Positions 1 to 64,000 of a stretch of 64,000 bases of DNA are shown here, one piece after another; position 1 is the first letter of the stretch; every line of letters starts with the position of its first letter. The notes beneath the pieces were generated by a model, which saw nothing but the letters and a program-made list of their open reading frames with translations, ran no database searches and was not told where the DNA came from. The translations under genes and the position numbers were made by a program. The stretch is from Chloroflexota bacterium. Its GTDB lineage: Bacteria > Chloroflexota > Dehalococcoidia > DSGV01. The stretch covers positions 1 through 64,000 of the forward strand of contig JAJYLG010000005.1 of the NCBI GenBank assembly GCA_021787985.1, read 5' to 3'.

Positions 1-700
1 CTACACCCGCGCCACCACCCGCGCCAACGGCCCCATCGAACGGCACGAGCAGTGGTGGCGGCAGCGCGTCCTCAGCGACCCGTTCGGCGGCGACCCGATG
101 GCGGCCCTCTGGTCGGACGACGGCGGCCGGCCCCAGGCGTATGTCCTCTACCGGCTGACGGCGCTGGAGCATTTCGGCCAGCGTTGTGAGGTGCGCGAGC
201 TGGTGGCCGCCACGCCTCAGGGTTACGTGCAAATCCTCCGCTTTCTCGCTGCCCACGACCTGGTGCGCGAGCTCCGCTGGCAGGCGCCCGCCGACGACCC
301 GCTGCTTTCCGTCATCGCCGATCCGTCCCGCTGCGAGACGCGCGTCCACGGCTCTTACATGCTGCGGGTGGTGGATGCCGCCCGGGCCGTCGAGCAGCGC
401 CCATTCGACCCCGAGATGCGCGCCTCGCTGGCGCTGCGGATCGTCGATCCCACCTGCGATTGGAACGACGGCGTCTGGCGGCTCGAGGTCGCCGAGGGCC
501 GCGGCACGCTCACCCGCTCGCGGGACGAGCCGGTCGCCACGCTGGGCGCGCCCGCGCTCGCCGCCCTGTATAACGGCTACCGGACGGCCTGGGACTGGTA
601 CAACTGCGGCCGCATCGAGGCGACCGACCGCGGGGCGCTCACCGCGCTCACGCGGGCGTTCTCAGCCGAGCACGCGCCGCACTGCTACGACTTCTACTAG
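1..700 (+). CDS. GNAT N-acetyltransferase, Eis-like, C-terminal part (5' end outside window)
   Basis: Frame stays open from base 2 (YTRATTRANGPIERHEQWWRQRV...) into the 98..700 ORF; C-terminal SCP2-like domain pattern (LALRIVDPTCDWNDGVWRLEV...LGAPALAALYNGYRTA) typical of Eis family. Confidence 0.75.
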   Translation, partial: YTRATTRANGPIERHEQWWRQRVLSDPFGGDPMAALWSDDGGRPQAYVLYRLTALEHFGQRCEVRELVAATPQGYVQILRFLAAHDLVRELRWQAPADDPLLSVIADPSRCETRVHGSYMLRVVDAARAVEQRPFDPEMRASLALRIVDPTCDWNDGVWRLEVAEGRGTLTRSRDEPVATLGAPALAALYNGYRTAWDWYNCGRIEATDRGALTALTRAFSAEHAPHCYDFY

Positions 701-787
701 CCGCCCCAGCGGGCGTCACCGCCAAACCGGGATCGGTGGCATGATGCGTGCGTCACCGGCGTGGATGCCGGCTGGAGGTGCAGCGGC

Positions 788-1636
788 GTGGATGCGCTCC
801 CCGCGTTCGCCGTCACCGTAACGGACGTGGCGGCCGCCGCTTCGTTTCTCGCGCGCCTGCCGGGCTTCACCCTCCAGGAGCATCGCCCGGACGAGGACGT
901 CGCCGTCATCGACGCCCCGGGCGGACGCGTGCTGCTGGCCGGCCCGCGCGCCGGAGACCCTCGTGGCCACCTCTCACCGATCCACGAGGTCGCGCGACCC
1001 CGCACGACCCTGTACTTCCACCACCCGAACCTGGTCGCGTTGCAGGCGCAGCTCGCCGCCGCCGGCATCGACGGCGTGCGCGCGGTTGAGACCGCGTGGG
1101 GCGACCGTGGCCTGGAGCTCCCCGGCCCGGACGGCTACCGCCTCCACTTCTGGACGCTGGTGCGCCGCGGCGACGCCGAGGTGCGTGAGCTGTACGCTCG
1201 CGGCATGTCCGAGCTGCGCGCCGCCCTGGAGGATCTCCAGGAGGCGGACCTCGACCTGGCACTCGAGCCGGGCGCCTGGAGCATCCGCGAGATCGTCCAC
1301 CACGTGGCCGACTCGGAGGCCATGGCGCTCGGGGCCGTGACGATGGCGCTGGCCGAGCCCGGACGCACCTATCGCTTCAATCCCTACAGCTCCGACGCGT
1401 GGTCCGGCGCGCTGGTGTACGAGCGGCGCGCCTCGGGGCCGTCGCTCGACCTGTTCCACGCCGTACGCGCACACCTGCTGCAGCTACTGGACGCGGTGCC
1501 CGGCGCGTGGGACCGAACGGTACGGAACGAGGCCGGCGAAGAGACGGAGGTTCGCGCGTTCATCAGCATGCTGGCGAGCCACGCACTGGGACACGTCGAC
1601 GACATCCGCGCGGTTCGCCGGGCTCACGGCCGGTAG
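788..1636 (+). CDS. VOC/glyoxalase-like domain fused to DinB-like domain
   Basis: N-terminal VOC-like pattern (FAVTVTDVAAAASFLARLPGFTL...GPDGYRLHFWTLV), then DinB_2-like helices (LEPGAWSIREIVHHVADSE...HALGHVDDIRAVRRAH). GTG at 788 has a GGAGGT upstream; ORF track start is 761. Confidence 0.75.
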   Translation: MDALPAFAVTVTDVAAAASFLARLPGFTLQEHRPDEDVAVIDAPGGRVLLAGPRAGDPRGHLSPIHEVARPRTTLYFHHPNLVALQAQLAAAGIDGVRAVETAWGDRGLELPGPDGYRLHFWTLVRRGDAEVRELYARGMSELRAALEDLQEADLDLALEPGAWSIREIVHHVADSEAMALGAVTMALAEPGRTYRFNPYSSDAWSGALVYERRASGPSLDLFHAVRAHLLQLLDAVPGAWDRTVRNEAGEETEVRAFISMLASHALGHVDDIRAVRRAHGR

Positions 1637-1670
1637 CCGCGACGCCTCGCGTCGGGAGAGGAAGCGCCGC

Positions 1671-2261
1671 ATGCCCGCAGGGACGTCCACCGCCTTCGAG
1701 ATCCATCCCGTCACGCCCGACCGCTGGCCGGACCTCGAAGCCCTGTTCGGCCCACAGGGCGCCTATGGCGGCTGCTGGTGCATGTGGTTCCGCCTCACGC
1801 GCGAGCAGTTCCGCCGCGACCACGGCGCGGCCAACCGCCAGGCGATGCGCCGCATCGTGGAGGCGGGCGAGGTGCCCGGCCTGCTCGCCTACGCGGACGG
1901 CCGGCCGGCGGGCTGGGTGTCGGTGGCCCCGCGCCCGGTCTTCGGCTCGATCGAACGCTCCCGCGTCCTCAAGCGGATCGACGACGAGCCGGTCTGGTCG
2001 ATTGTCTGCTTCTACATCGACAAGGGTTTCCGCCGGCAGGGGCTGATGGCGGGACTGCTGCGCGCCGCCGTGGAGCACGCGCGCGGGCGCGGCGCACGCA
2101 TCGTCGAGGGGTACCCGGTCGAGCCGCAAGGAGGTCGCCTGCCGGAGGCCTGGGCCGCCTATCGTGGGCTGGTCACGGCGTTCCGCGGCGCGGGCTTCGT
2201 GGAGGTTGCCCGCCGCTCTCCCGACCAGCCGATCATGCGCTACTACGCCGACGGACCCTGA
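1671..2261 (+). CDS. GNAT family N-acetyltransferase
   Basis: GNAT core (VCFYIDKGFRRQGLMAGLLRAAVEHARGRGARIVEGYPV), GGCWCMWFR N-terminal motif, RBS GGAGAGG upstream. Confidence 0.85.
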   Translation: MPAGTSTAFEIHPVTPDRWPDLEALFGPQGAYGGCWCMWFRLTREQFRRDHGAANRQAMRRIVEAGEVPGLLAYADGRPAGWVSVAPRPVFGSIERSRVLKRIDDEPVWSIVCFYIDKGFRRQGLMAGLLRAAVEHARGRGARIVEGYPVEPQGGRLPEAWAAYRGLVTAFRGAGFVEVARRSPDQPIMRYYADGP

Positions 2262-2352
2262 CGGCGTGCGGCCGGGCGCGAGAGCGTCCACCCGGCGACG
2301 GATGCCCGCGCTGGACAGCGCGGGCGACCACCGCGACCGAACGGAGCTGAGC

Positions 2353-2717
2353 ATGGCAGTCTTGCGGTCCCTGATCCGGGTTTACCTCGCCCCCCGGCCG
2401 ATCTCGACGCGGCGGTCGCGTTTTACGAGGCCGTCGGCGGCGACAAGTGCCGGCTGCGTTTCGCGTACCCCAAGGCCGGGCTGGAGATCGCGGAGGTCGG
2501 GCCGGTGCTGCTCGTCGCCGGAAGCGACGACGCGCTGCGGCCGTTCCGCGCGACGCGGGCCACGTTCGTGGTCGACTCGCTGGCCGAGTGCCGGGAGCGG
2601 GTCGTCGCCCGCGGCGCCACCGTGCTCGAGGAGCCGAAGCGCGTCCCGACCGGCTGGAACATGCGCGTCCGGCACCCGGAAGGGACGGTGGTGGAGTACG
2701 TCCAGCACACCATGTGA
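2353..2717 (+). pseudogene. VOC family protein, apparent frameshift at a C homopolymer
   Basis: ATG 2353 frame gives MAVLRSLIRVYLAP; from base 2400 the frame gives DLDAAVAFYEAVGGDKCRLRFAYPKAGLEIAEVG...VRHPEGTVVEYVQHTM. The frames join if the C6 run at 2390-2395 had 7 C. Confidence 0.75.
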
Positions 2718-2748
2718 CCGGCCGTTGGCGGATTGGAGGATTCACCCA

Positions 2749-3111
2749 TGTCGGGGTACGTGATCCGGCCCCTCGGCGCCGACGACAGGGACTGGGTCCG
2801 ACAATTCGTCACGGCGCGGTGGGGCGCGGAGACCGTCGTGGCGCACGGCGCCGTCTATCGCCCTCATGAGCTCCCCAGGTACGCGGCTGTCCGCGAAGGG
2901 CAACCGGCCGGCCTCCTCACCTACCACGCCGAAGCCGACGGTTGCGAGATCGTGACCCTGGACAGCGTCCCGCCGGCGATCGGCATCGGCAGCACGCAGG
3001 CTCAAGCCAGAGATACCGCTCGTCGGCGCCGACGGGATCCCGCTGCGCAATGAGATCGAGTTGGAGATGCGGCTCGACGAGCCTCCGGGCCGGCCGTGGC
3101 AGGAACGCTAA
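2749..3111 (+). pseudogene. GNAT acetyltransferase with internal deletion
   Basis: N-terminal half (MSGYVIRPLGADDRDWVRQFVTARWGAETVVAHG...CEIVTLDS) followed in another frame by the C-terminal family motif RRLKPEIPLVGADGIPLRNEIELEMRLDEPPGRPWQER*; middle acetyl-CoA-binding region missing. Confidence 0.75.
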
Positions 3112-3491
3112 CGGATGAGGCGCACCTCGACGCCGGCCTGCACCTGCATCCAACCGCGGTCGGCCGTCACGGCCGGAACCCCCAGGACCTGTGCCAGTGC
3201 CATGCAGGCACGGTCCCCGAGGCTGAGGCTGTAGGGCACCGAGCGCCGCAGCTCGGCCGCAAGCTCCGCGGCCGTCCGGTCGAACTCGTGAACCGCGGCG
3301 ACTGCCACAACGCCCAAGACCTCGCGGACTTCGTCTCGATCGAGCCCCCGGTCAACCAGCCGCGATGCCACCTCGCAGAGGTTCACGGAGCTCACAGCAG
3401 CACGATTCAACAGCGGCTCAACGGCTTCCGCGCCGGGCTCGCCGTTCAACAGCGCCAGCAGCGCCGACGCGTCCAGCACCGCCTCGATCAT
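3108..3491 (-). CDS. vapC: PIN-domain toxin (VapC family)
   Basis: MIEAVLDASALLALLNGEPG...SLSLGDRACMALAQVLGVPAVTADRGW; start overlaps the vapB stop (ATGA). Confidence 0.9.
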   Translation of the reverse strand: MIEAVLDASALLALLNGEPGAEAVEPLLNRAAVSSVNLCEVASRLVDRGLDRDEVREVLGVVAVAAVHEFDRTAAELAAELRRSVPYSLSLGDRACMALAQVLGVPAVTADRGWMQVQAGVEVRLIR

Positions 3492-3739
3492 TCTCCCTGC
3501 GCGGCCGCCGCGCGCCGCTGCGCGATCAGCTCGTCCACCAGCGACTCGCCGGCAGGAACGTGGCGGCGGACGATCTGCCGCGCGCGCCGCAGCGCCACGC
3601 CCGGCGTGGACATGCGGATCTCGTCGTCTTCGACGAGGACCAGCACCTCCGCGCCGGATTCGAGACCGAGACGGCGGCGGAACTCCGCCGGAATCACCAG
3701 CCGACCGCCATCTCCCATCTTGATGCGCACAGCTTCCAT
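3488..3739 (-). CDS. vapB: AbrB/MazE-fold antitoxin (VapB family)
   Basis: MEAVRIKMGDGGRLVIPAEFRRRLGLESGAEVLVLVEDDEI SpoVT-AbrB pattern; GGAGG upstream of ATG at 3739; 4-nt overlap with vapC. Confidence 0.9.
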   Translation of the reverse strand: MEAVRIKMGDGGRLVIPAEFRRRLGLESGAEVLVLVEDDEIRMSTPGVALRRARQIVRRHVPAGESLVDELIAQRRAAAAQGE

Positions 3740-3781
3740 CTGGCACCTCCGTGTCCAGTCTGCCAGCATTCGGGAGATCTG

Positions 3782-3892
3782 TCATGACTGGATGTCCGTG
3801 GCAGGAGACTGCGCCAGTGCCATCCAGGCGCGGTCGCCGAGACTCAGGCTGTGTGGCGCCGCGCGCCGCGGCTCGGCGGCGAGCCCCCGCGG
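3782..3892 (-). pseudogene. VapC C-terminal remnant
   Basis: Translates as LAAEPRRAAPHSLSLGDRAWMALAQ, collinear with LAAELRRSVPYSLSLGDRACMALAQ of the intact VapC; nucleotide stretch 3809-3892 aligns by eye with 3189-3271. Confidence 0.75.
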
Positions 3893-3923
3893 ACAGATGC
3901 GACTGCCGGGAACCCGTCGCTGC

Positions 3924-4823
3924 CTACTCGACCTCCGCCACCACGAACCGCCCGTCCCGCTCGCGACAGAACCCGTCGCGGGCCAGCGCCCGCAGGACGG
4001 CGAGCGCGTCGTGGCCGTCGGGCAGCAGCGGTCGAAGCTCCGCGGGGCTGAGCCCGCCCGGCCCCGCACGCACAAGTCCGCGCACCGCCAGCCCGCGCGC
4101 CTCGCGACGGGAGCCACGGTACGGCGCCTGGCGCGGCGAAGCGTACGCCTCCACGGCCTCGGCCACTCCCGCCCGCAACGCCCCCCGGGCCGCACACCAA
4201 GGTGACAGCGGGCAGACATCGCAGCGTGGCCGCCGTGGCAGGCATACCGTCGCGCCGATGTCCATCAACGCCGAGCTCCACGCCCACGCGGCGGCAGGCG
4301 GCACGGCAGCGCTGGCGAGCGCACGCAGCCCCGCCGGCCGTGTCACGCCAGCCAGCCGTCGCAGAACCCGGGTCACGTTCACGTCCAGCACGGGCTCGGG
4401 TCGCTCATACGCGAAGGCGGCGACCGCCGCCGCGACGTACCCGCCGACGCCCGGGAGCGCCCGCAGCGCGCCCGGATCGTCCGGCACCACGCCGCCGTGC
4501 CGCTCGACGACCACCCGCGCCGTCGCGTGGAGCTGCAGCGCCCGGCGGTTGTAGCCCAGCCCGCTCCACTCGTCGAGCAGGTGGGACATCGGCGCGCGCG
4601 CGAGCGCCTCGACCGAGGGGAAGCGCGCCAGGAAGCGCTCCCACCGACCGGCCACGCGCGACGCCTGCGTCTGACACAGCATCACTTCCGCGACGAGCAC
4701 CGCGTACGCATCGCGCGTCTCCCGCCACGGCAGGGACCGCCCGTGCTGCCGGAACCAGGCGAGCACCGCGGGACGGATGGAGGACCAGTCCACTGCGGGA
4801 GGTGCGATCGGCTCCGCGCTCAC
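3924..4823 (-). CDS. mutY: A/G-specific adenine glycosylase (MutY-like, no C-terminal NUDIX domain)
   Basis: HhH-GPD features (AEVMLCQTQASRV, LPGVGGYVAAAVAAFAY, VLDVNVTRVLRR) and Fe-S cysteine motif CLPRRPRCDVCPLSPWC. Confidence 0.88.
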   Translation of the reverse strand: MSAEPIAPPAVDWSSIRPAVLAWFRQHGRSLPWRETRDAYAVLVAEVMLCQTQASRVAGRWERFLARFPSVEALARAPMSHLLDEWSGLGYNRRALQLHATARVVVERHGGVVPDDPGALRALPGVGGYVAAAVAAFAYERPEPVLDVNVTRVLRRLAGVTRPAGLRALASAAVPPAAAWAWSSALMDIGATVCLPRRPRCDVCPLSPWCAARGALRAGVAEAVEAYASPRQAPYRGSRREARGLAVRGLVRAGPGGLSPAELRPLLPDGHDALAVLRALARDGFCRERDGRFVVAEVE

Positions 4824-4884
4824 GAGCCGATCGTGGCCCGGCGTACCGAGTTACACAACGGGCGCTTGCTACAATCCACAGGAG

Positions 4885-5727
4885 ATGTCCGAGACCAGCA
4901 CTACCCTGGAAGCCCGCGAGCGCGCCCTGCTCGCCTCCCTCGCCGGGATGGGCAGCGCCCTGGTCGCGTTCAGCGCCGGCGTCGATTCCACCCTTCTCGC
5001 TGCGGTTGCGCACGAGGTCCTGGGCGAACGGGCGCTCGCCGTTACCGGCATCTCACCGAGCGTCGCGGTTGAGGAGCGCGGGCAAGCGGCGGAGCTTGCC
5101 CGGGAGATCGGCGTGCGCTATCGGACGGTGGAGACACGCGAGATGGACGACCCGGGTTATGTCGCGAACAACCCGGACCGCTGCTTTCACTGCAAGGACG
5201 AGCTTCTCACGCGCCTGCGCGCCATCGCCGACGCGGAGAGGATCGCGTGGGTCGTCGATGGCTACAACGTCGATGACCTGGGCGATTACCGCCCCGGGCA
5301 GCAGGCCGCACGAATGCACGGCGTTCGCAGCCCGTTCGTCGAGGCCAGGCTGAACAAGTCCGACATCCGCGAGCTCTCCCGCCGGCGCGGTCTGCCCACC
5401 TGGGACAAGCCGGCCATGGCGTGCCTCTCCAGCCGCATCCCGTACGGCATCCACGTGACCGAGGAAGCGCTCCGACGGATCGGCGCCGCCGAGCTTCTGA
5501 TCCGGCAGCAGGGTGTGCGCACCGTGCGCGTGCGTCACCACGACACCGTCGCCCGCATCGAGACGGACCGCGCCGGCATGCGGGTCCTGTTGGAGGAGGA
5601 CGTGTCGGCGCGCGTCGTCGCCGGGCTCAAAGAGCTAGGTTACGCCTACGTCACGCTCGACCTGGCCGGCTACCGGTCCGGCAGCCTGAACGAGGTCCTG
5701 ACGCTCACCCCCGTGAGCCGCGGCTAG
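4885..5727 (+). CDS. larE: ATP-dependent sacrificial sulfur transferase LarE
   Basis: PP-loop AFSAGVDSTLLAAVA, NNPDRCFHCKDEL, WVVDGYNVDDLGDYRPG, CLSSRIPYG are LarE hallmarks; ATG 4885 preceded by GGAG. Confidence 0.93.
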   Translation: MSETSTTLEARERALLASLAGMGSALVAFSAGVDSTLLAAVAHEVLGERALAVTGISPSVAVEERGQAAELAREIGVRYRTVETREMDDPGYVANNPDRCFHCKDELLTRLRAIADAERIAWVVDGYNVDDLGDYRPGQQAARMHGVRSPFVEARLNKSDIRELSRRRGLPTWDKPAMACLSSRIPYGIHVTEEALRRIGAAELLIRQQGVRTVRVRHHDTVARIETDRAGMRVLLEEDVSARVVAGLKELGYAYVTLDLAGYRSGSLNEVLTLTPVSRG

Positions 5728-5782
5728 CGGGCGGCTCCGCCTGTGCGGCAGGGCCGGCGCTAGAATGGTCGCAGGAGACGTC

Positions 5783-6193
5783 ATGGCGGACCGCGTCCAC
5801 CGCGAGATCGAGGACCTGCTGGCCGACCTGGAGCGTCGCGGCAAGCTGCCGGCGCGCCCGCCGCGGCCGCCGTTGCGGCGTCGCCTGGTTGGCCCGTTCG
5901 CGCGCCTGGACCGCGCGGTCTCTTCGCGGTTCGAGCGGATGACGCCCGGCCGCGCGCTCGCGACGGGGGCGATCCTGGTGCTCATCGGCTACTTCTTCCG
6001 GTCGTTCCTCGGGCCCGCGCAGGGGCCGGTGGTGATCGTCGGCCTGGTCTTGTTCGTGGGTGGGTTCTTCTGGAGCTTCCGCGCACCGCGAGGACCGCGT
6101 GTCGAGCAGCGCTGGCGCGGGCGGGTGATCGACGTGCCCCAGCCGACGATCGGCCAGCGGCTACGCCGCGCATTGCGCCGAGGGCGCCGCTAG
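5783..6193 (+). CDS. Small membrane protein, unknown function
   Basis: MADRVHREIEDLLADLERRGKLPARPP...TGAILVLIGYFFRS...VVIVGLVLFVGGFFWSF: two hydrophobic segments; AGGAG upstream. Confidence 0.75.
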   Translation: MADRVHREIEDLLADLERRGKLPARPPRPPLRRRLVGPFARLDRAVSSRFERMTPGRALATGAILVLIGYFFRSFLGPAQGPVVIVGLVLFVGGFFWSFRAPRGPRVEQRWRGRVIDVPQPTIGQRLRRALRRGRR

Positions 6194-6197
6194 TCCC

Positions 6198-6830
6198 GTG
6201 CCTCGCCACGTACCCTCCGCGTTGCTCACCCTCGCGCTGGCGCTGCTCGCGCTTGCCGCGGCCGCCTGCTCACGTGGCGCCTCGCGTCAGGGCGAGGGTG
6301 GCCTCAGCCAGCTCACGGACCCGCGTGCCGTGCCCACCGCGACGTTGCCGCCGAACGGGCTGCTGCCGACGCCGATCCCGGTCGGCGCCATGCCCAGCGG
6401 CCCCAGCACCCAGTCGCCGGGCTCCTACCGGGTGCAGTCCGGCGACACGCTGGGCGCGATCGCGGCCCGGCTCGGCGTCCCGCTGACCGAGATCGTGCGC
6501 CTGAACCCGGGGATCGACCCTTCTCACATCTTCGCCGGACAGGAGATCAAAGTGCCGACCAAGGCGGACGTGCCGGCCAGCCCGACACCCACGCCCGCCT
6601 CGCGCTCCAGCACGGGGACGCCAACACCCCAGCCGACCGTGTCAGGCGGCCAGCAGACGTACAAGGTGCAGTCGGGCGACAGCGCCTGCGCGATCGCCCT
6701 CAGGTACAAGGTGAGCGTGACCGCTATCGCGCAGGCCAACAACACGACCGTGGACGCGCTACGCTCGCTCCAGGTTGGCCAGACGCTGATTATCCCGCCG
6801 TCGCAGGGCGGCCAGGGAAGCTGCCCCTAG
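6198..6830 (+). CDS. LysM-domain lipoprotein (two LysM repeats)
   Basis: Signal/lipobox ALLALAAAACS; two LysM (YRVQSGDTLGAIAARLGVPLTEIVRLNPGI; YKVQSGDSACAIALRYKVSVTAIAQANN) separated by an S/T/P linker; GTG start. Confidence 0.88.
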   Translation: MPRHVPSALLTLALALLALAAAACSRGASRQGEGGLSQLTDPRAVPTATLPPNGLLPTPIPVGAMPSGPSTQSPGSYRVQSGDTLGAIAARLGVPLTEIVRLNPGIDPSHIFAGQEIKVPTKADVPASPTPTPASRSSTGTPTPQPTVSGGQQTYKVQSGDSACAIALRYKVSVTAIAQANNTTVDALRSLQVGQTLIIPPSQGGQGSCP

Positions 6831-8470
6831 CGCGTTTGCTCCTGGGCGGCGAGCTGCGCTGCCCGCTCGCGCAACTGCTGCTTGTCGATCTTGCCCCCGG
6901 CGTTGCGCGGCAGTTCCTGAACCAGCTCGATCCGCTCCGGCAGCTTCCACTTGGCGATCTGGCGACCGAGCAGGTAGTCGCAGAGGTCGGGTAGCGTCGG
7001 TTCCGAGCCGCCGGACGCTGGCACCACGAAAGCGCAGGCGCGCTCACCGAGAACGCGGTCAGGAATCCCCACGATGGCGATGTCGCCGACCGCCGGATGC
7101 TCCATCAGCAGCCCCTCGATCTCCGCCGGGAAGATGTTCGTACCGCCGCGCAGGATCATGTCCTTGGTGCGTCCGACGATGTGCAGGTAGCCATCCCGGT
7201 CGACCTGGCCCAGGTCGCCGGACTTGAACCACCCCTTGTCCCAGGCCGCCGCGTCGTAGTCGGGCTGGTTGAGGTATCCGTAGGACTTGTTCGCCCCGCG
7301 CCAGACCACCTCCCCCGGCTCGCCTTCGGGCACCGCCGCGCCGGTGGCGTCCACGAGGGCGAGCTCCTGGCCGATGCACAGCCGACCGACGCTGGTCTGT
7401 CGCGGCTCATCGGGGTCGTCCACCCGCGTCATGACGGGCACGCCGCCGTCGGTGGCGCCGTAGATCGTCTGCACGCGACAGCCGATGCGCGCCTCGATCT
7501 CGCGGGCCACTGCCGGCGCGAGTGGCGCCCCAGCGTTGTTGAAACGGTCGAGCGCCGAAAGGTCGTAGTCCTCGATCGGCAGCGTCAGGAGCTGGACCAT
7601 CTGCGTGGGGATGGCGGTCGCGTACGTACAGCGGTTGCGGCTGAGCAGCTCCAGTGCCGCCCGCGGTTCCCAGTGCTCGAGCATCACGGAGCTGGCGCCT
7701 GCCAGCAGCGGGGCCAGGACCGCGAACGCGTAGCCTGTGGAGCCGGTGTTGGCCGGGGCGAGCGCCCCCGCCACGTCGTCGCGGCGCAGGGCGATCGCCT
7801 GGGCGAACTGCTGAAGCAGCAGCACGACCAGGTTGTTGGAACTCCACAGCGAGACCTTGGGGACGCCGGTCGTCCCCGAGGTCGTCATCGCGTGAGCCGC
7901 ATCATCGGCTGAAGGCCGGCGCGCCTCGAGACGTTCGCGGCTCGGCAGCGGAGTCCTCAGGACGAGCTCGTCAAGCTCGCCCCCTTCTCCGGAGGTGATG
8001 ACCCGGCGAAGTGCCGGTAGCTCCGCGCGCAGCCCCTCGACCATGCCGGCGAAGTCGAACGCGGCGTCGTCGCCCGGCACGATGACCAACGGCGCTTGGG
8101 CGACCTTGAGGATCGCTCCGACCTCGGCCGCTCGCCAGGTCGTGCTGAGCGGCAGGAACACCGACCCGATGCGGTTGGCCGCCAGGTGGATGACGGGAAG
8201 TAGCGAGCAGCTCGGCACCTGCGCGGCCACCACGTCGCCCGGGCGAACCCCGAGGTCGGGCAGCGCCGCCGCCAGCCGCAGCGAGTAGTCGCGGAGCTCG
8301 CCGTATGTCCATCTCCGGTGGCCATCAAGAACCGCCGGCTTGTCCGGACCGGACTCCGCCTGGCGGTCGAAGATCTCGGCCACGGTTGCGTCTCCCCACA
8401 GACCCAACTCCCGGAAACGACGGGCGTCGGCGCCATCGTGCCAGCGACGGACCACGGGTTTCTCCGACAT
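6827..8470 (-). CDS. AMP-dependent synthetase/ligase (class I adenylate-forming)
   Basis: MTTSGTTGVPKVS, YGATDGGVP, GWFKSGDLGQVDRDGYLHIVGRTKDMILRGGTNIFPAEIE, GGKIDKQQLRE. Confidence 0.93.
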   Translation of the reverse strand: MSEKPVVRRWHDGADARRFRELGLWGDATVAEIFDRQAESGPDKPAVLDGHRRWTYGELRDYSLRLAAALPDLGVRPGDVVAAQVPSCSLLPVIHLAANRIGSVFLPLSTTWRAAEVGAILKVAQAPLVIVPGDDAAFDFAGMVEGLRAELPALRRVITSGEGGELDELVLRTPLPSRERLEARRPSADDAAHAMTTSGTTGVPKVSLWSSNNLVVLLLQQFAQAIALRRDDVAGALAPANTGSTGYAFAVLAPLLAGASSVMLEHWEPRAALELLSRNRCTYATAIPTQMVQLLTLPIEDYDLSALDRFNNAGAPLAPAVAREIEARIGCRVQTIYGATDGGVPVMTRVDDPDEPRQTSVGRLCIGQELALVDATGAAVPEGEPGEVVWRGANKSYGYLNQPDYDAAAWDKGWFKSGDLGQVDRDGYLHIVGRTKDMILRGGTNIFPAEIEGLLMEHPAVGDIAIVGIPDRVLGERACAFVVPASGGSEPTLPDLCDYLLGRQIAKWKLPERIELVQELPRNAGGKIDKQQLRERAAQLAAQEQTR

Positions 8471-8506
8471 GCTTCTTCTCCCCGACTGACTGCCTCTCGA
8501 CACGGG

Positions 8507-8512
8507 AGTATA
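8507..8512 (-). promoter_or_regulatory. Putative -10 box (TATACT) for the 6827..8470 ligase gene
   Basis: Minus-strand TATACT about 37 nt upstream of the ATG at 8470; no convincing -35 at 17 nt spacing. Confidence 0.4.
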
Positions 8513-8720
8513 CGCGCGGACGCGGGACAGGGACCAACTGCAACTGGTACCGAAGCTCGCTTGTTCTTCGCGCTGACGGACCGCGGTCCACCCTGGACGG
8601 GCGGCACTCCGAAGCCGCCTCGCCGAAGCGTGGGGCCATGTGGGTTCCGCCCGCGGCGGACTTGGGTTGTGGAACGTTGTGGCGTTTGCGCCTGCCACGA
8701 CCAGCATGCTACCTTTTGGC

Positions 8721-8744
8721 CGCGTGCAGGATGCCATGCACGCG
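8721..8744. repeat. Perfect 8-bp inverted repeat (CGCGTGCA / TGCACGCG, 8-nt loop)
   Basis: cgcgtgca-ggatgcca-tgcacgcg read directly from sequence. Confidence 0.8.
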
Positions 8745-8760
8745 TGCAGGGTACCCTGGG

Positions 8761-8797
8761 GACCCGGCCCGGACCCGACGGGTCCGCGCGCCGGGTC
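8761..8797. repeat. Two-tier stem-loop upstream of carboxyltransferase gene
   Basis: GACCCGGC-C-CGGACCC-GAC-GGGTCCG-CGC-GCCGGGTC: 8-bp outer and 7-bp inner perfect stems, 1x3 internal loop. Confidence 0.8.
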
Positions 8798-8867
8798 TGT
8801 TGTGACCGCTCCGCGGGCGGCGCGAGTGAAAGGAGAGCCTGGCACGGCCAGGGCAGGATATGCGCGG

Positions 8868-10418
8868 ATGAGCATGGAAGATAGAGTTGAAGAGCTCCGC
8901 GCTACGCGCGAGCGCGCGCTGCTGGGTGGCGGGCTCGAGCGCATCGAGGCACAGCACAAGCGCGGCAAGCTTACGGCGCGTGAACGGATCGCGGTCCTCT
9001 GCGACCCGGGCACGTTTGACGAGATCGACAGCTTCGTAGTTCACCAATGCACCGACTTCGGCCTCGCTGAGCAGAAGATCCCCGGCGACGCGGTGGTGAC
9101 CGGCTCGGGCAAGATCGACGGCCGGCTCGTCTTCGTCTTCTCGCAGGATTTCACCGTCTTCGGCGGCAGCCTCTCGGAGGCGGTCGGCCAGAAGATCAGC
9201 AAGCTCCAGGACCTGGCGCTGAAGGTCGGCGCACCCATCATCGGCCTGAACGACGGCGGCGGCGCCCGCATCCAGGAAGGCGTAGCTGCGCTGCGCGGTT
9301 ACGGCGAGATCTTCAGGCGCAACACCCTGGCCAGCGGCGTCATCCCGCAGATCTCGGTGATCATGGGGCCCGCGGCCGGTGGCGCCGTGTACTCGCCGGC
9401 CATCACCGATTTCGTGTTCATGGTCGAGGGCAGCGGCCAGATGTACATCACCGGCCCGGACGTCATCCGCGCCGTCACCGGCGAAGAAGTGACGCACGAG
9501 CAGCTCGGTGGCGCGATCACCCATGCCACGCGCTCCGGCGTCGCGCACTTCGCCATCGCGGGCGAGGAGGCCTGCCTGCAGGAGGTCCGCCGACTGATCT
9601 CCTTCCTGCCTTCCAACAACATGGAAGACCCACCACACGCCGAGACGGGTGACGACCCGGCGCGCGGTGTCGAGGAGATGCTCTCGCTGGTGCCCGACGA
9701 CCCGAATCGGCCGTACGACGTCCGCGAGGTCATCGAACGCATCGTGGACAACGGTGACTTCCTCGAGGTGCACGCCGGCTGGGCGCAGAACGTCGTCGTC
9801 GGCTTCGGCCGCCTGGCGGGGCGGACGGCGGGCGTCATCGGCAACAACCCGCAGCACCTGGCGGGGGTGCTCGACATCGATGCCTCCCGCAAGGCCGCCC
9901 GCTTCGTACGCTTCTGCGACGCGTTCAACATCCCGCTCGTGACCCTGGTGGACGTCCCGGGCTTCCTGCCGGGCACCTCGCAGGAACACGGCGGGATCAT
10001 CACTCACGGCGCCAAGCTCATCTACGCGTACGCCGAGGCGACCGTCCCCAAGATCTCCGTGACGCTGCGCAAGGCCTACGGCGGCGCCCACATCGTGATG
10101 AGCAGCCAGTACCTTCGCGGCGACATCAACTACGCCTGGCCCACCGGCGAGATCGCCGTCATGGGCGCGGACGGCGCCGTCAACATCATCCACCGTGCGC
10201 AGATCGCGGCTGCCCGCGACCCCGAGGCGGAGCGCAAGCGGCTCATCGAGGAGTATCGCGAACGGTTCAGCAACCCCTACGTGGCCGCCGCACGCGGCTT
10301 CATCGAAGATGTGATCGATCCGCGCGAGACCCGCATTCGCGTCGTCCGCGCGCTCGACATGCTAAGGAACAAGGCCGATACGAATCCGCCGAAGAAACAC
10401 GGCAACATCCCGCTCTGA
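8868..10418 (+). CDS. Acyl-CoA carboxylase beta / methylmalonyl-CoA carboxyltransferase 12S-type subunit
   Basis: Carboxyltransferase family signatures (GGGARIQEGV, GPAAGGAVYSPAITDFVFMVEGSGQMYITGPDVIRAVTGE, VDVPGFLPGTSQEHGGIITHGAKLIYAYAEATVPKISVTLRKAYGGAHIVMSS). Confidence 0.93.
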   Translation: MSMEDRVEELRATRERALLGGGLERIEAQHKRGKLTARERIAVLCDPGTFDEIDSFVVHQCTDFGLAEQKIPGDAVVTGSGKIDGRLVFVFSQDFTVFGGSLSEAVGQKISKLQDLALKVGAPIIGLNDGGGARIQEGVAALRGYGEIFRRNTLASGVIPQISVIMGPAAGGAVYSPAITDFVFMVEGSGQMYITGPDVIRAVTGEEVTHEQLGGAITHATRSGVAHFAIAGEEACLQEVRRLISFLPSNNMEDPPHAETGDDPARGVEEMLSLVPDDPNRPYDVREVIERIVDNGDFLEVHAGWAQNVVVGFGRLAGRTAGVIGNNPQHLAGVLDIDASRKAARFVRFCDAFNIPLVTLVDVPGFLPGTSQEHGGIITHGAKLIYAYAEATVPKISVTLRKAYGGAHIVMSSQYLRGDINYAWPTGEIAVMGADGAVNIIHRAQIAAARDPEAERKRLIEEYRERFSNPYVAAARGFIEDVIDPRETRIRVVRALDMLRNKADTNPPKKHGNIPL

Positions 10419-10441
10419 CGCGGGAGCGAAGGAGTACGACA

Positions 10442-10912
10442 ATGCGCGTTCCAGGCGTCCGGTGGTGGCTGGTTTCGATGCTTGCGCTGCTTGTCGCGGT
10501 GGGCGCGCTCGCGGCGGCCTGCGGAGGCAGCAAGGGCGGCAGTGACGAGGCGAAGATCCGCAGTCGGCTCGACACGTTCGTGAACCACTTCAACAAAGGC
10601 GACGCCAACGGGATCATCAGCGACATCGCGCCGGACCAGCGGAAGGGATGCGACCCGAAGCAGATCGAGGCGGCCTTCGCCATGATCAAGGGCTTCACCG
10701 GGGGGCAGGCGAAGATCACGCTCAAGGACGTAAAGATCAAGTCGATCAGCGGCAACACCGCTGACGTTGACGTCACTTCGGTGCTGGAGGGCGTCGGCAG
10801 CGCCCCGGCCACCCCCGAGACCAGCTCGGGGAAGATGAGCAAGTCGGGGGGCAACTGGTACATCGACACCGAGGGACAGGGATGCCAAGGGTTGAACATG
10901 TCGGGAAGCTAG
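10442..10912 (+). CDS. Lipoprotein, paralogue 1 of tandem pair, unknown function
   Basis: Lipobox ALAAACGG; body KIRSRLDTFVNHFNKGDANGIISDIAPDQRKGCDPKQIEAAFAMI...NTADVDVTSVLEGV...GNWYIDTEGQGC. Confidence 0.8.
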   Translation: MRVPGVRWWLVSMLALLVAVGALAAACGGSKGGSDEAKIRSRLDTFVNHFNKGDANGIISDIAPDQRKGCDPKQIEAAFAMIKGFTGGQAKITLKDVKIKSISGNTADVDVTSVLEGVGSAPATPETSSGKMSKSGGNWYIDTEGQGCQGLNMSGS

Positions 10913-10966
10913 CCGCGGCGGCGCGCCGACGTTGAAGCCCGGGCCGGGTCCAGGATAGGAGGACGC

Positions 10967-11473
10967 ATGCGAATGGTTCGAAGTCGACCCCGCGCGGTTG
11001 GCATCATCGGCCTCGTGGCGGTCGTCGCCTTCGTCGTCGCCGCCTGTGCCACCGGCGGCCCGGACCAGTCCGCGATTCGAGCTCGTGTCGACTCGATCGT
11101 CCAGAACTTCAACAGCGGCAACCCGCAGGGTCTGCTCAGCGACCTCGTTCCCGCTGACCGCGCCGGGTGCGACCCCGCGAAGATCGCCGCGGCCTTCTCC
11201 GACGTCGCCAAGCGCTCCAGCGACAAGGCGCGCCTGGCGGTCACCGAGATCAAGGTTCAGTCGGTTGAGAACGGCAAGGCGGACGTGGAGATCACGTCGG
11301 TCCTACAGGGCGTGCCCGGCGGCGACACGTCCCCGAACACGGCCGCGGCCACGTTCAAGAAGGTCGACGGCCAATGGTACCTGAGCCTTGGTGGTCCCGG
11401 CTGCGCCGGCTTCGGAACTCCCACGCCGACGCCTACGGCCACGCCAGCCGCCACGGCGACCAGCTCATCCTGA
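10967..11473 (+). CDS. Lipoprotein, paralogue 2 of tandem pair, unknown function
   Basis: Lipobox VVAACATG; body AIRARVDSIVQNFNSGNPQGLLSDLVPADRAGCDPAKIAAAFSDV...GKADVEITSVLQGV...DGQWYLSLGGPGC, aligned with the preceding ORF. Confidence 0.8.
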   Translation: MRMVRSRPRAVGIIGLVAVVAFVVAACATGGPDQSAIRARVDSIVQNFNSGNPQGLLSDLVPADRAGCDPAKIAAAFSDVAKRSSDKARLAVTEIKVQSVENGKADVEITSVLQGVPGGDTSPNTAAATFKKVDGQWYLSLGGPGCAGFGTPTPTPTATPAATATSSS

Positions 11474-11555
11474 CACGCGCCCGCGATCCTCGGTGGGCCC
11501 TCCGGCCCGTGCCGGTGTCCCGCCGGGGCGACTGCTGAGAGGACAACGGACAACA

Positions 11556-13028
11556 ATGGGCGTCAAGATCACCGACACGGTGCTGCGTGACGCGCACCAG
11601 TCGCTGCTGGCCACCCGCATGCGCACCGAGGACATGCTGCCCGCGCTGGAGCAGCTCGATGCGATCGGTTACCACTCGCTCGAGATCTGGGGCGGCGCCA
11701 CGTTCGATACCGCGCTGCGCTTTCTCAAGGAGGACCCCTGGGAGCGGCTGCGGCTCCTCAAGCAGGGCCTCAAGCGAACGCCCACCCAGATGCTGCTCCG
11801 CGGCCAGAACGCCGTCGGCTACCGCCACTACGCGGACGACGTCGTCACGCGCTTCGTCTGGAAGGCGCGCGAGAACGGCATGGACATCTTCCGCATCTTC
11901 GACGCCCTCAACGACCCGCGGAATTTCGAGACGGCCATGCGCGCCTGCAAGGATGCCGGCGGGCACGCGCAGGGCACCATCTGCTTCACCATCAGCCCGG
12001 TCTTCACGCCGGATACCGCGGTTGAGACCGCACGCGCCCTGATCGACATGGGCGCCGACTCGATCTGCCTCAAGGACATGGCCGGCCTGATGGACCCGAT
12101 GTCGGCTTTCGAGATCGTGGGGCGGCTGCGGCAGGAGGTGAACGTGCCGATCGCCGTCCACACCCACTGCACCAGCGGCATGGCCGAGATGGCCTGCCTG
12201 AAAGCGATCGAGGCCGGCGCCGACATCATCGACTGCGCCGTCTCGTCCATGGCCCAGGCGACCTCGCAGCCTCCCACCGAGACGATGGTCGCCGTCCTCC
12301 GCGACACCCGCTGGGACACCGGGCTCGACGTCGCCAAGATCAATGCCGTGGCCGACTACTTCACGGGCGTCCGCCAGAAGTACGCCGCCTTCGAGAGCCA
12401 CACCTTCGGCGTCGATTCGGGCGTGCTCATCCACCAGATGCCGGGCGGCATGATCTCCAACATGGTGAACCAGCTCCGCGAGCAGAACGCGCTGCAACGG
12501 CTGCCCGACGTGCTGGAGGAGATGCCACACGTGCGCGAGGACATGGGCTACCCGCCGCTGGTCACGCCCACCAGCCAGCTCGTGGGCACGCAAGCGGTCA
12601 TGAACGTGCTGATGGGCGAACGCTACAAGCTCGTCTCGCGCGAGGTGCGCCAGTACTTCCTCGGCTACTACGGCCTCACACCGGCTCCCGTGAGCAAGGA
12701 GGTGCAGGAGAAGGTCGTGGGCGACCTCTCCCAGGTGATCAAGGACCGCCCAGCCGACAACCTCCCGCCAGAGCTCGATCAGGCACAGCAGGAGATCGGC
12801 GAGCTCGCCTGCTGCGAGGAGGACGTCATCTCCTACGCGCTCTTCCCGCAGCCGGCGCGCGAGTTCTTCGACCTGCGCGCCAAGGGTGGGCCGCCCGAGC
12901 CGGCCGTGGTCGCGGCGATCGTGGCGGCCGCGCAGGCGGCAGAGCCACCGCCTCCGCCACCGCTATCGGCTCCGAGTGACGGCAAGAACGCCTGGCGCCT
13001 CGCGGGCCGCCAGCGGCTGATGCGATAG
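11556..13028 (+). CDS. Oxaloacetate decarboxylase alpha / pyruvate carboxylase B / transcarboxylase 5S-type subunit (no C-terminal biotinyl domain)
   Basis: ITDTVLRDAHQSLLATRMRTEDMLPALEQLD...SLEIWGGATFDTALRFLKEDPWERL, VHTHCTSGMAEMACLKAIEAGADIIDCAVSSMA, QMPGGMISNMVNQL. Confidence 0.93.
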   Translation: MGVKITDTVLRDAHQSLLATRMRTEDMLPALEQLDAIGYHSLEIWGGATFDTALRFLKEDPWERLRLLKQGLKRTPTQMLLRGQNAVGYRHYADDVVTRFVWKARENGMDIFRIFDALNDPRNFETAMRACKDAGGHAQGTICFTISPVFTPDTAVETARALIDMGADSICLKDMAGLMDPMSAFEIVGRLRQEVNVPIAVHTHCTSGMAEMACLKAIEAGADIIDCAVSSMAQATSQPPTETMVAVLRDTRWDTGLDVAKINAVADYFTGVRQKYAAFESHTFGVDSGVLIHQMPGGMISNMVNQLREQNALQRLPDVLEEMPHVREDMGYPPLVTPTSQLVGTQAVMNVLMGERYKLVSREVRQYFLGYYGLTPAPVSKEVQEKVVGDLSQVIKDRPADNLPPELDQAQQEIGELACCEEDVISYALFPQPAREFFDLRAKGGPPEPAVVAAIVAAAQAAEPPPPPPLSAPSDGKNAWRLAGRQRLMR

Positions 13029-13038
13029 GAGGGGCGCG

Positions 13039-13551
13039 ATGGACGTGCAGGTCGGGGCGCGCACATACAAGGTCGAATCCCGTGGCGACGAGGTGACCGT
13101 GGACGGCACGACGTTCCGCACCCGCGTCACTGGCGAGGGTCGCAGCCGCACCACCTTCGTGGATGAGAAGCCGTACCGCGTGATCCTCCTCCCGCCCGAC
13201 GAGAGCAAGGACTACCGCGAGGTCAACGTCGACGGGCAGCTCTTCGCGGTGCGAATGAAGGGGGCGATGCGCTCCAACCCACGCCCGCGGGCACAGGCGA
13301 CGAGGACGGCGCCGCAGGGCGACATCCCCGGCGGCGTCGTGGCGCAGATGACAGGCCGTGTGATCCGCATCGACGTCTCCGCGGGCCAGCCGGTCGTCGA
13401 GGGCGACATCCTGCTCACGCTCGAGGCGATGAAGATGGAGAACGAGATCCGCGCACCGCAGAACGGCGTGGTGCGCAAGGTCGCCGTGGCCGCCGGCGAC
13501 CGCGTCTCCGAGGGCGACCTGCTCTGCGTGATCGAGGCGGGCGGGGAGTAA
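13039..13551 (+). CDS. Biotin carboxyl carrier protein (1.3S-type)
   Basis: Biotinylation motif LEAMKMENEIRAPQNGVVRKVAVAAGDRVSEGDLLCVIE. Confidence 0.93.
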   Translation: MDVQVGARTYKVESRGDEVTVDGTTFRTRVTGEGRSRTTFVDEKPYRVILLPPDESKDYREVNVDGQLFAVRMKGAMRSNPRPRAQATRTAPQGDIPGGVVAQMTGRVIRIDVSAGQPVVEGDILLTLEAMKMENEIRAPQNGVVRKVAVAAGDRVSEGDLLCVIEAGGE

Positions 13552-13576
13552 CCTCCCGTCGTTCCCGCTCTCTTCC

Positions 13577-13603
13577 GTCATTCCCGCGAAGGCGGGAACC
13601 CAG
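13577..13603. repeat. REP-like short palindromic repeat, copy 1
   Basis: gtcattcccgcgaaggcgggaacccag; palindromic core CCCGC-GAAG-GCGGG. Confidence 0.75.
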
Positions 13604-13619
13604 CGCCCGCGGAGAGTCC

Positions 13620-13644
13620 TACCCCCGCGAAGGCGGGAATCCAG
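13620..13644. repeat. REP-like short palindromic repeat, copy 2
   Basis: tacccccgcgaaggcgggaatccag; same CCCGCGAAGGCGGGAA core as copy 1. Confidence 0.75.
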
Positions 13645-13722
13645 CGGCGAAGAGGCTGCACCCACCCCTGAATTCCGGCTCGCGCTCGCATCCGCCCGCT
13701 TGGCCGCAACGACGGACCCGCG

Positions 13723-14868
13723 TCACTCCCGCCCCTTGCGCTCCTCGACGAGCCTGTCCAGCTCCTCCTTGAGCCGGCCGAGCACCGCGTCGTACGCGAA
13801 CGCGCCCAGGTGCTCCGAGCCGCGCTTCAGATTCACAAACGCCGGCGCACACCATAGGCCCAGGTCGGCGCCGTCCGTCTCGCCCGGGCCGTTCACCCGG
13901 CAGCCCATCACCGCGATCGTGATGTCGTACGCCTTCGCGTAGCGGGTCATCTCCTTCACGCGCTGTGCAAGCCCGATGAAGGCCTCGTTCTCCACTCGCG
14001 AGCAGGACGGGCAAGAGATGATGTTCAGGCCGCCGTCCAGGAACGTCGGCACGCTGCGGAACCGGCCCTGGGCGACGTCCTCCAAGAGCTCGCGACCGAC
14101 CGCGATCTCGCGCCACTTCTCCTCGAACGGCAGCGTCAGTGAGACGCGGATGGTGTCGCCGATGCCCCGCGGCAGGAGCTGCTCGAGGGCGATGCGCGTC
14201 TTGATGATGCCGTCCGGTGGAAGGCCGGCTTCGGTCACGCCGAGATGGATGGGCACGTCCGGCCGCAGCTCGTGGAAGCGCACGTTACCGGCGACCACCT
14301 TGCGCGGATCGGAGTCCTTCAGCGACACGACGTAGCGGTGGAAGCCCAGCTCGTCCAGGACCGCGCAGTGCTGCACCGCCGATTCCACCATCGCCGATAC
14401 GTCGTCGTCCCCGAACTTCTCGGCCAGCTCCGGATCGACCGAGCCGCAGTTGACGCCCACGCGGATGGCGCAGTCGTTGGCGGCCGCCGCTTCGGCGATG
14501 AACGCCACCTTCTCGCGGACGGCCTTCCCCCGCTCGTGGTGGTAGAGATGCCCGGGATTGTAGCGCACCTTGTCCACGTGGGGCGCGACCAGCGGCGCCA
14601 ATCGGTAGCTCTCCTGCAGGTCGACGCTCAACGTCGCGTCCGGGACCGCCTCGCGGACACGGGCCAGCGCCTCCACGTCCTTGCGGCTGTCGACGGCGAT
14701 GCGGATGACGTCAGCTTCCGCGGCGACGAGCTGGCGCACCTGGCGGACCGTGGCCTCCACGTCCTGCGTCCGCGTGGCGCACATGCTCTGCACGGCGACC
14801 GCCCCCCCGCCGCCGATGACCGTCCTGCCGACGCGCACGGGGCGCGTGCGGTTCCTCGCTGTCGCCAC
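13723..14868 (-). CDS. ispG: 4-hydroxy-3-methylbut-2-en-1-yl diphosphate synthase
   Basis: [58 protein letters not shown] and [12 protein letters not shown] motifs; GTG start 14868 preceded by GGGGAGGG. Confidence 0.95.
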
Positions 14869-15127
14869 CAACCCTCCCCGCGGGCGGCCCGCGCGGGGAT
14901 GCGCCGGCCGCACCGTTCCAAGTCTAGCACCGGGGGGTGTCTCGCCTTCGGTCCGTCGGATCGCCCCTCCCCTCGCGCAGACCCGTAACATCACGCTCCG
15001 CCGCGGCGTTGCGATCTACAGGGGCTTGACCCGACGCGGGCGGCTGCGGGCCGGCACGCCCTGGACCGCCTTCCTCGACGACCAACCGCGCGGGCCCGCG
15101 CCCTGAGCCAAGACAGGAGGGTGAGTC

Positions 15128-16855
15128 ATGATCATCCAGCATCGCAGGAGCGGCGGCCGTGCCTGGCGCGGTTTTGCCGGCATCGTAACTGTCGCGCTCG
15201 CCGTGGCGCTGCTCGCAAGCGTGGGGCTGTCCGCCGGCCGAGTGCTGGCGGCGGACGTCAGTGGCAGCCTTTCCTCGGGCCTGAACGGCTTGGCGGTCTC
15301 CACGCCGGTCGCCAGCGGCGTCCAGGTCGCCAAGTTCACCGAGACCACGGCCGTCGCCGCGACCAGCAATAACCAGATCAGCGTGCAGCTTCCCGCCGGG
15401 ACGACCTTCGGCAGCGGCGCGAACGTTTCCGTGAACTGGTCGGCGACCGTCGGCGGCTCGTCGATCACCCTGACCGGAGCCAGCGCCACCGGCACGACGC
15501 TCACGCTCAGCACGGCCGCCGCCATCGGCGCGGGTGCCGAGGTGATCGTCACCACCGGGGCGGCGGGGCTGATTACCACGCCGCCCACGCCCACCGCGGT
15601 CGGCACGCTCATCGTCACGACGGTCAACGGCGCGACGGCGACCGCCGTGGACACGGGCACGCTCAGCACGCTCCAATTCATTGGCGCACCCGCGAGCGTC
15701 TCCGCCACGGCCCCGTCCTCGCTGGTGATGGCGACCGGCGGCTCGCTCACCGTCACGTTCACGGTGAAGGACTCGGCCGGCAACGGCGTGCCCAGCGCGT
15801 CGGTGACGTTCCTCGTCTCGGGCGGCACGACGCTGTCGTCCTGCACCAGCGGCAGCGCGAGCGCGGGTTGCACGGCGACCACCAACAGCAGCGGTGAGGC
15901 GCAGATCACGGTGACGTCGGCGACCGCCGGCTCCGTCACCATCGACGCGCACGTCGGGACGGTCACGGGCAACGCCACGGTGACGGTCACTGGCGCGGCC
16001 GCGTCGATCACGCTCACCAACGTGAAGTACTCGATCGCCACCGGCGGCTCGCTGGCGGGCGCCGTGAGCGTGCTGGTGAAGGACTCGGCCAGCAACCCGC
16101 TTTCCGGTCAGACCGTCACCGCGACGGCGAACCCGACGACCCTCTTCTCGGTCCAGCCGGCATTCGCCGCGACCGCCAGTGACGGCACGGCGACCCTCAA
16201 CGCCGGCACCTGTGGCGGCACCAGCGGCTCGGCGACCCTCACCGCCGGCATCGGCAGCGTGACGTCGAACACGATGACGCTGGTGTGCGCCGGCACCCCG
16301 GCCACGGTCGCGCTGACGCTGCCTACCGGGCTGAACACGACCACCAACACCAGCGGCACGGTCACGGCGGACGTGACGGACGCGTCCGGCCAGCCGGTCC
16401 CCGATGGCACCACGGTGACCTTCGCCGTGTCGCCACCGACTCGCGCGACGCTCTCCGCGACGACGGGCAGCACCTCGAACGGTCAGGCCAGCGTGACGCT
16501 CGTGGCGACCGACAGCGGCACGGCGGCGGTGACGGCCACCGCCGGCTCGGCATCGAAGATCGACTCGCTGACGATCGGCGCGGGCGGCACGTCGGGCACG
16601 GTCGCTCTGGGGGCGGGATTCACGTTCGAGCCCTGGAACGGCCCGGCGCTCAGCGGCGCCGACGCGATCCGCAGCTACCTCAACGACCACGGGCTGTCGG
16701 GCGCGTGGGGCGCGCTCTACTACCCGGTGCCGGCCACCGCCCCGATCCAGTTCCAGTACATCTTCCCGTCCGGGGTCAGCGTGACGCTGAACAGCGTGAG
16801 CCCCGGGCAGATTGTGCTTTTCTACATGACGCAGGCGGCCACGCTGACCTGGTAG
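15128..16855 (+). CDS. Secreted bacterial Ig-like (Big_1/invasin-type) repeat protein
   Basis: Signal peptide (TVALAVALLASVGLSAGRVLAA); repeats such as VKDSAGNGVPSASVTFLVSGG, VKDSASNPLSGQTVTATANP, VTDASGQPVPDGTTVTFAVSP; RBS AGGAGGGTGAGTC. Confidence 0.85.
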   Translation: MIIQHRRSGGRAWRGFAGIVTVALAVALLASVGLSAGRVLAADVSGSLSSGLNGLAVSTPVASGVQVAKFTETTAVAATSNNQISVQLPAGTTFGSGANVSVNWSATVGGSSITLTGASATGTTLTLSTAAAIGAGAEVIVTTGAAGLITTPPTPTAVGTLIVTTVNGATATAVDTGTLSTLQFIGAPASVSATAPSSLVMATGGSLTVTFTVKDSAGNGVPSASVTFLVSGGTTLSSCTSGSASAGCTATTNSSGEAQITVTSATAGSVTIDAHVGTVTGNATVTVTGAAASITLTNVKYSIATGGSLAGAVSVLVKDSASNPLSGQTVTATANPTTLFSVQPAFAATASDGTATLNAGTCGGTSGSATLTAGIGSVTSNTMTLVCAGTPATVALTLPTGLNTTTNTSGTVTADVTDASGQPVPDGTTVTFAVSPPTRATLSATTGSTSNGQASVTLVATDSGTAAVTATAGSASKIDSLTIGAGGTSGTVALGAGFTFEPWNGPALSGADAIRSYLNDHGLSGAWGALYYPVPATAPIQFQYIFPSGVSVTLNSVSPGQIVLFYMTQAATLTW

Positions 16856-16875
16856 CGGGCCGCGTACCCTCTCGC

Positions 16876-16914
16876 ACGCGTGGGCGGTCGGCCTCCGGTC
16901 GGCCGCCCACGCGT
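16876..16914. terminator. Perfect 12-bp inverted repeat after the Ig-like gene (terminator-like, no U tract)
   Basis: ACGCGTGGGCGG ... CCGCCCACGCGT, 21 bp after the stop at 16855. Confidence 0.55.
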
Positions 16915-17298
16915 CTCCAGCGAAGGGCCCCGGCGCCCGTGCCTTCAGGACAAGGGGGAATGGTGGTCACGCGCGGCCGAACGTCGCCGCGGCAGCGAGG
17001 ATAGGGCGAACGAGCGGGCGGGTCTATACTTGGCCTGAGGACGTCCGGATGTGCTTCTGTCCGGGCCCAACGGCCCCGGTATCCCGGGGAGTCGCGGGCG
17101 GGGCGGGCGTCTGACCCCCTCCAGGGAAAGGGCCTCTGCCCGCGGCGGCAGCCGCCACTTCAGGCGGGAGGCGCGGAGCGCCACAGGAAAGCCGGCGTGT
17201 ACGGGCCGCGCCATCCGGGGTTCCCGGCGCTCCGGGTGCGCTCCCCGCGGTCGCGGTAGGATCCCGCGCGTTCGAGCGCGCGTCATGGAGGTTCCAGT

Positions 17299-18396
17299 TT
17301 GGTCCACGAGGTTACGTTCATCCCCGGCGACGGGACCGGTCCCGAGATCGCAGAAGCTACCCGCCGTGTCCTCGAAGCGACCGGCGTCCCGTTCCAGTGG
17401 GACGTCCAGCACGCCGGCGTCGACATCATGGAGAAGGAAGGCACGCCGCTCCCGAACCGCGTGCTCGAGTCGCTGCGCCGCACGAAGCTCGGCATCAAGG
17501 GACCGATCACCACTCCCATCGGCACCGGTTTCCGCAGCGTCAACGTCGCGCTGCGGAAGACGCTCGACCTGTACGCCTGCCTGCGCCCGTGCAAGAGCTA
17601 CCCGGGCGTGCGCAGCCGCTACCAGGGCATCGACATCGTGCTGGTACGCGAGAACACCGAGGACCTGTACGCGGGCATCGAGTTCGAGAAGGGCTCGCCC
17701 TACATCCGTCAGATCAGCGACCTCTGCGTGGCGAGCGGCCAGCAGGCCCTGCGTGAGGACACCGGCCTCTCGCTCAAGCCGATCAGCGAGTTCGGCGCGC
17801 GTCGCATCGTCAAGTTCGCGTTCGAGTACGCGCGCGCACACGGCCGCAAGAAGGTCACCGCGGTCACCAAGGCGAACATTATGAAGTACACCGACGGGCT
17901 CTTCCTGGCGGTCGCGCGACAGGTTGCCGCCGACTACCGGGACATCCAGTTCGAGGAGATGCTCGTCGACAACATGTGCATGCAGCTCGTCCAGAAGCCC
18001 GAGCTCTACGACGTGCTCGTGCTGCCGAACCTGTATGGCGACATCCTGAGCGACCTGAGCGCCGGGCTGGTCGGCGGTCTGGGGGTCGCGCCGGGCGCGA
18101 ACATCGGCGACCAGGCCGCGCTCTTCGAGCCGGTCCACGGCAGCGCGCCGAAGTACACCGGCCAGAACAAGGTGAACCCGATGGCGATGATGTTCTCCGG
18201 CATGCTGCTGCTGCAGCACATCGGTGAGACCGCCGCCGCGGGCCTGATGGAGCGCGCGATGGCCGAGGTCATCCGCGAAGGGAAATCCGTCACCTACGAC
18301 ATGAAGCCGGACCGCAACGATCCAACCGCCGTCGGCACGTCGCAGGTGGCCGACGCGATCATTGCCAAGATGGAGGAACTCCGTGTCCGCGCGTAA
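17299..18396 (+). CDS. NAD-dependent isocitrate/isopropylmalate dehydrogenase family protein
   Basis: [98 protein letters not shown] start. Confidence 0.93.
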
Positions 18397-19351
18397 GAAG
18401 GTCACCATCGCCGGCGCCGGCAACACCGGCGCCTCGATGGCCCAGCTTCTGGCTCTCAAGAACATCGCTGACATCGTTCTGGTCGACATCATCGAGGGCC
18501 TGCCCCAGGGCAAGGCGCTCGACCTGACCGAGGCGGGCAACATCAGCGGTCACGACGTCTCGATCACCGGCACCAACGACTGGGCCGACACCGCCGGCTC
18601 GGACGTCGTCGTCATCACCTCTGGCGTGCCGCGCAAGCCCGGCATGACCCGCGAGGACCTGCTCGCCACCAACGCCCGCATCGTCCGCGGCGTCGCCGAG
18701 CAGGCGTTCCGCAACTCACCCAACGCGGTGTTCATCGTGTTCGCCAACCCGATGGACGTCATGTGCCACGTTATGTTGCGCACGACCGGGCTCGACCGCG
18801 CCCGCGTCATCGGCCAGGGCGGCATGCTCGACTCCGCCCGCTACCGCGCGTTCATCGCCATGGAGCTGGGCGCGTCTGTGCGCGACGTCCAGGCCTGGGT
18901 GCTCGGCGGACACACCGAGGCGACCATGGTTCCGCTGCTCTCGAACGCCATGGTGGGCGGCGTGCCGCTGACCCAGCTCGTGCCGCCGGAGCGCCGGCAA
19001 GCGCTCGTCACGCGCGCCAAGAACGGCGGCAAGGAGATCGTCGACCTCCTGAAGACCGGCAGCGCCTTCTACGCGCCGGCCGCGGCGACCATCTCCATGG
19101 TCGAGGCCGTGCTGCTCGACCAGCAGCGCGTGCTGCCCTGCGCCGTCCACCTGGAGGGCGAGTACGGCGTGCGGGGCGCCTACGTTGGCGTGATGGCCGT
19201 CCTCGGCGCCGGTGGCGTGCAGAAGGTGATCGAGCAGCCGCTCGCGCCCGACGAGCTCGAGGAGATGCGCAAGGCCGGGGCGGCGGTGCACGAGCTGCTC
19301 CAGGCGCTGGACAAAGCCGAGGCCACCACCGCTCCGGGCGGCGGCTCCTGA
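18383..19351 (+). CDS. mdh: Malate dehydrogenase (LDH-like type)
   Basis: [88 protein letters not shown] start overlaps preceding gene. Confidence 0.94.
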
Positions 19352-19355
19352 CCTG

Positions 19356-20222
19356 TTGCAAACCATGACGAGGCCGCCCCGCGAGGTCGACGTCACGCGC
19401 ATCGAGGAGACGGTCGCCCGCCTCTGCCAGGAGGCCGCGCACGTCCTTCCCGATGACGTCTACGCGGCCCTGCGGCAAGCGGCCTCGTCCGAGCAGGCGC
19501 CGCTCGCGCGCGAGGTGCTCACCCAGATCCTGGAGAACGCGGTCGTGGCCCGCCAGGAGATGATACCGCTCTGTCAGGACACGGGCACCACGGTCGTCTT
19601 CCTCGAGATCGGGCAGGATGTGCACCTGGTGGGCGGCGATGTTCACGCCGCGGTCAACGGCGGCGTCGCCCGTGGATATGCAGAAGGCTATCTGCGCGCC
19701 TCCATCGTCGACCACCCGATCACCAGCCGCGTGAACACGCGCGACAATACGCCCGCGGTGATTCACACCGAGCTGGTGCCGGGCGACCGGGTCCGCGTGA
19801 TCGTGGTGCCGAAGGGCGGCGGGTGTGAGAACATGAGCCGCTTCCGGGTGATGCTCCCGGCCGCCGGCGCCGGGGGTATTCGCGAGCTCGTGTTGCGCAC
19901 GGTCGAGGAGTCCGGCGGCAACCCCTGCCCGCCGCTGATCGTCGGTGTGGGCGTGGGCGGCACGGCCGAGCACGCCATGTACCTGGCGAAGCGCGCGATC
20001 CTGCGCCCAGCCGGAGAACACCACCCCGACCCCGAAGTCGCCGCGTTCGAGCGCGAGCTATTGGCGCAGGTGAACGCTACGGGAGTCGGACCGCAGAACG
20101 TGGGTGGGATGACCACCGCGCTGGCGGTCAACGTGGAGGTCTTCCCCACGCACATCGCCTCGCTGCCAGTGGCGATCAATCTGCAGTGCCACAGCGCGCG
20201 GCAGAAGTCGGCCGAGATCTGA
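19356..20222 (+). CDS. Class I fumarate hydratase, alpha subunit
   Basis: PLCQDTGTTVVFLEIGQDV, PKGGGCENMSRFRVM, GVGVGGTAEHAMYLAKRA, GVGPQNVGGMTTALAVNVE. Confidence 0.92.
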   Translation: MQTMTRPPREVDVTRIEETVARLCQEAAHVLPDDVYAALRQAASSEQAPLAREVLTQILENAVVARQEMIPLCQDTGTTVVFLEIGQDVHLVGGDVHAAVNGGVARGYAEGYLRASIVDHPITSRVNTRDNTPAVIHTELVPGDRVRVIVVPKGGGCENMSRFRVMLPAAGAGGIRELVLRTVEESGGNPCPPLIVGVGVGGTAEHAMYLAKRAILRPAGEHHPDPEVAAFERELLAQVNATGVGPQNVGGMTTALAVNVEVFPTHIASLPVAINLQCHSARQKSAEI

Positions 20223-20229
20223 GCACGCC

Positions 20230-20832
20230 ATGGCCGAGCACCACATCAGCCTGCCCTTGACCGACCCGATGGTCGAGCAGTTGCGCGCCGGCGACAGCGT
20301 GCGGCTATCGGGCGTGGTCTACGCCGCCCGGGATGCGGCCCATCGCCGCTTCGTCGAAGCGCTCGGCCGCGACGAGCACCTGCCGGTCGACCTCGACGGC
20401 CAGGTGATCTACTACGTCGGGCCGACACCGGCGCGCCCCGGGCGGGTCATCGGCGCCGCCGGGCCGACCACGGCGATGCGGCTGGACCCGTTCCTGCCGC
20501 GACTGCTCGAGATCGGGCTCAAGGGCACGGTCGGCAAGGGCGGTCGCACCCCGGCGGCGCGCGAGGCGATCCGCCGCCACCACGCGGTCTACTTCCAGGC
20601 CATCGGCGGGCTCGGCGCGCTGCTCGCCCGCCACATCACCGCGGTGGAGGTGGTCGCGTACGAGGACCTCGGCACCGAGTCCGTAAAGCGGATGGTGCTC
20701 GAAGACTTCCCGTGCTTCGTCTGCGTGGACGCGCACGGCGGCTACCTGCCGGAGGTCGGCCGCTCCCGCTGGCGGGACCCGGCAGTGCTGGGCGACTACC
20801 TGTCCTCGACCACCGAAACGTACGGAGGCTGA
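20230..20832 (+). CDS. Class I fumarate hydratase, beta subunit
   Basis: LPLTDPMVEQLRAGDSVRLSGVVYAARDAAHRRF, YYVGPTPARPGRVIGAAGPTTAMRLD, GLKGTVGKGG, LEDFPCFVCVDAHGG. Confidence 0.92.
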   Translation: MAEHHISLPLTDPMVEQLRAGDSVRLSGVVYAARDAAHRRFVEALGRDEHLPVDLDGQVIYYVGPTPARPGRVIGAAGPTTAMRLDPFLPRLLEIGLKGTVGKGGRTPAAREAIRRHHAVYFQAIGGLGALLARHITAVEVVAYEDLGTESVKRMVLEDFPCFVCVDAHGGYLPEVGRSRWRDPAVLGDYLSSTTETYGG

Positions 20833-20833
20833 G

Positions 20834-21034
20834 TTGGGACGAGATACACCCTTGCTGGATGGCCGCACGCTCTTCGGCATCGCCGGTCTGTCACTGGCCC
20901 TGTCCATCCTGCTGCGGCTCACGGGTCACCGCCGTGCCGCGGCGCTCACGCGGGCGGTCTCCACCGTCGCGGTGATCGCGGCCAGCTTCGCCCGCGACTC
21001 GGGCGAGGTCGTGCCTTTCGACAGCGAGGGGTAG
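20834..21034 (+). CDS. Small putative membrane protein
   Basis: 66 aa ORF immediately downstream of the fumarase beta gene, with a hydrophobic segment (FGIAGLSLALSILLRL); TTG start. Confidence 0.4.
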   Translation: MGRDTPLLDGRTLFGIAGLSLALSILLRLTGHRRAAALTRAVSTVAVIAASFARDSGEVVPFDSEG

Positions 21035-21123
21035 GCGGCCGACCGATCGTCTTCCCCCGGGGTCCGGCAGCGCCGGGCAGGGGCGCGTTGGAACGACGCG
21101 CGCTCCCTGCTCCCCAGATCGTC

Positions 21124-21157
21124 CGCGCGGCCGGACCTTGTCCTGTCCGGCCGCGCG
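21124..21157. terminator. 13-bp perfect inverted repeat between convergent transcription units
   Basis: CGCGCGGCCGGAC-CTTGTCCT-GTCCGGCCGCGCG, between the + strand fumarase unit and the - strand 21211 gene. Confidence 0.7.
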
Positions 21158-21210
21158 TCGTCTATTCGCGCTGTAGGTCTGCCGCGCCGGCTCGCCGGGG
21201 CGGCGGGTAA

Positions 21211-21798
21211 TCAGCCGGCGGTGGGAGCCGCCTTGCGTGGATGCGCCGCGGGGAAGAGGGCATCCCAGGCCACGCGGCGATAGTGGACGAACCCGAGGAC
21301 CGTCAGCACGGCCAGGACTCCCGCGAGCGTGAACGAGACGATGGCGGCGACCTGAGCCACCTCACCGATCGTCCAGAACGCGTACGCGTTGAGGAGCATG
21401 CCGCGCAGCGTGGTGCCCCTGAACATCGTTTCGACCTGCGCCTTGAGCTGCGCGTCATCGGGCTTGGCCCGGGACGCGGCGCTCGCCTCGGAGTAGGTCG
21501 TGGCACCCTTGCTTTCTTGCAGATGCACGAGGATGTAGTGGTCGGCGAATGCCTTGGCCTGGGGGCCAGTGAGCACTTGCTGCCCAGCGTACTTGCTGAT
21601 GTACGGCCCGATCTTGGGGTCGGCCAACTGGGGGCTGCCGGCGGCCGGGAAGGAGATCTTCTGCTCGCCGAGCTGTTGGCGCACCTGGCTGGTGGTGACG
21701 TTGTGGGCCCACAGGCCCAGAATACCGGCGGCGACGAGAACGACCATCAACATCACCCCGGCAGCGGACAACAGCAGGTCAAACGTCTTGCGGGACAT
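21211..21798 (-). CDS. Membrane protein of unknown function
   Basis: N-terminal TM (LLLSAAGVMLMVVLVAAGILGLW) and C-terminal TMs (FWTIGEVAQVAAIVSFTLAGVLAVLTVLGFV). Confidence 0.75.
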   Translation of the reverse strand: MSRKTFDLLLSAAGVMLMVVLVAAGILGLWAHNVTTSQVRQQLGEQKISFPAAGSPQLADPKIGPYISKYAGQQVLTGPQAKAFADHYILVHLQESKGATTYSEASAASRAKPDDAQLKAQVETMFRGTTLRGMLLNAYAFWTIGEVAQVAAIVSFTLAGVLAVLTVLGFVHYRRVAWDALFPAAHPRKAAPTAG

Positions 21799-22118
21799 GT
21801 CTTCGGGTACCTCCCTCGACTAGTGGATCTTCCCTACAGGACCAGGGTTGCGCGAGCGGCCGCGGTCGTCAGTCGGGCAATTCGTGACATATTTCACAAC
21901 CTCTGTGGGGCATCATCGGACAGTATTCCCCAGATACGTGGGGCCCTGCCCGACACGCCCTGCGGACCTCCCGTCGTGCGTGCGCGCGGCGCCCCGCTGG
22001 CGTGCGCGCCGGGGACACCGGCGGCTTCAGGCGCGGGGCCGAGGCGAACGGGCGATCCCGATTTGATCCTCGATCGGAGGGGCCGGCAGTCCGGGTGGCG
22101 TGCGCCTGGCACAGTGCG

Positions 22119-22136
22119 GCCCGCCTTTCGGCGGGC
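22119..22136. terminator. Hairpin downstream of sdh operon
   Basis: GCCCGCC-TTTC-GGCGGGC, 7-bp stem, about 35 bp beyond the sdhD-like stop. Confidence 0.4.
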
Positions 22137-22169
22137 GCACGCTAACGCTCCCCAGGATATTCGGCGTGG

Positions 22170-22580
22170 TCAGGCGTACTTGCGGAACGCGATCAGCGCG
22201 GCGATGCCAAATCCCCAGGTGGCGATTCCGAGCAGCCACAGCAGCCCGGTCGTCACCTTCGTCCCGGTCCCGCGCACGCCCAGGTCGAGCGCGATGTTCC
22301 GGATCCCGTTCAGCCCGTGGTAGACGACGAACGTCAGCAGCGCCACGTCGACCGCCCACCAGAAACCCTGCTGCAGCCGGAAAGCCACGTCGTTGAAGAT
22401 GATCAGGTCGCGCGTATCCGAGGCCTTGCCCAGGTTGCCGAAGTGGTTGATGCCGATATGGATGCCCATCAGCACCACCAGGAACAGGCCCGAGATGCGC
22501 TGGAGCACCCACGGCCAGAAGGAAACGCTCTCCCTGGCCGTCTGCATCGGTGCTTCGCCCGGTCGCATAATCGCCGCCAT
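22170..22580 (-). CDS. sdhD: Succinate dehydrogenase membrane anchor subunit (SdhD-like)
   Basis: WPWVLQRISGLFLVVLMGIHIGINHF...YHGLNGIRNIALDLGV: SdhC/D-type haem/quinone anchor pattern. Confidence 0.85.
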   Translation of the reverse strand: MAAIMRPGEAPMQTARESVSFWPWVLQRISGLFLVVLMGIHIGINHFGNLGKASDTRDLIIFNDVAFRLQQGFWWAVDVALLTFVVYHGLNGIRNIALDLGVRGTGTKVTTGLLWLLGIATWGFGIAALIAFRKYA

Positions 22581-22589
22581 TCGCCCCTC

Positions 22590-22988
22590 CTAGCCCAACA
22601 GTTTCCGCGCCACGACCAGCGAGACCGCGAACACCGCGACCGCGACCAGAAGGGAGGCCCAGAACAGCGCCTTCTGCAGGCGGATGCCCCAACCGATGTC
22701 GAACGCGATGATCCGCAGCCCGTTCAGCGCGTGGAACGTCACGATTCCGCTCAGGCCGGCGTCGAGCAAGACGAACACCGGGCTCTGCACGAAGTGCAGC
22801 GCGTCATTGAACGCCTGCTCGCCGCGCACCGACTGGCCGATGACGATGATGTGCATGAAGAGGTACAGGACCAGGAAGACGCCGGTGATACGGTGCAAGA
22901 TGTACGCCAGCGTGCCGGTCCAGATCGCGCGCGGGCGATAGTGCGTTCGCTCGACGCTCGCCCGGCTCACCTGCGGTTGCGCAGTCAT
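22590..22988 (-). CDS. sdhC: Succinate dehydrogenase cytochrome b subunit (SdhC-like)
   Basis: GTLAYILHRITGVFLVLYLFMHIIVIGQS...FHALNGLRIIAFDIGW. Confidence 0.88.
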   Translation of the reverse strand: MTAQPQVSRASVERTHYRPRAIWTGTLAYILHRITGVFLVLYLFMHIIVIGQSVRGEQAFNDALHFVQSPVFVLLDAGLSGIVTFHALNGLRIIAFDIGWGIRLQKALFWASLLVAVAVFAVSLVVARKLLG

Positions 22989-23017
22989 CAGTCCCTGCCG
23001 TCCTCGCTTTCGATGGC

Positions 23018-23740
23018 CTAGACCGGCAGCCCGAAGCGGCGCCGGATCGTCAGCTTCTTCAGTTGCTGGATCGCGTAGGTGGGTTCCACGCCCTTGGGGC
23101 AGACCTCGGTGCAGTTGAAGACCGTGTGGCAACGCCAGATGCCACGCTCATCCGACACGATCTTGAGCCGCTCCCTCCGTGCGGAGTCGCGCGGGTCGCC
23201 GGCGAAGCGATAGGCTTTCGCCAGCGCCGCGGGGCCGAGGTACTCCTCGTCGGTGGCCGCGATCGGGCACGAGGAGTAGCAGGCGCCGCATTGAATGCAG
23301 CCGCCGAACTGCTGCAGATGCCGCGCCTCCTTGTTCGCCATCCGGTACTCCTTCTCGGGCGCCGGCTTGGCCCTATCCGGGATCAGGAACGGCATGATGG
23401 CCCGGTACTTGCGCCAGAACTGCTCCATATCCACCGCCAGGTCCTTGATCACCGGCAGGTTGGCCAGCGGTTCGACCACCACCGTCCCATCGCGCACCAC
23501 CTCGCTGAGCTGCGTGCTGCAGGTCAGGTGCTCGCGGTCGTTGACGCGCATGGCGCACGAACCGCAGATCGCCTGCCGGCACGAGCGCCGAAACGTCAGC
23601 GCGCTGTCGGCGAAGTCCTTGATCTGCACCAGGCCGTCCAGCACAACGGCCCGGTCGTCGAGCTCGAGCGGGTAGCTCTCGAAGTGCGGGTTGGCGTCGC
23701 GCTCGGGGTCGTACCGCAGGATGCGGAAAGTGACGCGCAT
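23018..23740 (-). CDS. sdhB: Succinate dehydrogenase iron-sulfur subunit
   Basis: FRRSCRQAICGSCAMRVN, QFGGCIQCGACYSSCPI, CHTVFNCTEVCPKGVEPTYAI. Confidence 0.96.
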   Translation of the reverse strand: MRVTFRILRYDPERDANPHFESYPLELDDRAVVLDGLVQIKDFADSALTFRRSCRQAICGSCAMRVNDREHLTCSTQLSEVVRDGTVVVEPLANLPVIKDLAVDMEQFWRKYRAIMPFLIPDRAKPAPEKEYRMANKEARHLQQFGGCIQCGACYSSCPIAATDEEYLGPAALAKAYRFAGDPRDSARRERLKIVSDERGIWRCHTVFNCTEVCPKGVEPTYAIQQLKKLTIRRRFGLPV

Positions 23741-25422
23741 CAGTACTTTCTCTCCTCCGGCTGGAACCGCGTGATCGTCACCGGCCCGTACTCGAGGCGC
23801 GGACCACCCTCTCCGCGGAAGGCCAGCGTGTGCTTCAGCCAGTTCACATCGTCGCGATCGGGGAAGTCGAGGCGTGAGTGCGCCCCGCGGCTCTCCGTGC
23901 GCGCCAGCGCGCCGACCGAGATCACCTCGGCCAGCTCGAGCATGTTCTCGATCTCCAGCGCGCCGGTCAGGTCGGTGTTGAAAATACGGCCCTTGTCTTG
24001 CACCGGCGCGTCCTTCACCCGCTCCTTCAGCTCTCGGATGGCGCTGACCGCGTGCTGCATCTGCTCCGGGGTGCGGAAGACGCCCATGTTGTCCGCCATC
24101 TCCAGACCCATCTCGTTGCGGATCTGGGCGATGCTCTCCGTGCCCTCACGCCCCAGCATCGCCCGCGTGCGGTCTTCCTCCCGCTGGAGATAGCTCTCGG
24201 ACGCCTCGGGCGGCGGGACGTTCTTCACGTATTCGTACGCGTGCTCCGCCGAGCGGCGGCCGAAGATCAGCGTGTCGAGCAGCGAGTTGGCGCCCAACCG
24301 GTTCGCGCCGTGGACGCTGACACAGGCGCATTCGCCCGCGGCGTACAGCCCCTTCACGACCGTCACGCCATTCAGGTCGGTGCGAACGCCGCCCATCGCG
24401 TAGTGCTGGCCGGGGCGCACCGGGATCGGCTCGTACACCGGGTCCACACCGGCGAAGTGCATCGACAGCTCACGGGTGCCCGGCAGCCGTTCCATGATCT
24501 TCGCTTCGCCCAGATGGCGGATGTCGAGCAGGACGCAGCCATCGACACCGCGGCCCTCGTTGATCTCGATGATCTCGGCGCGCGAGACCATGTCGCGCGG
24601 ACCGAGCTCCATCTTGGTGGGCGTGTACTTCGACATGAAGCGCTCGCCGAGCGAGTTGAGCAGATAGCCGCCTTCCCCCCGGTTCCCCTCGGTCAGCAGC
24701 ACGCCGTTCGACTTGAGGGTCGTGGGATGGAACTGGACGAACTCCATGTCGGCCAGGGGCACGCCGGCGCGATAGGCCGCGGCCATGCCGTCGCCGGTGC
24801 TGGACCACGCGTTGGTCGTGCGCCCGTGGTACACGCGGCCGTAGCCGCCGGTGGCCATGATCACCGCCTTGGCAGCGACCTGGTGCAGCTCGCCCGTCAT
24901 CACGTCGAGCGCCACCAGGCCCTTCACCTGCTCGTTCTCGACGACGAGCTCGGTGACGAACCACTCCTCGTAGACCTTCACACCGCGAGCCACCGTCTGC
25001 TCGTAGAGCGTGTGCAGCAGCGCGTGGCCCGTGATGTCGGCCACGAACGCGGTGCGCGGCCGCCCGGCGCCGCCGAAATTGCGGATCGCGAGCGTGCCGT
25101 CGTCCGCGCGGTTGAACAGCGTCCCGGCATGCTCCAGCCAGTAGACCTCCGCCGGCGCCTCACGGCACATCACCTCGACCGCGTCCTGGTCGGAGACGTA
25201 GTCGCTCCCCTTGACCGTGTCGTACATGTGGTCTTCCCAGCGGTCGTCGGGCGTCAGCGCGGCGTTGATCCCGCCTTCGGCGGCGCCGGAGTGCGAACGC
25301 AGCGGGTGCAGCTTGGAGATGATGGCGACATCGACGCCCGGCAAGTCACCCAGGGTCACTGCCGCACGCAGGCCGGCGAGGCCGGCCCCGACGATCACGA
25401 CGTCATGACGCAACACGCTCAT
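23740..25422 (-). CDS. sdhA: Succinate dehydrogenase flavoprotein subunit
   Basis: VIVGAGLAGLRAAVTLG, LHPLRSHSGAAEGGINAAL, YEQTVARGVKVYEEWF, HGANRLGANSLLDTLIFGR, SRGAHSRLDFPDRDD. Confidence 0.96.
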   Translation of the reverse strand: MSVLRHDVVIVGAGLAGLRAAVTLGDLPGVDVAIISKLHPLRSHSGAAEGGINAALTPDDRWEDHMYDTVKGSDYVSDQDAVEVMCREAPAEVYWLEHAGTLFNRADDGTLAIRNFGGAGRPRTAFVADITGHALLHTLYEQTVARGVKVYEEWFVTELVVENEQVKGLVALDVMTGELHQVAAKAVIMATGGYGRVYHGRTTNAWSSTGDGMAAAYRAGVPLADMEFVQFHPTTLKSNGVLLTEGNRGEGGYLLNSLGERFMSKYTPTKMELGPRDMVSRAEIIEINEGRGVDGCVLLDIRHLGEAKIMERLPGTRELSMHFAGVDPVYEPIPVRPGQHYAMGGVRTDLNGVTVVKGLYAAGECACVSVHGANRLGANSLLDTLIFGRRSAEHAYEYVKNVPPPEASESYLQREEDRTRAMLGREGTESIAQIRNEMGLEMADNMGVFRTPEQMQHAVSAIRELKERVKDAPVQDKGRIFNTDLTGALEIENMLELAEVISVGALARTESRGAHSRLDFPDRDDVNWLKHTLAFRGEGGPRLEYGPVTITRFQPEERKY

Positions 25423-25599
25423 TGACCTCCTCGGCCCGGTGGTCGCCCGGGGCGCAGGCCAGCGTCGCGGAGCGGCCGAGTTTCGCCGGCGTCGGTGGCC
25501 TCCTGGCGGACCACTGGCGCCGCAATGCACACGGGCAGTCCGCGATCACGATACGACTCCGCTTCCGCTGGCGCCAATGCCGGCCGAACGAGCCGGATC

Positions 25600-26136
25600 T
25601 CAGCCCGCCCCAAGCCGCTGCGCCGCCAGCAGCAGCCCGATCACGCTCTTCGCGTCGCAGATCTCGCCGCTCGCCACCGCCGCCAGCGCATCCGCCAGCG
25701 GCAGCGGCACCACCACGATCGCCTCGTCCTCGTCGCCCTCCAGGCGTGACGGCGCCAGGTCGCGCGCCAGGTAGACCGTGATGTGCTCGGTGCAGTAGCC
25801 AGGCGCCACCCACAAGCCGGCGAGCCGCACCACCTCGCCGGCGCGCACGCCGACCTCCTCCTGCAACTCGCGCTGCACCGCCTCCTCGGGCGACTCGCCG
25901 CCATCGACGCCGCCGGCCGGCACTTCCAGCAGCTCGCGCTCAACGGGGGTGCGCCACTGCCGCACGAGCAAGACGCGCCCGTGCTCATCGACCGGCACGA
26001 TGGCGACCACCGGCGCGTGTAGCACGACCTCGCGCTGCACCCGGCGGCCGTCGGCCATCGTCACGTTCCGGCGTTCGAGCGCCACCACCCGGCCGTCGTA
26101 GATACGCTCCGTCGCGACCGTCCGCTCGGTCGGCAT
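25600..26136 (-). CDS. NUDIX hydrolase (ADP-ribose pyrophosphatase-like)
   Basis: NUDIX box GGVDGGESPEEAVQRELQEEVG; LVRQWRTPVERELLEVPAG. Confidence 0.92.
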   Translation of the reverse strand: MPTERTVATERIYDGRVVALERRNVTMADGRRVQREVVLHAPVVAIVPVDEHGRVLLVRQWRTPVERELLEVPAGGVDGGESPEEAVQRELQEEVGVRAGEVVRLAGLWVAPGYCTEHITVYLARDLAPSRLEGDEDEAIVVVPLPLADALAAVASGEICDAKSVIGLLLAAQRLGAG

Positions 26137-26364
26137 CTCGTTGCTCCTCGCGGCCGTGTGGCCGCCCACGTCAGGCTAGGCCCGACCGGCGAGCACGCTC
26201 AAGCCGCCACGCCGGACCACTGCGTGGCAGACGCAGCAAGGCGGTGGACGGCGCGAGGACGGGAGCTCCAGGGTGCCTGCCTATCGCCAGGCATGCGAGA
26301 GCAAGGTCCCGCCTTCGCCTCACGCGGGGCGAGGCGTGCGTGCGCTTCATCTTCGCTTGCTCGG

Positions 26365-26440
26365 CCATCTCTGCGGTGAGCTGCGCCTCCGCTCCCTCCG
26401 CGTCCTGCGGTGGCGTTCGGTCAGTCGCGGGACAGGGGAG
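26365..26440 (-). repeat. Degenerate (A/C)-CCGCAGAG-type purine-rich intergenic repeat
   Basis: Minus strand reads ...CGCCACCGCAGGACGCGGAGGGAGCGGAGGCGCAGCTCACCGCAGAG..., the degenerate GCAGAGG-GCGGAGG pattern seen in many large bacterial genomes. Confidence 0.4.
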
Positions 26441-26500
26441 GCGGCCCGCCAGAGGCGGACGGCGGCCCAAGGCGGGCGCGCCGCCGTGCGCGCAGACCCG

Positions 26501-27772
26501 TCACGGCCGGATGACCCGCCAGCCGAACCCCGGCGGCCCGATCGTCCCGTCCGCGACCACGGGCACGCGCACGGCCTGCTCGCCCAGCGTCACCCGCAGC
26601 CAGCCAACGCGCTCGCCGGTGTGCACGGGCGCGCTGCGCGAGTCGAGCTCGAGCGCGCCCGACAGCGGCATGCCCGGCCACCCGAGCAGCGACGCATCGG
26701 AGCCGGCGTGAGCGGCGGCATGACCACCCCACGCGCTGCGCAGCGCGGCGACCTCCTGTCCCTGCCGCACCGGCTGCACCCAACTGAGTCCGGGAACGGC
26801 GCTGGTCAGCAGGTCGGCGGCGGCCGTGAACAGCGCCTGGTAGCTCGACTGCCCGAGGACGGCGCCGTAGACGCGCACGGGTCGGCCGCCAACCTGCACG
26901 TCGGCCACGAAAGCCAGGCAGTGCCCCGCCTGGTCCGTCCACCCCGTCTTGCCACCGATCACGCCGTCCGTTCCCAGCAGCAGGTTGGTGTTCGTGACCG
27001 TCCCCGCCACGGGAAGCTTCGCCTGGCTTTGACCAACAACCTGCGCGAACGCCGGCAGCTTCATCGCCTCCCGCAGCAGCGTCACCAGGTCTTGCGGCGT
27101 GCTCACCGAGCCGGGGAGGTCGCCGCTGGCATCCACGTAGCGGGTGTTTCGCAGTCCCAGATCCTGCGCCGCCTGGTTCATGCGCTGCACGAAGGCGGGC
27201 TGCGAGCCCGCGTCCCAGCGAGCCAGCAGCTCGGCGAAGTTGTTGCCCGAAGGGATCAGCATCCCTTGCAGCAGTTGCAGCTCGCTGAGCTGCTCGCCCT
27301 CCTGGACCGCGACCACCGACTGGTCGTCCGCCAGCTCGCGGTTGTAGTTCGCCACGTCCTCGCTCGTCACCGTGACCGACGGTCCTTGCTCGCCGAGGGC
27401 GAGCGGATGGTCGTGCAGGACCACGTAGGCCGTCATCATCTTGGCGATGCTCGCGATGGGGGCAGGGCTCGCGCCACCAGAGGTGCCGAGCGACCCGAGG
27501 CCGTCCACCGCCAGCGCCGCCGCGCCCGCCGCCGGCCAGGCGAGCTTCGGCGGCGTGCCCGAGATGATCCCGCCTGGCACGGAGGTCGGGGTGACGTCCA
27601 GCAACGGCAGCGACCGCCGGTACTGGAACAGCCCCACCGTCGCGAGCAGCAGGACCGGCAGCGCCACCAGCAGCCACGCGTACCGCGCCAACCATGAGCG
27701 CTCCTCGACGTCGCCAAGGTTCTTGCGCCACCATTCGCCCCGGCTGGGCTCGCGCCGATTCGAGCTACTCAC
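26501..27772 (-). CDS. D-alanyl-D-alanine carboxypeptidase (penicillin-binding, DacA-like)
   Basis: SIAKMMTAYVVL (SxxK), SGNNFAELLA (SxN), GKTGWTDQAG (KTG); N-terminal TM; GTG start with GGAGGAG upstream (ORF track extends to 28222). Confidence 0.9.
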   Translation of the reverse strand: MSSSNRREPSRGEWWRKNLGDVEERSWLARYAWLLVALPVLLLATVGLFQYRRSLPLLDVTPTSVPGGIISGTPPKLAWPAAGAAALAVDGLGSLGTSGGASPAPIASIAKMMTAYVVLHDHPLALGEQGPSVTVTSEDVANYNRELADDQSVVAVQEGEQLSELQLLQGMLIPSGNNFAELLARWDAGSQPAFVQRMNQAAQDLGLRNTRYVDASGDLPGSVSTPQDLVTLLREAMKLPAFAQVVGQSQAKLPVAGTVTNTNLLLGTDGVIGGKTGWTDQAGHCLAFVADVQVGGRPVRVYGAVLGQSSYQALFTAAADLLTSAVPGLSWVQPVRQGQEVAALRSAWGGHAAAHAGSDASLLGWPGMPLSGALELDSRSAPVHTGERVGWLRVTLGEQAVRVPVVADGTIGPPGFGWRVIRP

Positions 27773-28052
27773 CCGTTTCTCCTCCAAGTCCACCGCCTCC
27801 GCCCAGCGGTCGAGCGCGCGCCACCGGCCGGCGGTGAGCCGCTCGCGGGCACGCATCCTCCATCGTGGAATAGGTTTCGGCCTGCAGGCGGCGAACGGCG
27901 CCGTCCAAGCCTGGGGTGCGCTGCCGGTTCGTGCCACCACCAGAGGACGGCGGTCGAGCCGCCGAGTCAGGTTACGGGGCACCTGGAGTGTACCGCGACC
28001 GGACGGACGCCCGGCTTGTTCCTGATGGCCTTCTAAGAGAGAGCAGACGGCG

Positions 28053-28589
28053 TCATTGGCCGGGTGAGGCAGCGAGCGGGACCCGGGCCGGCGCGCGGCC
28101 GTTCTCCGACCCGGCGACGCCCTCCAGCTCGATGGAGAGCGCGATCTCTTGGCAGGTCGGGAACTTCGGGCACCGATAGCACTCGTTCCACACCTTGCGC
28201 GGGAACTGGCCCACGTTGGCAATGTGGAAGCCGAGCTTCTCGAAGAACGCCGGCTTGTACGTCAAAGCGAAGACCGTCGGGATGCCCAAGCGGCGCGCCT
28301 CTTCCAGGCAGGCCAGCACGATCGCCTTGCCGGCACCGTGGAGCTGTCGGTCCTGCGCGACCGCGAGCGACTTCACCTCGGCCAGATCGCGCCACATGAT
28401 GTGCAGCGCGCCGCAGGCGACCGTCTCGCCCTGGTGCCGCGCGACGAAGAAGTCTCGCAGGTTCTCGTAGATCTCGCCCACTGGCCGATGGAGCATCTCC
28501 CCACGGTCCGCGAAGTGCGTGACCAGGGCGTGGATGCGTTCCACGTCGGCCATGGTGGCTTTCTCGACAACGAACTGGGAAGCGGACAC
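28053..28589 (-). CDS. N-acetyltransferase (ArgA/N-acetylglutamate-synthase-like GNAT)
   Basis: VEKATMADVERIHALVTHFADRGEMLHRPVGEIYENLRDFFVA...EVKSLAVAQDRQLHGAGKAIVLACLEEARRLG...FPRKVWNECYRCPKFPTCQE. Confidence 0.85.
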   Translation of the reverse strand: MSASQFVVEKATMADVERIHALVTHFADRGEMLHRPVGEIYENLRDFFVARHQGETVACGALHIMWRDLAEVKSLAVAQDRQLHGAGKAIVLACLEEARRLGIPTVFALTYKPAFFEKLGFHIANVGQFPRKVWNECYRCPKFPTCQEIALSIELEGVAGSENGRAPARVPLAASPGQ

Positions 28590-28620
28590 GATCCCCTCCG
28601 CGCGTGAAGATGGCCGCGGG

Positions 28621-30390
28621 CTAGCGGCCGCTGCGTGCCTGGGCCAGCAGCTCACGCGCACCCTCACGCGCAGCGGCGAAATCGCCGCCGAGCATGAGGG
28701 CCAACTCCTCCACGCGCTCCTCGTCCAGGAGAGGACGCACCGTCACCAACGTCTGTCCGCCTTGCGTGCGCTTCTCCACGCAATACTGAGTATCGCCGAA
28801 CGCGGCCACCTGGGGAAGGTGCGTCACCGCGATCACCTGGTGCAGTCGGGCAAGCGCCGCCAGCTTACTCCCGATCACCCGTCCCGAGCGCCCCCCCACA
28901 CCGACCTCGATCTCGTCGAACACCAACGTCGGGGTCCGGTCGTGCGCGCCCAGCACGCTCTTGAGCGCCAGCAGCAGACGCGCCGTCTCCCCACCACTCG
29001 CCACCCGGTGCAGCGGCTGCGGCGGCTGGCCGGGGTTCAGCGCCACGACGAACTCCGCCCGCTCCGCCCCCGCCTCGTCCACCTCGACCGCCATCAGCGC
29101 GGAGTCCGCACCGTCCGCGCCGCCACCGTACGTCTCTTCGGCGTGGAGTATCGGCCCGTCGCCTTCCGCCCGCCGGCGCAGCAAGCGGACGGCAAATCGC
29201 CCGCCTGGGAGCCCGAGCTGCTCGAGCTCGGCTTGTACGGCGGTCGCCAGCCTCGCGGCCGCCTCAGCCCGGCGCCCGGCGAGCTCCATCGCCCGGCTGA
29301 CGACGCCGGCGACGATAGCCTCCACCCGCGCGGCGAGCACCTCACGCTCGGTCTCCACCCGTAGCAGGCGCTCCAGCCGCGCGCGACCTTCCTCCTGGTA
29401 ACGCAACACGTCCTCGAGCGTCAGCCCGTACTTGCGGCGTAACGCCGCGCAGGCGGCGAGACGCGATTCTACCTCTTCGAGCCGCGCCGGGTCGGCCTCG
29501 AGCGCCTCAGCGTGCGTCCGCAGCACCGCTGCCAGCTCGAACGCCTGCTCCTGAAGCGCCGACAGCGTGGTCGCCGCCTCGACCAGCCTCGCGTCCACCT
29601 GTGCCGCGGCCTGGACGGCGTCGACTGCGGCGCCCAGCGCATCCACGGCCGCACCCGGCCCGTCCTTCCGCGGAAGGACGAGCGCCCGGTGGGCGGCCGC
29701 CAGCAGGTCACGCAACTCGGCTGCCGACACGAGCACTGCCCGTTCGGCGCGCAACATCTCTTCCTCGTCCGGCTGAAGGCCGGCGCGCTCGATCTCCTCG
29801 ATCTCGTACTGCAGCCGGTCCACGGTGCGCAGCCGCTCGCGTTCGTCCTGCTCGAGCTGCCCCAGCTCGCGCGCTGCCTGTCGGCGCTCGCGCTCCAGCG
29901 CGGTGAGCTCCTCACGCAACCCCAGCGTGCCGGCAAAGCGGTCCAGATACTCCAGGTGCTCGCCCGGGCGAAGCAGGCTGAACGCCTCGGTCTGCGCGTG
30001 AACGTCCACGAGCAGCGCGCCGACGCGCGCCGCGACGCCTGCCGGAACGGCGCGCCCATTGACGCGGCTCACGCTGCGACCCGCCGCCGGCACCGCCCGG
30101 CTGAGGACCAGCGCCCCCTCGCCCGGCTCGACGCCGGCCTCATCCAACAGCGGCTGCAGCGCCGAGAGCCGCTCCGCGTCAAGCTCGAACAGCGCTTCCA
30201 CGTAGGCGCCACGCGTCCCTGCCCGGACCATTCCCGGGTCGGCCGCGACGCCCAGCGCCAGCAGCAGCCCATCGATCAGCACGCTCTTGCCGGTCCCGGT
30301 CTCGCCGGTAACGGTGGTCAGGCCGGGTCCGAGGTCCACCGCCACTGCTTCGACCACGGCCAGATTCTCGATGCGGAGCGACCGCAACAT
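28621..30390 (-). CDS. recN: DNA repair protein RecN
   Basis: MLRSLRIENLAVVEAVAVDLGPGLTTVTGETGTGKSVLIDGLLLALG; C-terminal SGGETARLLLALKSVL, TLVFDEIEVGVGGRSG, VTHLPQVAAFGDTQYCVEK. Confidence 0.96.
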   Translation of the reverse strand: MLRSLRIENLAVVEAVAVDLGPGLTTVTGETGTGKSVLIDGLLLALGVAADPGMVRAGTRGAYVEALFELDAERLSALQPLLDEAGVEPGEGALVLSRAVPAAGRSVSRVNGRAVPAGVAARVGALLVDVHAQTEAFSLLRPGEHLEYLDRFAGTLGLREELTALERERRQAARELGQLEQDERERLRTVDRLQYEIEEIERAGLQPDEEEMLRAERAVLVSAAELRDLLAAAHRALVLPRKDGPGAAVDALGAAVDAVQAAAQVDARLVEAATTLSALQEQAFELAAVLRTHAEALEADPARLEEVESRLAACAALRRKYGLTLEDVLRYQEEGRARLERLLRVETEREVLAARVEAIVAGVVSRAMELAGRRAEAAARLATAVQAELEQLGLPGGRFAVRLLRRRAEGDGPILHAEETYGGGADGADSALMAVEVDEAGAERAEFVVALNPGQPPQPLHRVASGGETARLLLALKSVLGAHDRTPTLVFDEIEVGVGGRSGRVIGSKLAALARLHQVIAVTHLPQVAAFGDTQYCVEKRTQGGQTLVTVRPLLDEERVEELALMLGGDFAAAREGARELLAQARSGR

Positions 30391-30391
30391 C

Positions 30392-31243
30392 TCAGGCGCG
30401 CTCGCCTCCCTGCGCGAGCAGGTCCAGATGCCGCGCCAGCCGATGATAGAAGGCGCCCGGCGCACCAAAACGGATGAAATGCGCCACCTGCAGCGAGCGA
30501 CGCACGGTGACGCGCGCGCCCGTCTCGAGCGGCAGGTCGATCTGGCCATCGATCGAGAGCATCGCCTGATGCTCGGTCTGCACCTGCAGCTCGATGGTCG
30601 AGTCCCCCGGCAGCACGATCGGCTTCATGCGTGACAGGTGCGGCGCGACCGCCGTCACGATCAGCGAGCTGTCCTGCGGCGTCAGCACCGGCCCCCCCGC
30701 CGAGAGGTTGTAGCCGGTGCTCCCCGTGGCCGTCGCCACGATCATGGCGTCCGCGCGCACGACTGCCACCGTCTCCCCCCCGACCCGCAGCGTCAGGTAG
30801 ACCGGACGGCCCACGCTCGGGCGCCCGACGACCACGTCATTGAGGCCGAGGAGCGGCTCGGCCGAGACGCGACCTCCCTCCTCGACGACCGCCTCCACCA
30901 TGGTGCGCCGCTCGGTCCGCCCCTCGCCGGCCAGCGCACGCTCGACCTGGGCGTCGAGCTCCTCCGGCTCCAGCTCGGCAAGGAAGCCCACCCGTCCCAG
31001 GTTCACCCCCAGCAGCGGCACCCCGGCAGGCGCCGCGTAACGCGCGGCCCAGAGCATTGTCCCGTCGCCCCCGACGCAGACCACCAGCCCCGTCCCCGGC
31101 ATCAGTCCGGGCGTGCGTGTGTCGTACGCGGGCAGCGCCCAGCGTGCGATCCCGCGCTGCTCGAGGCGCTCGCCCAGCCGCTGCGCCAGGCCACGGGCCG
31201 CCTCCTGCCGCGGGTGGTAGATGATCCCGACCTCCGTGCTCAT
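30392..31243 (-). CDS. nadK: NAD kinase
   Basis: VCVGGDGTMLWAARYA, GVNLGRVGFLAEL, ATATGSTGYNLSAGGPVL. Confidence 0.95.
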   Translation of the reverse strand: MSTEVGIIYHPRQEAARGLAQRLGERLEQRGIARWALPAYDTRTPGLMPGTGLVVCVGGDGTMLWAARYAAPAGVPLLGVNLGRVGFLAELEPEELDAQVERALAGEGRTERRTMVEAVVEEGGRVSAEPLLGLNDVVVGRPSVGRPVYLTLRVGGETVAVVRADAMIVATATGSTGYNLSAGGPVLTPQDSSLIVTAVAPHLSRMKPIVLPGDSTIELQVQTEHQAMLSIDGQIDLPLETGARVTVRRSLQVAHFIRFGAPGAFYHRLARHLDLLAQGGERA

Positions 31244-31971
31244 TCGCGGGCGTGCCTCAGGTGCAGAAAGTATTCCACGTTCCCGCCGCCGCCGAGGATC
31301 GGCGACCGGCAGAAACCGAGCACCCAGAATCCGTTCTCGCCAAGCCAGCCCGCCATGCGGCCAAGGACTGCGTGGCGCACGGCCGGATCGCGTACGATCC
31401 CGCCCTTGCCCACCTCGCCGCGCCGCGCCTCGAACTGAGGCTTGACCAGCGCCACGATATCCGCGCCCGGCCCCAGGCGGGCGGCCAGCGGCGGCAGCAC
31501 CAGCCGCAGCGAGATAAACGCCACGTCGACCGTCGCGACCGAGCAGGGGAAGGGCAAGGGCGGAAGGTCGCGCGCGTTGACGCCCTCCATGCGGACCACC
31601 CGCGTGTCTAACGCCACCCGCTGGTGCAACAGCCCGCGCCCCACGTCGACCGCCACGACACGCCGGGCGCCGTGCTGCAGCAGACAGTCAGTGAATCCGC
31701 CGGTGCTGGCGCCGATGTCCACGCAGTCTCGACCGGAGACGTCCAGCCCGAACGCCGCCAGAGCGCCCGCCAGCTTCTCGCCGCCTCGGCTCACGTACCG
31801 CGGCGGGACGACGACCTCCAGCGGCGCGTCGTCGGGCAGGAGCTGCGCCGGGCGTACGACCACCGAATCGCGCGCCCGCACCAGCCCAAGCTCGATCAGC
31901 GCGCGCGCGGACTCCCGGCTGGGGGCAAGCCCCCGCTCGACCAACAGAACGTCCGCGCGGCTTCGGCTCAT
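31240..31971 (-). CDS. tlyA: TlyA family RNA 2'-O-methyltransferase
   Basis: RADVLLVERGLAPSRESARALIELGLV (S4), RYVSRGGEKLAGALAAF, CVDIGASTGGFTDCLLQHGARRVVAVDVG, VALVKPQFEARRGEV. Confidence 0.95.
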   Translation of the reverse strand: MSRSRADVLLVERGLAPSRESARALIELGLVRARDSVVVRPAQLLPDDAPLEVVVPPRYVSRGGEKLAGALAAFGLDVSGRDCVDIGASTGGFTDCLLQHGARRVVAVDVGRGLLHQRVALDTRVVRMEGVNARDLPPLPFPCSVATVDVAFISLRLVLPPLAARLGPGADIVALVKPQFEARRGEVGKGGIVRDPAVRHAVLGRMAGWLGENGFWVLGFCRSPILGGGGNVEYFLHLRHARE

Positions 31972-31977
31972 GTGGGC

Positions 31978-31983
31978 AGGATA
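31978..31983 (-). promoter_or_regulatory. -10 box (TATCCT) 6 nt upstream of tlyA ATG, candidate leaderless promoter
   Basis: Minus strand TATCCT-GCCCAC-ATG. Confidence 0.55.
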
Positions 31984-32081
31984 CGGCAGCCCGTCGGGCG
32001 GCGTAACACTTCGGCGGGGCGCGCCCGCCAGACGCTCCCGGCGCTATCCTCTCCGACAGAAGACACTCATGTGGGGGACCG

Positions 32082-33740
32082 ATGGCTACCGAGACCAGGG
32101 CAACCGTCACGTATCGCACCTTGCTCAGCCCGCTGCGCTTCCTCGAGCGCTCCGCCGATGTGTTCCGCGACAAGCCCGCCGTGGTGCACGCTGACCGCAG
32201 CTACAGCTACGCGCAGCTTCTCGCTCGTTGCCGGCGCCTGGCGAACGCGCTGCGACACGCCGGCGTCGAGCCCGGCGACCGCGTGGCGTTCCTGTGCCCG
32301 AACACACCGGAGATGCTGGAGGCGCACTACGGAGTGCCGATGGCGGGCGGCATCCTGGTGGCGATCAACACCCGCCTGTCCAGTGAGGAGATCGCCTACA
32401 TCCTCAACCACTCCGGCTCCCGCCTGCTCGTCGTCCACCGGGACCTGGCGCACGTGGTAGAGCCGATCCGCGACGTGCTCGATCACACCAGGACCTTCGT
32501 CACGGTGACGGACGCCGCTGAGCCAGAGCTCCTGCCCGGTGCGAGCTACGAGGCGTTTCTGGCGACCGGGTCGGAAGATCCCTTGCCGGACTTCCTCGAG
32601 GACGAAGAGCAGACCATCTCCATCAACTACACCAGCGGCACCACCGGCCGACCGAAGGGCGTTATGTACACCTATCGCGGGGCGTATCTCAACGCCCTCG
32701 GGGAGGTAATCGAGGCCGGCCTCACCAGCGACAGCGTCTATCTCTGGACGCTGCCGATGTTCCACTGCAACGGCTGGTGCTACACCTGGGCCGTCACCGC
32801 CGTGGGCGGCACGCACGTGTGCCTCGACAAGTTCGAGCCGGCCACGGCCTGGAGCATCATTCAGCAGCGCGCCGTCTCGCACTTCTGCGGCGCGCCGACC
32901 GTGCTGATCGCGCTCGCCAACGACCCGGCGGCCCACTCGGCGAAGCTGCAACGTCCGCTGACCGTGGTAACCGCGGCGGCGCCGCCGTCGCCCACGATCA
33001 TCGGCCAGATGGAGGCGCTCGGTGCCCGAATCATCCACGTCTACGGCCTGACGGAGACCTACGGTCCGTACACCGTCTGCGAATGGCAATCGCGGTGGGA
33101 CGCCCTCGAACCACCACAGCGGGCTCGGCTCAAGGCGCGTCAGGGTGTCGGCTACGTCGTCGCCGACCGCGTGCGCGTGGTGGACGAGCAGATGAACGAC
33201 GTCCCGGCCGACGGCGAGACGATGGGCGAGGTCGTCATGCACGGCAACGACGTGATGAAGGGTTACTTCGACCAGCCGGAAGCGACCGCGGAGGCGTTCC
33301 GCGGCGGCTGGTTCCACAGCGGCGACCTCGGCGTCATGCACCCCGACGGCTACATCGAGCTACGCGACCGGGCGAAGGACATCATCATCTCCGGCGGCGA
33401 GAACATCTCCACTATCGAGATCGAGCGAGTGATCGCCGGCCATCCGGACGTGCTGGAGGTTGCCATCGTGGGTGTGCCGGACGAGAAATGGGGAGAGGTG
33501 CCCAAGGCCTTCGTGGTGCCGAAGCCGGGCGCTAACCCCTCGGCCGAAGCGATCATCGCCTACTGCCGGCAGCACCTGGCCCACTTCAAGTGCCCGAAGC
33601 ACGTGGAGCTCGGCGAGCTGCCGAAGACCTCGACGGGCAAGGTCCAGAAGTACGTGCTGCGCGAGCGCGAGTGGAAGGGCTTCGAGTCCCGCATTTACGG
33701 CGGCGGCGGCAAGCAGCCGACCACCGGAGACGACCGATGA
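32082..33740 (+). CDS. Acyl-CoA synthetase (long/medium-chain fatty acid-CoA ligase family)
   Basis: INYTSGTTGRPKGVMYTYRGAYLNALGEV, YGLTETYGPYTVCEWQ, GGWFHSGDLGVMHPDGYIELRDRAKDIIISGGENISTIEIE, PKTSTGKVQKYVLRE. Confidence 0.94.
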   Translation: MATETRATVTYRTLLSPLRFLERSADVFRDKPAVVHADRSYSYAQLLARCRRLANALRHAGVEPGDRVAFLCPNTPEMLEAHYGVPMAGGILVAINTRLSSEEIAYILNHSGSRLLVVHRDLAHVVEPIRDVLDHTRTFVTVTDAAEPELLPGASYEAFLATGSEDPLPDFLEDEEQTISINYTSGTTGRPKGVMYTYRGAYLNALGEVIEAGLTSDSVYLWTLPMFHCNGWCYTWAVTAVGGTHVCLDKFEPATAWSIIQQRAVSHFCGAPTVLIALANDPAAHSAKLQRPLTVVTAAAPPSPTIIGQMEALGARIIHVYGLTETYGPYTVCEWQSRWDALEPPQRARLKARQGVGYVVADRVRVVDEQMNDVPADGETMGEVVMHGNDVMKGYFDQPEATAEAFRGGWFHSGDLGVMHPDGYIELRDRAKDIIISGGENISTIEIERVIAGHPDVLEVAIVGVPDEKWGEVPKAFVVPKPGANPSAEAIIAYCRQHLAHFKCPKHVELGELPKTSTGKVQKYVLREREWKGFESRIYGGGGKQPTTGDDR

Positions 33741-34228
33741 CGGACACGGCAGCCCCGCACCTGCGCGTGCAGGCGGCCCTCGACCGCCTGCTGCCCGGCC
33801 GCCAGGTGCGGCGTTTCGAGACCAGCACCGCCACCTCGGAGGAAGCGGCGGCCGCCTGCGGCTGCCCGCTGGGCGCCATCGTCAAGACACTCGCGTTCCT
33901 GGTGGACGGCGACCCGCTGCTCGTCCTGGCCGCCGGCGACCGCCAGGTCGACACCGGCGCCATCGCGGAGCGCTTCGGCGTGGCGCGCAAGCGCGTGCAG
34001 ATGGCCAGGCCGGACGTCGTGATCGACGCGACCGGCTACGCCGTCGGCGGCGTCCCGCCCGTCGGCCATCCGCGCCCGCTGCCCGCGCTCGTTGACCGCT
34101 CGCTCGAGCGCTTCGACCAGCTCTGGGCCGCCGCCGGCGAGCCGAACGCCGTCTTCCCGATCACGCTGGACGAGCTGCTGCACGTCACCGGCGGTCAGCC
34201 GGCGGACTGCACTCGCGAGCGCGGGTGA
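33737..34228 (+). CDS. YbaK/EbsC-type aminoacyl-tRNA deacylase family protein
   Basis: ETSTATSEEAAAACGCPLGAIVKTLAFLVDGDPLLVLAAGDRQVD...AVGGVPPVGHPRPLPALVDRSL; ATGA overlap with preceding gene. Confidence 0.9.
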   Translation: MTDTAAPHLRVQAALDRLLPGRQVRRFETSTATSEEAAAACGCPLGAIVKTLAFLVDGDPLLVLAAGDRQVDTGAIAERFGVARKRVQMARPDVVIDATGYAVGGVPPVGHPRPLPALVDRSLERFDQLWAAAGEPNAVFPITLDELLHVTGGQPADCTRERG

Positions 34229-34290
34229 GGCATGGCGGCGGGCGCCCGCGTTTGACCCGCCCGGATCGCGACCGGTACGATCCCGGAGGT

Positions 34291-35268
34291 ATGGAAGAGA
34301 CGCGCGCCCGGTCCTCCGCGCTGGCCGCGCCTCCTCGCCCCGTCGCTGCGCGACCGAGCCTGTGGCGGCAACTGCCCGCGCTCGCCCGAGGGCTGCGCCC
34401 CCGCCAGTGGGCAAAGAACGGCCTCGTCTACCTCGCGTTCGTCTTCAGCGCCAACCAGGCGTGGCGGCCGGCCGCGCCCGACACGTGGCTGCCGCTGGTC
34501 GGCAAGGATACCCTCGCCTTCGCGCTGTTCTGCGCGCTCGCCGGCGCCGAGTACCTGTTCAACGACCTGCGCGACATCGAGTCGGACCGGCTCCACCCGC
34601 GCAAGCGTCACCGACCGCTCGCCTCGGGTGAGCTCTCGCCGGCGCTTGCCGTGGCGGCCGCGCTCATCCTGGCGGCGGCCGCGCTGGCCGGCGGCTTCGC
34701 CATCGAGTGGCGCTTCGGGCTGGCGCTGGTCGTCTACGCCGTGGTCGCCACAACCTACAGCCTCGCGCTGAAGCACCTGGTCGTGCTGGACATCCTTGCG
34801 GTAGCCGCGGGGTTCGTCGTTCGCGCGGTGGCGGGCGCGCTCGCGATCGACGTGCCCGTGTCGCCCTGGCTCTACATGGTCACCGTGCTCGGCGCGCTAT
34901 TCATCTCCATCTACAAGCGAAGGCATGAGCTCCTGTTGCTCGAGGACGGCGCGGCCGACCACCGGCCGATCCTGGCCGAGTATACGGTGCCGCTGCTGGA
35001 CCAGATGGGCTCGATCGTCACCGCCAGCACGGTGATCGCGTACGCGCTGTATACGTTCACGGCCGACAACCTGCCGCGAAACCACGCGATGATGCTGACG
35101 GTGCCGTTCGTGCTGTACGGCGTCTTCCGCTACCTCTACCTGGTCTACGCGCGCGGCGAGGGCGGCAACCCGGAAGAGGTGCTGCTGCGCGACATCCCGC
35201 TCCTCATCGACGTCGCGCTCTGGCTCGTGGCGAGCGTCGTTCTGCTGGCGGCCTATCGCAGCGGCTGA
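34291..35268 (+). CDS. UbiA-family prenyltransferase, decaprenyl-phosphate phosphoribosyltransferase (DPPR synthase)-like
   Basis: RPRQWAKNGLVYLAFVFS, YLFNDLRDIESDRLHPRKRHRPLASGEL, TYSLALKHLVVLDILAVAAGFVVRAVAGA, SIYKRRHELLLL. Confidence 0.88.
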   Translation: MEETRARSSALAAPPRPVAARPSLWRQLPALARGLRPRQWAKNGLVYLAFVFSANQAWRPAAPDTWLPLVGKDTLAFALFCALAGAEYLFNDLRDIESDRLHPRKRHRPLASGELSPALAVAAALILAAAALAGGFAIEWRFGLALVVYAVVATTYSLALKHLVVLDILAVAAGFVVRAVAGALAIDVPVSPWLYMVTVLGALFISIYKRRHELLLLEDGAADHRPILAEYTVPLLDQMGSIVTASTVIAYALYTFTADNLPRNHAMMLTVPFVLYGVFRYLYLVYARGEGGNPEEVLLRDIPLLIDVALWLVASVVLLAAYRSG

Positions 35269-35330
35269 GCGGCGCGGCGGGCCGTCCACCGGTGGCGTGC
35301 GCGCGGTGTCCGGCGGCAGCGGAGCCGGCG

Positions 35331-36632
<1,302 letters not shown>

Positions 36633-36672
36633 TCGCTCTCCGCCTTCCTCGCGGTGCCCGAGACCTTCCCCG

Positions 36673-37272
36673 CTACTCGGGCCGCGTGAGGATCTCGTCG
36701 ATCAGGCCGTACTCCTTGGCCTGCAGCGCGTCGAGGTAGAAGTCCCGGTCGGAGTCCCGCGCGATCCGTTCCAGCGGCTGTCCGGTGTTCTTGGACAGGA
36801 TGTCACGGATAATAGCTTGATTCCGAAGGATCTCCTTCGCCGCGATCTCGATGTCGGCCGCGCTGCCACGCGCCCCGCTCTGTGCCTGGTGCATGTGGAT
36901 GGTCGCGTTCGGCAGCGCGTATCGCTTGCCAGTGGCCCCCGAGCTGAGCAGCACGGTCGCCATGCTCGCTGCCATCCCCACGCAGATCGTGCTCACATCT
37001 GGCCGGACCAGACGCATCGTGTCGTACACCGCCAGGCCCGCGCTGATCACCCCCCCAGGGGAGTGGATGTACAGGCTAATATCCTTATCGGGATCCTCCC
37101 GGTCGAGGTAAAGCAGTTGGGCGATCACCAGGTTGGCCACCTGGTCGTCGATCGGCATGCCCAGGAAGATAATCCGCTCCCGCAGCAGCAGCGAGAAGAT
37201 GTCGAACGCCCGCTCGCCCCGCGCGCTGGTCTCGATCACCATGGGGATCACGTTCGTCGGCTCCATTGGCAT
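36673..37272 (-). CDS. clpP: ATP-dependent Clp protease proteolytic subunit ClpP
   Basis: [75 protein letters not shown]. Confidence 0.97.
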
Positions 37273-37286
37273 CCTTCCATCCCTCC

Positions 37287-38699
37287 TCAGTGCTCCGCGG
37301 CCGCGGACGCCGTCTCCTCCGGCGCCGCCGCCTCCGCTGTGGCGGCCGTCTCCGCCTTGCGCCGCCGCGTTCGCGGACGCGGCGGCGCCGTGGCTGGCGC
37401 GGCGACCTCCGCACCGACCTCCGTCGGTGCCGTGACGATCTCGATCAGCCGGTCCAACGTGCGCCGTGTGAGCAGCCGATTGCGGACGGTATCGCGCGCC
37501 ATGTCGGACGACCAGAACGCCTGGTTACGCTCCGCGTTCCCCGGCGAGCTCGAAACGAGCTCCTCGATCGCCTGGTCCACATCGGCGTCGCCGACCGTGA
37601 CCGCATCCTCCTCGGCGAGCTGGGTCAGCGCCAGCGAGCGCCGCACCCGCTCGTCGGCCAGGGGACGCAGCTCAGTGCGCAGGTCCTCCTCCGAGCGGCC
37701 GATGTTCCGCAGGTAATCTTCCATCCCCCGCCGGCCGCGGCCGACGTCGAAGCGCTCCTCCAGCAGACGATCCACCTCGGCCGCGACGAGCTGAGGCGGA
37801 TACTCGAACGTCGCCCGTTCCACCAGCGCATCGACCGCCTTGTCCTCGAGGCGGCGCTGCTCTCGTCGCTCCGCGTCCGCCTGCAGGTCCTTGCGGACGT
37901 GCTCGCGCAGCGCCAGCAAGGTGGGGAAGTCGTCGCCGAGCATCTGCGCGAACTCGTCGTCCAGGTTGGGCAGGTCCTCCTGCCGCACATCGTGCACGCG
38001 CACCTGGTAGTGGACGCGCTTGCCCGCCACCACCTCGTCGCTGAAGTCCTCCGGCACGTCCACGTCGCGCTCCACCTGGTCGCCGGCTTTGAGACCGACG
38101 AGCAGGTCGTGCAGCCCTGGCAGGCCGCGCAGCGAATCGGCCGAGACCCGCACCTGCACGTCTTCTCGGTCGAAGAACGGCTGCCCTTCGACCAGCGCAC
38201 TGATGTTGCCTCGCACGATGTCGCCCTCACGCGCCTCACGCTCCACCGGCTGGATGGTCGCGTAACGATGTCGCAGGTCGTCGACCGCGCGGTCCACGTC
38301 CTCGTCGGCCACGGCAACCGGCTGCCGCTCGAACCGGATGGCGCGGTACTCGCCCAGGTGCACGGTCGGCCTCACCGGCACGGTGGCCTTGTACACGAGC
38401 GGCTCGACGCTCTCCACCTCGTAGGACGGCCTGCCGAACGGCTCGACGTCGCTCTCCTTCAGGGCCTCCTGGAAGCTCTCGGGGAGCAGCCGCTGCAGCG
38501 CGTCCTCGAGGGCGCGGGCCCGGGTGATGTAGCGCCGCAGCATCCCCATCGGCGCCTTCCCCGGTCGGAAGCCCGGAATGCGCGCGCGCTGACCGAGACG
38601 ACGGTAGGCGTCGTCGACAGCGCTATCCACCCGGTCCTGGTCGATCTCGATCTGGAAGACCACTTGGCTCTGAGGCAGGCGTTCCGTGGTGACGTTCAC
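37287..38699 (-). CDS. tig: Trigger factor
   Basis: [45 protein letters not shown]-terminal SurA-like helices; upstream of clpP-clpX. Confidence 0.93.
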
Positions 38700-38724
38700 A
38701 AGAGAAAAAAGCCTCCGCTAAGTC

Positions 38725-38730
38725 AGTATA
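38725..38730 (-). promoter_or_regulatory. Putative -10 box (TATACT) of tig-clpP-clpX
   Basis: Minus strand CGATATACTGACTTAGCGGAGGCTTTTTTCTCTTGTG; GGAGG RBS between. Confidence 0.5.
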
Positions 38731-38824
38731 TCGGAGGATGGCCCAACACCGGATCGCCCAACGTCGCGCGGACGCGCCCCGGCGTGCCTATACTTGATAA
38801 GACCCCCGCAAGGAGCTTTTCATT

Positions 38825-40282
38825 ATGGCGATAGCCGACGACACGGCCGTTCCTGTCGTCCGGTACACCGTCACTGTTCGCGTTGAGATCGCCAACCGCC
38901 CGGGAATGCTGGGCCGCGTCGCCACCGCGATCGGCGAGCTGGGCGGCGACATCGGCGCCGTGGACCTTGTCGACCGCGGTGGCCGCGCCGTAGTCCGCGA
39001 CTTCACCGTCTCCGTGCAGGACTCGGAGCACGCGCGCGATCTGGTGGCCGCCCTCAACCGCATCCCCGGCGTCCGCGTCCGCGCGGCCTCCGACGAGGTG
39101 TTCCTCGCCCACCTCGGCGGCAAGATCGAGGTCCACAACCGCATCCCGGTCAAGTCCCGGCGAGACCTCTCGCTCGTCTACACGCCGGGCGTGGCGCGCG
39201 TCTCCCTTGCCTTGGCGCGCGATCCGCACCTGGCACGCATGCTCAGCGTCAAGCGCAACTCGCTCGCCGTGGTCTCGGACGGGTCAGCCGTCCTCGGCCT
39301 CGGCGATATCGGCCCGTACGGCGCCCTCCCCGTCATGGAAGGGAAGGCGATGCTGTTCAAGCAGTTCGGCCAGATCGACGCCTGGCCGATCGTGCTCGAT
39401 GTCCACACCCCCGATGAGATCGTGGCGGCAGTGAAAGCGATCGCCCCGGGCTTCGGCGCGATCAACCTGGAAGACATCGCCGCGCCCAAGTGCTTCGAGG
39501 TCGAGCAGCGGCTCATCGAGGAGCTCGACATCCCAGTGATGCACGACGACCAGCACGGCACGGCCATCGTCGCGCTGGCCGCGACCATCAACGCCCTCCA
39601 GGTCGTGGGGAAGAAGCTGGAGGACCTGCGCATCGTCGTGCTCGGCGCCGGGGCCGCCGGCTTCGCCTGCACGCGCATCCTGCAGCGGGCGGGCGCGCGC
39701 GACATCATCGTGCTCGACCGTCACGGCGCGCTCCACCCGGACCGGCCGGCGATCCATGACCGCGGCCCGAAGGAGTGGCTGGCCACGCACACCAATCCCG
39801 GTCACCTGAGCGGCAGCCTGGTCGACGTCCTGCCCGGCGCCGACATGTTCCTCGGCGTGTCTGGGCCCAACCTTCTGCCGCCCGAGGCAATCCCAACGAT
39901 GGCGCGCGACCCGATCGTCTTCGCCCTCGCCAACCCTGACCCGGAGGTAGACCCGCTGGCCGCCGCGAAGTACGCCACCGTGGTGGCCACCGGCCGCAGT
40001 GACTACGCCAACCAGATCAACAACGTGCTCGCGTTCCCAGGCGTCTTCCGCGGCGTCCTGGACGTGGGTGCGCCGCGCATCAGCGAGGAGATGAAGATCG
40101 CCGCCGCGCGGGCACTGGCCGAGGTCGTGCCGCGCCGCGAGCTCGGACCGGATTACATCATCCCCTCGGTCTTCAACCCGGCGGTCGCGCGCTCGGTGGC
40201 GCGCGCCGTCGCACGCCAGGCAGGAAAAGAAGGGCTGGCGCTGCTGCGCCGCGCCCGGAGGGCGACGATCCACTACCTGTGA
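38825..40282 (+). CDS. NAD(P)-dependent malic enzyme with N-terminal ACT domain
   Basis: N-terminal ACT (YTVTVRVEIANRPGMLGRVATAIGELGGDIGAVDLVDRGGRAVVRDFTVSVQD); malic enzyme SLVYTPGVARVSLA, INLEDIAAPKCFEVEQRL, MHDDQHGTAIVALAA, NPDPEVDP. Confidence 0.95.
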   Translation: MAIADDTAVPVVRYTVTVRVEIANRPGMLGRVATAIGELGGDIGAVDLVDRGGRAVVRDFTVSVQDSEHARDLVAALNRIPGVRVRAASDEVFLAHLGGKIEVHNRIPVKSRRDLSLVYTPGVARVSLALARDPHLARMLSVKRNSLAVVSDGSAVLGLGDIGPYGALPVMEGKAMLFKQFGQIDAWPIVLDVHTPDEIVAAVKAIAPGFGAINLEDIAAPKCFEVEQRLIEELDIPVMHDDQHGTAIVALAATINALQVVGKKLEDLRIVVLGAGAAGFACTRILQRAGARDIIVLDRHGALHPDRPAIHDRGPKEWLATHTNPGHLSGSLVDVLPGADMFLGVSGPNLLPPEAIPTMARDPIVFALANPDPEVDPLAAAKYATVVATGRSDYANQINNVLAFPGVFRGVLDVGAPRISEEMKIAAARALAEVVPRRELGPDYIIPSVFNPAVARSVARAVARQAGKEGLALLRRARRATIHYL

Positions 40283-40301
40283 CCGAGAACCCATCACGGG
40301 C

Positions 40302-41600
40302 ATGAACGGCACGGCCGGCCGCGAGGCGACGCTCGGCAGGCGCGCCGCAGCCTGGCGTCGGGTGCGGGCGCTGCCCCTGCCACTGCGCAATTTCGCGGTG
40401 CTGGCGGCGACCCAGGGTTCGGTGCGCGTCCTCTCGTTCGGCCTGGGCGTCTACCTCGCCCGGGTGCTCGGCGTCGACAACTACGGCCTCTACACCTACG
40501 CTTTCGCCTTCGCCAGCTACTTCCTGCTCGTGTCGGACTTCGGGCTGAGCCGTTACGTCGTGCGAGAGGTCAGCCGTGACCCCACCACCGCCTCTCGCAC
40601 TGTCCGCCGCGTGGTCGGCACACGCTACGCTCTCGCCTCACTCGCCTTCGCCGTGATGCTCGCCCTCTCGCTGGCCACCGGCGGTGGGGCGGGCCGCACC
40701 GTCGTGGTGTGTGTGGCCGGCCTGGCGCTGCTTCTCGCCCCGCTGTACGGCACCCTGGACGCTTATTTCAACGCGCGCGAGGCCGGCTACGTCATGGCGG
40801 CCGGCCAGGTCATCTCCACTGTGACCGCCGTGGCCAGCGCCGGACTGGCGGCGTCGCTCGGCGCTCCCGTCGCTGTGATCGCGCTCGCGGTCGCGCTCTC
40901 CGCCGCGCCGGCCGTCGTCACGTACGTCCTGCTCGCCCGGCGCGACGGCGTCGCCTGGTGGCCGGTCTTGGAGCCCAGCGCCTGGCGCGCCGACCTGGCC
41001 AGCTCCTTCCCGTTCTTCGTCCTGGGCTTCTTCGCGGTCATCTTCTTCAAGATCGACTCGGTGATGCTGACCTGGTACCGCGGCACCGCGGACACGGGCC
41101 TGTACGCGGCAGCGTACCGCCTCTTCGAGGGCGTGATGATCCTGCCAGCGGTCATCCTGATCGTCATGTTCCCACGCTCGGCACGCGCTCATGTCGAGGG
41201 CACGCTCCGCCGCACCTATGTGCGCGTCGCGGCGGTGCTCCTCTTGGCGGCCGCGCTGCTGGCGCCGCTGCTTGCGCTGGCCGCGGACCCGCTCGTGCGT
41301 CTGCTGTACGGCAGCGCCTACGCCGATGCGGGCCCACTGCTGCGGGTGCTGGCCATCGCGCTGCCGCTCGCTTTCATGGACACCGCGAATGCCATCGCGT
41401 TGTACGCCCACCAGCGCGTGCGGCTCGCGGCGCTGCTCGCGCCCCTGACCGCCGGCAGCAATATCCTCATGAACCTCTACTTCATTCCGCATTACGGACC
41501 GATGGGCGCGGCCGTCACGACCGTGCTGTCGGAGGTCGTTTCGGTCGCGATCTTCACGCCGCTCGCCTGGAGGTGGACAGCATCGTGCGCGTCCTCGTGA
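40302..41600 (+). CDS. Polysaccharide flippase (Wzx/oligosaccharide transporter, MOP superfamily)
   Basis: NFAVLAATQGSVRVLSFGLGVYLARVLGVDNYGLYTYAFAFASYF...multiple TM segments. Confidence 0.88.
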   Translation: MNGTAGREATLGRRAAAWRRVRALPLPLRNFAVLAATQGSVRVLSFGLGVYLARVLGVDNYGLYTYAFAFASYFLLVSDFGLSRYVVREVSRDPTTASRTVRRVVGTRYALASLAFAVMLALSLATGGGAGRTVVVCVAGLALLLAPLYGTLDAYFNAREAGYVMAAGQVISTVTAVASAGLAASLGAPVAVIALAVALSAAPAVVTYVLLARRDGVAWWPVLEPSAWRADLASSFPFFVLGFFAVIFFKIDSVMLTWYRGTADTGLYAAAYRLFEGVMILPAVILIVMFPRSARAHVEGTLRRTYVRVAAVLLLAAALLAPLLALAADPLVRLLYGSAYADAGPLLRVLAIALPLAFMDTANAIALYAHQRVRLAALLAPLTAGSNILMNLYFIPHYGPMGAAVTTVLSEVVSVAIFTPLAWRWTASCASS

Positions 41601-42883
41601 TCAGCCGCGGGCCGGCCGGCAGCCGACGCTCCGCGCCGGGCATCCGCGCACGGGCGATGGCCCGGGTGCTGGCAGAACAGCTCCCGGGCATCGAGGTCAC
41701 CCTGGCGGTGCCAGACCATCCGGACCTGCCGGACGGCCCCTACTTCACCGAGCGAGCCGTGGGCGCCCGCCTGAGTGACCTGGCTCGCCGTCAGGACGTG
41801 GTCATCTCCATGGGGCTGCCGCTGGTCGCGCTGCCGGCCGCGCTCTCGTCGCACTTCGTGCTCGATTACTTCGCCAACTTCTACGTCGAGTGGATGCTGG
41901 GGACCGGCCGCGCGCCGGCCGGCCTGCGACGCCGCGCGCGGCGCGACGGCGACCGCTGGTACCTCAACCTTCAGCTCACGCTGGCCGACTACATCCTGTG
42001 CGCCACCGAGTCCCAGCGCGATGCCTACCTCGGCGCCCTGGCCGGCCTGGGGCTCATCTACCCGGACTCGTTCCGGCGCGATCACTCCCTCCGCGCACTC
42101 ATCGATGTGGCGCCCCACGGCGTCCGGTTCGAGCCATCGCCGACCCGTGACCGGAGCTGGTTGCAGCAGCGGATCCCGGGGCTGTCCGACGACGAGCCGG
42201 TGCTGCTCTGGAACTCGGGCATCGTCGAGTGGTACGACCCGCGCACTGCCATCCGGGCCACGGGCCTGCTCCGCGCGGAGGGCATCCCCGCGCACCTGGT
42301 CTTTGTGGGCGGACCCTACCCGGGCGGAGACAACACCGGCGCCCGCGAGCACCGCGCGGCAGCACGGTACGCGGACGAGCTGGGGCTGCTCGATACGGCG
42401 GTCCACTTCCTGGACGGCTGGCTGCCCTACCGTGAGGTCCCGCAGGTACTGGCCGGCGCCGATCTGGCCGTCTGCACCTGGCGGCGCACCCTCGAGGCTC
42501 GCTACGCCCTGCGCACGCGCTACCTGGACCTCCTCTGGGCGCGCGTCCCCCTGATCGCCACCGCGGGTGACCCGTTCGGCGACCTGATGGCCTCGCGTGG
42601 GGCGCTCGCGCCGGTCCCCGAGGACGACGCCACCGCGGTCGCCCGCGCGTGCGCCGCGCTGCTGGCGGACCGCGAGCGGCGCGCGGCCGTCACGACCGCC
42701 ATGGCGACGCTCGCCGACGAGCTGCGCTGGGAGCGCACGCTGGCGCCGCTCGTCCGCCACCTGAGCGCCGGCGCGCGGCCAACCGCCATGCCGAAACACC
42801 TGCGACTGCCGGGTATGGCCGCTCGCCTGACCGGCACGCTCGCCTGGCGGGCGGTCGATGCGGTAGGGCGGTGGCAGGGGTGA
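41585..42883 (+). CDS. Glycosyltransferase (GT-B, GT4-like), paralogue of next gene
   Basis: SAPGIRARAMARVLAEQLPGIEVTLAVPD; VLLWNSGIVEWYDPRTAIRA; YREVPQVLAGADLAVCTWRRTLEARYALRTRYLDLLWARVPLIATAGD. Confidence 0.82.
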   Translation: MRVLVISRGPAGSRRSAPGIRARAMARVLAEQLPGIEVTLAVPDHPDLPDGPYFTERAVGARLSDLARRQDVVISMGLPLVALPAALSSHFVLDYFANFYVEWMLGTGRAPAGLRRRARRDGDRWYLNLQLTLADYILCATESQRDAYLGALAGLGLIYPDSFRRDHSLRALIDVAPHGVRFEPSPTRDRSWLQQRIPGLSDDEPVLLWNSGIVEWYDPRTAIRATGLLRAEGIPAHLVFVGGPYPGGDNTGAREHRAAARYADELGLLDTAVHFLDGWLPYREVPQVLAGADLAVCTWRRTLEARYALRTRYLDLLWARVPLIATAGDPFGDLMASRGALAPVPEDDATAVARACAALLADRERRAAVTTAMATLADELRWERTLAPLVRHLSAGARPTAMPKHLRLPGMAARLTGTLAWRAVDAVGRWQG

Positions 42884-44238
42884 GCCGTCGCATCGTCGTG
42901 ATGGCGCGAGTCCCGGTCAACCGCCGCATGTCCGCGCCCGGAATCCGGGCCGTCCACCTGGCACGCGAGCTGGCGCGCGGCATCCCTGACGCCGCGGTCG
43001 AGCTGGCGGTGCCTGACGAGACGGACATCGAGGTCCCGGACGTGGCCGTGCGCGCCTACCCGCGCTGGACGGGGCCGATGCGGATCGTCCAGGGCGCGGA
43101 GACGGTGGTCACGCCGGGCCTGCCACCGACGGCCGTCCCGGGGCTGGGCGGCACGCGGCTGGTCGTCGACCTGTTCACGTTCTTCCTGGTGGAGCATCTG
43201 GCCTGGACCGTCCGCATGCGCAGGCCACCGCAGCGGTGGGCCGCGGCGGCGGTCGACGCGCGCTACTACAACTACCAGGTCGCGGCCGCCGACCTGGTGC
43301 TCTGCTCCAACGAGCGCCAGCGCGACCTGTGGATCGGGACGATGCTGGCGGCCGGCGCGGTCACACCCGACGAGGTGCGCGCCGACCCCCACCTGGCGCG
43401 CCGGATCGCCGTCGTGCCCTTTGGCGCACGGCCCGAGCCTCCGATCCATGACGGCCGCATGCGAGTCAAGGGTGTCCACCCAGGCGTTGCCCACAATGAT
43501 CTGCTCGTCGTCTGGAATGGCGGCATCCTCAACTGGTACGACCCGCTGAGCCTGCTACGCGCCTGGGAGCGGGTGGTGGCAGCCGTACCCAACGCGCGCC
43601 TGTGGTTCATGGGCGTCCGCTACCCATACCGCGGCTTCTCCGAAGGCGACATGCTCGACCGGGCGGTCGCTCTCGCCGAGCAGCTCAATCTGCGCGAACG
43701 TTCGGTGTTCTTCAACTTCGGTTGGCTGGACTACGAAGAGGCGGGCCAACTGATGCTCGAGGCCGACCTGGCCGTCTCCACCTACTTCGACTCGCTCGAG
43801 ACGCGGCTGTCGTACCGCACGCGCCTGACCGACTGCGTCTGGGCGGGTCTGCCATTCGTCTGCACCGCCGGGGACGTGCTGGGCGACGAGGCGGCAGCCC
43901 GCGGCATGGCCGCAACCGTGCCAGCCGGCGATGTGGACGCGCTCACCGCGACCCTCGTGCACCTGCTGCAAGACGCCGGCGCCCGAACCCGCCTGCGCGC
44001 CGCGCTCGAGGCGCACCGCGCCGAGTACTCATGGCGGCAGGCGGCCGCGCCACTGGTGGACTACTGCCGCCGGCCGCCGGCCGGCCCGCCACGCCGCGGC
44101 GGCGCGCCGCTCGACCTGGCCCGCAACGCGGCCACCTACATCGCCGCGCGAGGCGTCCAGCAACTGCTCCAGCCGGAGCGCTGGTTCCGGCGCACGGTCG
44201 ACGAACCGGGAAGGACGGTGACACCATCACAGCCGTGA
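42880..44238 (+). CDS. Glycosyltransferase (GT-B, GT4-like)
   Basis: SAPGIRAVHLARELARGIPDAAVELAVPD; LLVVWNGGILNWYDPLSLLRAW; YEEAGQLMLEADLAVSTYFDSLETRLSYRTRLTDCVWAGLPFVCTAGD; GTG start overlaps upstream stop. Confidence 0.82.
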   Translation: MSRRIVVMARVPVNRRMSAPGIRAVHLARELARGIPDAAVELAVPDETDIEVPDVAVRAYPRWTGPMRIVQGAETVVTPGLPPTAVPGLGGTRLVVDLFTFFLVEHLAWTVRMRRPPQRWAAAAVDARYYNYQVAAADLVLCSNERQRDLWIGTMLAAGAVTPDEVRADPHLARRIAVVPFGARPEPPIHDGRMRVKGVHPGVAHNDLLVVWNGGILNWYDPLSLLRAWERVVAAVPNARLWFMGVRYPYRGFSEGDMLDRAVALAEQLNLRERSVFFNFGWLDYEEAGQLMLEADLAVSTYFDSLETRLSYRTRLTDCVWAGLPFVCTAGDVLGDEAAARGMAATVPAGDVDALTATLVHLLQDAGARTRLRAALEAHRAEYSWRQAAAPLVDYCRRPPAGPPRRGGAPLDLARNAATYIAARGVQQLLQPERWFRRTVDEPGRTVTPSQP

Positions 44239-45422
44239 CGCTGACGGCTTCCGCGCTCGCGGGCGGTCCGCCGCTGTTCCTCCTGACGGCCGGTCTGTCC
44301 CACACGATCGCCTCGACCATAGCCGCGGCGGGTGCCGTCGCTTTCGCGGCAACGCTGCTGGTTACCCTCCTCGCCCGTTTCGACCTGGTGCTCCGGCTGC
44401 GGCGTCCGTCGCGGCCCGGTCGCCAGCGCGGGGAGGAACAGCCCCGGGTCGGAGGGCTGGCCGTCCTCTGTGGCTTCAGCGCGGCCATCCTGCTGGTGTC
44501 CGGATTCAGTCACACGGCCGAGCAGTTGCTGGCGCCGCACTGGCGCCCGCTCGGGATGCTCACCCTGGCCGGTCTCGTGGTCTTCGGCGTCGGCCTGTGG
44601 GATGACGCGCGCGAGCTCGGCTACCTGCCGAAGCTGCTCGCGCTGCTGCTCGGAGCGGGGCTCGTCTTCGCCGCGGGCTTTCGCTTTGGCGAGCTGCCGA
44701 TGCCGTGGGGCGCCTGGCGTCTTGGGCTGCTCGACGGGCCGCTGACGGTCCTCTGGCTGCTGCTGCTCGCCAATGCTATCAACCTCATCGACGGCAAGGA
44801 TGGCGTGGCCACGGGCATCGCCTTCTTCGCCTCCGGGTCGCTGGCGATCATCGCCTTCGACCTCCGGCATCCGCTCGTCTCGCTGCTCTACGCCGCGCTG
44901 GCGGGAGCAGCCCTTGGCTTTCTCCCCTTCAACCTGCCGACCGCGCGGCGTTACCTGGGCGACTCGGGAGCGCTGCTGCTGGGCTTCCTCATCGGCGCGC
45001 TCTCTCTCGCCGGGTTCATCGACGGGACAGGCCGTATCCCGGCCACGCTGCCGGCGATCGCGCTCGGCTTCCCCATCTTGGAGACGATCCTCGCCTTGGC
45101 GCGCCGGCTGCTCGATCTGCGCCACCCCTTCCACTACGACCGCGACCACATCCACGATCGGCTCGAGCGCGCGGGCCTGGGGCCGGTCGCCCTGGTGGTG
45201 GCGACCTACGTCGGCGGCGGCGCGTTCGCCGCCGCGGCGCTCGCCGTCCACTTCGCACGCAATACGCTCTGGGCATCGTTGAGCTTCACGGCGGTGGTCG
45301 CCGCCGCCATCGCGGCGCTGGTGTGGCTGGGCTACGCCACCACGCTGTGGGAGAGCCGCCTGCTGAGCCTCGTGCGTCGCCGCCTCGGGCTGCCACGCGC
45401 GTCACGACCGGCCGGTCGCTGA
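44235..45422 (+). CDS. WecA/MraY-family undecaprenyl-phosphate glycosyl-1-phosphate transferase
   Basis: PRVGGLAVLCGF, FGVGLWDDARELGYLPKLLALLL, NAINLIDGKDGVATG, RYLGDSGALLLGFLIGALSL, HYDRDHIHDRLERAGL; multiple TMs. Confidence 0.9.
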   Translation: MTLTASALAGGPPLFLLTAGLSHTIASTIAAAGAVAFAATLLVTLLARFDLVLRLRRPSRPGRQRGEEQPRVGGLAVLCGFSAAILLVSGFSHTAEQLLAPHWRPLGMLTLAGLVVFGVGLWDDARELGYLPKLLALLLGAGLVFAAGFRFGELPMPWGAWRLGLLDGPLTVLWLLLLANAINLIDGKDGVATGIAFFASGSLAIIAFDLRHPLVSLLYAALAGAALGFLPFNLPTARRYLGDSGALLLGFLIGALSLAGFIDGTGRIPATLPAIALGFPILETILALARRLLDLRHPFHYDRDHIHDRLERAGLGPVALVVATYVGGGAFAAAALAVHFARNTLWASLSFTAVVAAAIAALVWLGYATTLWESRLLSLVRRRLGLPRASRPAGR

Positions 45423-45434
45423 CGACCCCGCGCC

Positions 45435-46370
45435 TCAACCGGCCCGCCGCCCCCGACCGCGCCTGCCTGGTCGGCAGACAGGCCGGGCCAGGCCCGGGGC
45501 ACGTCGACCGACGAGCCTCCTCGCCTCGTGCGCGGCCAGGTGCCAGCCGCAGCGTGCTGCGATGCCGGCGGCGGTCGCCACGTCGAGCAGCCTTCCGCCG
45601 CGCTGCCAGCGGAGGTAGTAGCGCCACATCCCGCGGTGACGCGCGATGATCACGCGTCGCGGCAACGAACGCGAGCTCGCGCCGATGCGGTGACGGACCA
45701 CTGCCTGCGGCGCGTAGCGCACCCGCCAGCCGGCCGACCACGCCCGCCGGCACAAGTCCACATCCTCGATGCTGAAGAAGTAGCCCTCGTCCAACAGCCC
45801 GATCGTCTCCAGCATCCCGCGCCGTACCAGCATCGCCGCGCCGCTTACCCAGTCCACGTCGCGCTCGGAGCGGTGGTCGAAGTCGAACATCAGGTAGTGC
45901 GACGACAGGCGGTTGGCGGGCACCAGGCGCGTGAAGAGCGAGTACCGGTTGAAGGCGACCGTCCAGTGACCGGGAAACCGGCGGCACGAGTACTGCAGCG
46001 TGCCGTCCGGGTCCTCGATGCGCGGGGCCGCGATGCCCACGTCCGGCTCGCGCTCCAGCAACCGGACCAGCGGCGCGACGACCGCGCCGACCGCGCGCGC
46101 GTCCGGGTTGAGCAGCAGCACGGCGTCACCGCCGGCCGCACGAATGCCCGCGTTCGCGCCGGCGGCGAAGCCGTCGTTGCGGGCGCGCCGCACCCAGACT
46201 ACGCCCGGGAAGCGGGCGCGCAGGGCGTCGGCCGCCGGCGCCGCGCTGGCGTTATCAACCACGACCACGCGCTCGATCGCCGCCAGGTCGCCGCTCTCCT
46301 CGAGCGAGCGCAAGCAGCCGTCGACCTCGTCCCAGCAGTTGTAAGCGACCACCACCAGCGAGGCTTTCAC
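45435..46370 (-). CDS. Family 2 glycosyltransferase (rhamnosyltransferase-like)
   Basis: ASLVVVAYNCWDEVDGCLRSLEES, VVVDNASAAPAAD, NDGFAAGANAGIRAAGGDAVLLLNPDA, VSGAAMLVRRGMLETIGLLDEGYFFSIEDVDLCRRA; GTG start. Confidence 0.92.
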   Translation of the reverse strand: MKASLVVVAYNCWDEVDGCLRSLEESGDLAAIERVVVVDNASAAPAADALRARFPGVVWVRRARNDGFAAGANAGIRAAGGDAVLLLNPDARAVGAVVAPLVRLLEREPDVGIAAPRIEDPDGTLQYSCRRFPGHWTVAFNRYSLFTRLVPANRLSSHYLMFDFDHRSERDVDWVSGAAMLVRRGMLETIGLLDEGYFFSIEDVDLCRRAWSAGWRVRYAPQAVVRHRIGASSRSLPRRVIIARHRGMWRYYLRWQRGGRLLDVATAAGIAARCGWHLAAHEARRLVGRRAPGLARPVCRPGRRGRGRRAG

Positions 46371-47002
46371 CGCAGTCGTTTCACCGCCACGAGCTGGAAG
46401 CACCACCCGGGCCGCGCTGCCGTGACGAGCTGGCTCAGCTCGGCGACCGCCTCGCCCAGGAACGCCGGCCTGACTACCGGCTCCGCGTACTCTCGGCGAA
46501 GCGACCGCCAGCCTTTGCTCCCGCTCACGCGGTAGCCCAGCGCCTGCAAGTCTGCCGCGGTCCAGCCGGAAAGGTGCTCCTGCCACGGGTTGCCGTCCCG
46601 CGGCCGTTGCGGAAGAAAGCCGTTGGGCGTCACCACCACCGACGCCCGCCGTGCGACGCGCTCCAGCTCGGCGATGAGCCGCAGACCGTCCTCTCGCGAC
46701 ACGTGCTCGATGACGTGCGAGGCCACCGCGCCATCGACGCTTCGGTCGGCAAGCGGCAGGCGCAGCGCGTCCCCCACCAGGAACGCACCCGGCCAGCCCG
46801 CCCGCGTCAGCATCCGCCCGAGTGGAGCATGCCGGTCGAGCCCGATCACACGCGCCCTGGGAAGGGCGAGCCGCAGGGGCGATCGGGTACCGCAGCCCAC
46901 GTCGGCGACCGTGGCGCAGCCGGCGAGCGCCCGGCGCAGCGCCGCGTGCGGGCTCAGCGGCCAGTGGACGTACAGCGGACGCAGCGCCGACTTCACGCTC
47001 AC
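46367..47002 (-). CDS. Class I SAM-dependent methyltransferase
   Basis: TVADVGCGTRSPLRLALPRARVIGLDRH, DALRLPLADRSVDGAVASHVIEHVSREDGLRLIAELERV. Confidence 0.85.
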   Translation of the reverse strand: MSVKSALRPLYVHWPLSPHAALRRALAGCATVADVGCGTRSPLRLALPRARVIGLDRHAPLGRMLTRAGWPGAFLVGDALRLPLADRSVDGAVASHVIEHVSREDGLRLIAELERVARRASVVVTPNGFLPQRPRDGNPWQEHLSGWTAADLQALGYRVSGSKGWRSLRREYAEPVVRPAFLGEAVAELSQLVTAARPGWCFQLVAVKRLR

Positions 47003-48144
47003 CGGCGTACCGCCTGCCGTGCCAGAGCCCGCTCGTACACTTCGGCCGTCCGTTCCGCCGCGACCCGCCAGGTGAACGCCGCCGCCCGCCTCAGACCGCG
47101 CTCCCGCAGCGTCGCCGCGAGCACGGGATCGACGAGCACGCGTTCCACCGCGTCGGCAATCGCTCGCACGTCCGTCGGCGGGACGAGCAGCGCGGCGTCT
47201 CCGAGCACCTCAGGGTGGGCGCCCGTGTCCGAAGCGACGACCGGCGCGCCGCATGCCATCGCTTCCAGCGGCGGCAGGCCGAATCCCTCGTAGAGCGCGG
47301 GGTTGACGAAGCAGGCCGCACCGCCGAGCAGCGGCGACACCAGCTCGTCCGGCACGTAGCCCGGCCAGCGGACCCTGCCGGCGATGCCGAGCTGGCCACC
47401 GAGCGCCTCTACCCCGCCATTGCCCCAGCCCGCGCCGCCGGCGAGCACCAGATCGAGGTCGTGACCACGGCGCACCAGCTCGCCGAAGGCCCGCAGCAGC
47501 GTCGGCAGGTTCTTCCCGGGCTCGATCGTGGCCATGTTGCACAGATAACGCCGCTCGAGCCGGAGCCGTGCCCGCACGGCCTCCACCTCGTCGGCAGCCG
47601 GGATGCCCAGGTGGGGCGCCACGCCATTGTGCACCACCACCACGCGCTCCTCGGCCAGACCGACGAGCGCGACGATATCGCGTTTCGCGGTCTCGCTGAC
47701 GGTGATCACGAGGTCAGCCCGCCGTGCCGCCCGTGGGGCGACAAAGCGGTAGTAGGCCGCGCGCGCGCGCCCGTAGCGGCCGGGCATCCGGAGGAAGGTC
47801 ACATCGTGGAGCGTCAGGACGCGCCGCGCCGGGACCGGCGCCAGCGGCGCAGTGTCCACCGGCGAGTGGAGGACGTCGACGCGCTGGGTGCCCGCCAGCA
47901 CGGGGAGCCGTAGGTGTTCCCAGGCGATGCGCAGCGGCCGCGTCGGCAACGCGATGCGCACGACGCGGTGACCGGCCGCGGTGTCGACGTCGAGCTCGGT
48001 CTCGCGCCGCGCGGCCACCACCAGCCGCGGCCCGTCGGGGAGCCGTGACAGCTCGCGCGACAGGTGGTAGATGTAGTTCGCCCCGCCGCGACGCCGGCGC
48101 GGCATCGAGGTCGCATCGAGTAGCACGGCCGGCCGCGCCGTCAT
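46999..48144 (-). CDS. Family 4 glycosyltransferase
   Basis: RRGGANYIYHLSREL, TVSETAKRDIVALVGLAEERVVVVHNGV, CNMATIEPGKNLPTLLRAFGEL, YEGFGLPPLEAMACGAPVVASDTGAHPEVLGDAALLVPP. Confidence 0.93.
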   Translation of the reverse strand: MTARPAVLLDATSMPRRRRGGANYIYHLSRELSRLPDGPRLVVAARRETELDVDTAAGHRVVRIALPTRPLRIAWEHLRLPVLAGTQRVDVLHSPVDTAPLAPVPARRVLTLHDVTFLRMPGRYGRARAAYYRFVAPRAARRADLVITVSETAKRDIVALVGLAEERVVVVHNGVAPHLGIPAADEVEAVRARLRLERRYLCNMATIEPGKNLPTLLRAFGELVRRGHDLDLVLAGGAGWGNGGVEALGGQLGIAGRVRWPGYVPDELVSPLLGGAACFVNPALYEGFGLPPLEAMACGAPVVASDTGAHPEVLGDAALLVPPTDVRAIADAVERVLVDPVLAATLRERGLRRAAAFTWRVAAERTAEVYERALARQAVRR

Positions 48145-49040
48145 GCCGGCGCCTCCCAGCGCGGCCCAGTACGGCCCAGGACGCCGTCCCTGAGGCCAGC
48201 GATCTCGGCCCGCGCGGCGCGCCGCTGCCCCGCCGCGAGCGCCTGCAGCCCGCGCGCGGCACGGACCGCCGCATAGCGGGCCGTGAACAGCGCCAGACGC
48301 AGCGGCCCGCGGCTCCAGCGGCGGGCAATGAGGTACCGATTGCGCGCGGCGTAGTAGCGCACGAACGGGCTGCCGGCCCCGCCGCTGGAAGCGCCCTTGG
48401 CGTGCCAGACCCGCGCGGCCGGCTCGTAACGGACCGCGAACCCAGCGCGGCGGCAGCGTGCCACGAAGTCGAAGTCCTCGTAGTACATGAAGAGCGTCTC
48501 GTCCAGCGGCCCGGCGGCAACCCAGGCGCTGGCCGGCACGAGCAGGCAGCAGAGGCTCGCCATGGCGACGGCGTGCGGCCGCAGCCACTCGCCGGTCGGC
48601 GCGCGACCGATCCAATCGCCGCGCCAGGCTACCGAGGCGAAGTCGAATGGCCCGGCCGCCGCCTCCAGGCCGCCGCCGGGAAGCAGTACCTGCGGCACGA
48701 CCAGCGACCGCTCGTCGGCCGCGGCCGCGAGCGCGTCGAGCGCCGCGGGATCGAAGCGCACGTCCGGGTTGCAGAACAGCAGCCACTCGGCCCCGTCCGC
48801 CACGGCTCGCGATGCCGCCCGGTTCGCCGCGGCCGCGAAACCCTCGTTCCGCGGGCGGCGATCCAACCAGGCCGGACGCAGCGCCGATTCCGCCACCTCG
48901 GCCGATCCATCCGGGCTCGCGTTGTCCACCACGTACGCCCGCCATGCGACCCCCTGACCGCGGAGGCTCTCCGCCAGCACGGGCACATGGCCTGCCGAGC
49001 GGTAGGTCACGAGCAGGAGCGCGACCCGCTCGACCGTCAT
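48141..49040 (-). CDS. Family 2 glycosyltransferase
   Basis: VALLLVTYRSAGHVPVLAESL, VVDNASPDGSAEV, NEGFAAAANRAA, WLLFCNPDVRFDPAALDAL, DETLFMYYEDFDFVARCRRAGF. Confidence 0.92.
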   Translation of the reverse strand: MTVERVALLLVTYRSAGHVPVLAESLRGQGVAWRAYVVDNASPDGSAEVAESALRPAWLDRRPRNEGFAAAANRAASRAVADGAEWLLFCNPDVRFDPAALDALAAAADERSLVVPQVLLPGGGLEAAAGPFDFASVAWRGDWIGRAPTGEWLRPHAVAMASLCCLLVPASAWVAAGPLDETLFMYYEDFDFVARCRRAGFAVRYEPAARVWHAKGASSGGAGSPFVRYYAARNRYLIARRWSRGPLRLALFTARYAAVRAARGLQALAAGQRRAARAEIAGLRDGVLGRTGPRWEAPA

Positions 49041-50044
49041 CGCCGTGCGACCGCGTACATCAGGTCGCCCCGGCCCGTGAGGCCGAGCCACGTGGCGAGC
49101 GGCAGCCAGCGCAAGCGCGCAACCTCTGCCCCCCCGCCTATCCGCGGGGGCAGGCGTCCGCCGGGGCCGACGTCCCGCAGGCACGGCAGCCCGCCACCCA
49201 GGCGCCGCGACCACTCGATGCTCTGCGGCTGGGTGTACGTGGTGATCGCGATCTCGCGGAAGCCCGCTTCCAGTAGGAAGCGGCGCAGGGTGAGTGGCGT
49301 GAAGTGGAAGAAGTGTCGCGGCGCGTCCAGGTGTACCCAGTCGGCGCCGGACCGCCGCGCAAGCCAGCCGCCAACGTTCGGCACGCCGACCCGCAGCTCG
49401 CCACCGGGACGCAGCAGCCGGAAGAGCGCGCGCAGCGTCTCGTCCGGCCGCGGTACGTGCTCCAGGGTGTGCCACACGCTCGCCGCGTCGAAGCTGCCCG
49501 GCTCCAGCTCGACACCCGGGATGCTGCCCTCGTACGCCTCGTGGCCGGCCGCGCGGGCCGCCTCGACCGCGGCCGGTACGATGTCGACGCCGACCGTCCG
49601 CCAGCCGCAACGATGCAGGTAATCGAGGAACGCGCCGTCGCCGCAGCCCAGGTCGAGCACGCGGCCGCCGGCCACGAAGCGCGGGAAGCGCCGCAGCCGC
49701 GAGGCGAGCGGCGCGAGCAAGAGCGCCCAGGCCGCCTTCGGACCGGGCAGCTCCGCCTGGCGCGGCCACGGGTAGCCGCGGGCCGCCCAGAGCGCCCCGT
49801 GCACCACCCGCTCGCGCGGGCCGGGCCGCGCGGGGCGTGAACGGTAGGGATAGTAGTCCTCGGGGTAGTAGGCCGGCAGCGTGGCCGGGGCTGGCCGCAC
49901 CGCCAGCCGCACCAACCCGCAGCTACGGCAACGCGCGACCGGGAAGTCGCCGTCGAGCCCGAACATGCGGTCGCGCGCGGTGAAAAGCGGCTCGTCGTTG
50001 TCGAAGCCGCACAGGCACGAGACGTGCTCCAGGTCGGCGCTCAT
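49037..50044 (-). CDS. Class I SAM-dependent methyltransferase with N-terminal Cys motifs
   Basis: CLCGF...VARCRSCGLVRL; GGRVLDLGCGDGAFLDYLHRCGWRTVGVDIVPAAVE; HTLEHVPRPDETLRALFRLLRPGGELRVGVPN. Confidence 0.9.
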   Translation of the reverse strand: MSADLEHVSCLCGFDNDEPLFTARDRMFGLDGDFPVARCRSCGLVRLAVRPAPATLPAYYPEDYYPYRSRPARPGPRERVVHGALWAARGYPWPRQAELPGPKAAWALLLAPLASRLRRFPRFVAGGRVLDLGCGDGAFLDYLHRCGWRTVGVDIVPAAVEAARAAGHEAYEGSIPGVELEPGSFDAASVWHTLEHVPRPDETLRALFRLLRPGGELRVGVPNVGGWLARRSGADWVHLDAPRHFFHFTPLTLRRFLLEAGFREIAITTYTQPQSIEWSRRLGGGLPCLRDVGPGGRLPPRIGGGAEVARLRWLPLATWLGLTGRGDLMYAVARR

Positions 50045-51087
50045 CCGCCCGTGGCGCCGCCCAGGCGGTGGCCGTACTGCGCCGCGTAGAAACGTGCGAA
50101 GTCCCCTTCCCGCACGCGCCGCCACCACCACTCGTTCTCGACGTACCAGCGCACCGTGGCCCGCAGCGCCTCCTCGAACCCGTGGCGCGGCGCCCAGCTC
50201 AGCGCCCGCAGCTTCGACGAGTCGAGCGCGTAGCGCCGATCGTGCCCAGGGCGGTCCTCGACGTGGCGGATGAGCCCGAGCGGCTTCTCCAGCTCGCGCA
50301 GCACCAGCGCGGCCACCTCGACGTTCTCGCGCTCGTTGTCGGCCCCGATGTTGTAGACCTCGCCCGGCTCGCCGCGGCGCAGCAGCAGGTCGAGCGCGCG
50401 GCAGTGGTCCTCGACGTAGAGCCAGTCGCGCCGCTGCCGACCGTCGCCGTAGACCGGCAGCGGCTCGCCGCGCAGGGCGTTGGTCACGAACAGCGGCACC
50501 GCCTTCTCCGGATGCTGACGCGGCCCCACGTTGTTGCTCGCCCGCGTGATGATCACCGGCAAGCGGTACGTCTCCCAGAACGCAATGCACTGCATTTCAC
50601 CGCCGGCTTTGCTGGCGGCGTAGGGGCTGCGCGGATGCAACGGATCGCTCTCGCGGCTGCGCTTGCCGGGCGGCACATCGCCGTAGACCTCGTCCGTGCT
50701 CACCTGGATGAAGCGCCCCGCGCCGGCCACCTGCGCCGCGCGCAGCAGCACGTACGTCCCGTGCACATCGGTGCGGATGAAGTCGTCCGCGCCGAAGAGC
50801 GAACGGTCCACGTGCGTCTCGGCGGCGAAGTTCACCACCGCGTCGACGCCCACCATCGCCTGCTCGACCACGTCCGCGTCGGCGATGTCGCCCCGGATGA
50901 AGCGGTAGCGCGAGTCGCCCTCCAGGTCGCGCAGGTTGTCCGGATTGCCCGCGTAGGTCAGCTTGTCGAGGTTCACCACCGCGACGTCCGGGTGCTCGCG
51001 CAACAGGAAGTGGATGAAGTTGCTGCCGATGAAGCCGCAGCCGCCGGTCACCAGCAGGCGTCGTGGCGGGAGCCCACTCCCGTTCAT
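50041..51087 (-). CDS. rmlB: dTDP-glucose 4,6-dehydratase
   Basis: LLVTGGCGFIGSNFIHFLLREHP, NFAAETHVDRSLFGADDFIRTDVHGTYVLLRA, STDEVYGDVPPGKRSRESDPLHPRSPYAASKAGGEM. Confidence 0.96.
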   Translation of the reverse strand: MNGSGLPPRRLLVTGGCGFIGSNFIHFLLREHPDVAVVNLDKLTYAGNPDNLRDLEGDSRYRFIRGDIADADVVEQAMVGVDAVVNFAAETHVDRSLFGADDFIRTDVHGTYVLLRAAQVAGAGRFIQVSTDEVYGDVPPGKRSRESDPLHPRSPYAASKAGGEMQCIAFWETYRLPVIITRASNNVGPRQHPEKAVPLFVTNALRGEPLPVYGDGRQRRDWLYVEDHCRALDLLLRRGEPGEVYNIGADNERENVEVAALVLRELEKPLGLIRHVEDRPGHDRRYALDSSKLRALSWAPRHGFEEALRATVRWYVENEWWWRRVREGDFARFYAAQYGHRLGGATGG

Positions 51088-52148
51088 GGCACCGCCACCC
51101 GGCTGTGGTCTCCCAGCACGAGCCGGTAGACACGCGGGCGCGATTGCTCGCCCTCCACGCGCACGAACCGGCCGATCAGCGAGTCCTCAATGCGGTGCGG
51201 CAGCCCGACCAGCTCAGTGTGCTCGAGCACCACGCTCGCCGCCAGCTCCGCCCGCTCGATCCGGCAGTGATGATACACGCTGGTGAACGGGCCAATGTAC
51301 GCGTCCCGCACCACGGTCTCCTCGCCGATGATCGCCGGGCCGTGGATCACCGAGCGCTCCACGCGCGCTCCCCTCTCCAGCACCACGGTGCCTACCAGCC
51401 GCGACCCGCCGTCCACGGTGCCCTCATTGCGCTGCTGGAGATCCTCCAGCAGCAGCCGATTCGCCTGCAGGATGTCGTCCATGCGGCCGGTGTCGATCCA
51501 TGGCCCGCGCACCACCCGGTGGTCGACCCGCAGCCCGTGGTCGATCAGCCACTGGATGGTATCGGTGATCTCCAGCTCGCCCCGCGCCGACGGGCGGACC
51601 GACTTCACCGCCTCCAGGACGTGCGCGTCGAAGAGGTAGATGCCGATCACGGCCAGGTCGGACGGCGGATCGGCCGGCTTCTCGACGACTCGCAGCAGGC
51701 GGCCGTCGCGGACGTCCGCCACGCCGAACGCGGAGGGGTTGGGCACCGGGCAGAGCTGCACCTGCGCGTTCGCGCCCGAGTCCAGAAAGCCCTGCACGTA
51801 CTCGCGCACGCCCTCGCGCAGGAAATTGTCGCCCAGGAAGAGCACGAACGGCTCGCCGTCGAGGAACTGCTCGGCGACGAGCACGGCGTGGGCGATGCCG
51901 AGCGGCGCCGGCTGCTCGATGTACGTCACCCGCGCGCCGAAACGCGACCCGTCGCCCACCGCCGCGCGCACCTGCTCGCCGGTGTCGCCCACGATGACGC
52001 CCAAGTCGCGCACCCCGGCCGCCACCAGGTGCTCGATGGCGTAGAAGAGCACCGGCTTGTTGGCGACCGGCACAAGCTGCTTGGCGCCCGTGTAGGTGAA
52101 CGGGCGCAGGCGGCTGCCCTTGCCGCCACTTAGGACCAGCCCTTTCAC
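51084..52148 (-). CDS. rmlA: Glucose-1-phosphate thymidylyltransferase, long form
   Basis: VKGLVLSGGKGSRLRPFTYTGAKQLVPVANKPVLFYAIEHLVAAGV; C-terminal beta-helix (LVGTVVLERGARVERSVIHGPAIIGEETVVRDAYIGPFTSV); GTG start. Confidence 0.94.
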   Translation of the reverse strand: MKGLVLSGGKGSRLRPFTYTGAKQLVPVANKPVLFYAIEHLVAAGVRDLGVIVGDTGEQVRAAVGDGSRFGARVTYIEQPAPLGIAHAVLVAEQFLDGEPFVLFLGDNFLREGVREYVQGFLDSGANAQVQLCPVPNPSAFGVADVRDGRLLRVVEKPADPPSDLAVIGIYLFDAHVLEAVKSVRPSARGELEITDTIQWLIDHGLRVDHRVVRGPWIDTGRMDDILQANRLLLEDLQQRNEGTVDGGSRLVGTVVLERGARVERSVIHGPAIIGEETVVRDAYIGPFTSVYHHCRIERAELAASVVLEHTELVGLPHRIEDSLIGRFVRVEGEQSRPRVYRLVLGDHSRVAVP

Positions 52149-52200
52149 GGGCACCTCCGTCGCACGCCGCACCCAGACTATCGCACAACCGCCGACGTGC

Positions 52201-54660
52201 TCACCCGCTCACCCGCTGCCAGCGGGCCAGCGCCGCCTTCCAGCGGTCGAGCGCGGGTGGGCCGCCCAGCGGCCAATCCCCGGGCGGTAGGATCGGCACC
52301 GGCTCCGGACGCCAGTAGCCGAAGCGATAGGTCTGCGCCACCAGCAGCAGGCGACCGGGAAGATCGGCCGTGATCCGATCGCGAAGCTGCTGTTCGAGGA
52401 AGCGGGGCACGGACGAGGGCAGGAAGCTGTCGCCGAGCGCCACGAGGGCGTCGGTCTGTCCCCGGTAGGCCGCCCGCAGGAGCAGCCTCCGCCCCGCCGC
52501 CACGTCCCCCCGTAGCAGGGCCACCCGGCCGAGCGCGTAGTCGCGCTGCGCCTCGTCGCCGGCATGGGGCGCTCCGGCCTCGACCTCGCGCACCGCCTCG
52601 TCGGTACGGCCGAGCTGCAGCTCGAGCAGGCCGAGCGCGAGCCGAGCCTCCGCGTCGGCCGGCGCCCCACGCAGGTAGTCCTGCAGACGCCGGGCGGCGG
52701 CGCCGGCGCTGCCGAACCCCGCCTCGATGAGCGCACCCTTGAGCGCCCGGTCGTGAGGCGAGGCGTCGCGCAAGGCGTCCCGCGCGGCCTGGACGATGGC
52801 CTCACGGTGCCCACGTCGCCAGGCATCGGCCGCGAAGAAGTCCGAGCCGGCGAGGTCCGGCGCGTCGGCCAACAGCGCTCCGTAGCGTTCCACGGCCGAC
52901 ACGTCGGGTCGGACGCGCTGGTACGCCTCGGCGACCACCAGCCGGAGCGTCGGGTCGGCGACGCGCAGCGCGTCGAAGCGAGCTATCGCGGCGAGCGTGG
53001 CCGCGCGCTGGCCGGCGCGCGCGTGCGCGAGGGCGGCGGCGGCCAGCGTCGGCGGGTCGAGCGGCGTCATGTCGAGCGCGCGCTGGAAGTCAGCCGCCGC
53101 CGCTGCCCAGCCTGCCGTCCCGTTGGCAGCGAGCGCGGCGGCGTCTCCCCGCTGCGCCCAGTAGATGGCGTAGCCGTCCCAGTTGGTGTCCCGGACCGAC
53201 CAGCGCACGGCGGCTGGAACGTCATGGCGGGTGGCGGCCGCGCGCGCCCGCGTGTAGCGCCACCCGCCCACGTCCTGCCAGGCCCACCAGACGAGCAGCG
53301 GAACGCCGAGCACCGCGAGCCACCGTGCGGCGCCCGCACCCCACCGCAAGCGCGGCAGCGCGAAGGCATTCCGGTCCTCAGCCGCCACAGCCAACAACCC
53401 GGCCAGCACCGGCACCAGCACCGGAAGGAAAAGCAAAGGCGAGTCCACCAGGCCGTGCACGGCCACGCCCGCGCACGCCGCTGCCGCGCAGACCGCCCCC
53501 CAAGCCGCGGGCGTCACCGGCACGCCGCCACGGGGACGCGCGCGCCAGAGGCCGCGCAGCACCACCGCGAGGACCACTATCGCGGCGAGCGCCCCCACCA
53601 GTCCCGTGTCGTACAGCAGTTGCAGGTACTGGTTGTGGGCGTGGACGGCAGAGAGCGCGGGTGTGCCCGCCTCCGACGCGTAGGCCAGAGTGAAGGTTCC
53701 CGGCCCCGAGCCCAGCAGCGGGTGATCGAGGACCGCGTTGCGCGCGAAGCGCGCCATCTCGATCCGCGGCTCGGCGGTGGCGCGCCCGACGACGCTCGGG
53801 TATGCCGCCACCAGCATCACCACGCCGCCCACCACGACCAGCGCCGCGAGGGCCGCCACGGCCGCGCGCCGGCCGCGCAGTCGCAAGCGACCGCGCCCCC
53901 CCACGACCAGCACGGCGGCCGCCGCGACCGCGCCCAGCCAGCCACCCCGCGAATCCGTTGCCAGCAGCGCGCCGGTCGAGAGCGCCGCCGCCACCGCCGC
54001 GACCACCCGGACCCAGCGCGACCCCCAGCGGACGGCGATCCACCAGCACCACGGTAGGGCGGCCACCAGCGACGCCGCCACGATGTTGGGGTTGCCGCTC
54101 GGACCCTGGGCCCTCGGTAGCGCTGCCGGCAGCAGTCCCGCCGCGCGCAGGCCGACGCTCGCCCGCGCCCAGCGCACCCACTCCCACTCCTGGGTGAGGA
54201 AGGAGCGCAGCGCCAGCACGGCGACCAGCGCGCCGCCGGCGACTAGCGCCGGCGCGACGACATCGAGCCTCCACCCGACCGCCCACCACGCCAGCAGCAG
54301 CACGCCCGCCACCTCGAGCGGCAGGAGCGATTCCAAGCTGACACGTGGCATGCGCGAGGTGACCACCGCCAGCCCGACCGCGAACGCGAACACGCACGCG
54401 GCCAGGTGTAGCGGCGAAAGCGGCGCGAACCGCCGGCGCGCGACCGCGACGGCGACCGCGATCGCACCGGCGGCGACGGTCAGCGCCTGCAGCGTTATCA
54501 TGCGCTGCACGATATGGGCCGCGAACGTGGGCGGCGCCAGGACCATCAGGGGCCAGATGGTCAGGGCCGCGAAGAGGAAAGGGAAGAGGACCCGGGCGCC
54601 GGTCCACCCCTGGGCGGCCGCGCCCGCCGCGGTCTGGTTGCTCGCCGCGTCGACGTCCAT
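52201..54660 (-). CDS. O-antigen ligase (WaaL-like) with C-terminal TPR-like region
   Basis: Many TM segments; NPNIVAASLVAALPWCWW, DSRGGWLGAVAAAAV, LLGSGPGTFTLAYASEAGTPALSAVHAHNQYLQLLYDTGLVG; C-terminal helical repeat region. Confidence 0.88.
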   Translation of the reverse strand: MDVDAASNQTAAGAAAQGWTGARVLFPFLFAALTIWPLMVLAPPTFAAHIVQRMITLQALTVAAGAIAVAVAVARRRFAPLSPLHLAACVFAFAVGLAVVTSRMPRVSLESLLPLEVAGVLLLAWWAVGWRLDVVAPALVAGGALVAVLALRSFLTQEWEWVRWARASVGLRAAGLLPAALPRAQGPSGNPNIVAASLVAALPWCWWIAVRWGSRWVRVVAAVAAALSTGALLATDSRGGWLGAVAAAAVLVVGGRGRLRLRGRRAAVAALAALVVVGGVVMLVAAYPSVVGRATAEPRIEMARFARNAVLDHPLLGSGPGTFTLAYASEAGTPALSAVHAHNQYLQLLYDTGLVGALAAIVVLAVVLRGLWRARPRGGVPVTPAAWGAVCAAAACAGVAVHGLVDSPLLFLPVLVPVLAGLLAVAAEDRNAFALPRLRWGAGAARWLAVLGVPLLVWWAWQDVGGWRYTRARAAATRHDVPAAVRWSVRDTNWDGYAIYWAQRGDAAALAANGTAGWAAAAADFQRALDMTPLDPPTLAAAALAHARAGQRAATLAAIARFDALRVADPTLRLVVAEAYQRVRPDVSAVERYGALLADAPDLAGSDFFAADAWRRGHREAIVQAARDALRDASPHDRALKGALIEAGFGSAGAAARRLQDYLRGAPADAEARLALGLLELQLGRTDEAVREVEAGAPHAGDEAQRDYALGRVALLRGDVAAGRRLLLRAAYRGQTDALVALGDSFLPSSVPRFLEQQLRDRITADLPGRLLLVAQTYRFGYWRPEPVPILPPGDWPLGGPPALDRWKAALARWQRVSG

Positions 54661-54668
54661 TCACCGGC

Positions 54669-54674
54669 AGTATA
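54669..54674 (-). promoter_or_regulatory. -10 box (TATACT) 8 nt upstream of ATG 54660, candidate leaderless promoter
   Basis: Minus strand TATACT-GCCGGTGA-ATG. Confidence 0.55.
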
Positions 54675-54709
54675 CGAGCCAGCGAACGGGACCCCTGCGT
54701 CGCGAGCGC

Positions 54710-55459
54710 TCAGACCGGTGGCCAGGGGTACGGACGGTAGCCCCCGGGCTGCGGATACGTGGGTTGTTCCAGCAGCCGCTCGCAGCGCGCCCGCAAAGCC
54801 GCCACTTCGGCCGGGTGCAGGAGCGCACCGAGCTCGGACCTCAGGTCATCGCCCTTCAGGGCCTCGAGCACCCGCCGCATGCGCACCAGCGACGCATCGG
54901 CCACCGGCTGACCGGCGAAGTCCCAGAGAACCGTGCGCAGCTTGTGGTCCGTATGGAACGTGAGACCGTGGTCGATCGCCCACATCCGCCCGGCGGCGTC
55001 GAGCAGGCAGTGCCCGGCCTTCCGATCGGCGTTGTTGGCGACCAGGTCGAAGGCCGCCAGGTCGCGGATCTCCGCCTCCCGCTCGGCGCCGAAGGTGAAG
55101 ATGTTCTGACGCGGGTCGTGGTCGATGAAGAGCTGGACCGCCCCCACGCCTTGCGGCCCGTCCCGGACGACCGTGGGCGGCACGAAGTCCCAGCCGCCGG
55201 CGCGCGCCACCAGATAGGCGGCGTACTCGCGCCGATACAGCGTCCCCGCGGGGAAATCCCACAGCGGCGCCTCGCCCTGGCGCGGTTTGTATACGGCGAG
55301 CCCGGGAGACACGTCGGGGAAGCGCAACACCAGCACGAAGACGTAGTTCGACCCGCTGGGCAGCAAGTACGCCGCCTCGGCCTCGCCCTCGCAGAGCATC
55401 TGCGTGATGCGAGGGTTGTCCGGCCGCCACTCCGGCCCCTGCGAAAGCCCTGGTGCCAT
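54710..55459 (-). CDS. SCO1664 family protein (PI3/4-kinase-like fold)
   Basis: YKPRQGEAPLWDFPAGTLYRREYAAYLVARAGGWDFVPPTVVRDGPQGVGAVQLFIDHDP...AAFDLVANNADRKAGHCLLDAAGRMWAIDHGLTFH. Confidence 0.88.
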   Translation of the reverse strand: MAPGLSQGPEWRPDNPRITQMLCEGEAEAAYLLPSGSNYVFVLVLRFPDVSPGLAVYKPRQGEAPLWDFPAGTLYRREYAAYLVARAGGWDFVPPTVVRDGPQGVGAVQLFIDHDPRQNIFTFGAEREAEIRDLAAFDLVANNADRKAGHCLLDAAGRMWAIDHGLTFHTDHKLRTVLWDFAGQPVADASLVRMRRVLEALKGDDLRSELGALLHPAEVAALRARCERLLEQPTYPQPGGYRPYPWPPV

Positions 55460-55538
55460 ACTCTTGACCGATCGTACCGCCCGGCGCCCCGGCGCGCGCC
55501 GTCGCCGATCTTCAGGCGAGCCCGCGGCAATCCTCGGC

Positions 55539-55544
55539 TACACT
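55539..55544 (+). promoter_or_regulatory. -10 box (TACACT) 6 nt upstream of GTG 55551, candidate leaderless promoter
   Basis: TACACT-CTGGTC-GTG read directly. Confidence 0.55.
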
Positions 55545-55550
55545 CTGGTC

Positions 55551-56177
55551 GTGACCTGGGATTCGGAACGTTTCGCCAGTCGCTACGACCGGTTCGTCCG
55601 TCCGTTCGAGCGCCGTGTCGCGGCCCCCGTGCGCCGCCGCCTGGTCTCCCCGCTGCGCGGCGACGTGCTCGACCTCGGCGCCGGCACCGGCGCCAACTTC
55701 CCGTTCTTCCCGCCGACCGTCGGCCGGGTGGTTGCCCTGGAGCCGGACGCGGCGATGCTGCGGCGCGCGGCGGCCAAACGCGCGAGCTGCCCCGTGCCGC
55801 TCGAGATCGTCCGGGCGCAGGGCGAGCGGCTGCCGTTCCCCGACAGCAGCTTCGACGCGGCCGTCGCGACGCTGGTGCTCTGCACCGTGCGCGATCTGCC
55901 AGCCGCGCTCGCCGAGGTGCGGCGAGTCTTGCGGCCGGGCGGCAGCCTGGTGCTGTTCGAGCACGTGGCCGCCAGGAACGCGCCCGGACGCTGGCTCCAG
56001 CACGCGGTCCAGCCGCTGTGGGGTCCACGTGCCGCCGGATGCCAGCTCACGCGCGACACCCCCGCCGCAGTCCGAGCGGCTGGCTTCACGTTCGAGCGGA
56101 TCGAGCGCGGCTGGCTCTGGCCGTACCTCCTGCCCTCCAGCCCCGCGGTCATCGGCGTGGCGTGCGCGCCGGCGTAG
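55551..56177 (+). CDS. Class I SAM-dependent methyltransferase (UbiE/COQ5-like)
   Basis: FASRYDRFVRPFERRVAAPVRRRLVSPLRGDVLDLGAGTGANFPFFPP, PFPDSSFDAAVATLVLCTVRDLPAALAEVRRVLRPGGSLVLFEHV. Confidence 0.9.
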   Translation: MTWDSERFASRYDRFVRPFERRVAAPVRRRLVSPLRGDVLDLGAGTGANFPFFPPTVGRVVALEPDAAMLRRAAAKRASCPVPLEIVRAQGERLPFPDSSFDAAVATLVLCTVRDLPAALAEVRRVLRPGGSLVLFEHVAARNAPGRWLQHAVQPLWGPRAAGCQLTRDTPAAVRAAGFTFERIERGWLWPYLLPSSPAVIGVACAPA

Positions 56178-56344
56178 CAAGAGTTGAGGAATCCGTTCCG
56201 ACCATCCCCCTGCCCTCTTCCGTGCCGGCCGTGCCGAACGCCTCATGGCCCGGGTGCGCGAGCGCGACCAGACCGCGGCCCGTTACGTCGCGTTCCGCCT
56301 GCCCGGCGCCCGCGTTACGCTGGTGGCGCGGGAGACGGGAGCGG

Positions 56345-56848
56345 ATGCTGGACCTCGGAGCGGTGGCGGCACTCGCCGCTGATGCGATCGGCGAACCGGG
56401 ACACCGGACGTTTCGGCTGCTTGCGGCCGGCGGCGCCGCGTCTACCTGCGCCTGGCTGGAGAAGGAGCAGCTCCACGCGCTCGCGGCGGCTTGCCAGCAG
56501 CTTGTCGCCCGGCTTGGCGTGCGCGGCGACGAGCAGGAGAGCGAACCGTCCAGCGTGCCCGAGCCGTACGATGCCGAGTTCCAGATCGGCGCCATCACGA
56601 TCGGCTACGAGGAGGCGAGCGGCCTCCCGGTGATCCTGCTCTACGAGACCGACGCCGACACGGACGGGCCGCCGACCGTGCGCTTCCAGGCGACCGGCGC
56701 GCAGCTCCTGGGCTTCAGTCGCCAGGTCGAACGCGTGGTCCGCGCCGGCCGTCCTCACTGCCCGCTCTGCGACATGCCGCTCGGCGACGAGCCGCACGCT
56801 TGCCCGCGCGCCAACGGCCACGGCAAGATGCTCGGCCCGCTGCGCTGA
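56345..56848 (+). CDS. DUF3090 family protein
   Basis: AIGEPGHRTFRLLAAGGAASTCAWLEKEQLHALA...FQIGAITIGYEE...RFQATGAQLLGFSRQVERVVRAGRPHCPLCDMPLGDEPHACPRANGHGK; C-terminal CPLC...CPRANG motif. Confidence 0.88.
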   Translation: MLDLGAVAALAADAIGEPGHRTFRLLAAGGAASTCAWLEKEQLHALAAACQQLVARLGVRGDEQESEPSSVPEPYDAEFQIGAITIGYEEASGLPVILLYETDADTDGPPTVRFQATGAQLLGFSRQVERVVRAGRPHCPLCDMPLGDEPHACPRANGHGKMLGPLR

Positions 56849-56854
56849 GCACCC

Positions 56855-57379
56855 TTACTTCACGATCAGGTTCGCGATCTGCAGCCCCGGCCGCACCGCG
56901 ACGCTGGCCTGCGTCACCTGGAAATCGAACTGCCGCGCCCCGGCGAACCCCGTGACCTCGAACGTCACCTTCTCGCCCGGATTCACGGGCGCGCCACACG
57001 CCTGCGGCTTCCCCGGCTCCGGCTGAGCCGGAAAGATGATCACATACCACGAGATGTCCGGTGCGCTCGGCCGGCGCTCGTTCAGGCAGCGGCGGCCGTT
57101 GATCACGGCGACCACCTGGGTCTGCAATGGAACGAAGCTGCCCGTGTACGAGATCCGCCCGCAGAAGCCGATCGCATTCGATACGTCCGGCGGGGCGGCC
57201 TGCGGATCGCCGCGCAGGCAGTAGGCCGTCACGGGATCGACGGGCGTGCCCGACGGGGTCGGGCTCAGGGTGACGGTGGGGGTGGGCGATGGTGTCTTGG
57301 TTGCGGGGTTGTTCGCGCCGCCCACGCAGCCCGTGAGCACGAGCCCCGCTGCCAGCGCCGCGACCAGCCACTTCGTCAT
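56855..57379 (-). CDS. Lipoprotein of unknown function
   Basis: MTKWLVAALAAGLVLTGCVGG lipobox; T/P-rich linker; cysteine-containing C-terminal domain; GGAGG upstream. Confidence 0.8.
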   Translation of the reverse strand: MTKWLVAALAAGLVLTGCVGGANNPATKTPSPTPTVTLSPTPSGTPVDPVTAYCLRGDPQAAPPDVSNAIGFCGRISYTGSFVPLQTQVVAVINGRRCLNERRPSAPDISWYVIIFPAQPEPGKPQACGAPVNPGEKVTFEVTGFAGARQFDFQVTQASVAVRPGLQIANLIVK

Positions 57380-57463
57380 CCGCACTCCCACCTCCTCAGG
57401 CCTGCACCAGTACAGTCTACCGGGCCGTGCGGGGGCGACTCTCGCAGCCGGGTGGAGCTCCGT

Positions 57464-57469
57464 TAGAAT
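57464..57469 (+). promoter_or_regulatory. -10 box (TAGAAT) 6 nt upstream of ATG 57476
   Basis: TAGAAT-TGCGCC-ATG read directly. Confidence 0.5.
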
Positions 57470-57475
57470 TGCGCC

Positions 57476-57559
57476 ATGAGAGTGCGCTGCTTCCGCGACG
57501 CGGGGGGCACGGCGACGGCCCGGACGGCGGCCCCACCGGGCAAGCGGTCCGATGCGTGA
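57476..57559 (+). CDS. Candidate 27-aa leaderless small ORF
   Basis: MRVRCFRDAGGTATARTAAPPGKRSDA*, preceded at 6 nt by TAGAAT and overlapping the next start (ATGCGTGA). Confidence 0.35.
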   Translation: MRVRCFRDAGGTATARTAAPPGKRSDA

Positions 57560-57725
57560 CTGGCACGACGACATCGGCGAGTCGGACCGCGACCTGACGT
57601 GGGAGGCGGAGCCGCCGCCGGAGCCGCGCCCGGCCGGCGCGTACCTGCGCCGGATGCTGTTCGGCCTCGTCGCCCTGCTGCTCGTCCTGGCGATCGCCCT
57701 TCCGGTGCTCGCCGCCGTGCGCTAG
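57552..57725 (+). CDS. Small single-TM membrane protein (57 aa)
   Basis: MRDWHDDIGESDRDLTWEAEPPPEPRPAGAYLRRMLFGLVALLLVLAIALPVLAAVR*; below the ORF-track cutoff but TM-like. Confidence 0.55.
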   Translation: MRDWHDDIGESDRDLTWEAEPPPEPRPAGAYLRRMLFGLVALLLVLAIALPVLAAVR

Positions 57726-57825
57726 CGGGGTCTGCAGGGATCCATTTCAGCCACCCGTCCTGGGTTCCGACCTGCGGCTCCGCTGCTCGCTCCTGCAGGC
57801 CAGGCCCGAAGCAGCCCGTCCGCGG

Positions 57826-58071
57826 TCATTCGCCCCCTGTCTGCCGGTAGAAGCGGACCCGCCAGTCGCCGTCGGCGGTGCGGACGGTCTCGTGGGCGAA
57901 GCCGAGGCCGGCGAGCGCCGCGTAGAGCGGCACTGGCTCGAAAACGTTCACCACGACGAGCTCCTGGTCCGGCCGGAGACCCTGTAGCGCGGCCATGATC
58001 CGGCTGAATGGCTCACGGCCGGCGCGGATGTCCTCGCGGACGTCCACGGTCACCACGGTCATCTCGCTCAT
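57826..58071 (-). CDS. DUF2249 domain protein (paralogue 2)
   Basis: VTVDVREDIRAGREPFSRIMAALQGLRPDQELVVVNVFEPVPLYAALAGLGFAHETV...DWRVRFYR. Confidence 0.85.
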   Translation of the reverse strand: MSEMTVVTVDVREDIRAGREPFSRIMAALQGLRPDQELVVVNVFEPVPLYAALAGLGFAHETVRTADGDWRVRFYRQTGGE

Positions 58072-58301
58072 CGCGCCAGCCGGGTGATCCTGATGACCCA
58101 ACGCTCCGGGCCAGTCTCCTGTGGCTGCCATCCGACCTCGCCTGGGTGCTCGGCCATGAACTGGTAGTAGAGCGGCTTCGGGTCGTGGTCGTTCACGAGG
58201 AAGAACGACTCACCGGCCGCCAGGGCATCGTATGTACCGAAGATGAGCGGGTGACGCTGCGGCGGCGCCAGGCTGCGCACATCGATCACTTTCTCTGCCA
58301 T
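58068..58301 (-). CDS. DUF2249 domain protein (paralogue 1)
   Basis: VIDVRSLAPPQRHPLIFGTYDALAAGESFFLVNDHDPKPLYYQFMAEHPGEVGWQPQETGPERWVIRITR. Confidence 0.92.
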   Translation of the reverse strand: MAEKVIDVRSLAPPQRHPLIFGTYDALAAGESFFLVNDHDPKPLYYQFMAEHPGEVGWQPQETGPERWVIRITRLAR

Positions 58302-58303
58302 CG

Positions 58304-58540
58304 TCAGCCAGCCTCCGGCTCGTCGGTCTCCAGGCCGGCGGCGCGCAGCTCCTCGAGGATCTGCGCCACGCCAAGCCCGTGAGCCGTCAGTGCCATCCCG
58401 AGCGGGTGAGTCCCGCCGCAGCAGGTGTCGAGTCCGTGGCGGCCAAGCACGGGAAGCGCTGCGGGCCAACGCGCAGCCACGTCCCGCACCGGCATTGCCA
58501 GCAATGCTCCGACGCGGACGCGTGTCGTAGGCACGGTCAT
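58304..58540 (-). CDS. ScdA-N/DUF542-type small protein
   Basis: PVRDVAARWPAALPVLGRHGLDTCCGGTHPLGMALTAHGLGVAQILEELRAA; diagnostic LDTCCGG. Confidence 0.88.
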   Translation of the reverse strand: MTVPTTRVRVGALLAMPVRDVAARWPAALPVLGRHGLDTCCGGTHPLGMALTAHGLGVAQILEELRAAGLETDEPEAG

Positions 58541-58672
58541 CGTTTCACCTTCCGAGGGTTCTCCAGGTCGCCGGCTTCTCCGCCCCGCGGGCTCGTCGCG
58601 CTCAACGTCTGGGCCGGTGGCCCGGGCGTCCCCCATTGCATCGCCGGCCGCGGCCGCTGGCGATGACTTCCG

Positions 58673-59638
58673 TCACCCGCCGTCAGCCAGCGCCCGCAGG
58701 CGCTCGGCGTCCGCTACGACCACGCGACCCCGATCCAGCCGCACGAGCCCCTCGCGCTCCATGCCATGCAGCGAGCGCGCCACCACCTCCCGCGCGGTGC
58801 CCGCCAGGTCGGCGATATCTCGCTGGCTGAGCGCACGGATCTCTTCGACGCCCGCGCCGACGCCGGGCGCAGGGGCGGTCGCTTGCAACAGCACCTTGGC
58901 GATGCGCGCCGTGACCTGGCGGAACGACAGGTCCTCGACCAGCGCCACCATGTGCCGCAGCCGATTGGCCAGCATCCGCACCATGCCGCGCGCGAACCTC
59001 GGGCTGTTGATGAGCAGCGCATCGAGCGCGTCCTGCGGCACCAGCAGCAAGACCGCCGGCTCGACCGCCTCGACCGAGGCAGGGTTCGGCCCGCCGTCGA
59101 ACGCCGGGACCTCGTTCAGGCTCTCGCCCGCCCCCATCACGCGCAGGACCTGCTGGCGGCCGCTCGCCGCCGTGGTGAAGACGCGCACATGTCCCGACTG
59201 CACCACGAATAGGCCGGGAGACGACTGGCCCTCGGTGATCACCATGTCGCCCGCCGCGTGGCGCTGCTGGCGCAGCGACGGCACGAGCTGTGCCAGCTCG
59301 TCGGCGCCGAGCTGCGCGAAGTACGGCACCTTGCGCAGCGCCGGCGGGAGGCTGGCCGGCATGTCACTTCGGCTCGACGCGCTGGCCACGCGGTCGAGCT
59401 GCTGCGCCAGCTCATGCCAGCGGTTCCGGTTGACACGGCAGCGACCCGCCCCATCGCGGGTGACGAGGTCGGCGCGGACCAGGCCCTGCACGTCCTCGTC
59501 CAGGTCGGTGGGATCGACTCCCGCCAGCGAGGCGAGCGCGTCCACCGTGTCGGCGCCCCGCGCAACGCACATCGCCAGCAGCAGCCGCGCCTGATCGAGC
59601 GCGGCGAACGGATCGGCGGTGGTCTCGTCCAGCGTCAT
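58673..59638 (-). CDS. Crp/Fnr family transcriptional regulator with extra N-terminal winged-helix-like domain
   Basis: cNMP-binding fold (LRQQRHAAGDMVITEGQSSPGLFVVQSGHVRVFTTAASGRQQVLRVMGAGESLNEVPAFDGG); C-terminal HTH_Crp (ALSQRDIADLAGTAREVVARSLHGMEREGLVRLDRGRVVV); about 85 extra N-terminal residues. Confidence 0.92.
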   Translation of the reverse strand: MTLDETTADPFAALDQARLLLAMCVARGADTVDALASLAGVDPTDLDEDVQGLVRADLVTRDGAGRCRVNRNRWHELAQQLDRVASASSRSDMPASLPPALRKVPYFAQLGADELAQLVPSLRQQRHAAGDMVITEGQSSPGLFVVQSGHVRVFTTAASGRQQVLRVMGAGESLNEVPAFDGGPNPASVEAVEPAVLLLVPQDALDALLINSPRFARGMVRMLANRLRHMVALVEDLSFRQVTARIAKVLLQATAPAPGVGAGVEEIRALSQRDIADLAGTAREVVARSLHGMEREGLVRLDRGRVVVADAERLRALADGG

Positions 59639-59714
59639 GGCCCTTGCCCCCTGCGACAGAGGTTACTGCGGTCGTGGGACGTGCGATGCGTTGATGGGAC
59701 ATGGAGGACACACG

Positions 59715-61835
59715 ATGACATCCGCGGGCCGGGCTCCCATTTCCGCCAACGACAGCGTACGCGACGTCGTCCGGCGGTACCCAGGCATCGAATCGGTATT
59801 CGACCGCTTCGGGCTGGCAGGTTGCGGTGGGCCAAGCGGGCCGCTGGAACCGGTCGGCTTCTTCGCAGCAGTGCACCACGTGGACGTCGCGCGGCTCCTC
59901 GGCGAGCTGGCCGCCTACGCCGACGCCAGGGATCACCCGGTCCAGGCGCCACGACCGCAGGACCGCACCTATCGGTGGTTCACTTCCGTCTCGCTCGCGT
60001 TCTCGCTCTTTGCCGGCCTCATCATCGGCATCGTGGCCATCCTGGACAACGCCGCGGGCGGGTCGCTCGGCGGCCGCTGGGTGTCGTGGGTGCAGGCGCA
60101 CGGCCAGGCCCAGCTCGTTGGTTTCGTCGAGCTGTTCATCCTCGGGATCGGGTTCCACGTCATGCCTCGCTTCAAAGCGCAGGAGCCGCTGCCCGCGCGG
60201 CCGCGGCTCGCCGTCGGCGCGCTGCTCGCGGCCGGGGTGGCGGCACGGCTCGTCGCGCCGCTCCTGCCCTCGCCCATCGCGGCAGCATTCGTCGGGGTGG
60301 GCGCCCTCGCGATCGCGGGCGGGGGCGTCGCTGCCGGCGTCGCGTTCGGCTATCACCTCTGGCGTGCGCGCGACCGCCGCGAGTTCTACGACCCGATCAT
60401 CGGCGCCGCGGCCGCCTGGTTCGTCATCAGCGGCGTGATCTCGGCCGTGGGGGGCCTGCGCGCCTGGGCGAACGGAGCGCCTGCCGTGCGTCCCGATTGG
60501 GATGAGGCGCTGGTGATCTCGCAGCTCCTGGGCGTTGCGATGACGATGGCCTGGGGTGTCACCGCCCGGACGGTCCCCTTCTTCCTGAACCTACGGCAAC
60601 CGCACGAACGGACGGTGCTCGGCTCGGCGGCGCTGGAGCAGTTGGCGGTCGCGGCGCTGGTGGCCGCGCCACTTGTCGGCGGTGGCACGGCTCAGGCGCT
60701 GCGGATGACCGGCGCGGCCGCCCTGGCCGTCGCCGTGGCCGGCTTCGTGTTCGGCGTGCGACTGGCCGAGCCCGAGGAGAAGCGCGCCGACGCCGACCGC
60801 GCGCGCGAGCACACGCGCTTCGTGAAGCTGGCGTACATCTGGCTCGCCGTCGCGGCGCTGCTGCAGCTCGCCTGGTTCATCGTCGAACGCGGCGGGATCG
60901 TTCCCATGTGGCCGGCCGGCGCGATCCGGCACGCCTTCGCGGTCGGCTTCATCACCACGCTGATCATCGGGATGTCCTACCGGACCGTCCCGGTCTTCTC
61001 GGGGCACGAGCTGCGCCATCTCGGTCTCGTGCGGGCATCGTTCTGGCTCCTGTTCGCCGCCGCCGCGTTGCGCGTCCTGCCGGTCGGGGTCACGGACGCG
61101 CCGCCGGCCTTCGCGCGGGTCCTGGTCGGCGTGGCGGGGATCTCCCTCTGGGCCGCGCTGGCGGCGTTCGCCATCGTGCTGGCGGCGCTCCGCCGGTCGG
61201 TCGATGCCTCGCAGGCAGCGCAGGCCGCGCCCGAGGCCGCGCCCACGACGCAAGAGCCACCCGGCGCGCACGAGCCCGCGGACCTGCGCGCTTGGGCCGC
61301 GCCGGAGCGGACCGTGGAGGAGACGCTCGAGCGTTTCCCGACGAGCCTGGCCCGCTTCCTGGACCTCGGCTTCGCCACCTTGGCCGAACCGGCGATGCGC
61401 CGAGCCATGGCGCCATGCACGACGCTGGCGCAGGCCGCCGCCATTCGGGGACTGGGCTACGAGCAGCTCCTCGATCAGCTCGCGCCCACGCCCGCCGCCA
61501 CGGCTGGCGACGAAGACGACGGCTCTGTGAGCGTGGAGCTGGTCCGCATCGCGCTCAAGTCCGTGCACGACCCGGAGATCCCGGTCAACGTGGTCGACCT
61601 CGGTCTGATCTACGGCATCCGCGTCGAGCGCGGGAAGGTGGCCGTGCGCATGACGCTGACCTCCCCCTTCTGTCCGGTGGCCGACCAGGTGGTGCGAGAC
61701 GCGGAGGAGGCAGTGTACCAGGTGCCCGGGGTTGCCTCGGTGGACATCGAAGTAGTTTACGATCCGCCCTGGGACCCTGAGCGCATGACCGACGACGGCA
61801 AGCGACAGCTCGGTTGGGCCTCCGCGCCCGCATGA
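59715..61835 (+). CDS. Multidomain NnrS protein: ScdA-N-like / NnrS / DUF1858-like / MIP18 (DUF59) fusion
   Basis: N-term SVRDVVRRYPGIESVFDRFGLAGCGG; NnrS core (WVQAHGQAQLVGFVELFILGIGFHVMPRF, FITTLIIGMSYRTVPVFSGHEL); RTVEETLERFPTSLARFLDLGF; C-term VRIALKSVHDPEIPVNVVDLGLIYGIRVERGKVAVRMTLTSPFCPVADQVVRDAEEAVYQVPGVASVDIEVVYDPPWDPERMTDDGKRQLGW. Confidence 0.9.
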   Translation: MTSAGRAPISANDSVRDVVRRYPGIESVFDRFGLAGCGGPSGPLEPVGFFAAVHHVDVARLLGELAAYADARDHPVQAPRPQDRTYRWFTSVSLAFSLFAGLIIGIVAILDNAAGGSLGGRWVSWVQAHGQAQLVGFVELFILGIGFHVMPRFKAQEPLPARPRLAVGALLAAGVAARLVAPLLPSPIAAAFVGVGALAIAGGGVAAGVAFGYHLWRARDRREFYDPIIGAAAAWFVISGVISAVGGLRAWANGAPAVRPDWDEALVISQLLGVAMTMAWGVTARTVPFFLNLRQPHERTVLGSAALEQLAVAALVAAPLVGGGTAQALRMTGAAALAVAVAGFVFGVRLAEPEEKRADADRAREHTRFVKLAYIWLAVAALLQLAWFIVERGGIVPMWPAGAIRHAFAVGFITTLIIGMSYRTVPVFSGHELRHLGLVRASFWLLFAAAALRVLPVGVTDAPPAFARVLVGVAGISLWAALAAFAIVLAALRRSVDASQAAQAAPEAAPTTQEPPGAHEPADLRAWAAPERTVEETLERFPTSLARFLDLGFATLAEPAMRRAMAPCTTLAQAAAIRGLGYEQLLDQLAPTPAATAGDEDDGSVSVELVRIALKSVHDPEIPVNVVDLGLIYGIRVERGKVAVRMTLTSPFCPVADQVVRDAEEAVYQVPGVASVDIEVVYDPPWDPERMTDDGKRQLGWASAPA

Positions 61836-63268
61836 CGCCGCCCCCCGGCGCGCGAAACGACGAGCCGGTCATCCTGGCCACCGCACGCGGCGGCGAGGTC
61901 GTGCCGGCCGTCGAGGACCGCTCGTACCTGGCGTACGTTGCCGCGGCGCTGGCGGTCGCGCTGTTGGGTGGCTTCGTCCTCGCGGTGCTGGTGCCGCTCA
62001 CGGCGATCGGGACGCTCCCATGGGCGGAGCGCCTGCCCGAGCTGATCCAGGCCCACGGCTGGGCCCAGCTCCAGGGCTGGGCCGGCATCTTCGTGGCCGG
62101 CATGGGCCTGCGCCTCATCCCGCGCTTCGCCGGCCGCCACCCCATCCCGGTCACGATCACACTGCCGGTCCTCGCCCTGCTGCTCGCGGGAGTGGTCTTG
62201 CGCACCCTGCTGCAGCCGGCCGCCGGCCGCGCGCTCGCCGACGTCGGGCTGCTGGCCGGCGTCACGTGTTCCGCGGTTGCGATGCTGAGCTTCGCCGGCA
62301 CGCTTGGGTACACGCTGCACCGCGGGCGCAAGCGGCCCGAGCCGTGGCGCTACTTCGCCTGGGCGGGTGCGGTCTGGTGGGCGGCCTGGGCCGTCCTGGT
62401 GCTTGCCGCGGGAGTCCGCGCGACGGCCAACGACGGACTCGTGCCGGGCATGCTCGACGAGGCGTCGACCTGGGTGGTCTTCTTCGGCGCCATCGCCAAC
62501 TTCATCTGGGCGATCCAGAGCCGCAGCGTGCCGGTATTCTTCGGGCGTCGGCCGCCCACCCTGCGGCGCGTGCTCGCCCCTGGCGCCCTGCTCAACGCGG
62601 GCGTGCTTCTGGTACTGCTCTCCATCCTGCCGTGGTCCGACGCGGCGGCGACCCGTCTCGAGGGTCTCGGACTGACCCTGGCAGGATTGGCCACCGCCTG
62701 GCTCGCACCACTGGCCGGGTCGATCTCCGGCCGAGCACACCGGCTGCGGCCACGGGCCCGCGCTGCCTCGCGGTTCGTCCTGGCGGCAGACTGGTGGGCC
62801 ATGGTGGCCGGCGCGCTCGCCATGTGGGCCGGGATCGCATCGCTCGCCAGCGGCCGGTTCGAGCTGTTCGGCGTGCGCGACGCGGCCCGTCACGCGCTCG
62901 GGATCGGCCTGATCTCCATGCTCATCGTGGGCATGGCGCAGCTCGTCGCTCCGGTGTTCGCGCTGGAACGCGCGGAGGCACGGCCGCCCGGCGTCGAATA
63001 CGTGGTCGGCTGGCCGGCGCTCTTCCTGGCGGCCGGCATGCGAGTTGCCGCCGGAGTGCTGTTCGGGCATATGGGCGAACGTGCGCGGATGGAGCTGATC
63101 GCCGCCGCCGGGGTGCTCGGCTGGATCGGCATCGCGGCCTTCGCCTGGAGCGTGGTCCGCGCGCGTCAGGGAGCCGCGCATGAAGGCGCTCCTCACGGAG
63201 GAAGCCGCGTTGGCGGCGAAGCGCAACCGCCGCCGGCCAGATTGAGCCGGGCCGCTATGCCAGGTTGA
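61832..63268 (+). CDS. Second NnrS-like multipass membrane protein
   Basis: LPELIQAHGWAQLQGWAGIFVAGMGLRLIPRFAGRHP; NFIWAIQSRSVPVFFGRRPP; GIGLISMLIVGMAQLVAPVFALERAEA; ATGA overlap with preceding gene. Confidence 0.85.
   Translation: MTPPPGARNDEPVILATARGGEVVPAVEDRSYLAYVAAALAVALLGGFVLAVLVPLTAIGTLPWAERLPELIQAHGWAQLQGWAGIFVAGMGLRLIPRFAGRHPIPVTITLPVLALLLAGVVLRTLLQPAAGRALADVGLLAGVTCSAVAMLSFAGTLGYTLHRGRKRPEPWRYFAWAGAVWWAAWAVLVLAAGVRATANDGLVPGMLDEASTWVVFFGAIANFIWAIQSRSVPVFFGRRPPTLRRVLAPGALLNAGVLLVLLSILPWSDAAATRLEGLGLTLAGLATAWLAPLAGSISGRAHRLRPRARAASRFVLAADWWAMVAGALAMWAGIASLASGRFELFGVRDAARHALGIGLISMLIVGMAQLVAPVFALERAEARPPGVEYVVGWPALFLAAGMRVAAGVLFGHMGERARMELIAAAGVLGWIGIAAFAWSVVRARQGAAHEGAPHGGSRVGGEAQPPPARLSRAAMPG
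63180..63245 (+). CDS. Candidate 21-aa small ORF overlapping the end of the second NnrS gene
   Basis: MKALLTEEAALAAKRNRRRPD*, AGGGAG upstream, +1 frame relative to NnrS2. Confidence 0.25.
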   Translation: MKALLTEEAALAAKRNRRRPD

Positions 63269-64000
63269 CGAGGATTTCGCCGTCCTCGACTTTCGCCTCG
63301 TAGGCGCGGATGTCGGAGCACGAGCGCTTGGCCATCAACCAGGAGAGCAGCCGGCCGTTGAAGAAGTGCTTGCGGTTGAACTCCGGCGCGAACGGCCCGC
63401 GCACGCAGCGACCCGTGTGGACGTCGTACTGGGCACCGTGCGCAGAGCAGGTGAGCTTGTCCCCGGCCTCGACCCAGCCGCGCGCCAGGTTCCACTTCAT
63501 GTGCGAGCAGATCGCGTCGACCACTCGGACCTCACCGCCCAGGTTGAGCGCTACGATCGGCTTGCCGTCCACGTCGAAGCGCCGGAGCGCTCCGGGTGGC
63601 AGGTCCTCCAGTCGGGCCACGCGGCGGAAGGCGGTGGCGACGCCGAGCAGCGGGACGACCGTCCGGCGGTGGCGAGCCCGCTCTTCGCGCTGCTCGTGGA
63701 GACGGCGGACGATCGCGGTCTTCTCTCTCTGGTAGAGCCCGCGGGCGCGGGTCTGCGTGCGGATCAGCTCGTCGAGCTTGCGCTGAACGCCGCCGAAGAA
63801 AGGCGCGACGGTTTCGAAATCCCAGATCGAGGGGTCATCGATGGCGTCCGGGAAGTAGGCGCGCGCCAGTCGCTCGAACAGCACGCTCGGGAACGGGGCG
63901 GGCTCGCCGCCGACCTCCCGGTTCTCCTTGTTCTCGAGCCAGTAGTCTTCGAGCTGGACGGCCGCCGGGTAAAGGCGCAGGCCCAGGTAGTACAGCTCAT
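63255..64000 (-). CDS. Rieske [2Fe-2S] domain protein, N-terminus outside window
   Basis: Rieske motif CSHMKWNLARGWVEAGDKLTCSAHGAQYDVHTGRCVRGPF; frame open to window edge (ELYYLGLRLYPAAVQLEDYWLENKENREVGGEPAPFPSVLFERLARAYF...). Confidence 0.88.
   Translation of the reverse strand, partial: ELYYLGLRLYPAAVQLEDYWLENKENREVGGEPAPFPSVLFERLARAYFPDAIDDPSIWDFETVAPFFGGVQRKLDELIRTQTRARGLYQREKTAIVRRLHEQREERARHRRTVVPLLGVATAFRRVARLEDLPPGALRRFDVDGKPIVALNLGGEVRVVDAICSHMKWNLARGWVEAGDKLTCSAHGAQYDVHTGRCVRGPFAPEFNRKHFFNGRLLSWLMAKRSCSDIRAYEAKVEDGEILVNLA

Follow-up and report, generated by a model that had tools for sequence, protein, structure and literature searches.

A Crp/Fnr-linked gene module with a four-domain NnrS fusion in Chloroflexota, a probable accessory set for nitrosative stress and nitrate respiration

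Introduction

NnrS proteins protect cells from nitric oxide (NO), yet they do not remove it; the question of how they do so is raised anew by a locus in a Chloroflexota bacterium where NnrS-type genes diverge from a Crp/Fnr-family gene and its DUF2249 and ScdA_N neighbours. We take DUF2249 to be the same family as COG4309. Genes of COG4309 occur together with nor genes, and canonical NnrS has been described as a haem-copper-containing protein (PMC1274295); in Vibrio cholerae, NnrS leaves NO levels to other proteins and instead shields iron from dinitrosyl-iron complexes (PMC9246220). In Bradyrhizobium, nnrR is divergent from nnrS and a DUF1858 gene is NnrR-dependent (PMC6710368), DUF59-DUF1858 fusions have been reported (PMC4982691), and in Thermus the DrpA (DUF2249) and DrpB (DUF1858 plus two DUF2249 domains) proteins, under a CRP-like regulator, act on nar expression (PMC6282519).

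In this work, we analysed the locus within the first 64 kb (the window) of a 93,269-bp contig from a 3.5-Mb draft genome of 189 contigs. A first-pass annotation had read it as a self-contained nitrosative-stress or haem-copper/denitrification accessory module.

Results

Gene organization

The families originally named for this locus (two DUF2249, ScdA_N, Crp/Fnr, NnrS and Rieske) were all recovered by Pfam, with two DUF2249 genes, a ScdA_N gene and the Crp/Fnr gene on one arm, and two NnrS-type genes on the divergent arm:

57826..58071, minus strand: DUF2249 protein a, last gene in the Crp-side operon, start MSEMTVV (PF10006, 3.5e-19)
58068..58301, minus strand: DUF2249 protein b (MAEKVIDVRSLAPPQRHP...NDHDPKPLYYQF; PF10006, 1.1e-30)
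58304..58540, minus strand: single-domain ScdA_N/DUF542 protein, DTCCGG intact (PF04405, 1.4e-10)
58662..58677, no strand: weaker candidate site GATGACTTCCGTCACC, between crp and the ScdA_N/DUF2249 genes, 12th best in the 64-kb window
58673..59638, minus strand: Crp/Fnr-family regulator, 321 aa (Pfam cNMP, 5e-20; HTH_Crp_2, 1.1e-14)
59652..59667, no strand: candidate regulator site TGCGACAGAGGTTACT, inside the divergent gap of 76 bp; 48 bp separate its end from the fusion ATG
59715..61835, plus strand: four-domain fusion, 706 aa (ScdA_N/DUF1858, NnrS, DUF1858, MIP18)
59736..59924, plus strand: domain 1, ScdA_N/DUF1858-type with GCGG (TIGR03980 prismane_assoc, 5.5e-7)
59967..61226, plus strand: domain 2, NnrS membrane domain, 12 TM (Pfam NnrS, 4.5e-18)
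61290..61502, plus strand: domain 3, DUF1858, CGG position without cysteine (PF08984, 1.7e-17)
61524..61832, plus strand: domain 4, MIP18/DUF59 with DPEIPVN and C653 (PF01883, 1.2e-21, 77 bits)
61832..63268, plus strand: second NnrS-type gene, encoding a stand-alone membrane protein of 478 aa (own-genome match, 6.4e-30)
63255..64000, minus strand: Rieske 2Fe-2S protein, convergent, extending to about 64191 (Pfam Rieske, 1.5e-15)

The fusion gene likely starts at ATG 59715, with GGAGGA directly upstream, and the ScdA_N gene probably at 58540, the start at 58636 proposed earlier being less likely. ATGA overlaps join the two DUF2249 genes, and couple the second NnrS-type gene (ATG 61832) translationally to the fusion gene. 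The single-domain ScdA_N protein also matches the N-terminal part of RIC (TIGR03652, 8.8e-8); a hemerythrin-type di-iron domain is absent from this protein and from the whole locus, and hemerythrin proteins are present elsewhere in the genome. Searches of solved-structure sequences with DUF2249 b and with the ScdA_N protein gave nothing useful. As the contig extends beyond the window, so does the Rieske gene; no Rieske gene was among the matches listed for related fusion loci, no support was found for its membership in the module, and it was counted as an apparently unrelated neighbour.

The four-domain fusion and its NnrS-type partner

Both genes that had been called NnrS encode NnrS homologues, but the first is the four-domain fusion and the second falls below the Pfam cut-off. 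Moreover, MIP18 is the C-terminal domain of the fusion and has no gene of its own here. Against PF05940 the fusion reaches 66.2 bits, above the gathering cut-off of 28, whereas the second protein scores 18.3 bits; since its homology comes from profile comparison (hhalign 100%, 4.8e-66), we name it only "NnrS-type". It also carries the two invariant membrane histidines described below. Domain 1, with invariant residues C37-G38-G39, E45 and H54, is placed on the cytoplasmic side by the positive-inside count, as predicted from the sequence. In domain 4, C653 is kept in all six four-domain fusions, and the predicted fold resembles 3cq2 (TMt 0.90).

The model predicted for the NnrS domain has the fold of haem-copper oxidase subunit I, with a TMt of 0.72 to CcoN and 0.70 to NorB. 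H129 and H406 are its sole invariant membrane histidines (48/48 aligned sequences), the other invariants being R152, R285, R405 and R453. By predicted fold and sequence alignment, and not from coordinates, H129 and H406 correspond to the low-spin haem ligands of TM II and TM X. Conversely, at the place of the high-spin haem ligand (position 404) the residues listed are Y, A, I, V, T or L, never His; neither TM VI nor TM VII has a conserved His in the alignment that could correspond to CuB/FeB ligands, and no copper site was identified in the domain. With the fold and the low-spin histidines present and those of the high-spin haem and CuB/FeB missing, the alignment does not place the fusion among catalytic oxidases or NO reductases. 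As to the attribute "haem-copper" of the first-pass annotation, the predicted haem ligands are conserved, but the CuB-type histidines of a binuclear centre are not.

The regulator and its candidate sites

The regulator combines an N-terminal winged helix, a cNMP-binding-like domain and an HTH (TAREVVAR). Its model (pLDDT 83.2) is closest to 4ev0 (TMt 0.72) and HcpR 9day (TMt 0.71); the approximately 95 additional N-terminal residues, modelled as the winged helix, are missing in 19 relatives, and identities of 42-47% are found only to its own clade. The FNR-type set of four Fe-S cysteines is absent from the sequence, as are the Arg/Ser of the cAMP-CRP phosphate-binding cassette, GESLNEVPAFDGGPNPAS having P/A at the places of E. 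coli R82/S83 in a by-eye alignment. The recognition helix carries the R and E that, together with a TGTGA-type palindrome, characterize DNA recognition of the HcpR/CRP type, in agreement with the G3/A6 rule and the CRP-like HcpR sites wTGTGAnnnnnnTCACAw (PMC1274295).

The palindrome TGTGACnnnnGTCACA fits this helix and recurs 5' of module genes across phyla. In the divergent gap, the site at 59652..59667 is the second best in the 64 kb, with a score reached by 3 of 2000 Markov shuffles of the gap, and recurs in loci L077 and L084, at equivalent spacings of 47 and 49 bp; FNR (TTGAT) and DNR-type sites were not found there at up to 3 mismatches. The position of the weaker site, 58662..58677, is homologous to L077:1183, L078:6220 and L084:5133. 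The held-out motif test, with a nominal number of 22, includes a few related loci (L078/L077, L148/L149 and L154/L158), so its effective number is below 22, and no good site was found in L145 or L098. Genome-wide, the exact pattern is not enriched (13 occurrences against 11 for a reversed control), and this count was rejected as evidence since the control was equally frequent. Elsewhere in the same genome, on contig C75, the perfect palindrome TGTGACCGGCGTCACA, a candidate site for the same regulator, lies upstream of an operon for a nitrate-reductase-like molybdenum (Mo) enzyme; about 600 bp separate it from the Mo gene.

Conservation in other genomes

The linkage of NnrS, DUF2249, ScdA_N/DUF1858 and Crp genes, on which the initial proposal depended, is conserved in related genomes. 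The four-domain fusion was also found in five Chloroflexota-type genomes (L077, L078, L084, L121 and L145), three of which repeat the divergent Crp-DUF2249 layout at about 40% identity; in L145, no linked Crp or DUF2249 gene was seen within 16 kb. DUF2249 b has equivalents in position in L077, L078 and L084, and a hemerythrin fusion in L148, whereas the orthologue of DUF2249 a is at the equivalent position in L077 and fused in L084. The genome holds four DUF2249 copies, which puts the chance of one lying within 5 kb of the fusion gene at about 1%; because of this low expectation, and of the recurrence of the linkage in many genomes, the adjacency is beyond chance.

All five four-domain relatives carry a type II DMSO-reductase/nitrate-reductase operon within 7 kb. 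Together with the candidate site of the C75 operon in this genome, this argues against calling the module self-contained. Three-domain versions in other phyla adjoin quinol NO reductase (qNOR), RIC/YtfE and molybdenum reductases, and in four of them (L082, L092, L098 and L114) a MIP18 gene lies directly 3' of the fusion. Among the fusion loci searched, qNOR was near 8 and RIC/YtfE-like genes near 12; most three-domain relatives have no nearby Mo enzyme, and many adjoin qNOR or RIC. Terminal oxidases were observed among the neighbours in L148 and L149.

Two candidate neighbours were discarded: a 677-aa protein in Bryobacterales loci, considered as nitrous-oxide reductase, is pyruvate dehydrogenase E1 by family search, and the "NorB/NorC" of L107 and L044 are CcoN-like (as in L107) and cytochrome c proteins. 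A tblastn search for NnrS similarity on plasmids gave no matches.

Nitrogen-oxide genes in the genome

The first-pass annotation reported no NO reductase in the window, and this holds genome-wide for haem-copper enzymes, with no recognisable NorB; none was seen beyond position 64000 on the stretch of contig read. NirK gave no genome match above the cut-off, NirS only a 115-residue partial match of 25.9 bits and thus none recognisable, and Hcp no Prismane family match. Likewise, reading the contig on past the Rieske gene revealed no denitrification genes; linked nir, nor or nos genes, as in a denitrification cluster, did not appear in the part read. In a survey of 295 genomes of the class, the full-length fusion was present in 12 and NorB in 3; just one genome has both, and therefore the fusion does not track NO reductase in the class.

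Discussion

Because of the conserved linkage, the oxidase-type fold with two low-spin histidines, the CRP-type palindrome and the experimental links of these families to NO, we read the module as an accessory set for nitrosative stress and nitrate respiration under its own Crp/HcpR-type regulator, protecting or repairing Fe-S proteins rather than acting as an NO reductase, with a probability of roughly 0.6. The gene set probably guards iron-containing proteins against nitric oxide. The accessory role proposed at first is thereby partly supported by the linkage and by the qNOR, RIC/YtfE and nitrate-reductase-type neighbours across phyla, though without its "self-contained" and "haem-copper" attributes.

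In the mechanism that we propose, the regulator would respond to NO or nitrogen oxides and turn on both divergent arms via the common site. The fusion would bind a single bis-histidine haem in the membrane through H129/H406, would be incapable of NO reduction by an oxidase mechanism, and may connect the membrane with its cytoplasmic cysteine (CGG) and MIP18 domains by a transfer of electrons or of NO equivalents, which would limit dinitrosyl-iron formation and restore Fe-S clusters. As soluble partners, the small ScdA_N and DUF2249 proteins may perform in separate parts the task of the one-piece RIC/YtfE (ScdA_N plus hemerythrin). More tentatively, NnrS could be a non-catalytic offshoot of haem-copper oxidases with low-spin haem only, and the fusion a membrane Fe-S repair machine in which electrons from the membrane travel via this haem to the cytoplasmic ScdA_N/MIP18 domains, dinitrosyl-iron complexes are dismantled and clusters rebuilt, within a cross-phylum Crp regulon defined by TGTGACnnnnGTCACA.

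The Mo-reductase operons beside all five four-domain relatives, the palindrome upstream of the C75 operon and the action of Thermus DrpA/DrpB on nar expression (PMC6282519) would also suit a maturation or quality-control module for a Mo/Fe-S respiratory reductase (nitrate, DMSO-type II), co-expressed under low oxygen or nitrate, with the Fe-S domains employed in enzyme assembly and not against NO. We regard this as possible but doubtful, as most three-domain relatives lack a nearby Mo enzyme and many lie beside qNOR or RIC, the C75 site is distant from the Mo gene, and no Mo-chaperone family is present in the module. A membrane haem module that responds to redox state or oxygen and has no specificity for nitrogen oxides, in which the NnrS-type protein would feed the Crp circuit by carrying electrons or as a sensor, could account for a predicted low-spin bis-His haem only, and for the terminal oxidases adjoining L148 and L149 and the CcoN-like protein of L107; the repeated qNOR and RIC linkage and the experimental association of the families with NO make it unlikely.

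The oxidase fold itself (TM 0.72/0.70) might suggest that the NnrS domain is a haem-copper oxidase superfamily enzyme with a cryptic activity on NO or O2 as a reductase, yet this is highly improbable given that position 404 is never His among the residues listed, that TM VI/VII have no conserved His, and that NO is not removed by NnrS in V. cholerae (PMC9246220). Finally, the apparently unrelated Rieske gene and the 189-contig draft would be compatible with genes adjacent by chance, an explanation that is hardly credible when three further genomes share the layout at an identity of about 40%, and in view of the fusion events and the conserved site spacing.

The accessory set differs in distinct ways from the known systems that it resembles. 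The fusion belongs with NnrS (PF05940; R. sphaeroides, V. cholerae, rhizobia) by its family match above the cut-off, and in a pSymA profile search a S. meliloti NnrS-like protein shared both haem-ligand-position histidines (HAHEMLFG, MHVLTVG); it is, however, very divergent, and adds ScdA_N/DUF1858, DUF1858 and MIP18 domains. Its NnrS domain resembles CcoN/NorB in having 12 TM in the same fold and both ligands of the low-spin haem, but has neither the high-spin haem ligand nor those of CuB/FeB. The ScdA_N domains with CCGG/GCGG, and the RIC genes near many three-domain relatives, recall RIC/YtfE/ScdA/DnrN, although the locus has no hemerythrin and the domains are split over the fusion, the single-domain ScdA_N and the DUF2249 proteins. 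DPEIPVN and C653 are conserved as in SufT/MIP18/CIA2 (DUF59), yet this MIP18 is tethered to a predicted membrane haem protein, a fusion of which we found no description in the papers searched. The divergent Crp/Fnr gene and NO-associated targets are also traits of the Desulfovibrio HcpR and DNR/NnrR regulons, and HcpR is further approached in site, recognition residues and predicted fold (9day), whereas the regulator has the additional winged helix and the genome lacks hcp. Thermus DrpA/DrpB likewise join DUF2249 and DUF1858 proteins, nitrate respiration and a CRP-like regulator, but their operon as described has no NnrS or MIP18, and the role proposed there is nitrate sensing.

Taken together, our data supply a concrete and testable answer to the question of NnrS protection: a protein of predicted oxidase fold, cut down to its putative electron-carrying haem, is in several genomes fused to domains of Fe-S repair and assembly. 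Furthermore, the predicted operator links NnrS, DUF2249, DUF1858/ScdA_N and MIP18 genes across phyla, and would unite several domains of unknown function in one regulon.

Gene organization of the module

Positions 57826-64000 were read with family profiles, which together with the two candidate regulator sites gave the following features:

57826-58071, minus strand: DUF2249 gene (DUF2249a)
58068-58301, minus strand: DUF2249 gene (DUF2249b)
58304-58540, minus strand: ScdA_N gene, after the Crp/Fnr gene
58662-58677: weaker second candidate site
58673-59638, minus strand: Crp/Fnr gene
59652-59667: candidate site TGCGACAGAGGTTACT, in the 76-bp divergent gap
59715-61835, plus strand, divergent from the Crp/Fnr gene: first NnrS-type gene (fusion)
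61832-63268, plus strand: second NnrS-type gene, with an ATGA overlap with the fusion gene
To about 64191, beyond the window, convergent: Rieske gene (contig of 93,269 bp)

The layout of this candidate NO / Fe-S-stress island agrees with that proposed in the first-pass annotation, but the central gene, taken there for a plain NnrS gene, is by family profiles a four-domain fusion, in which a single 706-aa chain carries ScdA_N/DUF1858 (GCGG), then NnrS, DUF1858 and MIP18/DUF59. Every family in the module has been described before, as have DUF59-DUF1858 fusions (PMC4982691).

Linkage in other genomes

The source genome (3.5 Mb; completeness 95.6%) has no other member of its family among the genomes searched, and relatives were therefore taken from its class and from further afield. 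In all, 85,488 species genomes were scanned, yielding 54 loci, which were assigned to three grades by gene calling and profile matching. The same four-domain fusion was found in 5 genomes (L077, L078, L084, L121 and L145), and three of these loci (L077, L078, L084) share the window's arrangement of a divergent Crp gene with DUF2249 genes behind it. A type II DMSO-reductase alpha subunit lies less than 7 kb from the fusion in L077, L078, L084 and L145; within the same distance L121 has NarJ and NarI above their cut-offs, plus an alpha-subunit fragment. In the second grade (L082, L092, L098, L114) the fusion is without the MIP18 domain, which is encoded by the next gene, and 3/4 loci have a fused ScdA_N-DUF2249 gene and 3/4 a Crp gene. 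The three-domain form occurs in most other loci (Acidobacteriota, Planctomycetota and more); a quinol NO reductase (verified by the Pfam NorB cytochrome c-like domain and ~42% identity to annotated NO reductases) is nearby at 8 loci, and a gene like RIC/YtfE, an Fe-S repair protein, at 12. Among 295 genomes of the same class, the full-length fusion was found in 12 and NorB in 3, both being present in only 1.

Within the source genome, neither a haem-copper NO reductase nor Hcp is recognisable, nothing exceeds the cut-off for NirK, and NirS gives just a short partial match. Contig C75 (locus L141, 3519-11557) carries two haem-biosynthesis-type radical SAM genes and then a DMSO-reductase-family group, made up of genes for the alpha, Fe-S and membrane subunits and a chaperone-like gene; a perfect TGTGACCGGCGTCACA separates the two groups. 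Another type II DMSO-reductase-like alpha subunit (locus L142, 2161-3942; contig C129) ends at the contig edge.

Regulator and candidate operator

The recognition helix of the Crp regulator, TAREVVAR, has the R and E that mark CRP-type recognition, and the protein sequence has neither the FNR cysteines nor the cAMP-binding Arg/Ser; its model is closest in fold to a Thermus protein of the CRP family and to HcpR. This regulator also bears an additional N-terminal winged helix, giving two DNA-binding-type domains per chain, which was present in none of the 19 aligned relatives.

When the 64 kb were scored with a matrix built solely from other genomes, the site at 59652-59667 ranked second, and its score was reached in 3 of 2000 Markov shuffles of the divergent gap. 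It lies 48 bp upstream of the fusion start, and the same site is found 47 bp upstream in L077 and 49 bp upstream in L084; the weaker site matches in position those of L077, L078 and L084. Among loci that did not contribute to the matrix, the top match of each locus fell in a module-gene promoter in 13/22 Chloroflexota loci (2.0 expected) and in 12/33 from other phyla (1.6 expected), some of the loci being close relatives of one another. Genome-wide, the exact pattern showed no enrichment (13 vs 11 in the control). One further intergenic match, a perfect palindrome ~600 bp upstream of the DMSO-reductase-family operon on C75, is suggestive given the adjacency of molybdenum-enzyme operons in relatives. 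The top match of the whole window, CGTGACATATTTCACA (21883-21898), lies in the intergenic stretch ahead of a minus-strand gene (21211-21798), just downstream of succinate-dehydrogenase-like genes.

Membrane domain of the fusion

The NnrS domain, modelled from 48 homologues (pLDDT 88.9), has 12 membrane helices in the model, and the membrane proteins of known structure that the model resembles most are haem-copper oxidase subunits I (cbb3 CcoN, 0.72; NorB 3o0r, 0.70; TM-scores normalised to the target). Independently of the model, sequence comparison weakly concurs: the NnrS profile matches CcoN at 3e-4 and a CcoN-like protein of genome G006 at 4.6e-6, and its helix II aligns with helix II of S. 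meliloti NorB.

Helices II and X supply the low-spin haem ligands in haem-copper oxidases. The only membrane-part histidines invariant in 48/48 sequences are H129 (helix II) and H406 (helix X), with no conserved histidine in helices VI and VII of this alignment and Y/A/I/V/T/L, among the residues listed, at the high-spin ligand place two residues before H406. Counterparts of both are kept in the family of the second NnrS-type gene, and an S. meliloti NnrS-like protein has the same two histidines. Fold and alignment together suggest that H129 and H406 are low-spin haem ligands. Positive charges alternate as expected with both ends inside, which would make the ScdA_N/DUF1858 and MIP18 domains cytoplasmic; the latter retains DPEIPVN and C653 in 6/6 fusions.

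Other oxidase-like proteins were observed. A 640-aa protein inside a cbb3-like oxidase operon (locus L010, 14848-16770; contig C135) consists of repeated 4-TM units, each resembling the COX1 C-terminal part (Pfam COX1, four stretches) with HxH...NxxG-type motifs. Short proteins of ~90-142 aa, about one third of oxidase subunit I (L056, L057, L075, L153-L159, L160; one with HVHLNLVGF), recur in class members beside DUF1858, ScdA_N, Crp, ferredoxin or cupin genes, several with the regulator palindrome upstream.

Discussion

In the literature searched, which covers few subscription journals, we found no description of the four-domain membrane fusion, of NnrS as an oxidase fold keeping just the low-spin haem ligands, or of the cross-phylum operator. 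COG4309 is presumably the same family as DUF2249. COG4309 genes co-occur with nor genes (PMC1274295), DUF2249 genes are up under denitrification in Haloferax (PMC11218638), and DUF2249 and DUF1858 proteins affect nitrate respiration in Thermus (PMC6282519). In Bradyrhizobium, nnrR is divergent from nnrS and a DUF1858 gene is NnrR-dependent (PMC6710368). V. cholerae NnrS shields iron from dinitrosyl complexes without NO removal (PMC9246220).

The main rival reading, maturation of a Mo/Fe-S reductase by the module, is less probable; the reductase subunits beside the four-domain loci speak for it, and the NO reductase and RIC/YtfE-like neighbours of three-domain loci against it. The best-supported reading is that the module is an accessory for nitrosative stress or nitrate respiration, protecting or repairing Fe-S proteins, in which an electron path through the module and Fe-S repair chemistry may both take part.

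Follow-up and report, generated by a model that had tools for sequence, protein, structure and literature searches.

A conserved DUF1858-NnrS-DUF1858-MIP18 fusion protein in Chloroflexota and a possible link between nitric oxide handling and Fe-S assembly

NnrS (PF05940) is known elsewhere as a nitric oxide (NO) response protein (PMC1274295). It is described as a membrane protein that contains haem and copper (PMC10256816). In Vibrio cholerae it reduces the formation of dinitrosyl iron and shields Fe-S proteins and the iron pool against NO (Stern 2013, as summarised in PMC4601167 and PMC11526790). COG4309 is co-transcribed with nor genes and has been proposed to matter for NO reductase (PMC1274295). 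The sites described for regulators of nitrogen-oxide metabolism include that of the CRP-like HcpR, wTGTGAnnnnnnTCACAw, and GTAACnnnnGTTAC (PMC1274295).

Maturation of Fe-S proteins by SufT takes place when demand is high, and the protein carries one conserved hyper-reactive cysteine (PMC4982691). MIP18 domains have no classical cluster-binding motif (PMC4982691). A survey of 2016 described nine modular DUF59 architectures, including DUF59 with DUF1858 (S6, n = 4) and none with NnrS (PMC4982691). In Thermus, both nitrate-dependent control and an active nitrate reductase require DrpA (DUF2249) and DrpB (DUF1858 and two DUF2249 domains); a drpA/drpB double mutant makes NarG with about a tenth of the activity, and transcription of the nar and dnr promoters is affected by DrpB (PMC6282519).

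A gene encoding a fusion of four modules was identified in the window, which here means the whole stretch of 64,000 nucleotides analysed, from a Chloroflexota genome of 3.5 Mb that is about 96% complete (G000). The features of the locus are collected in Table 1. The open reading frame extends from the ATG at 59715 to the TGA at 61833-61835 with zero internal stops, and its codon-position GC keeps one register along the whole length (0.80-0.96 at the third position, 0.38-0.61 at the second), so nothing points to two genes brought together by a frame shift. The Pfam matches of the protein are FeS_assembly_P (78.1 bits, residues 610-677, cut-off 23.5), NnrS (66.3 bits, residues 95-490, profile positions 13-364 of 371, cut-off 28) and DUF1858 (PF08984; 63.9 bits over two stretches, the best at 531-585, cut-off 32.2). 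The start of the second NnrS gene overlaps the stop of the fusion gene (ATGA), and the two are therefore probably co-transcribed and translationally coupled. Two NnrS genes likewise stand in tandem in genome G380 (L082, 4754-6109 and 6323-8353).

Table 1. Features of the fusion locus (positions in the window)
Feature	Position	Strand	Description
Four-module fusion CDS, DUF1858 - NnrS - DUF1858 - MIP18/SufT	59715..61835	+	706 aa; open frame, Pfam and NCBIfam matches, five full-length homologues
N-terminal DUF1858 domain	59739..59909	+	residues 9-65; invariant Cys37 (GCGG); DUF1858 and TIGR03980 matches
NnrS core	59997..61184	+	12 predicted TM helices; His129 and His406 align with NorB/COX1 low-spin haem ligands
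Second DUF1858 domain	61305..61469	+	residues 531-585; without conserved Cys
MIP18/SufT domain (DUF59, FeS_assembly_P)	61527..61817	+	residues 605-701; conserved Cys653 (SPFCP)
Second, divergent NnrS protein	61832..63268	+	478 aa; NnrS 18.4 bits (under cut-off); 32% identity to fusion core
Palindromic Crp/Fnr-type operator	59652..59669	.	TGCGACAGAGGTTACTGC; between divergent regulator and fusion
Divergent Crp/Fnr-family regulator	58673..59638	-	cNMP_binding 71.7 bits, HTH_Crp_2 54.6 bits
ScdA_N (DUF542) protein	58304..58636	-	canonical CCGG; 41.1 bits
DUF2249 protein (DrpA-like family)	58068..58469	-	104.4 bits
Second DUF2249 protein	57826..58131	-	68.9 bits

The first-pass annotation had described four modules in one polypeptide. 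NnrS and MIP18 were both assigned over the Pfam cut-offs and the second DUF1858 domain was also recovered, but the first module, read there as ScdA-N-like, scores as DUF1858. Scanned alone, the first 82 residues match only DUF1858 (residues 9-61, E 6e-7); this copy by itself reaches 29.9 bits, just below the cut-off of 32.2, and TIGR03980 of NCBIfam ('hybrid cluster protein-associated redox disulfide domain') matches residues 14-65 with 29.5 bits. Assignment of the segment to ScdA_N (PF04405) was rejected (11.4 bits against a cut-off of 32.5; GCGG with one cysteine). The GCGG that had been remarked on as standing in place of CCGG is present, but it is typical of this protein family: C37, G38 and G39 are unchanged in all 15 homologues aligned. 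The only other cysteines of the fusion are C568, which is not conserved, and C653, the conserved cysteine of MIP18. The di-iron repair proteins ScdA and YtfE (RIC) resemble the fusion in having a small Cys domain of comparable type at the N-terminus and a role, proposed in the case of the fusion, connected with NO and Fe-S clusters, whereas their hemerythrin domain is absent from it.

Relatives were sought in overlapping draws of 245, 400, 177, 29 and 393 genomes from its own class, the phylum and two other classes of the phylum. The search for other proteins combining NnrS with DUF59, which had been suggested at the outset, yielded five further full-length four-module fusions, in G239 and G147 (43-44% identity), G179 (41%), G451 (38%) and G173 (37%). 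That of G451 belongs to another class than G000. All modules were confirmed by Pfam in the four fusions scanned (G239, G179, G173 and G451). Split NnrS and SufT neighbours exist in relatives and could have been joined by an assembly or frame artefact; against this stand the single intact frame, the constant codon-position GC and the recurrence of the fusion, at 37-44% identity, in five further genomes, which rule the artefact out for practical purposes and bear out the reading as a single gene. No relatives were found among the viral contigs scanned. Plasmids searched by tblastn gave, among the matches listed, only SufT-like genes with the full protein and nothing with the NnrS part alone, and one scan of genome contigs gave MIP18 or Mrp matches only. 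The literature search found no paper pairing NnrS with DUF59, SufT or MIP18, and the architecture is undescribed in the papers searched; it is a new, conserved variant made of known families.

The membrane topology of the NnrS core was predicted from helix hydrophobicity and loop charge, taken as means over 15 homologues, among which the K/R-rich loops alternate consistently (positive-inside). The prediction is 12 TM helices with both termini on the K/R-rich, cytoplasmic side, which would place the MIP18 domain and the two DUF1858 domains in the cytosol. NnrS proteins of the Rhodobacter and Vibrio cholerae type have in common with the fusion the membrane core and, probably, the NO-response context and Crp/Fnr-linked control; in contrast, they lack cytosolic DUF1858 and SufT domains, and the branch of the fusion is remote from them. 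Some homologues match Pfam COX1, that at L077 over the cut-off with 44.4 bits. Profile-profile comparison (hhalign) of 26 NnrS cores with NorB/COX1-like proteins gave an alignment of 378 columns with P about 1e-10; the value was about 0.5 for reversed profiles, and 0.28 or worse for polytopic proteins encoded at these loci that belong neither to NnrS nor to the haem-copper subunits. His129 (QAHG) aligns with the haem histidine of helix II and His406 (RHA) with the second histidine of the helix X HxH, and both are invariant among the aligned homologues. Thus, NorB/COX1 subunit I resembles the core over its full length and in these two histidines, but its ligands for high-spin haem and CuB/FeB, among them the first helix X histidine and the metal ligands of helices VI/VII, are not retained, and no NO- or O2-reducing centre is therefore expected in the core. 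From these alignments we infer that NnrS belongs to the haem-copper superfamily and has kept no more than the low-spin haem site; a small literature check found no paper stating such kinship. The full-length likeness to NorB/COX1 extends to the NnrS homologue at L077:7263-9326. Contig C135 of G000 encodes a 640-aa membrane protein (L101:9390-11771) that matches the C-terminal half of COX1 repeatedly and lies beside a small cytochrome c; it is possibly an unusual haem-copper or NO-reductase-like subunit.

The fused MIP18 domain contains HDPEIP at residues 618-623 and Cys653 within SPFCP, and the cysteine is kept in all six fused domains. It scores 107.7 bits on TIGR02945 (curated cut-off 143.4) and 103.9 bits on TIGR03406 (202.6), below both cut-offs. 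The SufT-type copy in the genome's own suf operon also falls below the TIGR02945 cut-off, with 97.0 bits, so the equivalog cut-off does not discriminate here. The fused domain is filed as MIP18-type and not as SufT itself. PDB relatives were found with confidence for the MIP18 part only: 1uwd (TM0487; E 7e-22), 2cu6, 5ird and 3lno. An AlphaFold model made from two window sequences had a mean pLDDT of 41 and was set aside for fold searches. The SufT/MIP18/DUF59 family (PF01883; TIGR02945; TM0487 1uwd; CIAO2 in eukaryotes) shares sequence homology, the conserved DPE and the single cysteine with the fused domain. Its members are soluble, stand-alone proteins often found beside suf genes, whereas the fused domain is part of a polytopic membrane protein and is encoded away from the SUF operon. 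The SUF locus of G000 encodes SufB-like, SufD, Rieske ferredoxin, SufS, SufU and SufT-type proteins, and the genome further carries an Mrp protein and two PaaD-like proteins; the fused domain is thus an additional one. Its origin as a copy of the genome's own SufT was tested as a clade in the MIP18 tree and rejected (AU p 0.002), which, with a separate SufT in the SUF operon, makes the fused domain a specialised extra.

Unfused arrangements of the same modules are found in other genomes as three-module DUF1858-NnrS-DUF1858 proteins. A separate SufT-type gene lies downstream on the same strand in six of the nine three-module loci with usable flanks, its DPE motif being 60-870 bp from the NnrS end; these loci belong to G429 and G457, where the genes overlap, G380, G060 and G118 (two loci). 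In the other three (G023, G007 and G018), no MIP18 gene was found near the three-module NnrS. The SufT part is therefore not obligatory, which counts against the Fe-S maturation role proposed below. The 1.5-kb flanks of seven loci encoding NnrS without DUF1858 contained no MIP18 motif. In G352 (L083:3905-8450), the gene order is Mrp/ApbC (MIP18 and ParA), NnrS without DUF1858, DUF2249, a NifU-like protein and a molybdopterin-binding oxidoreductase, with a separate ScdA_N gene upstream; here Fe-S carriers are joined to NnrS without fusion. This grouping with ApbC/Mrp and NifU favours Fe-S traffic over recruitment of the SufT-type domain for another metal or thiol role, such as iron or copper loading of the NnrS core instead of service to client Fe-S proteins. 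Such a role would suit the haem and copper attributed to NnrS (PMC10256816) and the missing classical cluster-binding motif of MIP18 domains (PMC4982691), but we give it very little credence. Some of the NnrS proteins at L077, L080, L081 and L082 contain three DUF1858 domains, and L080 has an extra stand-alone DUF1858 gene directly upstream, which suggests that DUF1858 domains are gained readily.

The MIP18 tree (43 rows, 102 columns) was used to compare topologies by the AU test. The fused MIP18 domains as one clade were not rejected (AU p 0.34), whereas the operonic copies as one clade (AU p 0.005) and the fused and operonic copies as one clade (AU p 0.0065) were. In the NnrS-core tree the fused proteins form no clade, and the core of G173 is placed with an unfused one from G224. 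For the NnrS core, one common origin of all the fused proteins was rejected (AU p about 1e-137); for the SufT domain it was not. The rejected operonic and combined clades and the scattered NnrS cores indicate that associations of NnrS with MIP18 probably arose repeatedly, or that parts were swapped or lost. An association that recurs speaks more strongly for a functional connection than one fusion would.

From the observed architecture, conservation, domain homology, synteny and operator, we propose that the fusion is a factor for Fe-S maturation or repair, tethered to the membrane and employed in the presence of nitrogen oxides, a reading to which we give even odds. The 12-helix NnrS core, NorB-like with a low-spin haem site only, may bind haem and would lower or handle NO (or free iron-NO) at the cytoplasmic membrane. 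By the predicted topology, it would hold at the cytoplasmic face the DUF1858 domain with Cys37, the second DUF1858 domain and the SufT-type domain with its single reactive cysteine. The SufT domain could then keep Fe-S carriage and insertion working locally while NO is made, and its clients may be membrane Fe-S enzymes, such as the beta subunits of nitrate reductases or DMSO-type enzymes. The neighbouring Crp/Fnr regulator would be the one that switches the fusion on through the TGYGAC-N4-GTYAC operator. Two points of background count against this proposal: to our knowledge DUF1858 has no known function, and SufT domains have one conserved cysteine only. The first-pass annotation had suggested coupling of NO/haem-metal sensing to Fe-S cluster repair or delivery. 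The link between an NO response and Fe-S assembly has gained independent support from six genomes with the fusion, five more with operon neighbours, an Mrp/NifU neighbourhood in another and an operator common to nar, nir and nos genes. The fusion, the repeated operon links to SufT-, Mrp- and NifU-type proteins and the common denitrification operator point to one physical pathway in which membrane NO handling is coupled to Fe-S assembly, and the fusion offers one polypeptide in which each step can be probed by mutation. A bolder version, which we consider improbable, would have Cys37 (DUF1858) and Cys653 (SufT) jointly hold a cluster or iron for reinsertion in a membrane-powered Fe-S repair machine; NnrS would then be a former NO-reductase-like subunit that uses the haem left to it to send electrons or an NO-dependent signal into the tethered cytosolic domains.

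Comparison of promoters gave the operator pattern as the palindrome TGYGAC-NNAR-GTYAC-NGC, which resembles the HcpR site and GTAACnnnnGTTAC introduced above (PMC1274295). With up to one mismatch, TGYGACNNARGTYACNGC has one match in the 3.5 Mb G000 genome, in the fusion promoter. Across ten whole genomes (about 35 Mb), exact copies precede the fusion gene of G000, the NnrS genes of G147, G118 (two loci), G060 and G429, the narG of G451 (about 250 bp upstream of the estimated start) and the Cu-nitrite-reductase gene of G027 (TIGR02376 207 bits, E 4.5e-61, under the curated 296). A copy with one mismatch precedes the plastocyanin-nosZ of G429 (TIGR04246 575 bits, over a truncated frame). The pattern was written from the copies of G000, G147 and G118, and the G060 copy equals that of G118; the copies of G429, G451 and G027 did not enter into it. 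Allowing one mismatch gave 23 matches (forward plus reverse, with exact copies counted in), compared with 16 for the backwards control; one-mismatch matches are mostly noise, so only exact matches and those before recognisable genes were used. The TGYGACNNARGTYACNGC palindrome seems to mark out a denitrification regulon (narG, Cu-nitrite-reductase, plastocyanin-nosZ, DUF2249 and NnrS) in these Chloroflexota-like genomes. Homologous operator sites are present at L085:1219, L111:1501, L115 and L124.

The fusion of G451 lies just downstream of narGHJIK and two DUF2249 genes, and those of G147, G239, G179 and G173 (L067-L070) lie between alpha/beta genes of type II DMSO reductases (EbdA-like, ethylbenzene-dehydrogenase-like). 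The latter four genomes contain 8-15 alpha-subunit matches each, several of them flanking the fusion. These positions favour the main rival explanation, a maturation platform for respiratory molybdo/Fe-S enzymes and not for the repair of NO damage, in which SufT and DUF1858 would assist, at the membrane, in equipping NarH-type subunits with Fe-S clusters and the NnrS core would be a mere haem-bearing anchor or electron source. It is also favoured by DrpA and DrpB, DUF2249 and DUF1858 proteins that likewise lie beside nitrate respiration genes with a dedicated regulator and are required for active nitrate reductase; they differ in having no NnrS core and no SufT domain, and have been proposed as nitrate sensors (PMC6282519). 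We regard the platform as possible but somewhat unlikely: G000, G118, G060, G429 and G380 have no adjacent nar or type II gene, the operator is found as well before nir and nos genes, where no Fe-S clusters are involved, and NnrS elsewhere is an NO-response protein (PMC1274295). The NO-linked Fe-S maturation role that we prefer has difficulties of its own in G000, where, at about 96% completeness, neither narG above E 1e-40 nor nirK above E 1e-20 was found; the nitrate-reductase-like genes found there amount to one type II DMSO-family alpha match.

The neighbours common to the loci are a Crp/Fnr regulator, one or two DUF2249 proteins and ScdA_N. The fusion is divergent from and adjoins the regulator in G000, G147 and G239, as would be expected of a sensor whose NnrS core responds to NO or redox state and whose cytosolic DUF1858 and SufT domains pass the signal on to the regulator. 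The effect of DrpB on nar and dnr promoters points the same way (PMC6282519). Still, the regulator is not adjacent at every locus (e.g., L070), the fusion contains no signalling domain and the established roles of SufT-type domains are in Fe-S maturation and not in signalling (PMC4982691), and we attach only a small probability to sensing. The regulator in the window has an extra helix-turn-helix-like region at its N-terminus before the cNMP domain, and the N-terminus of the L071 regulator (4557-5513) seems ArsR-like too.
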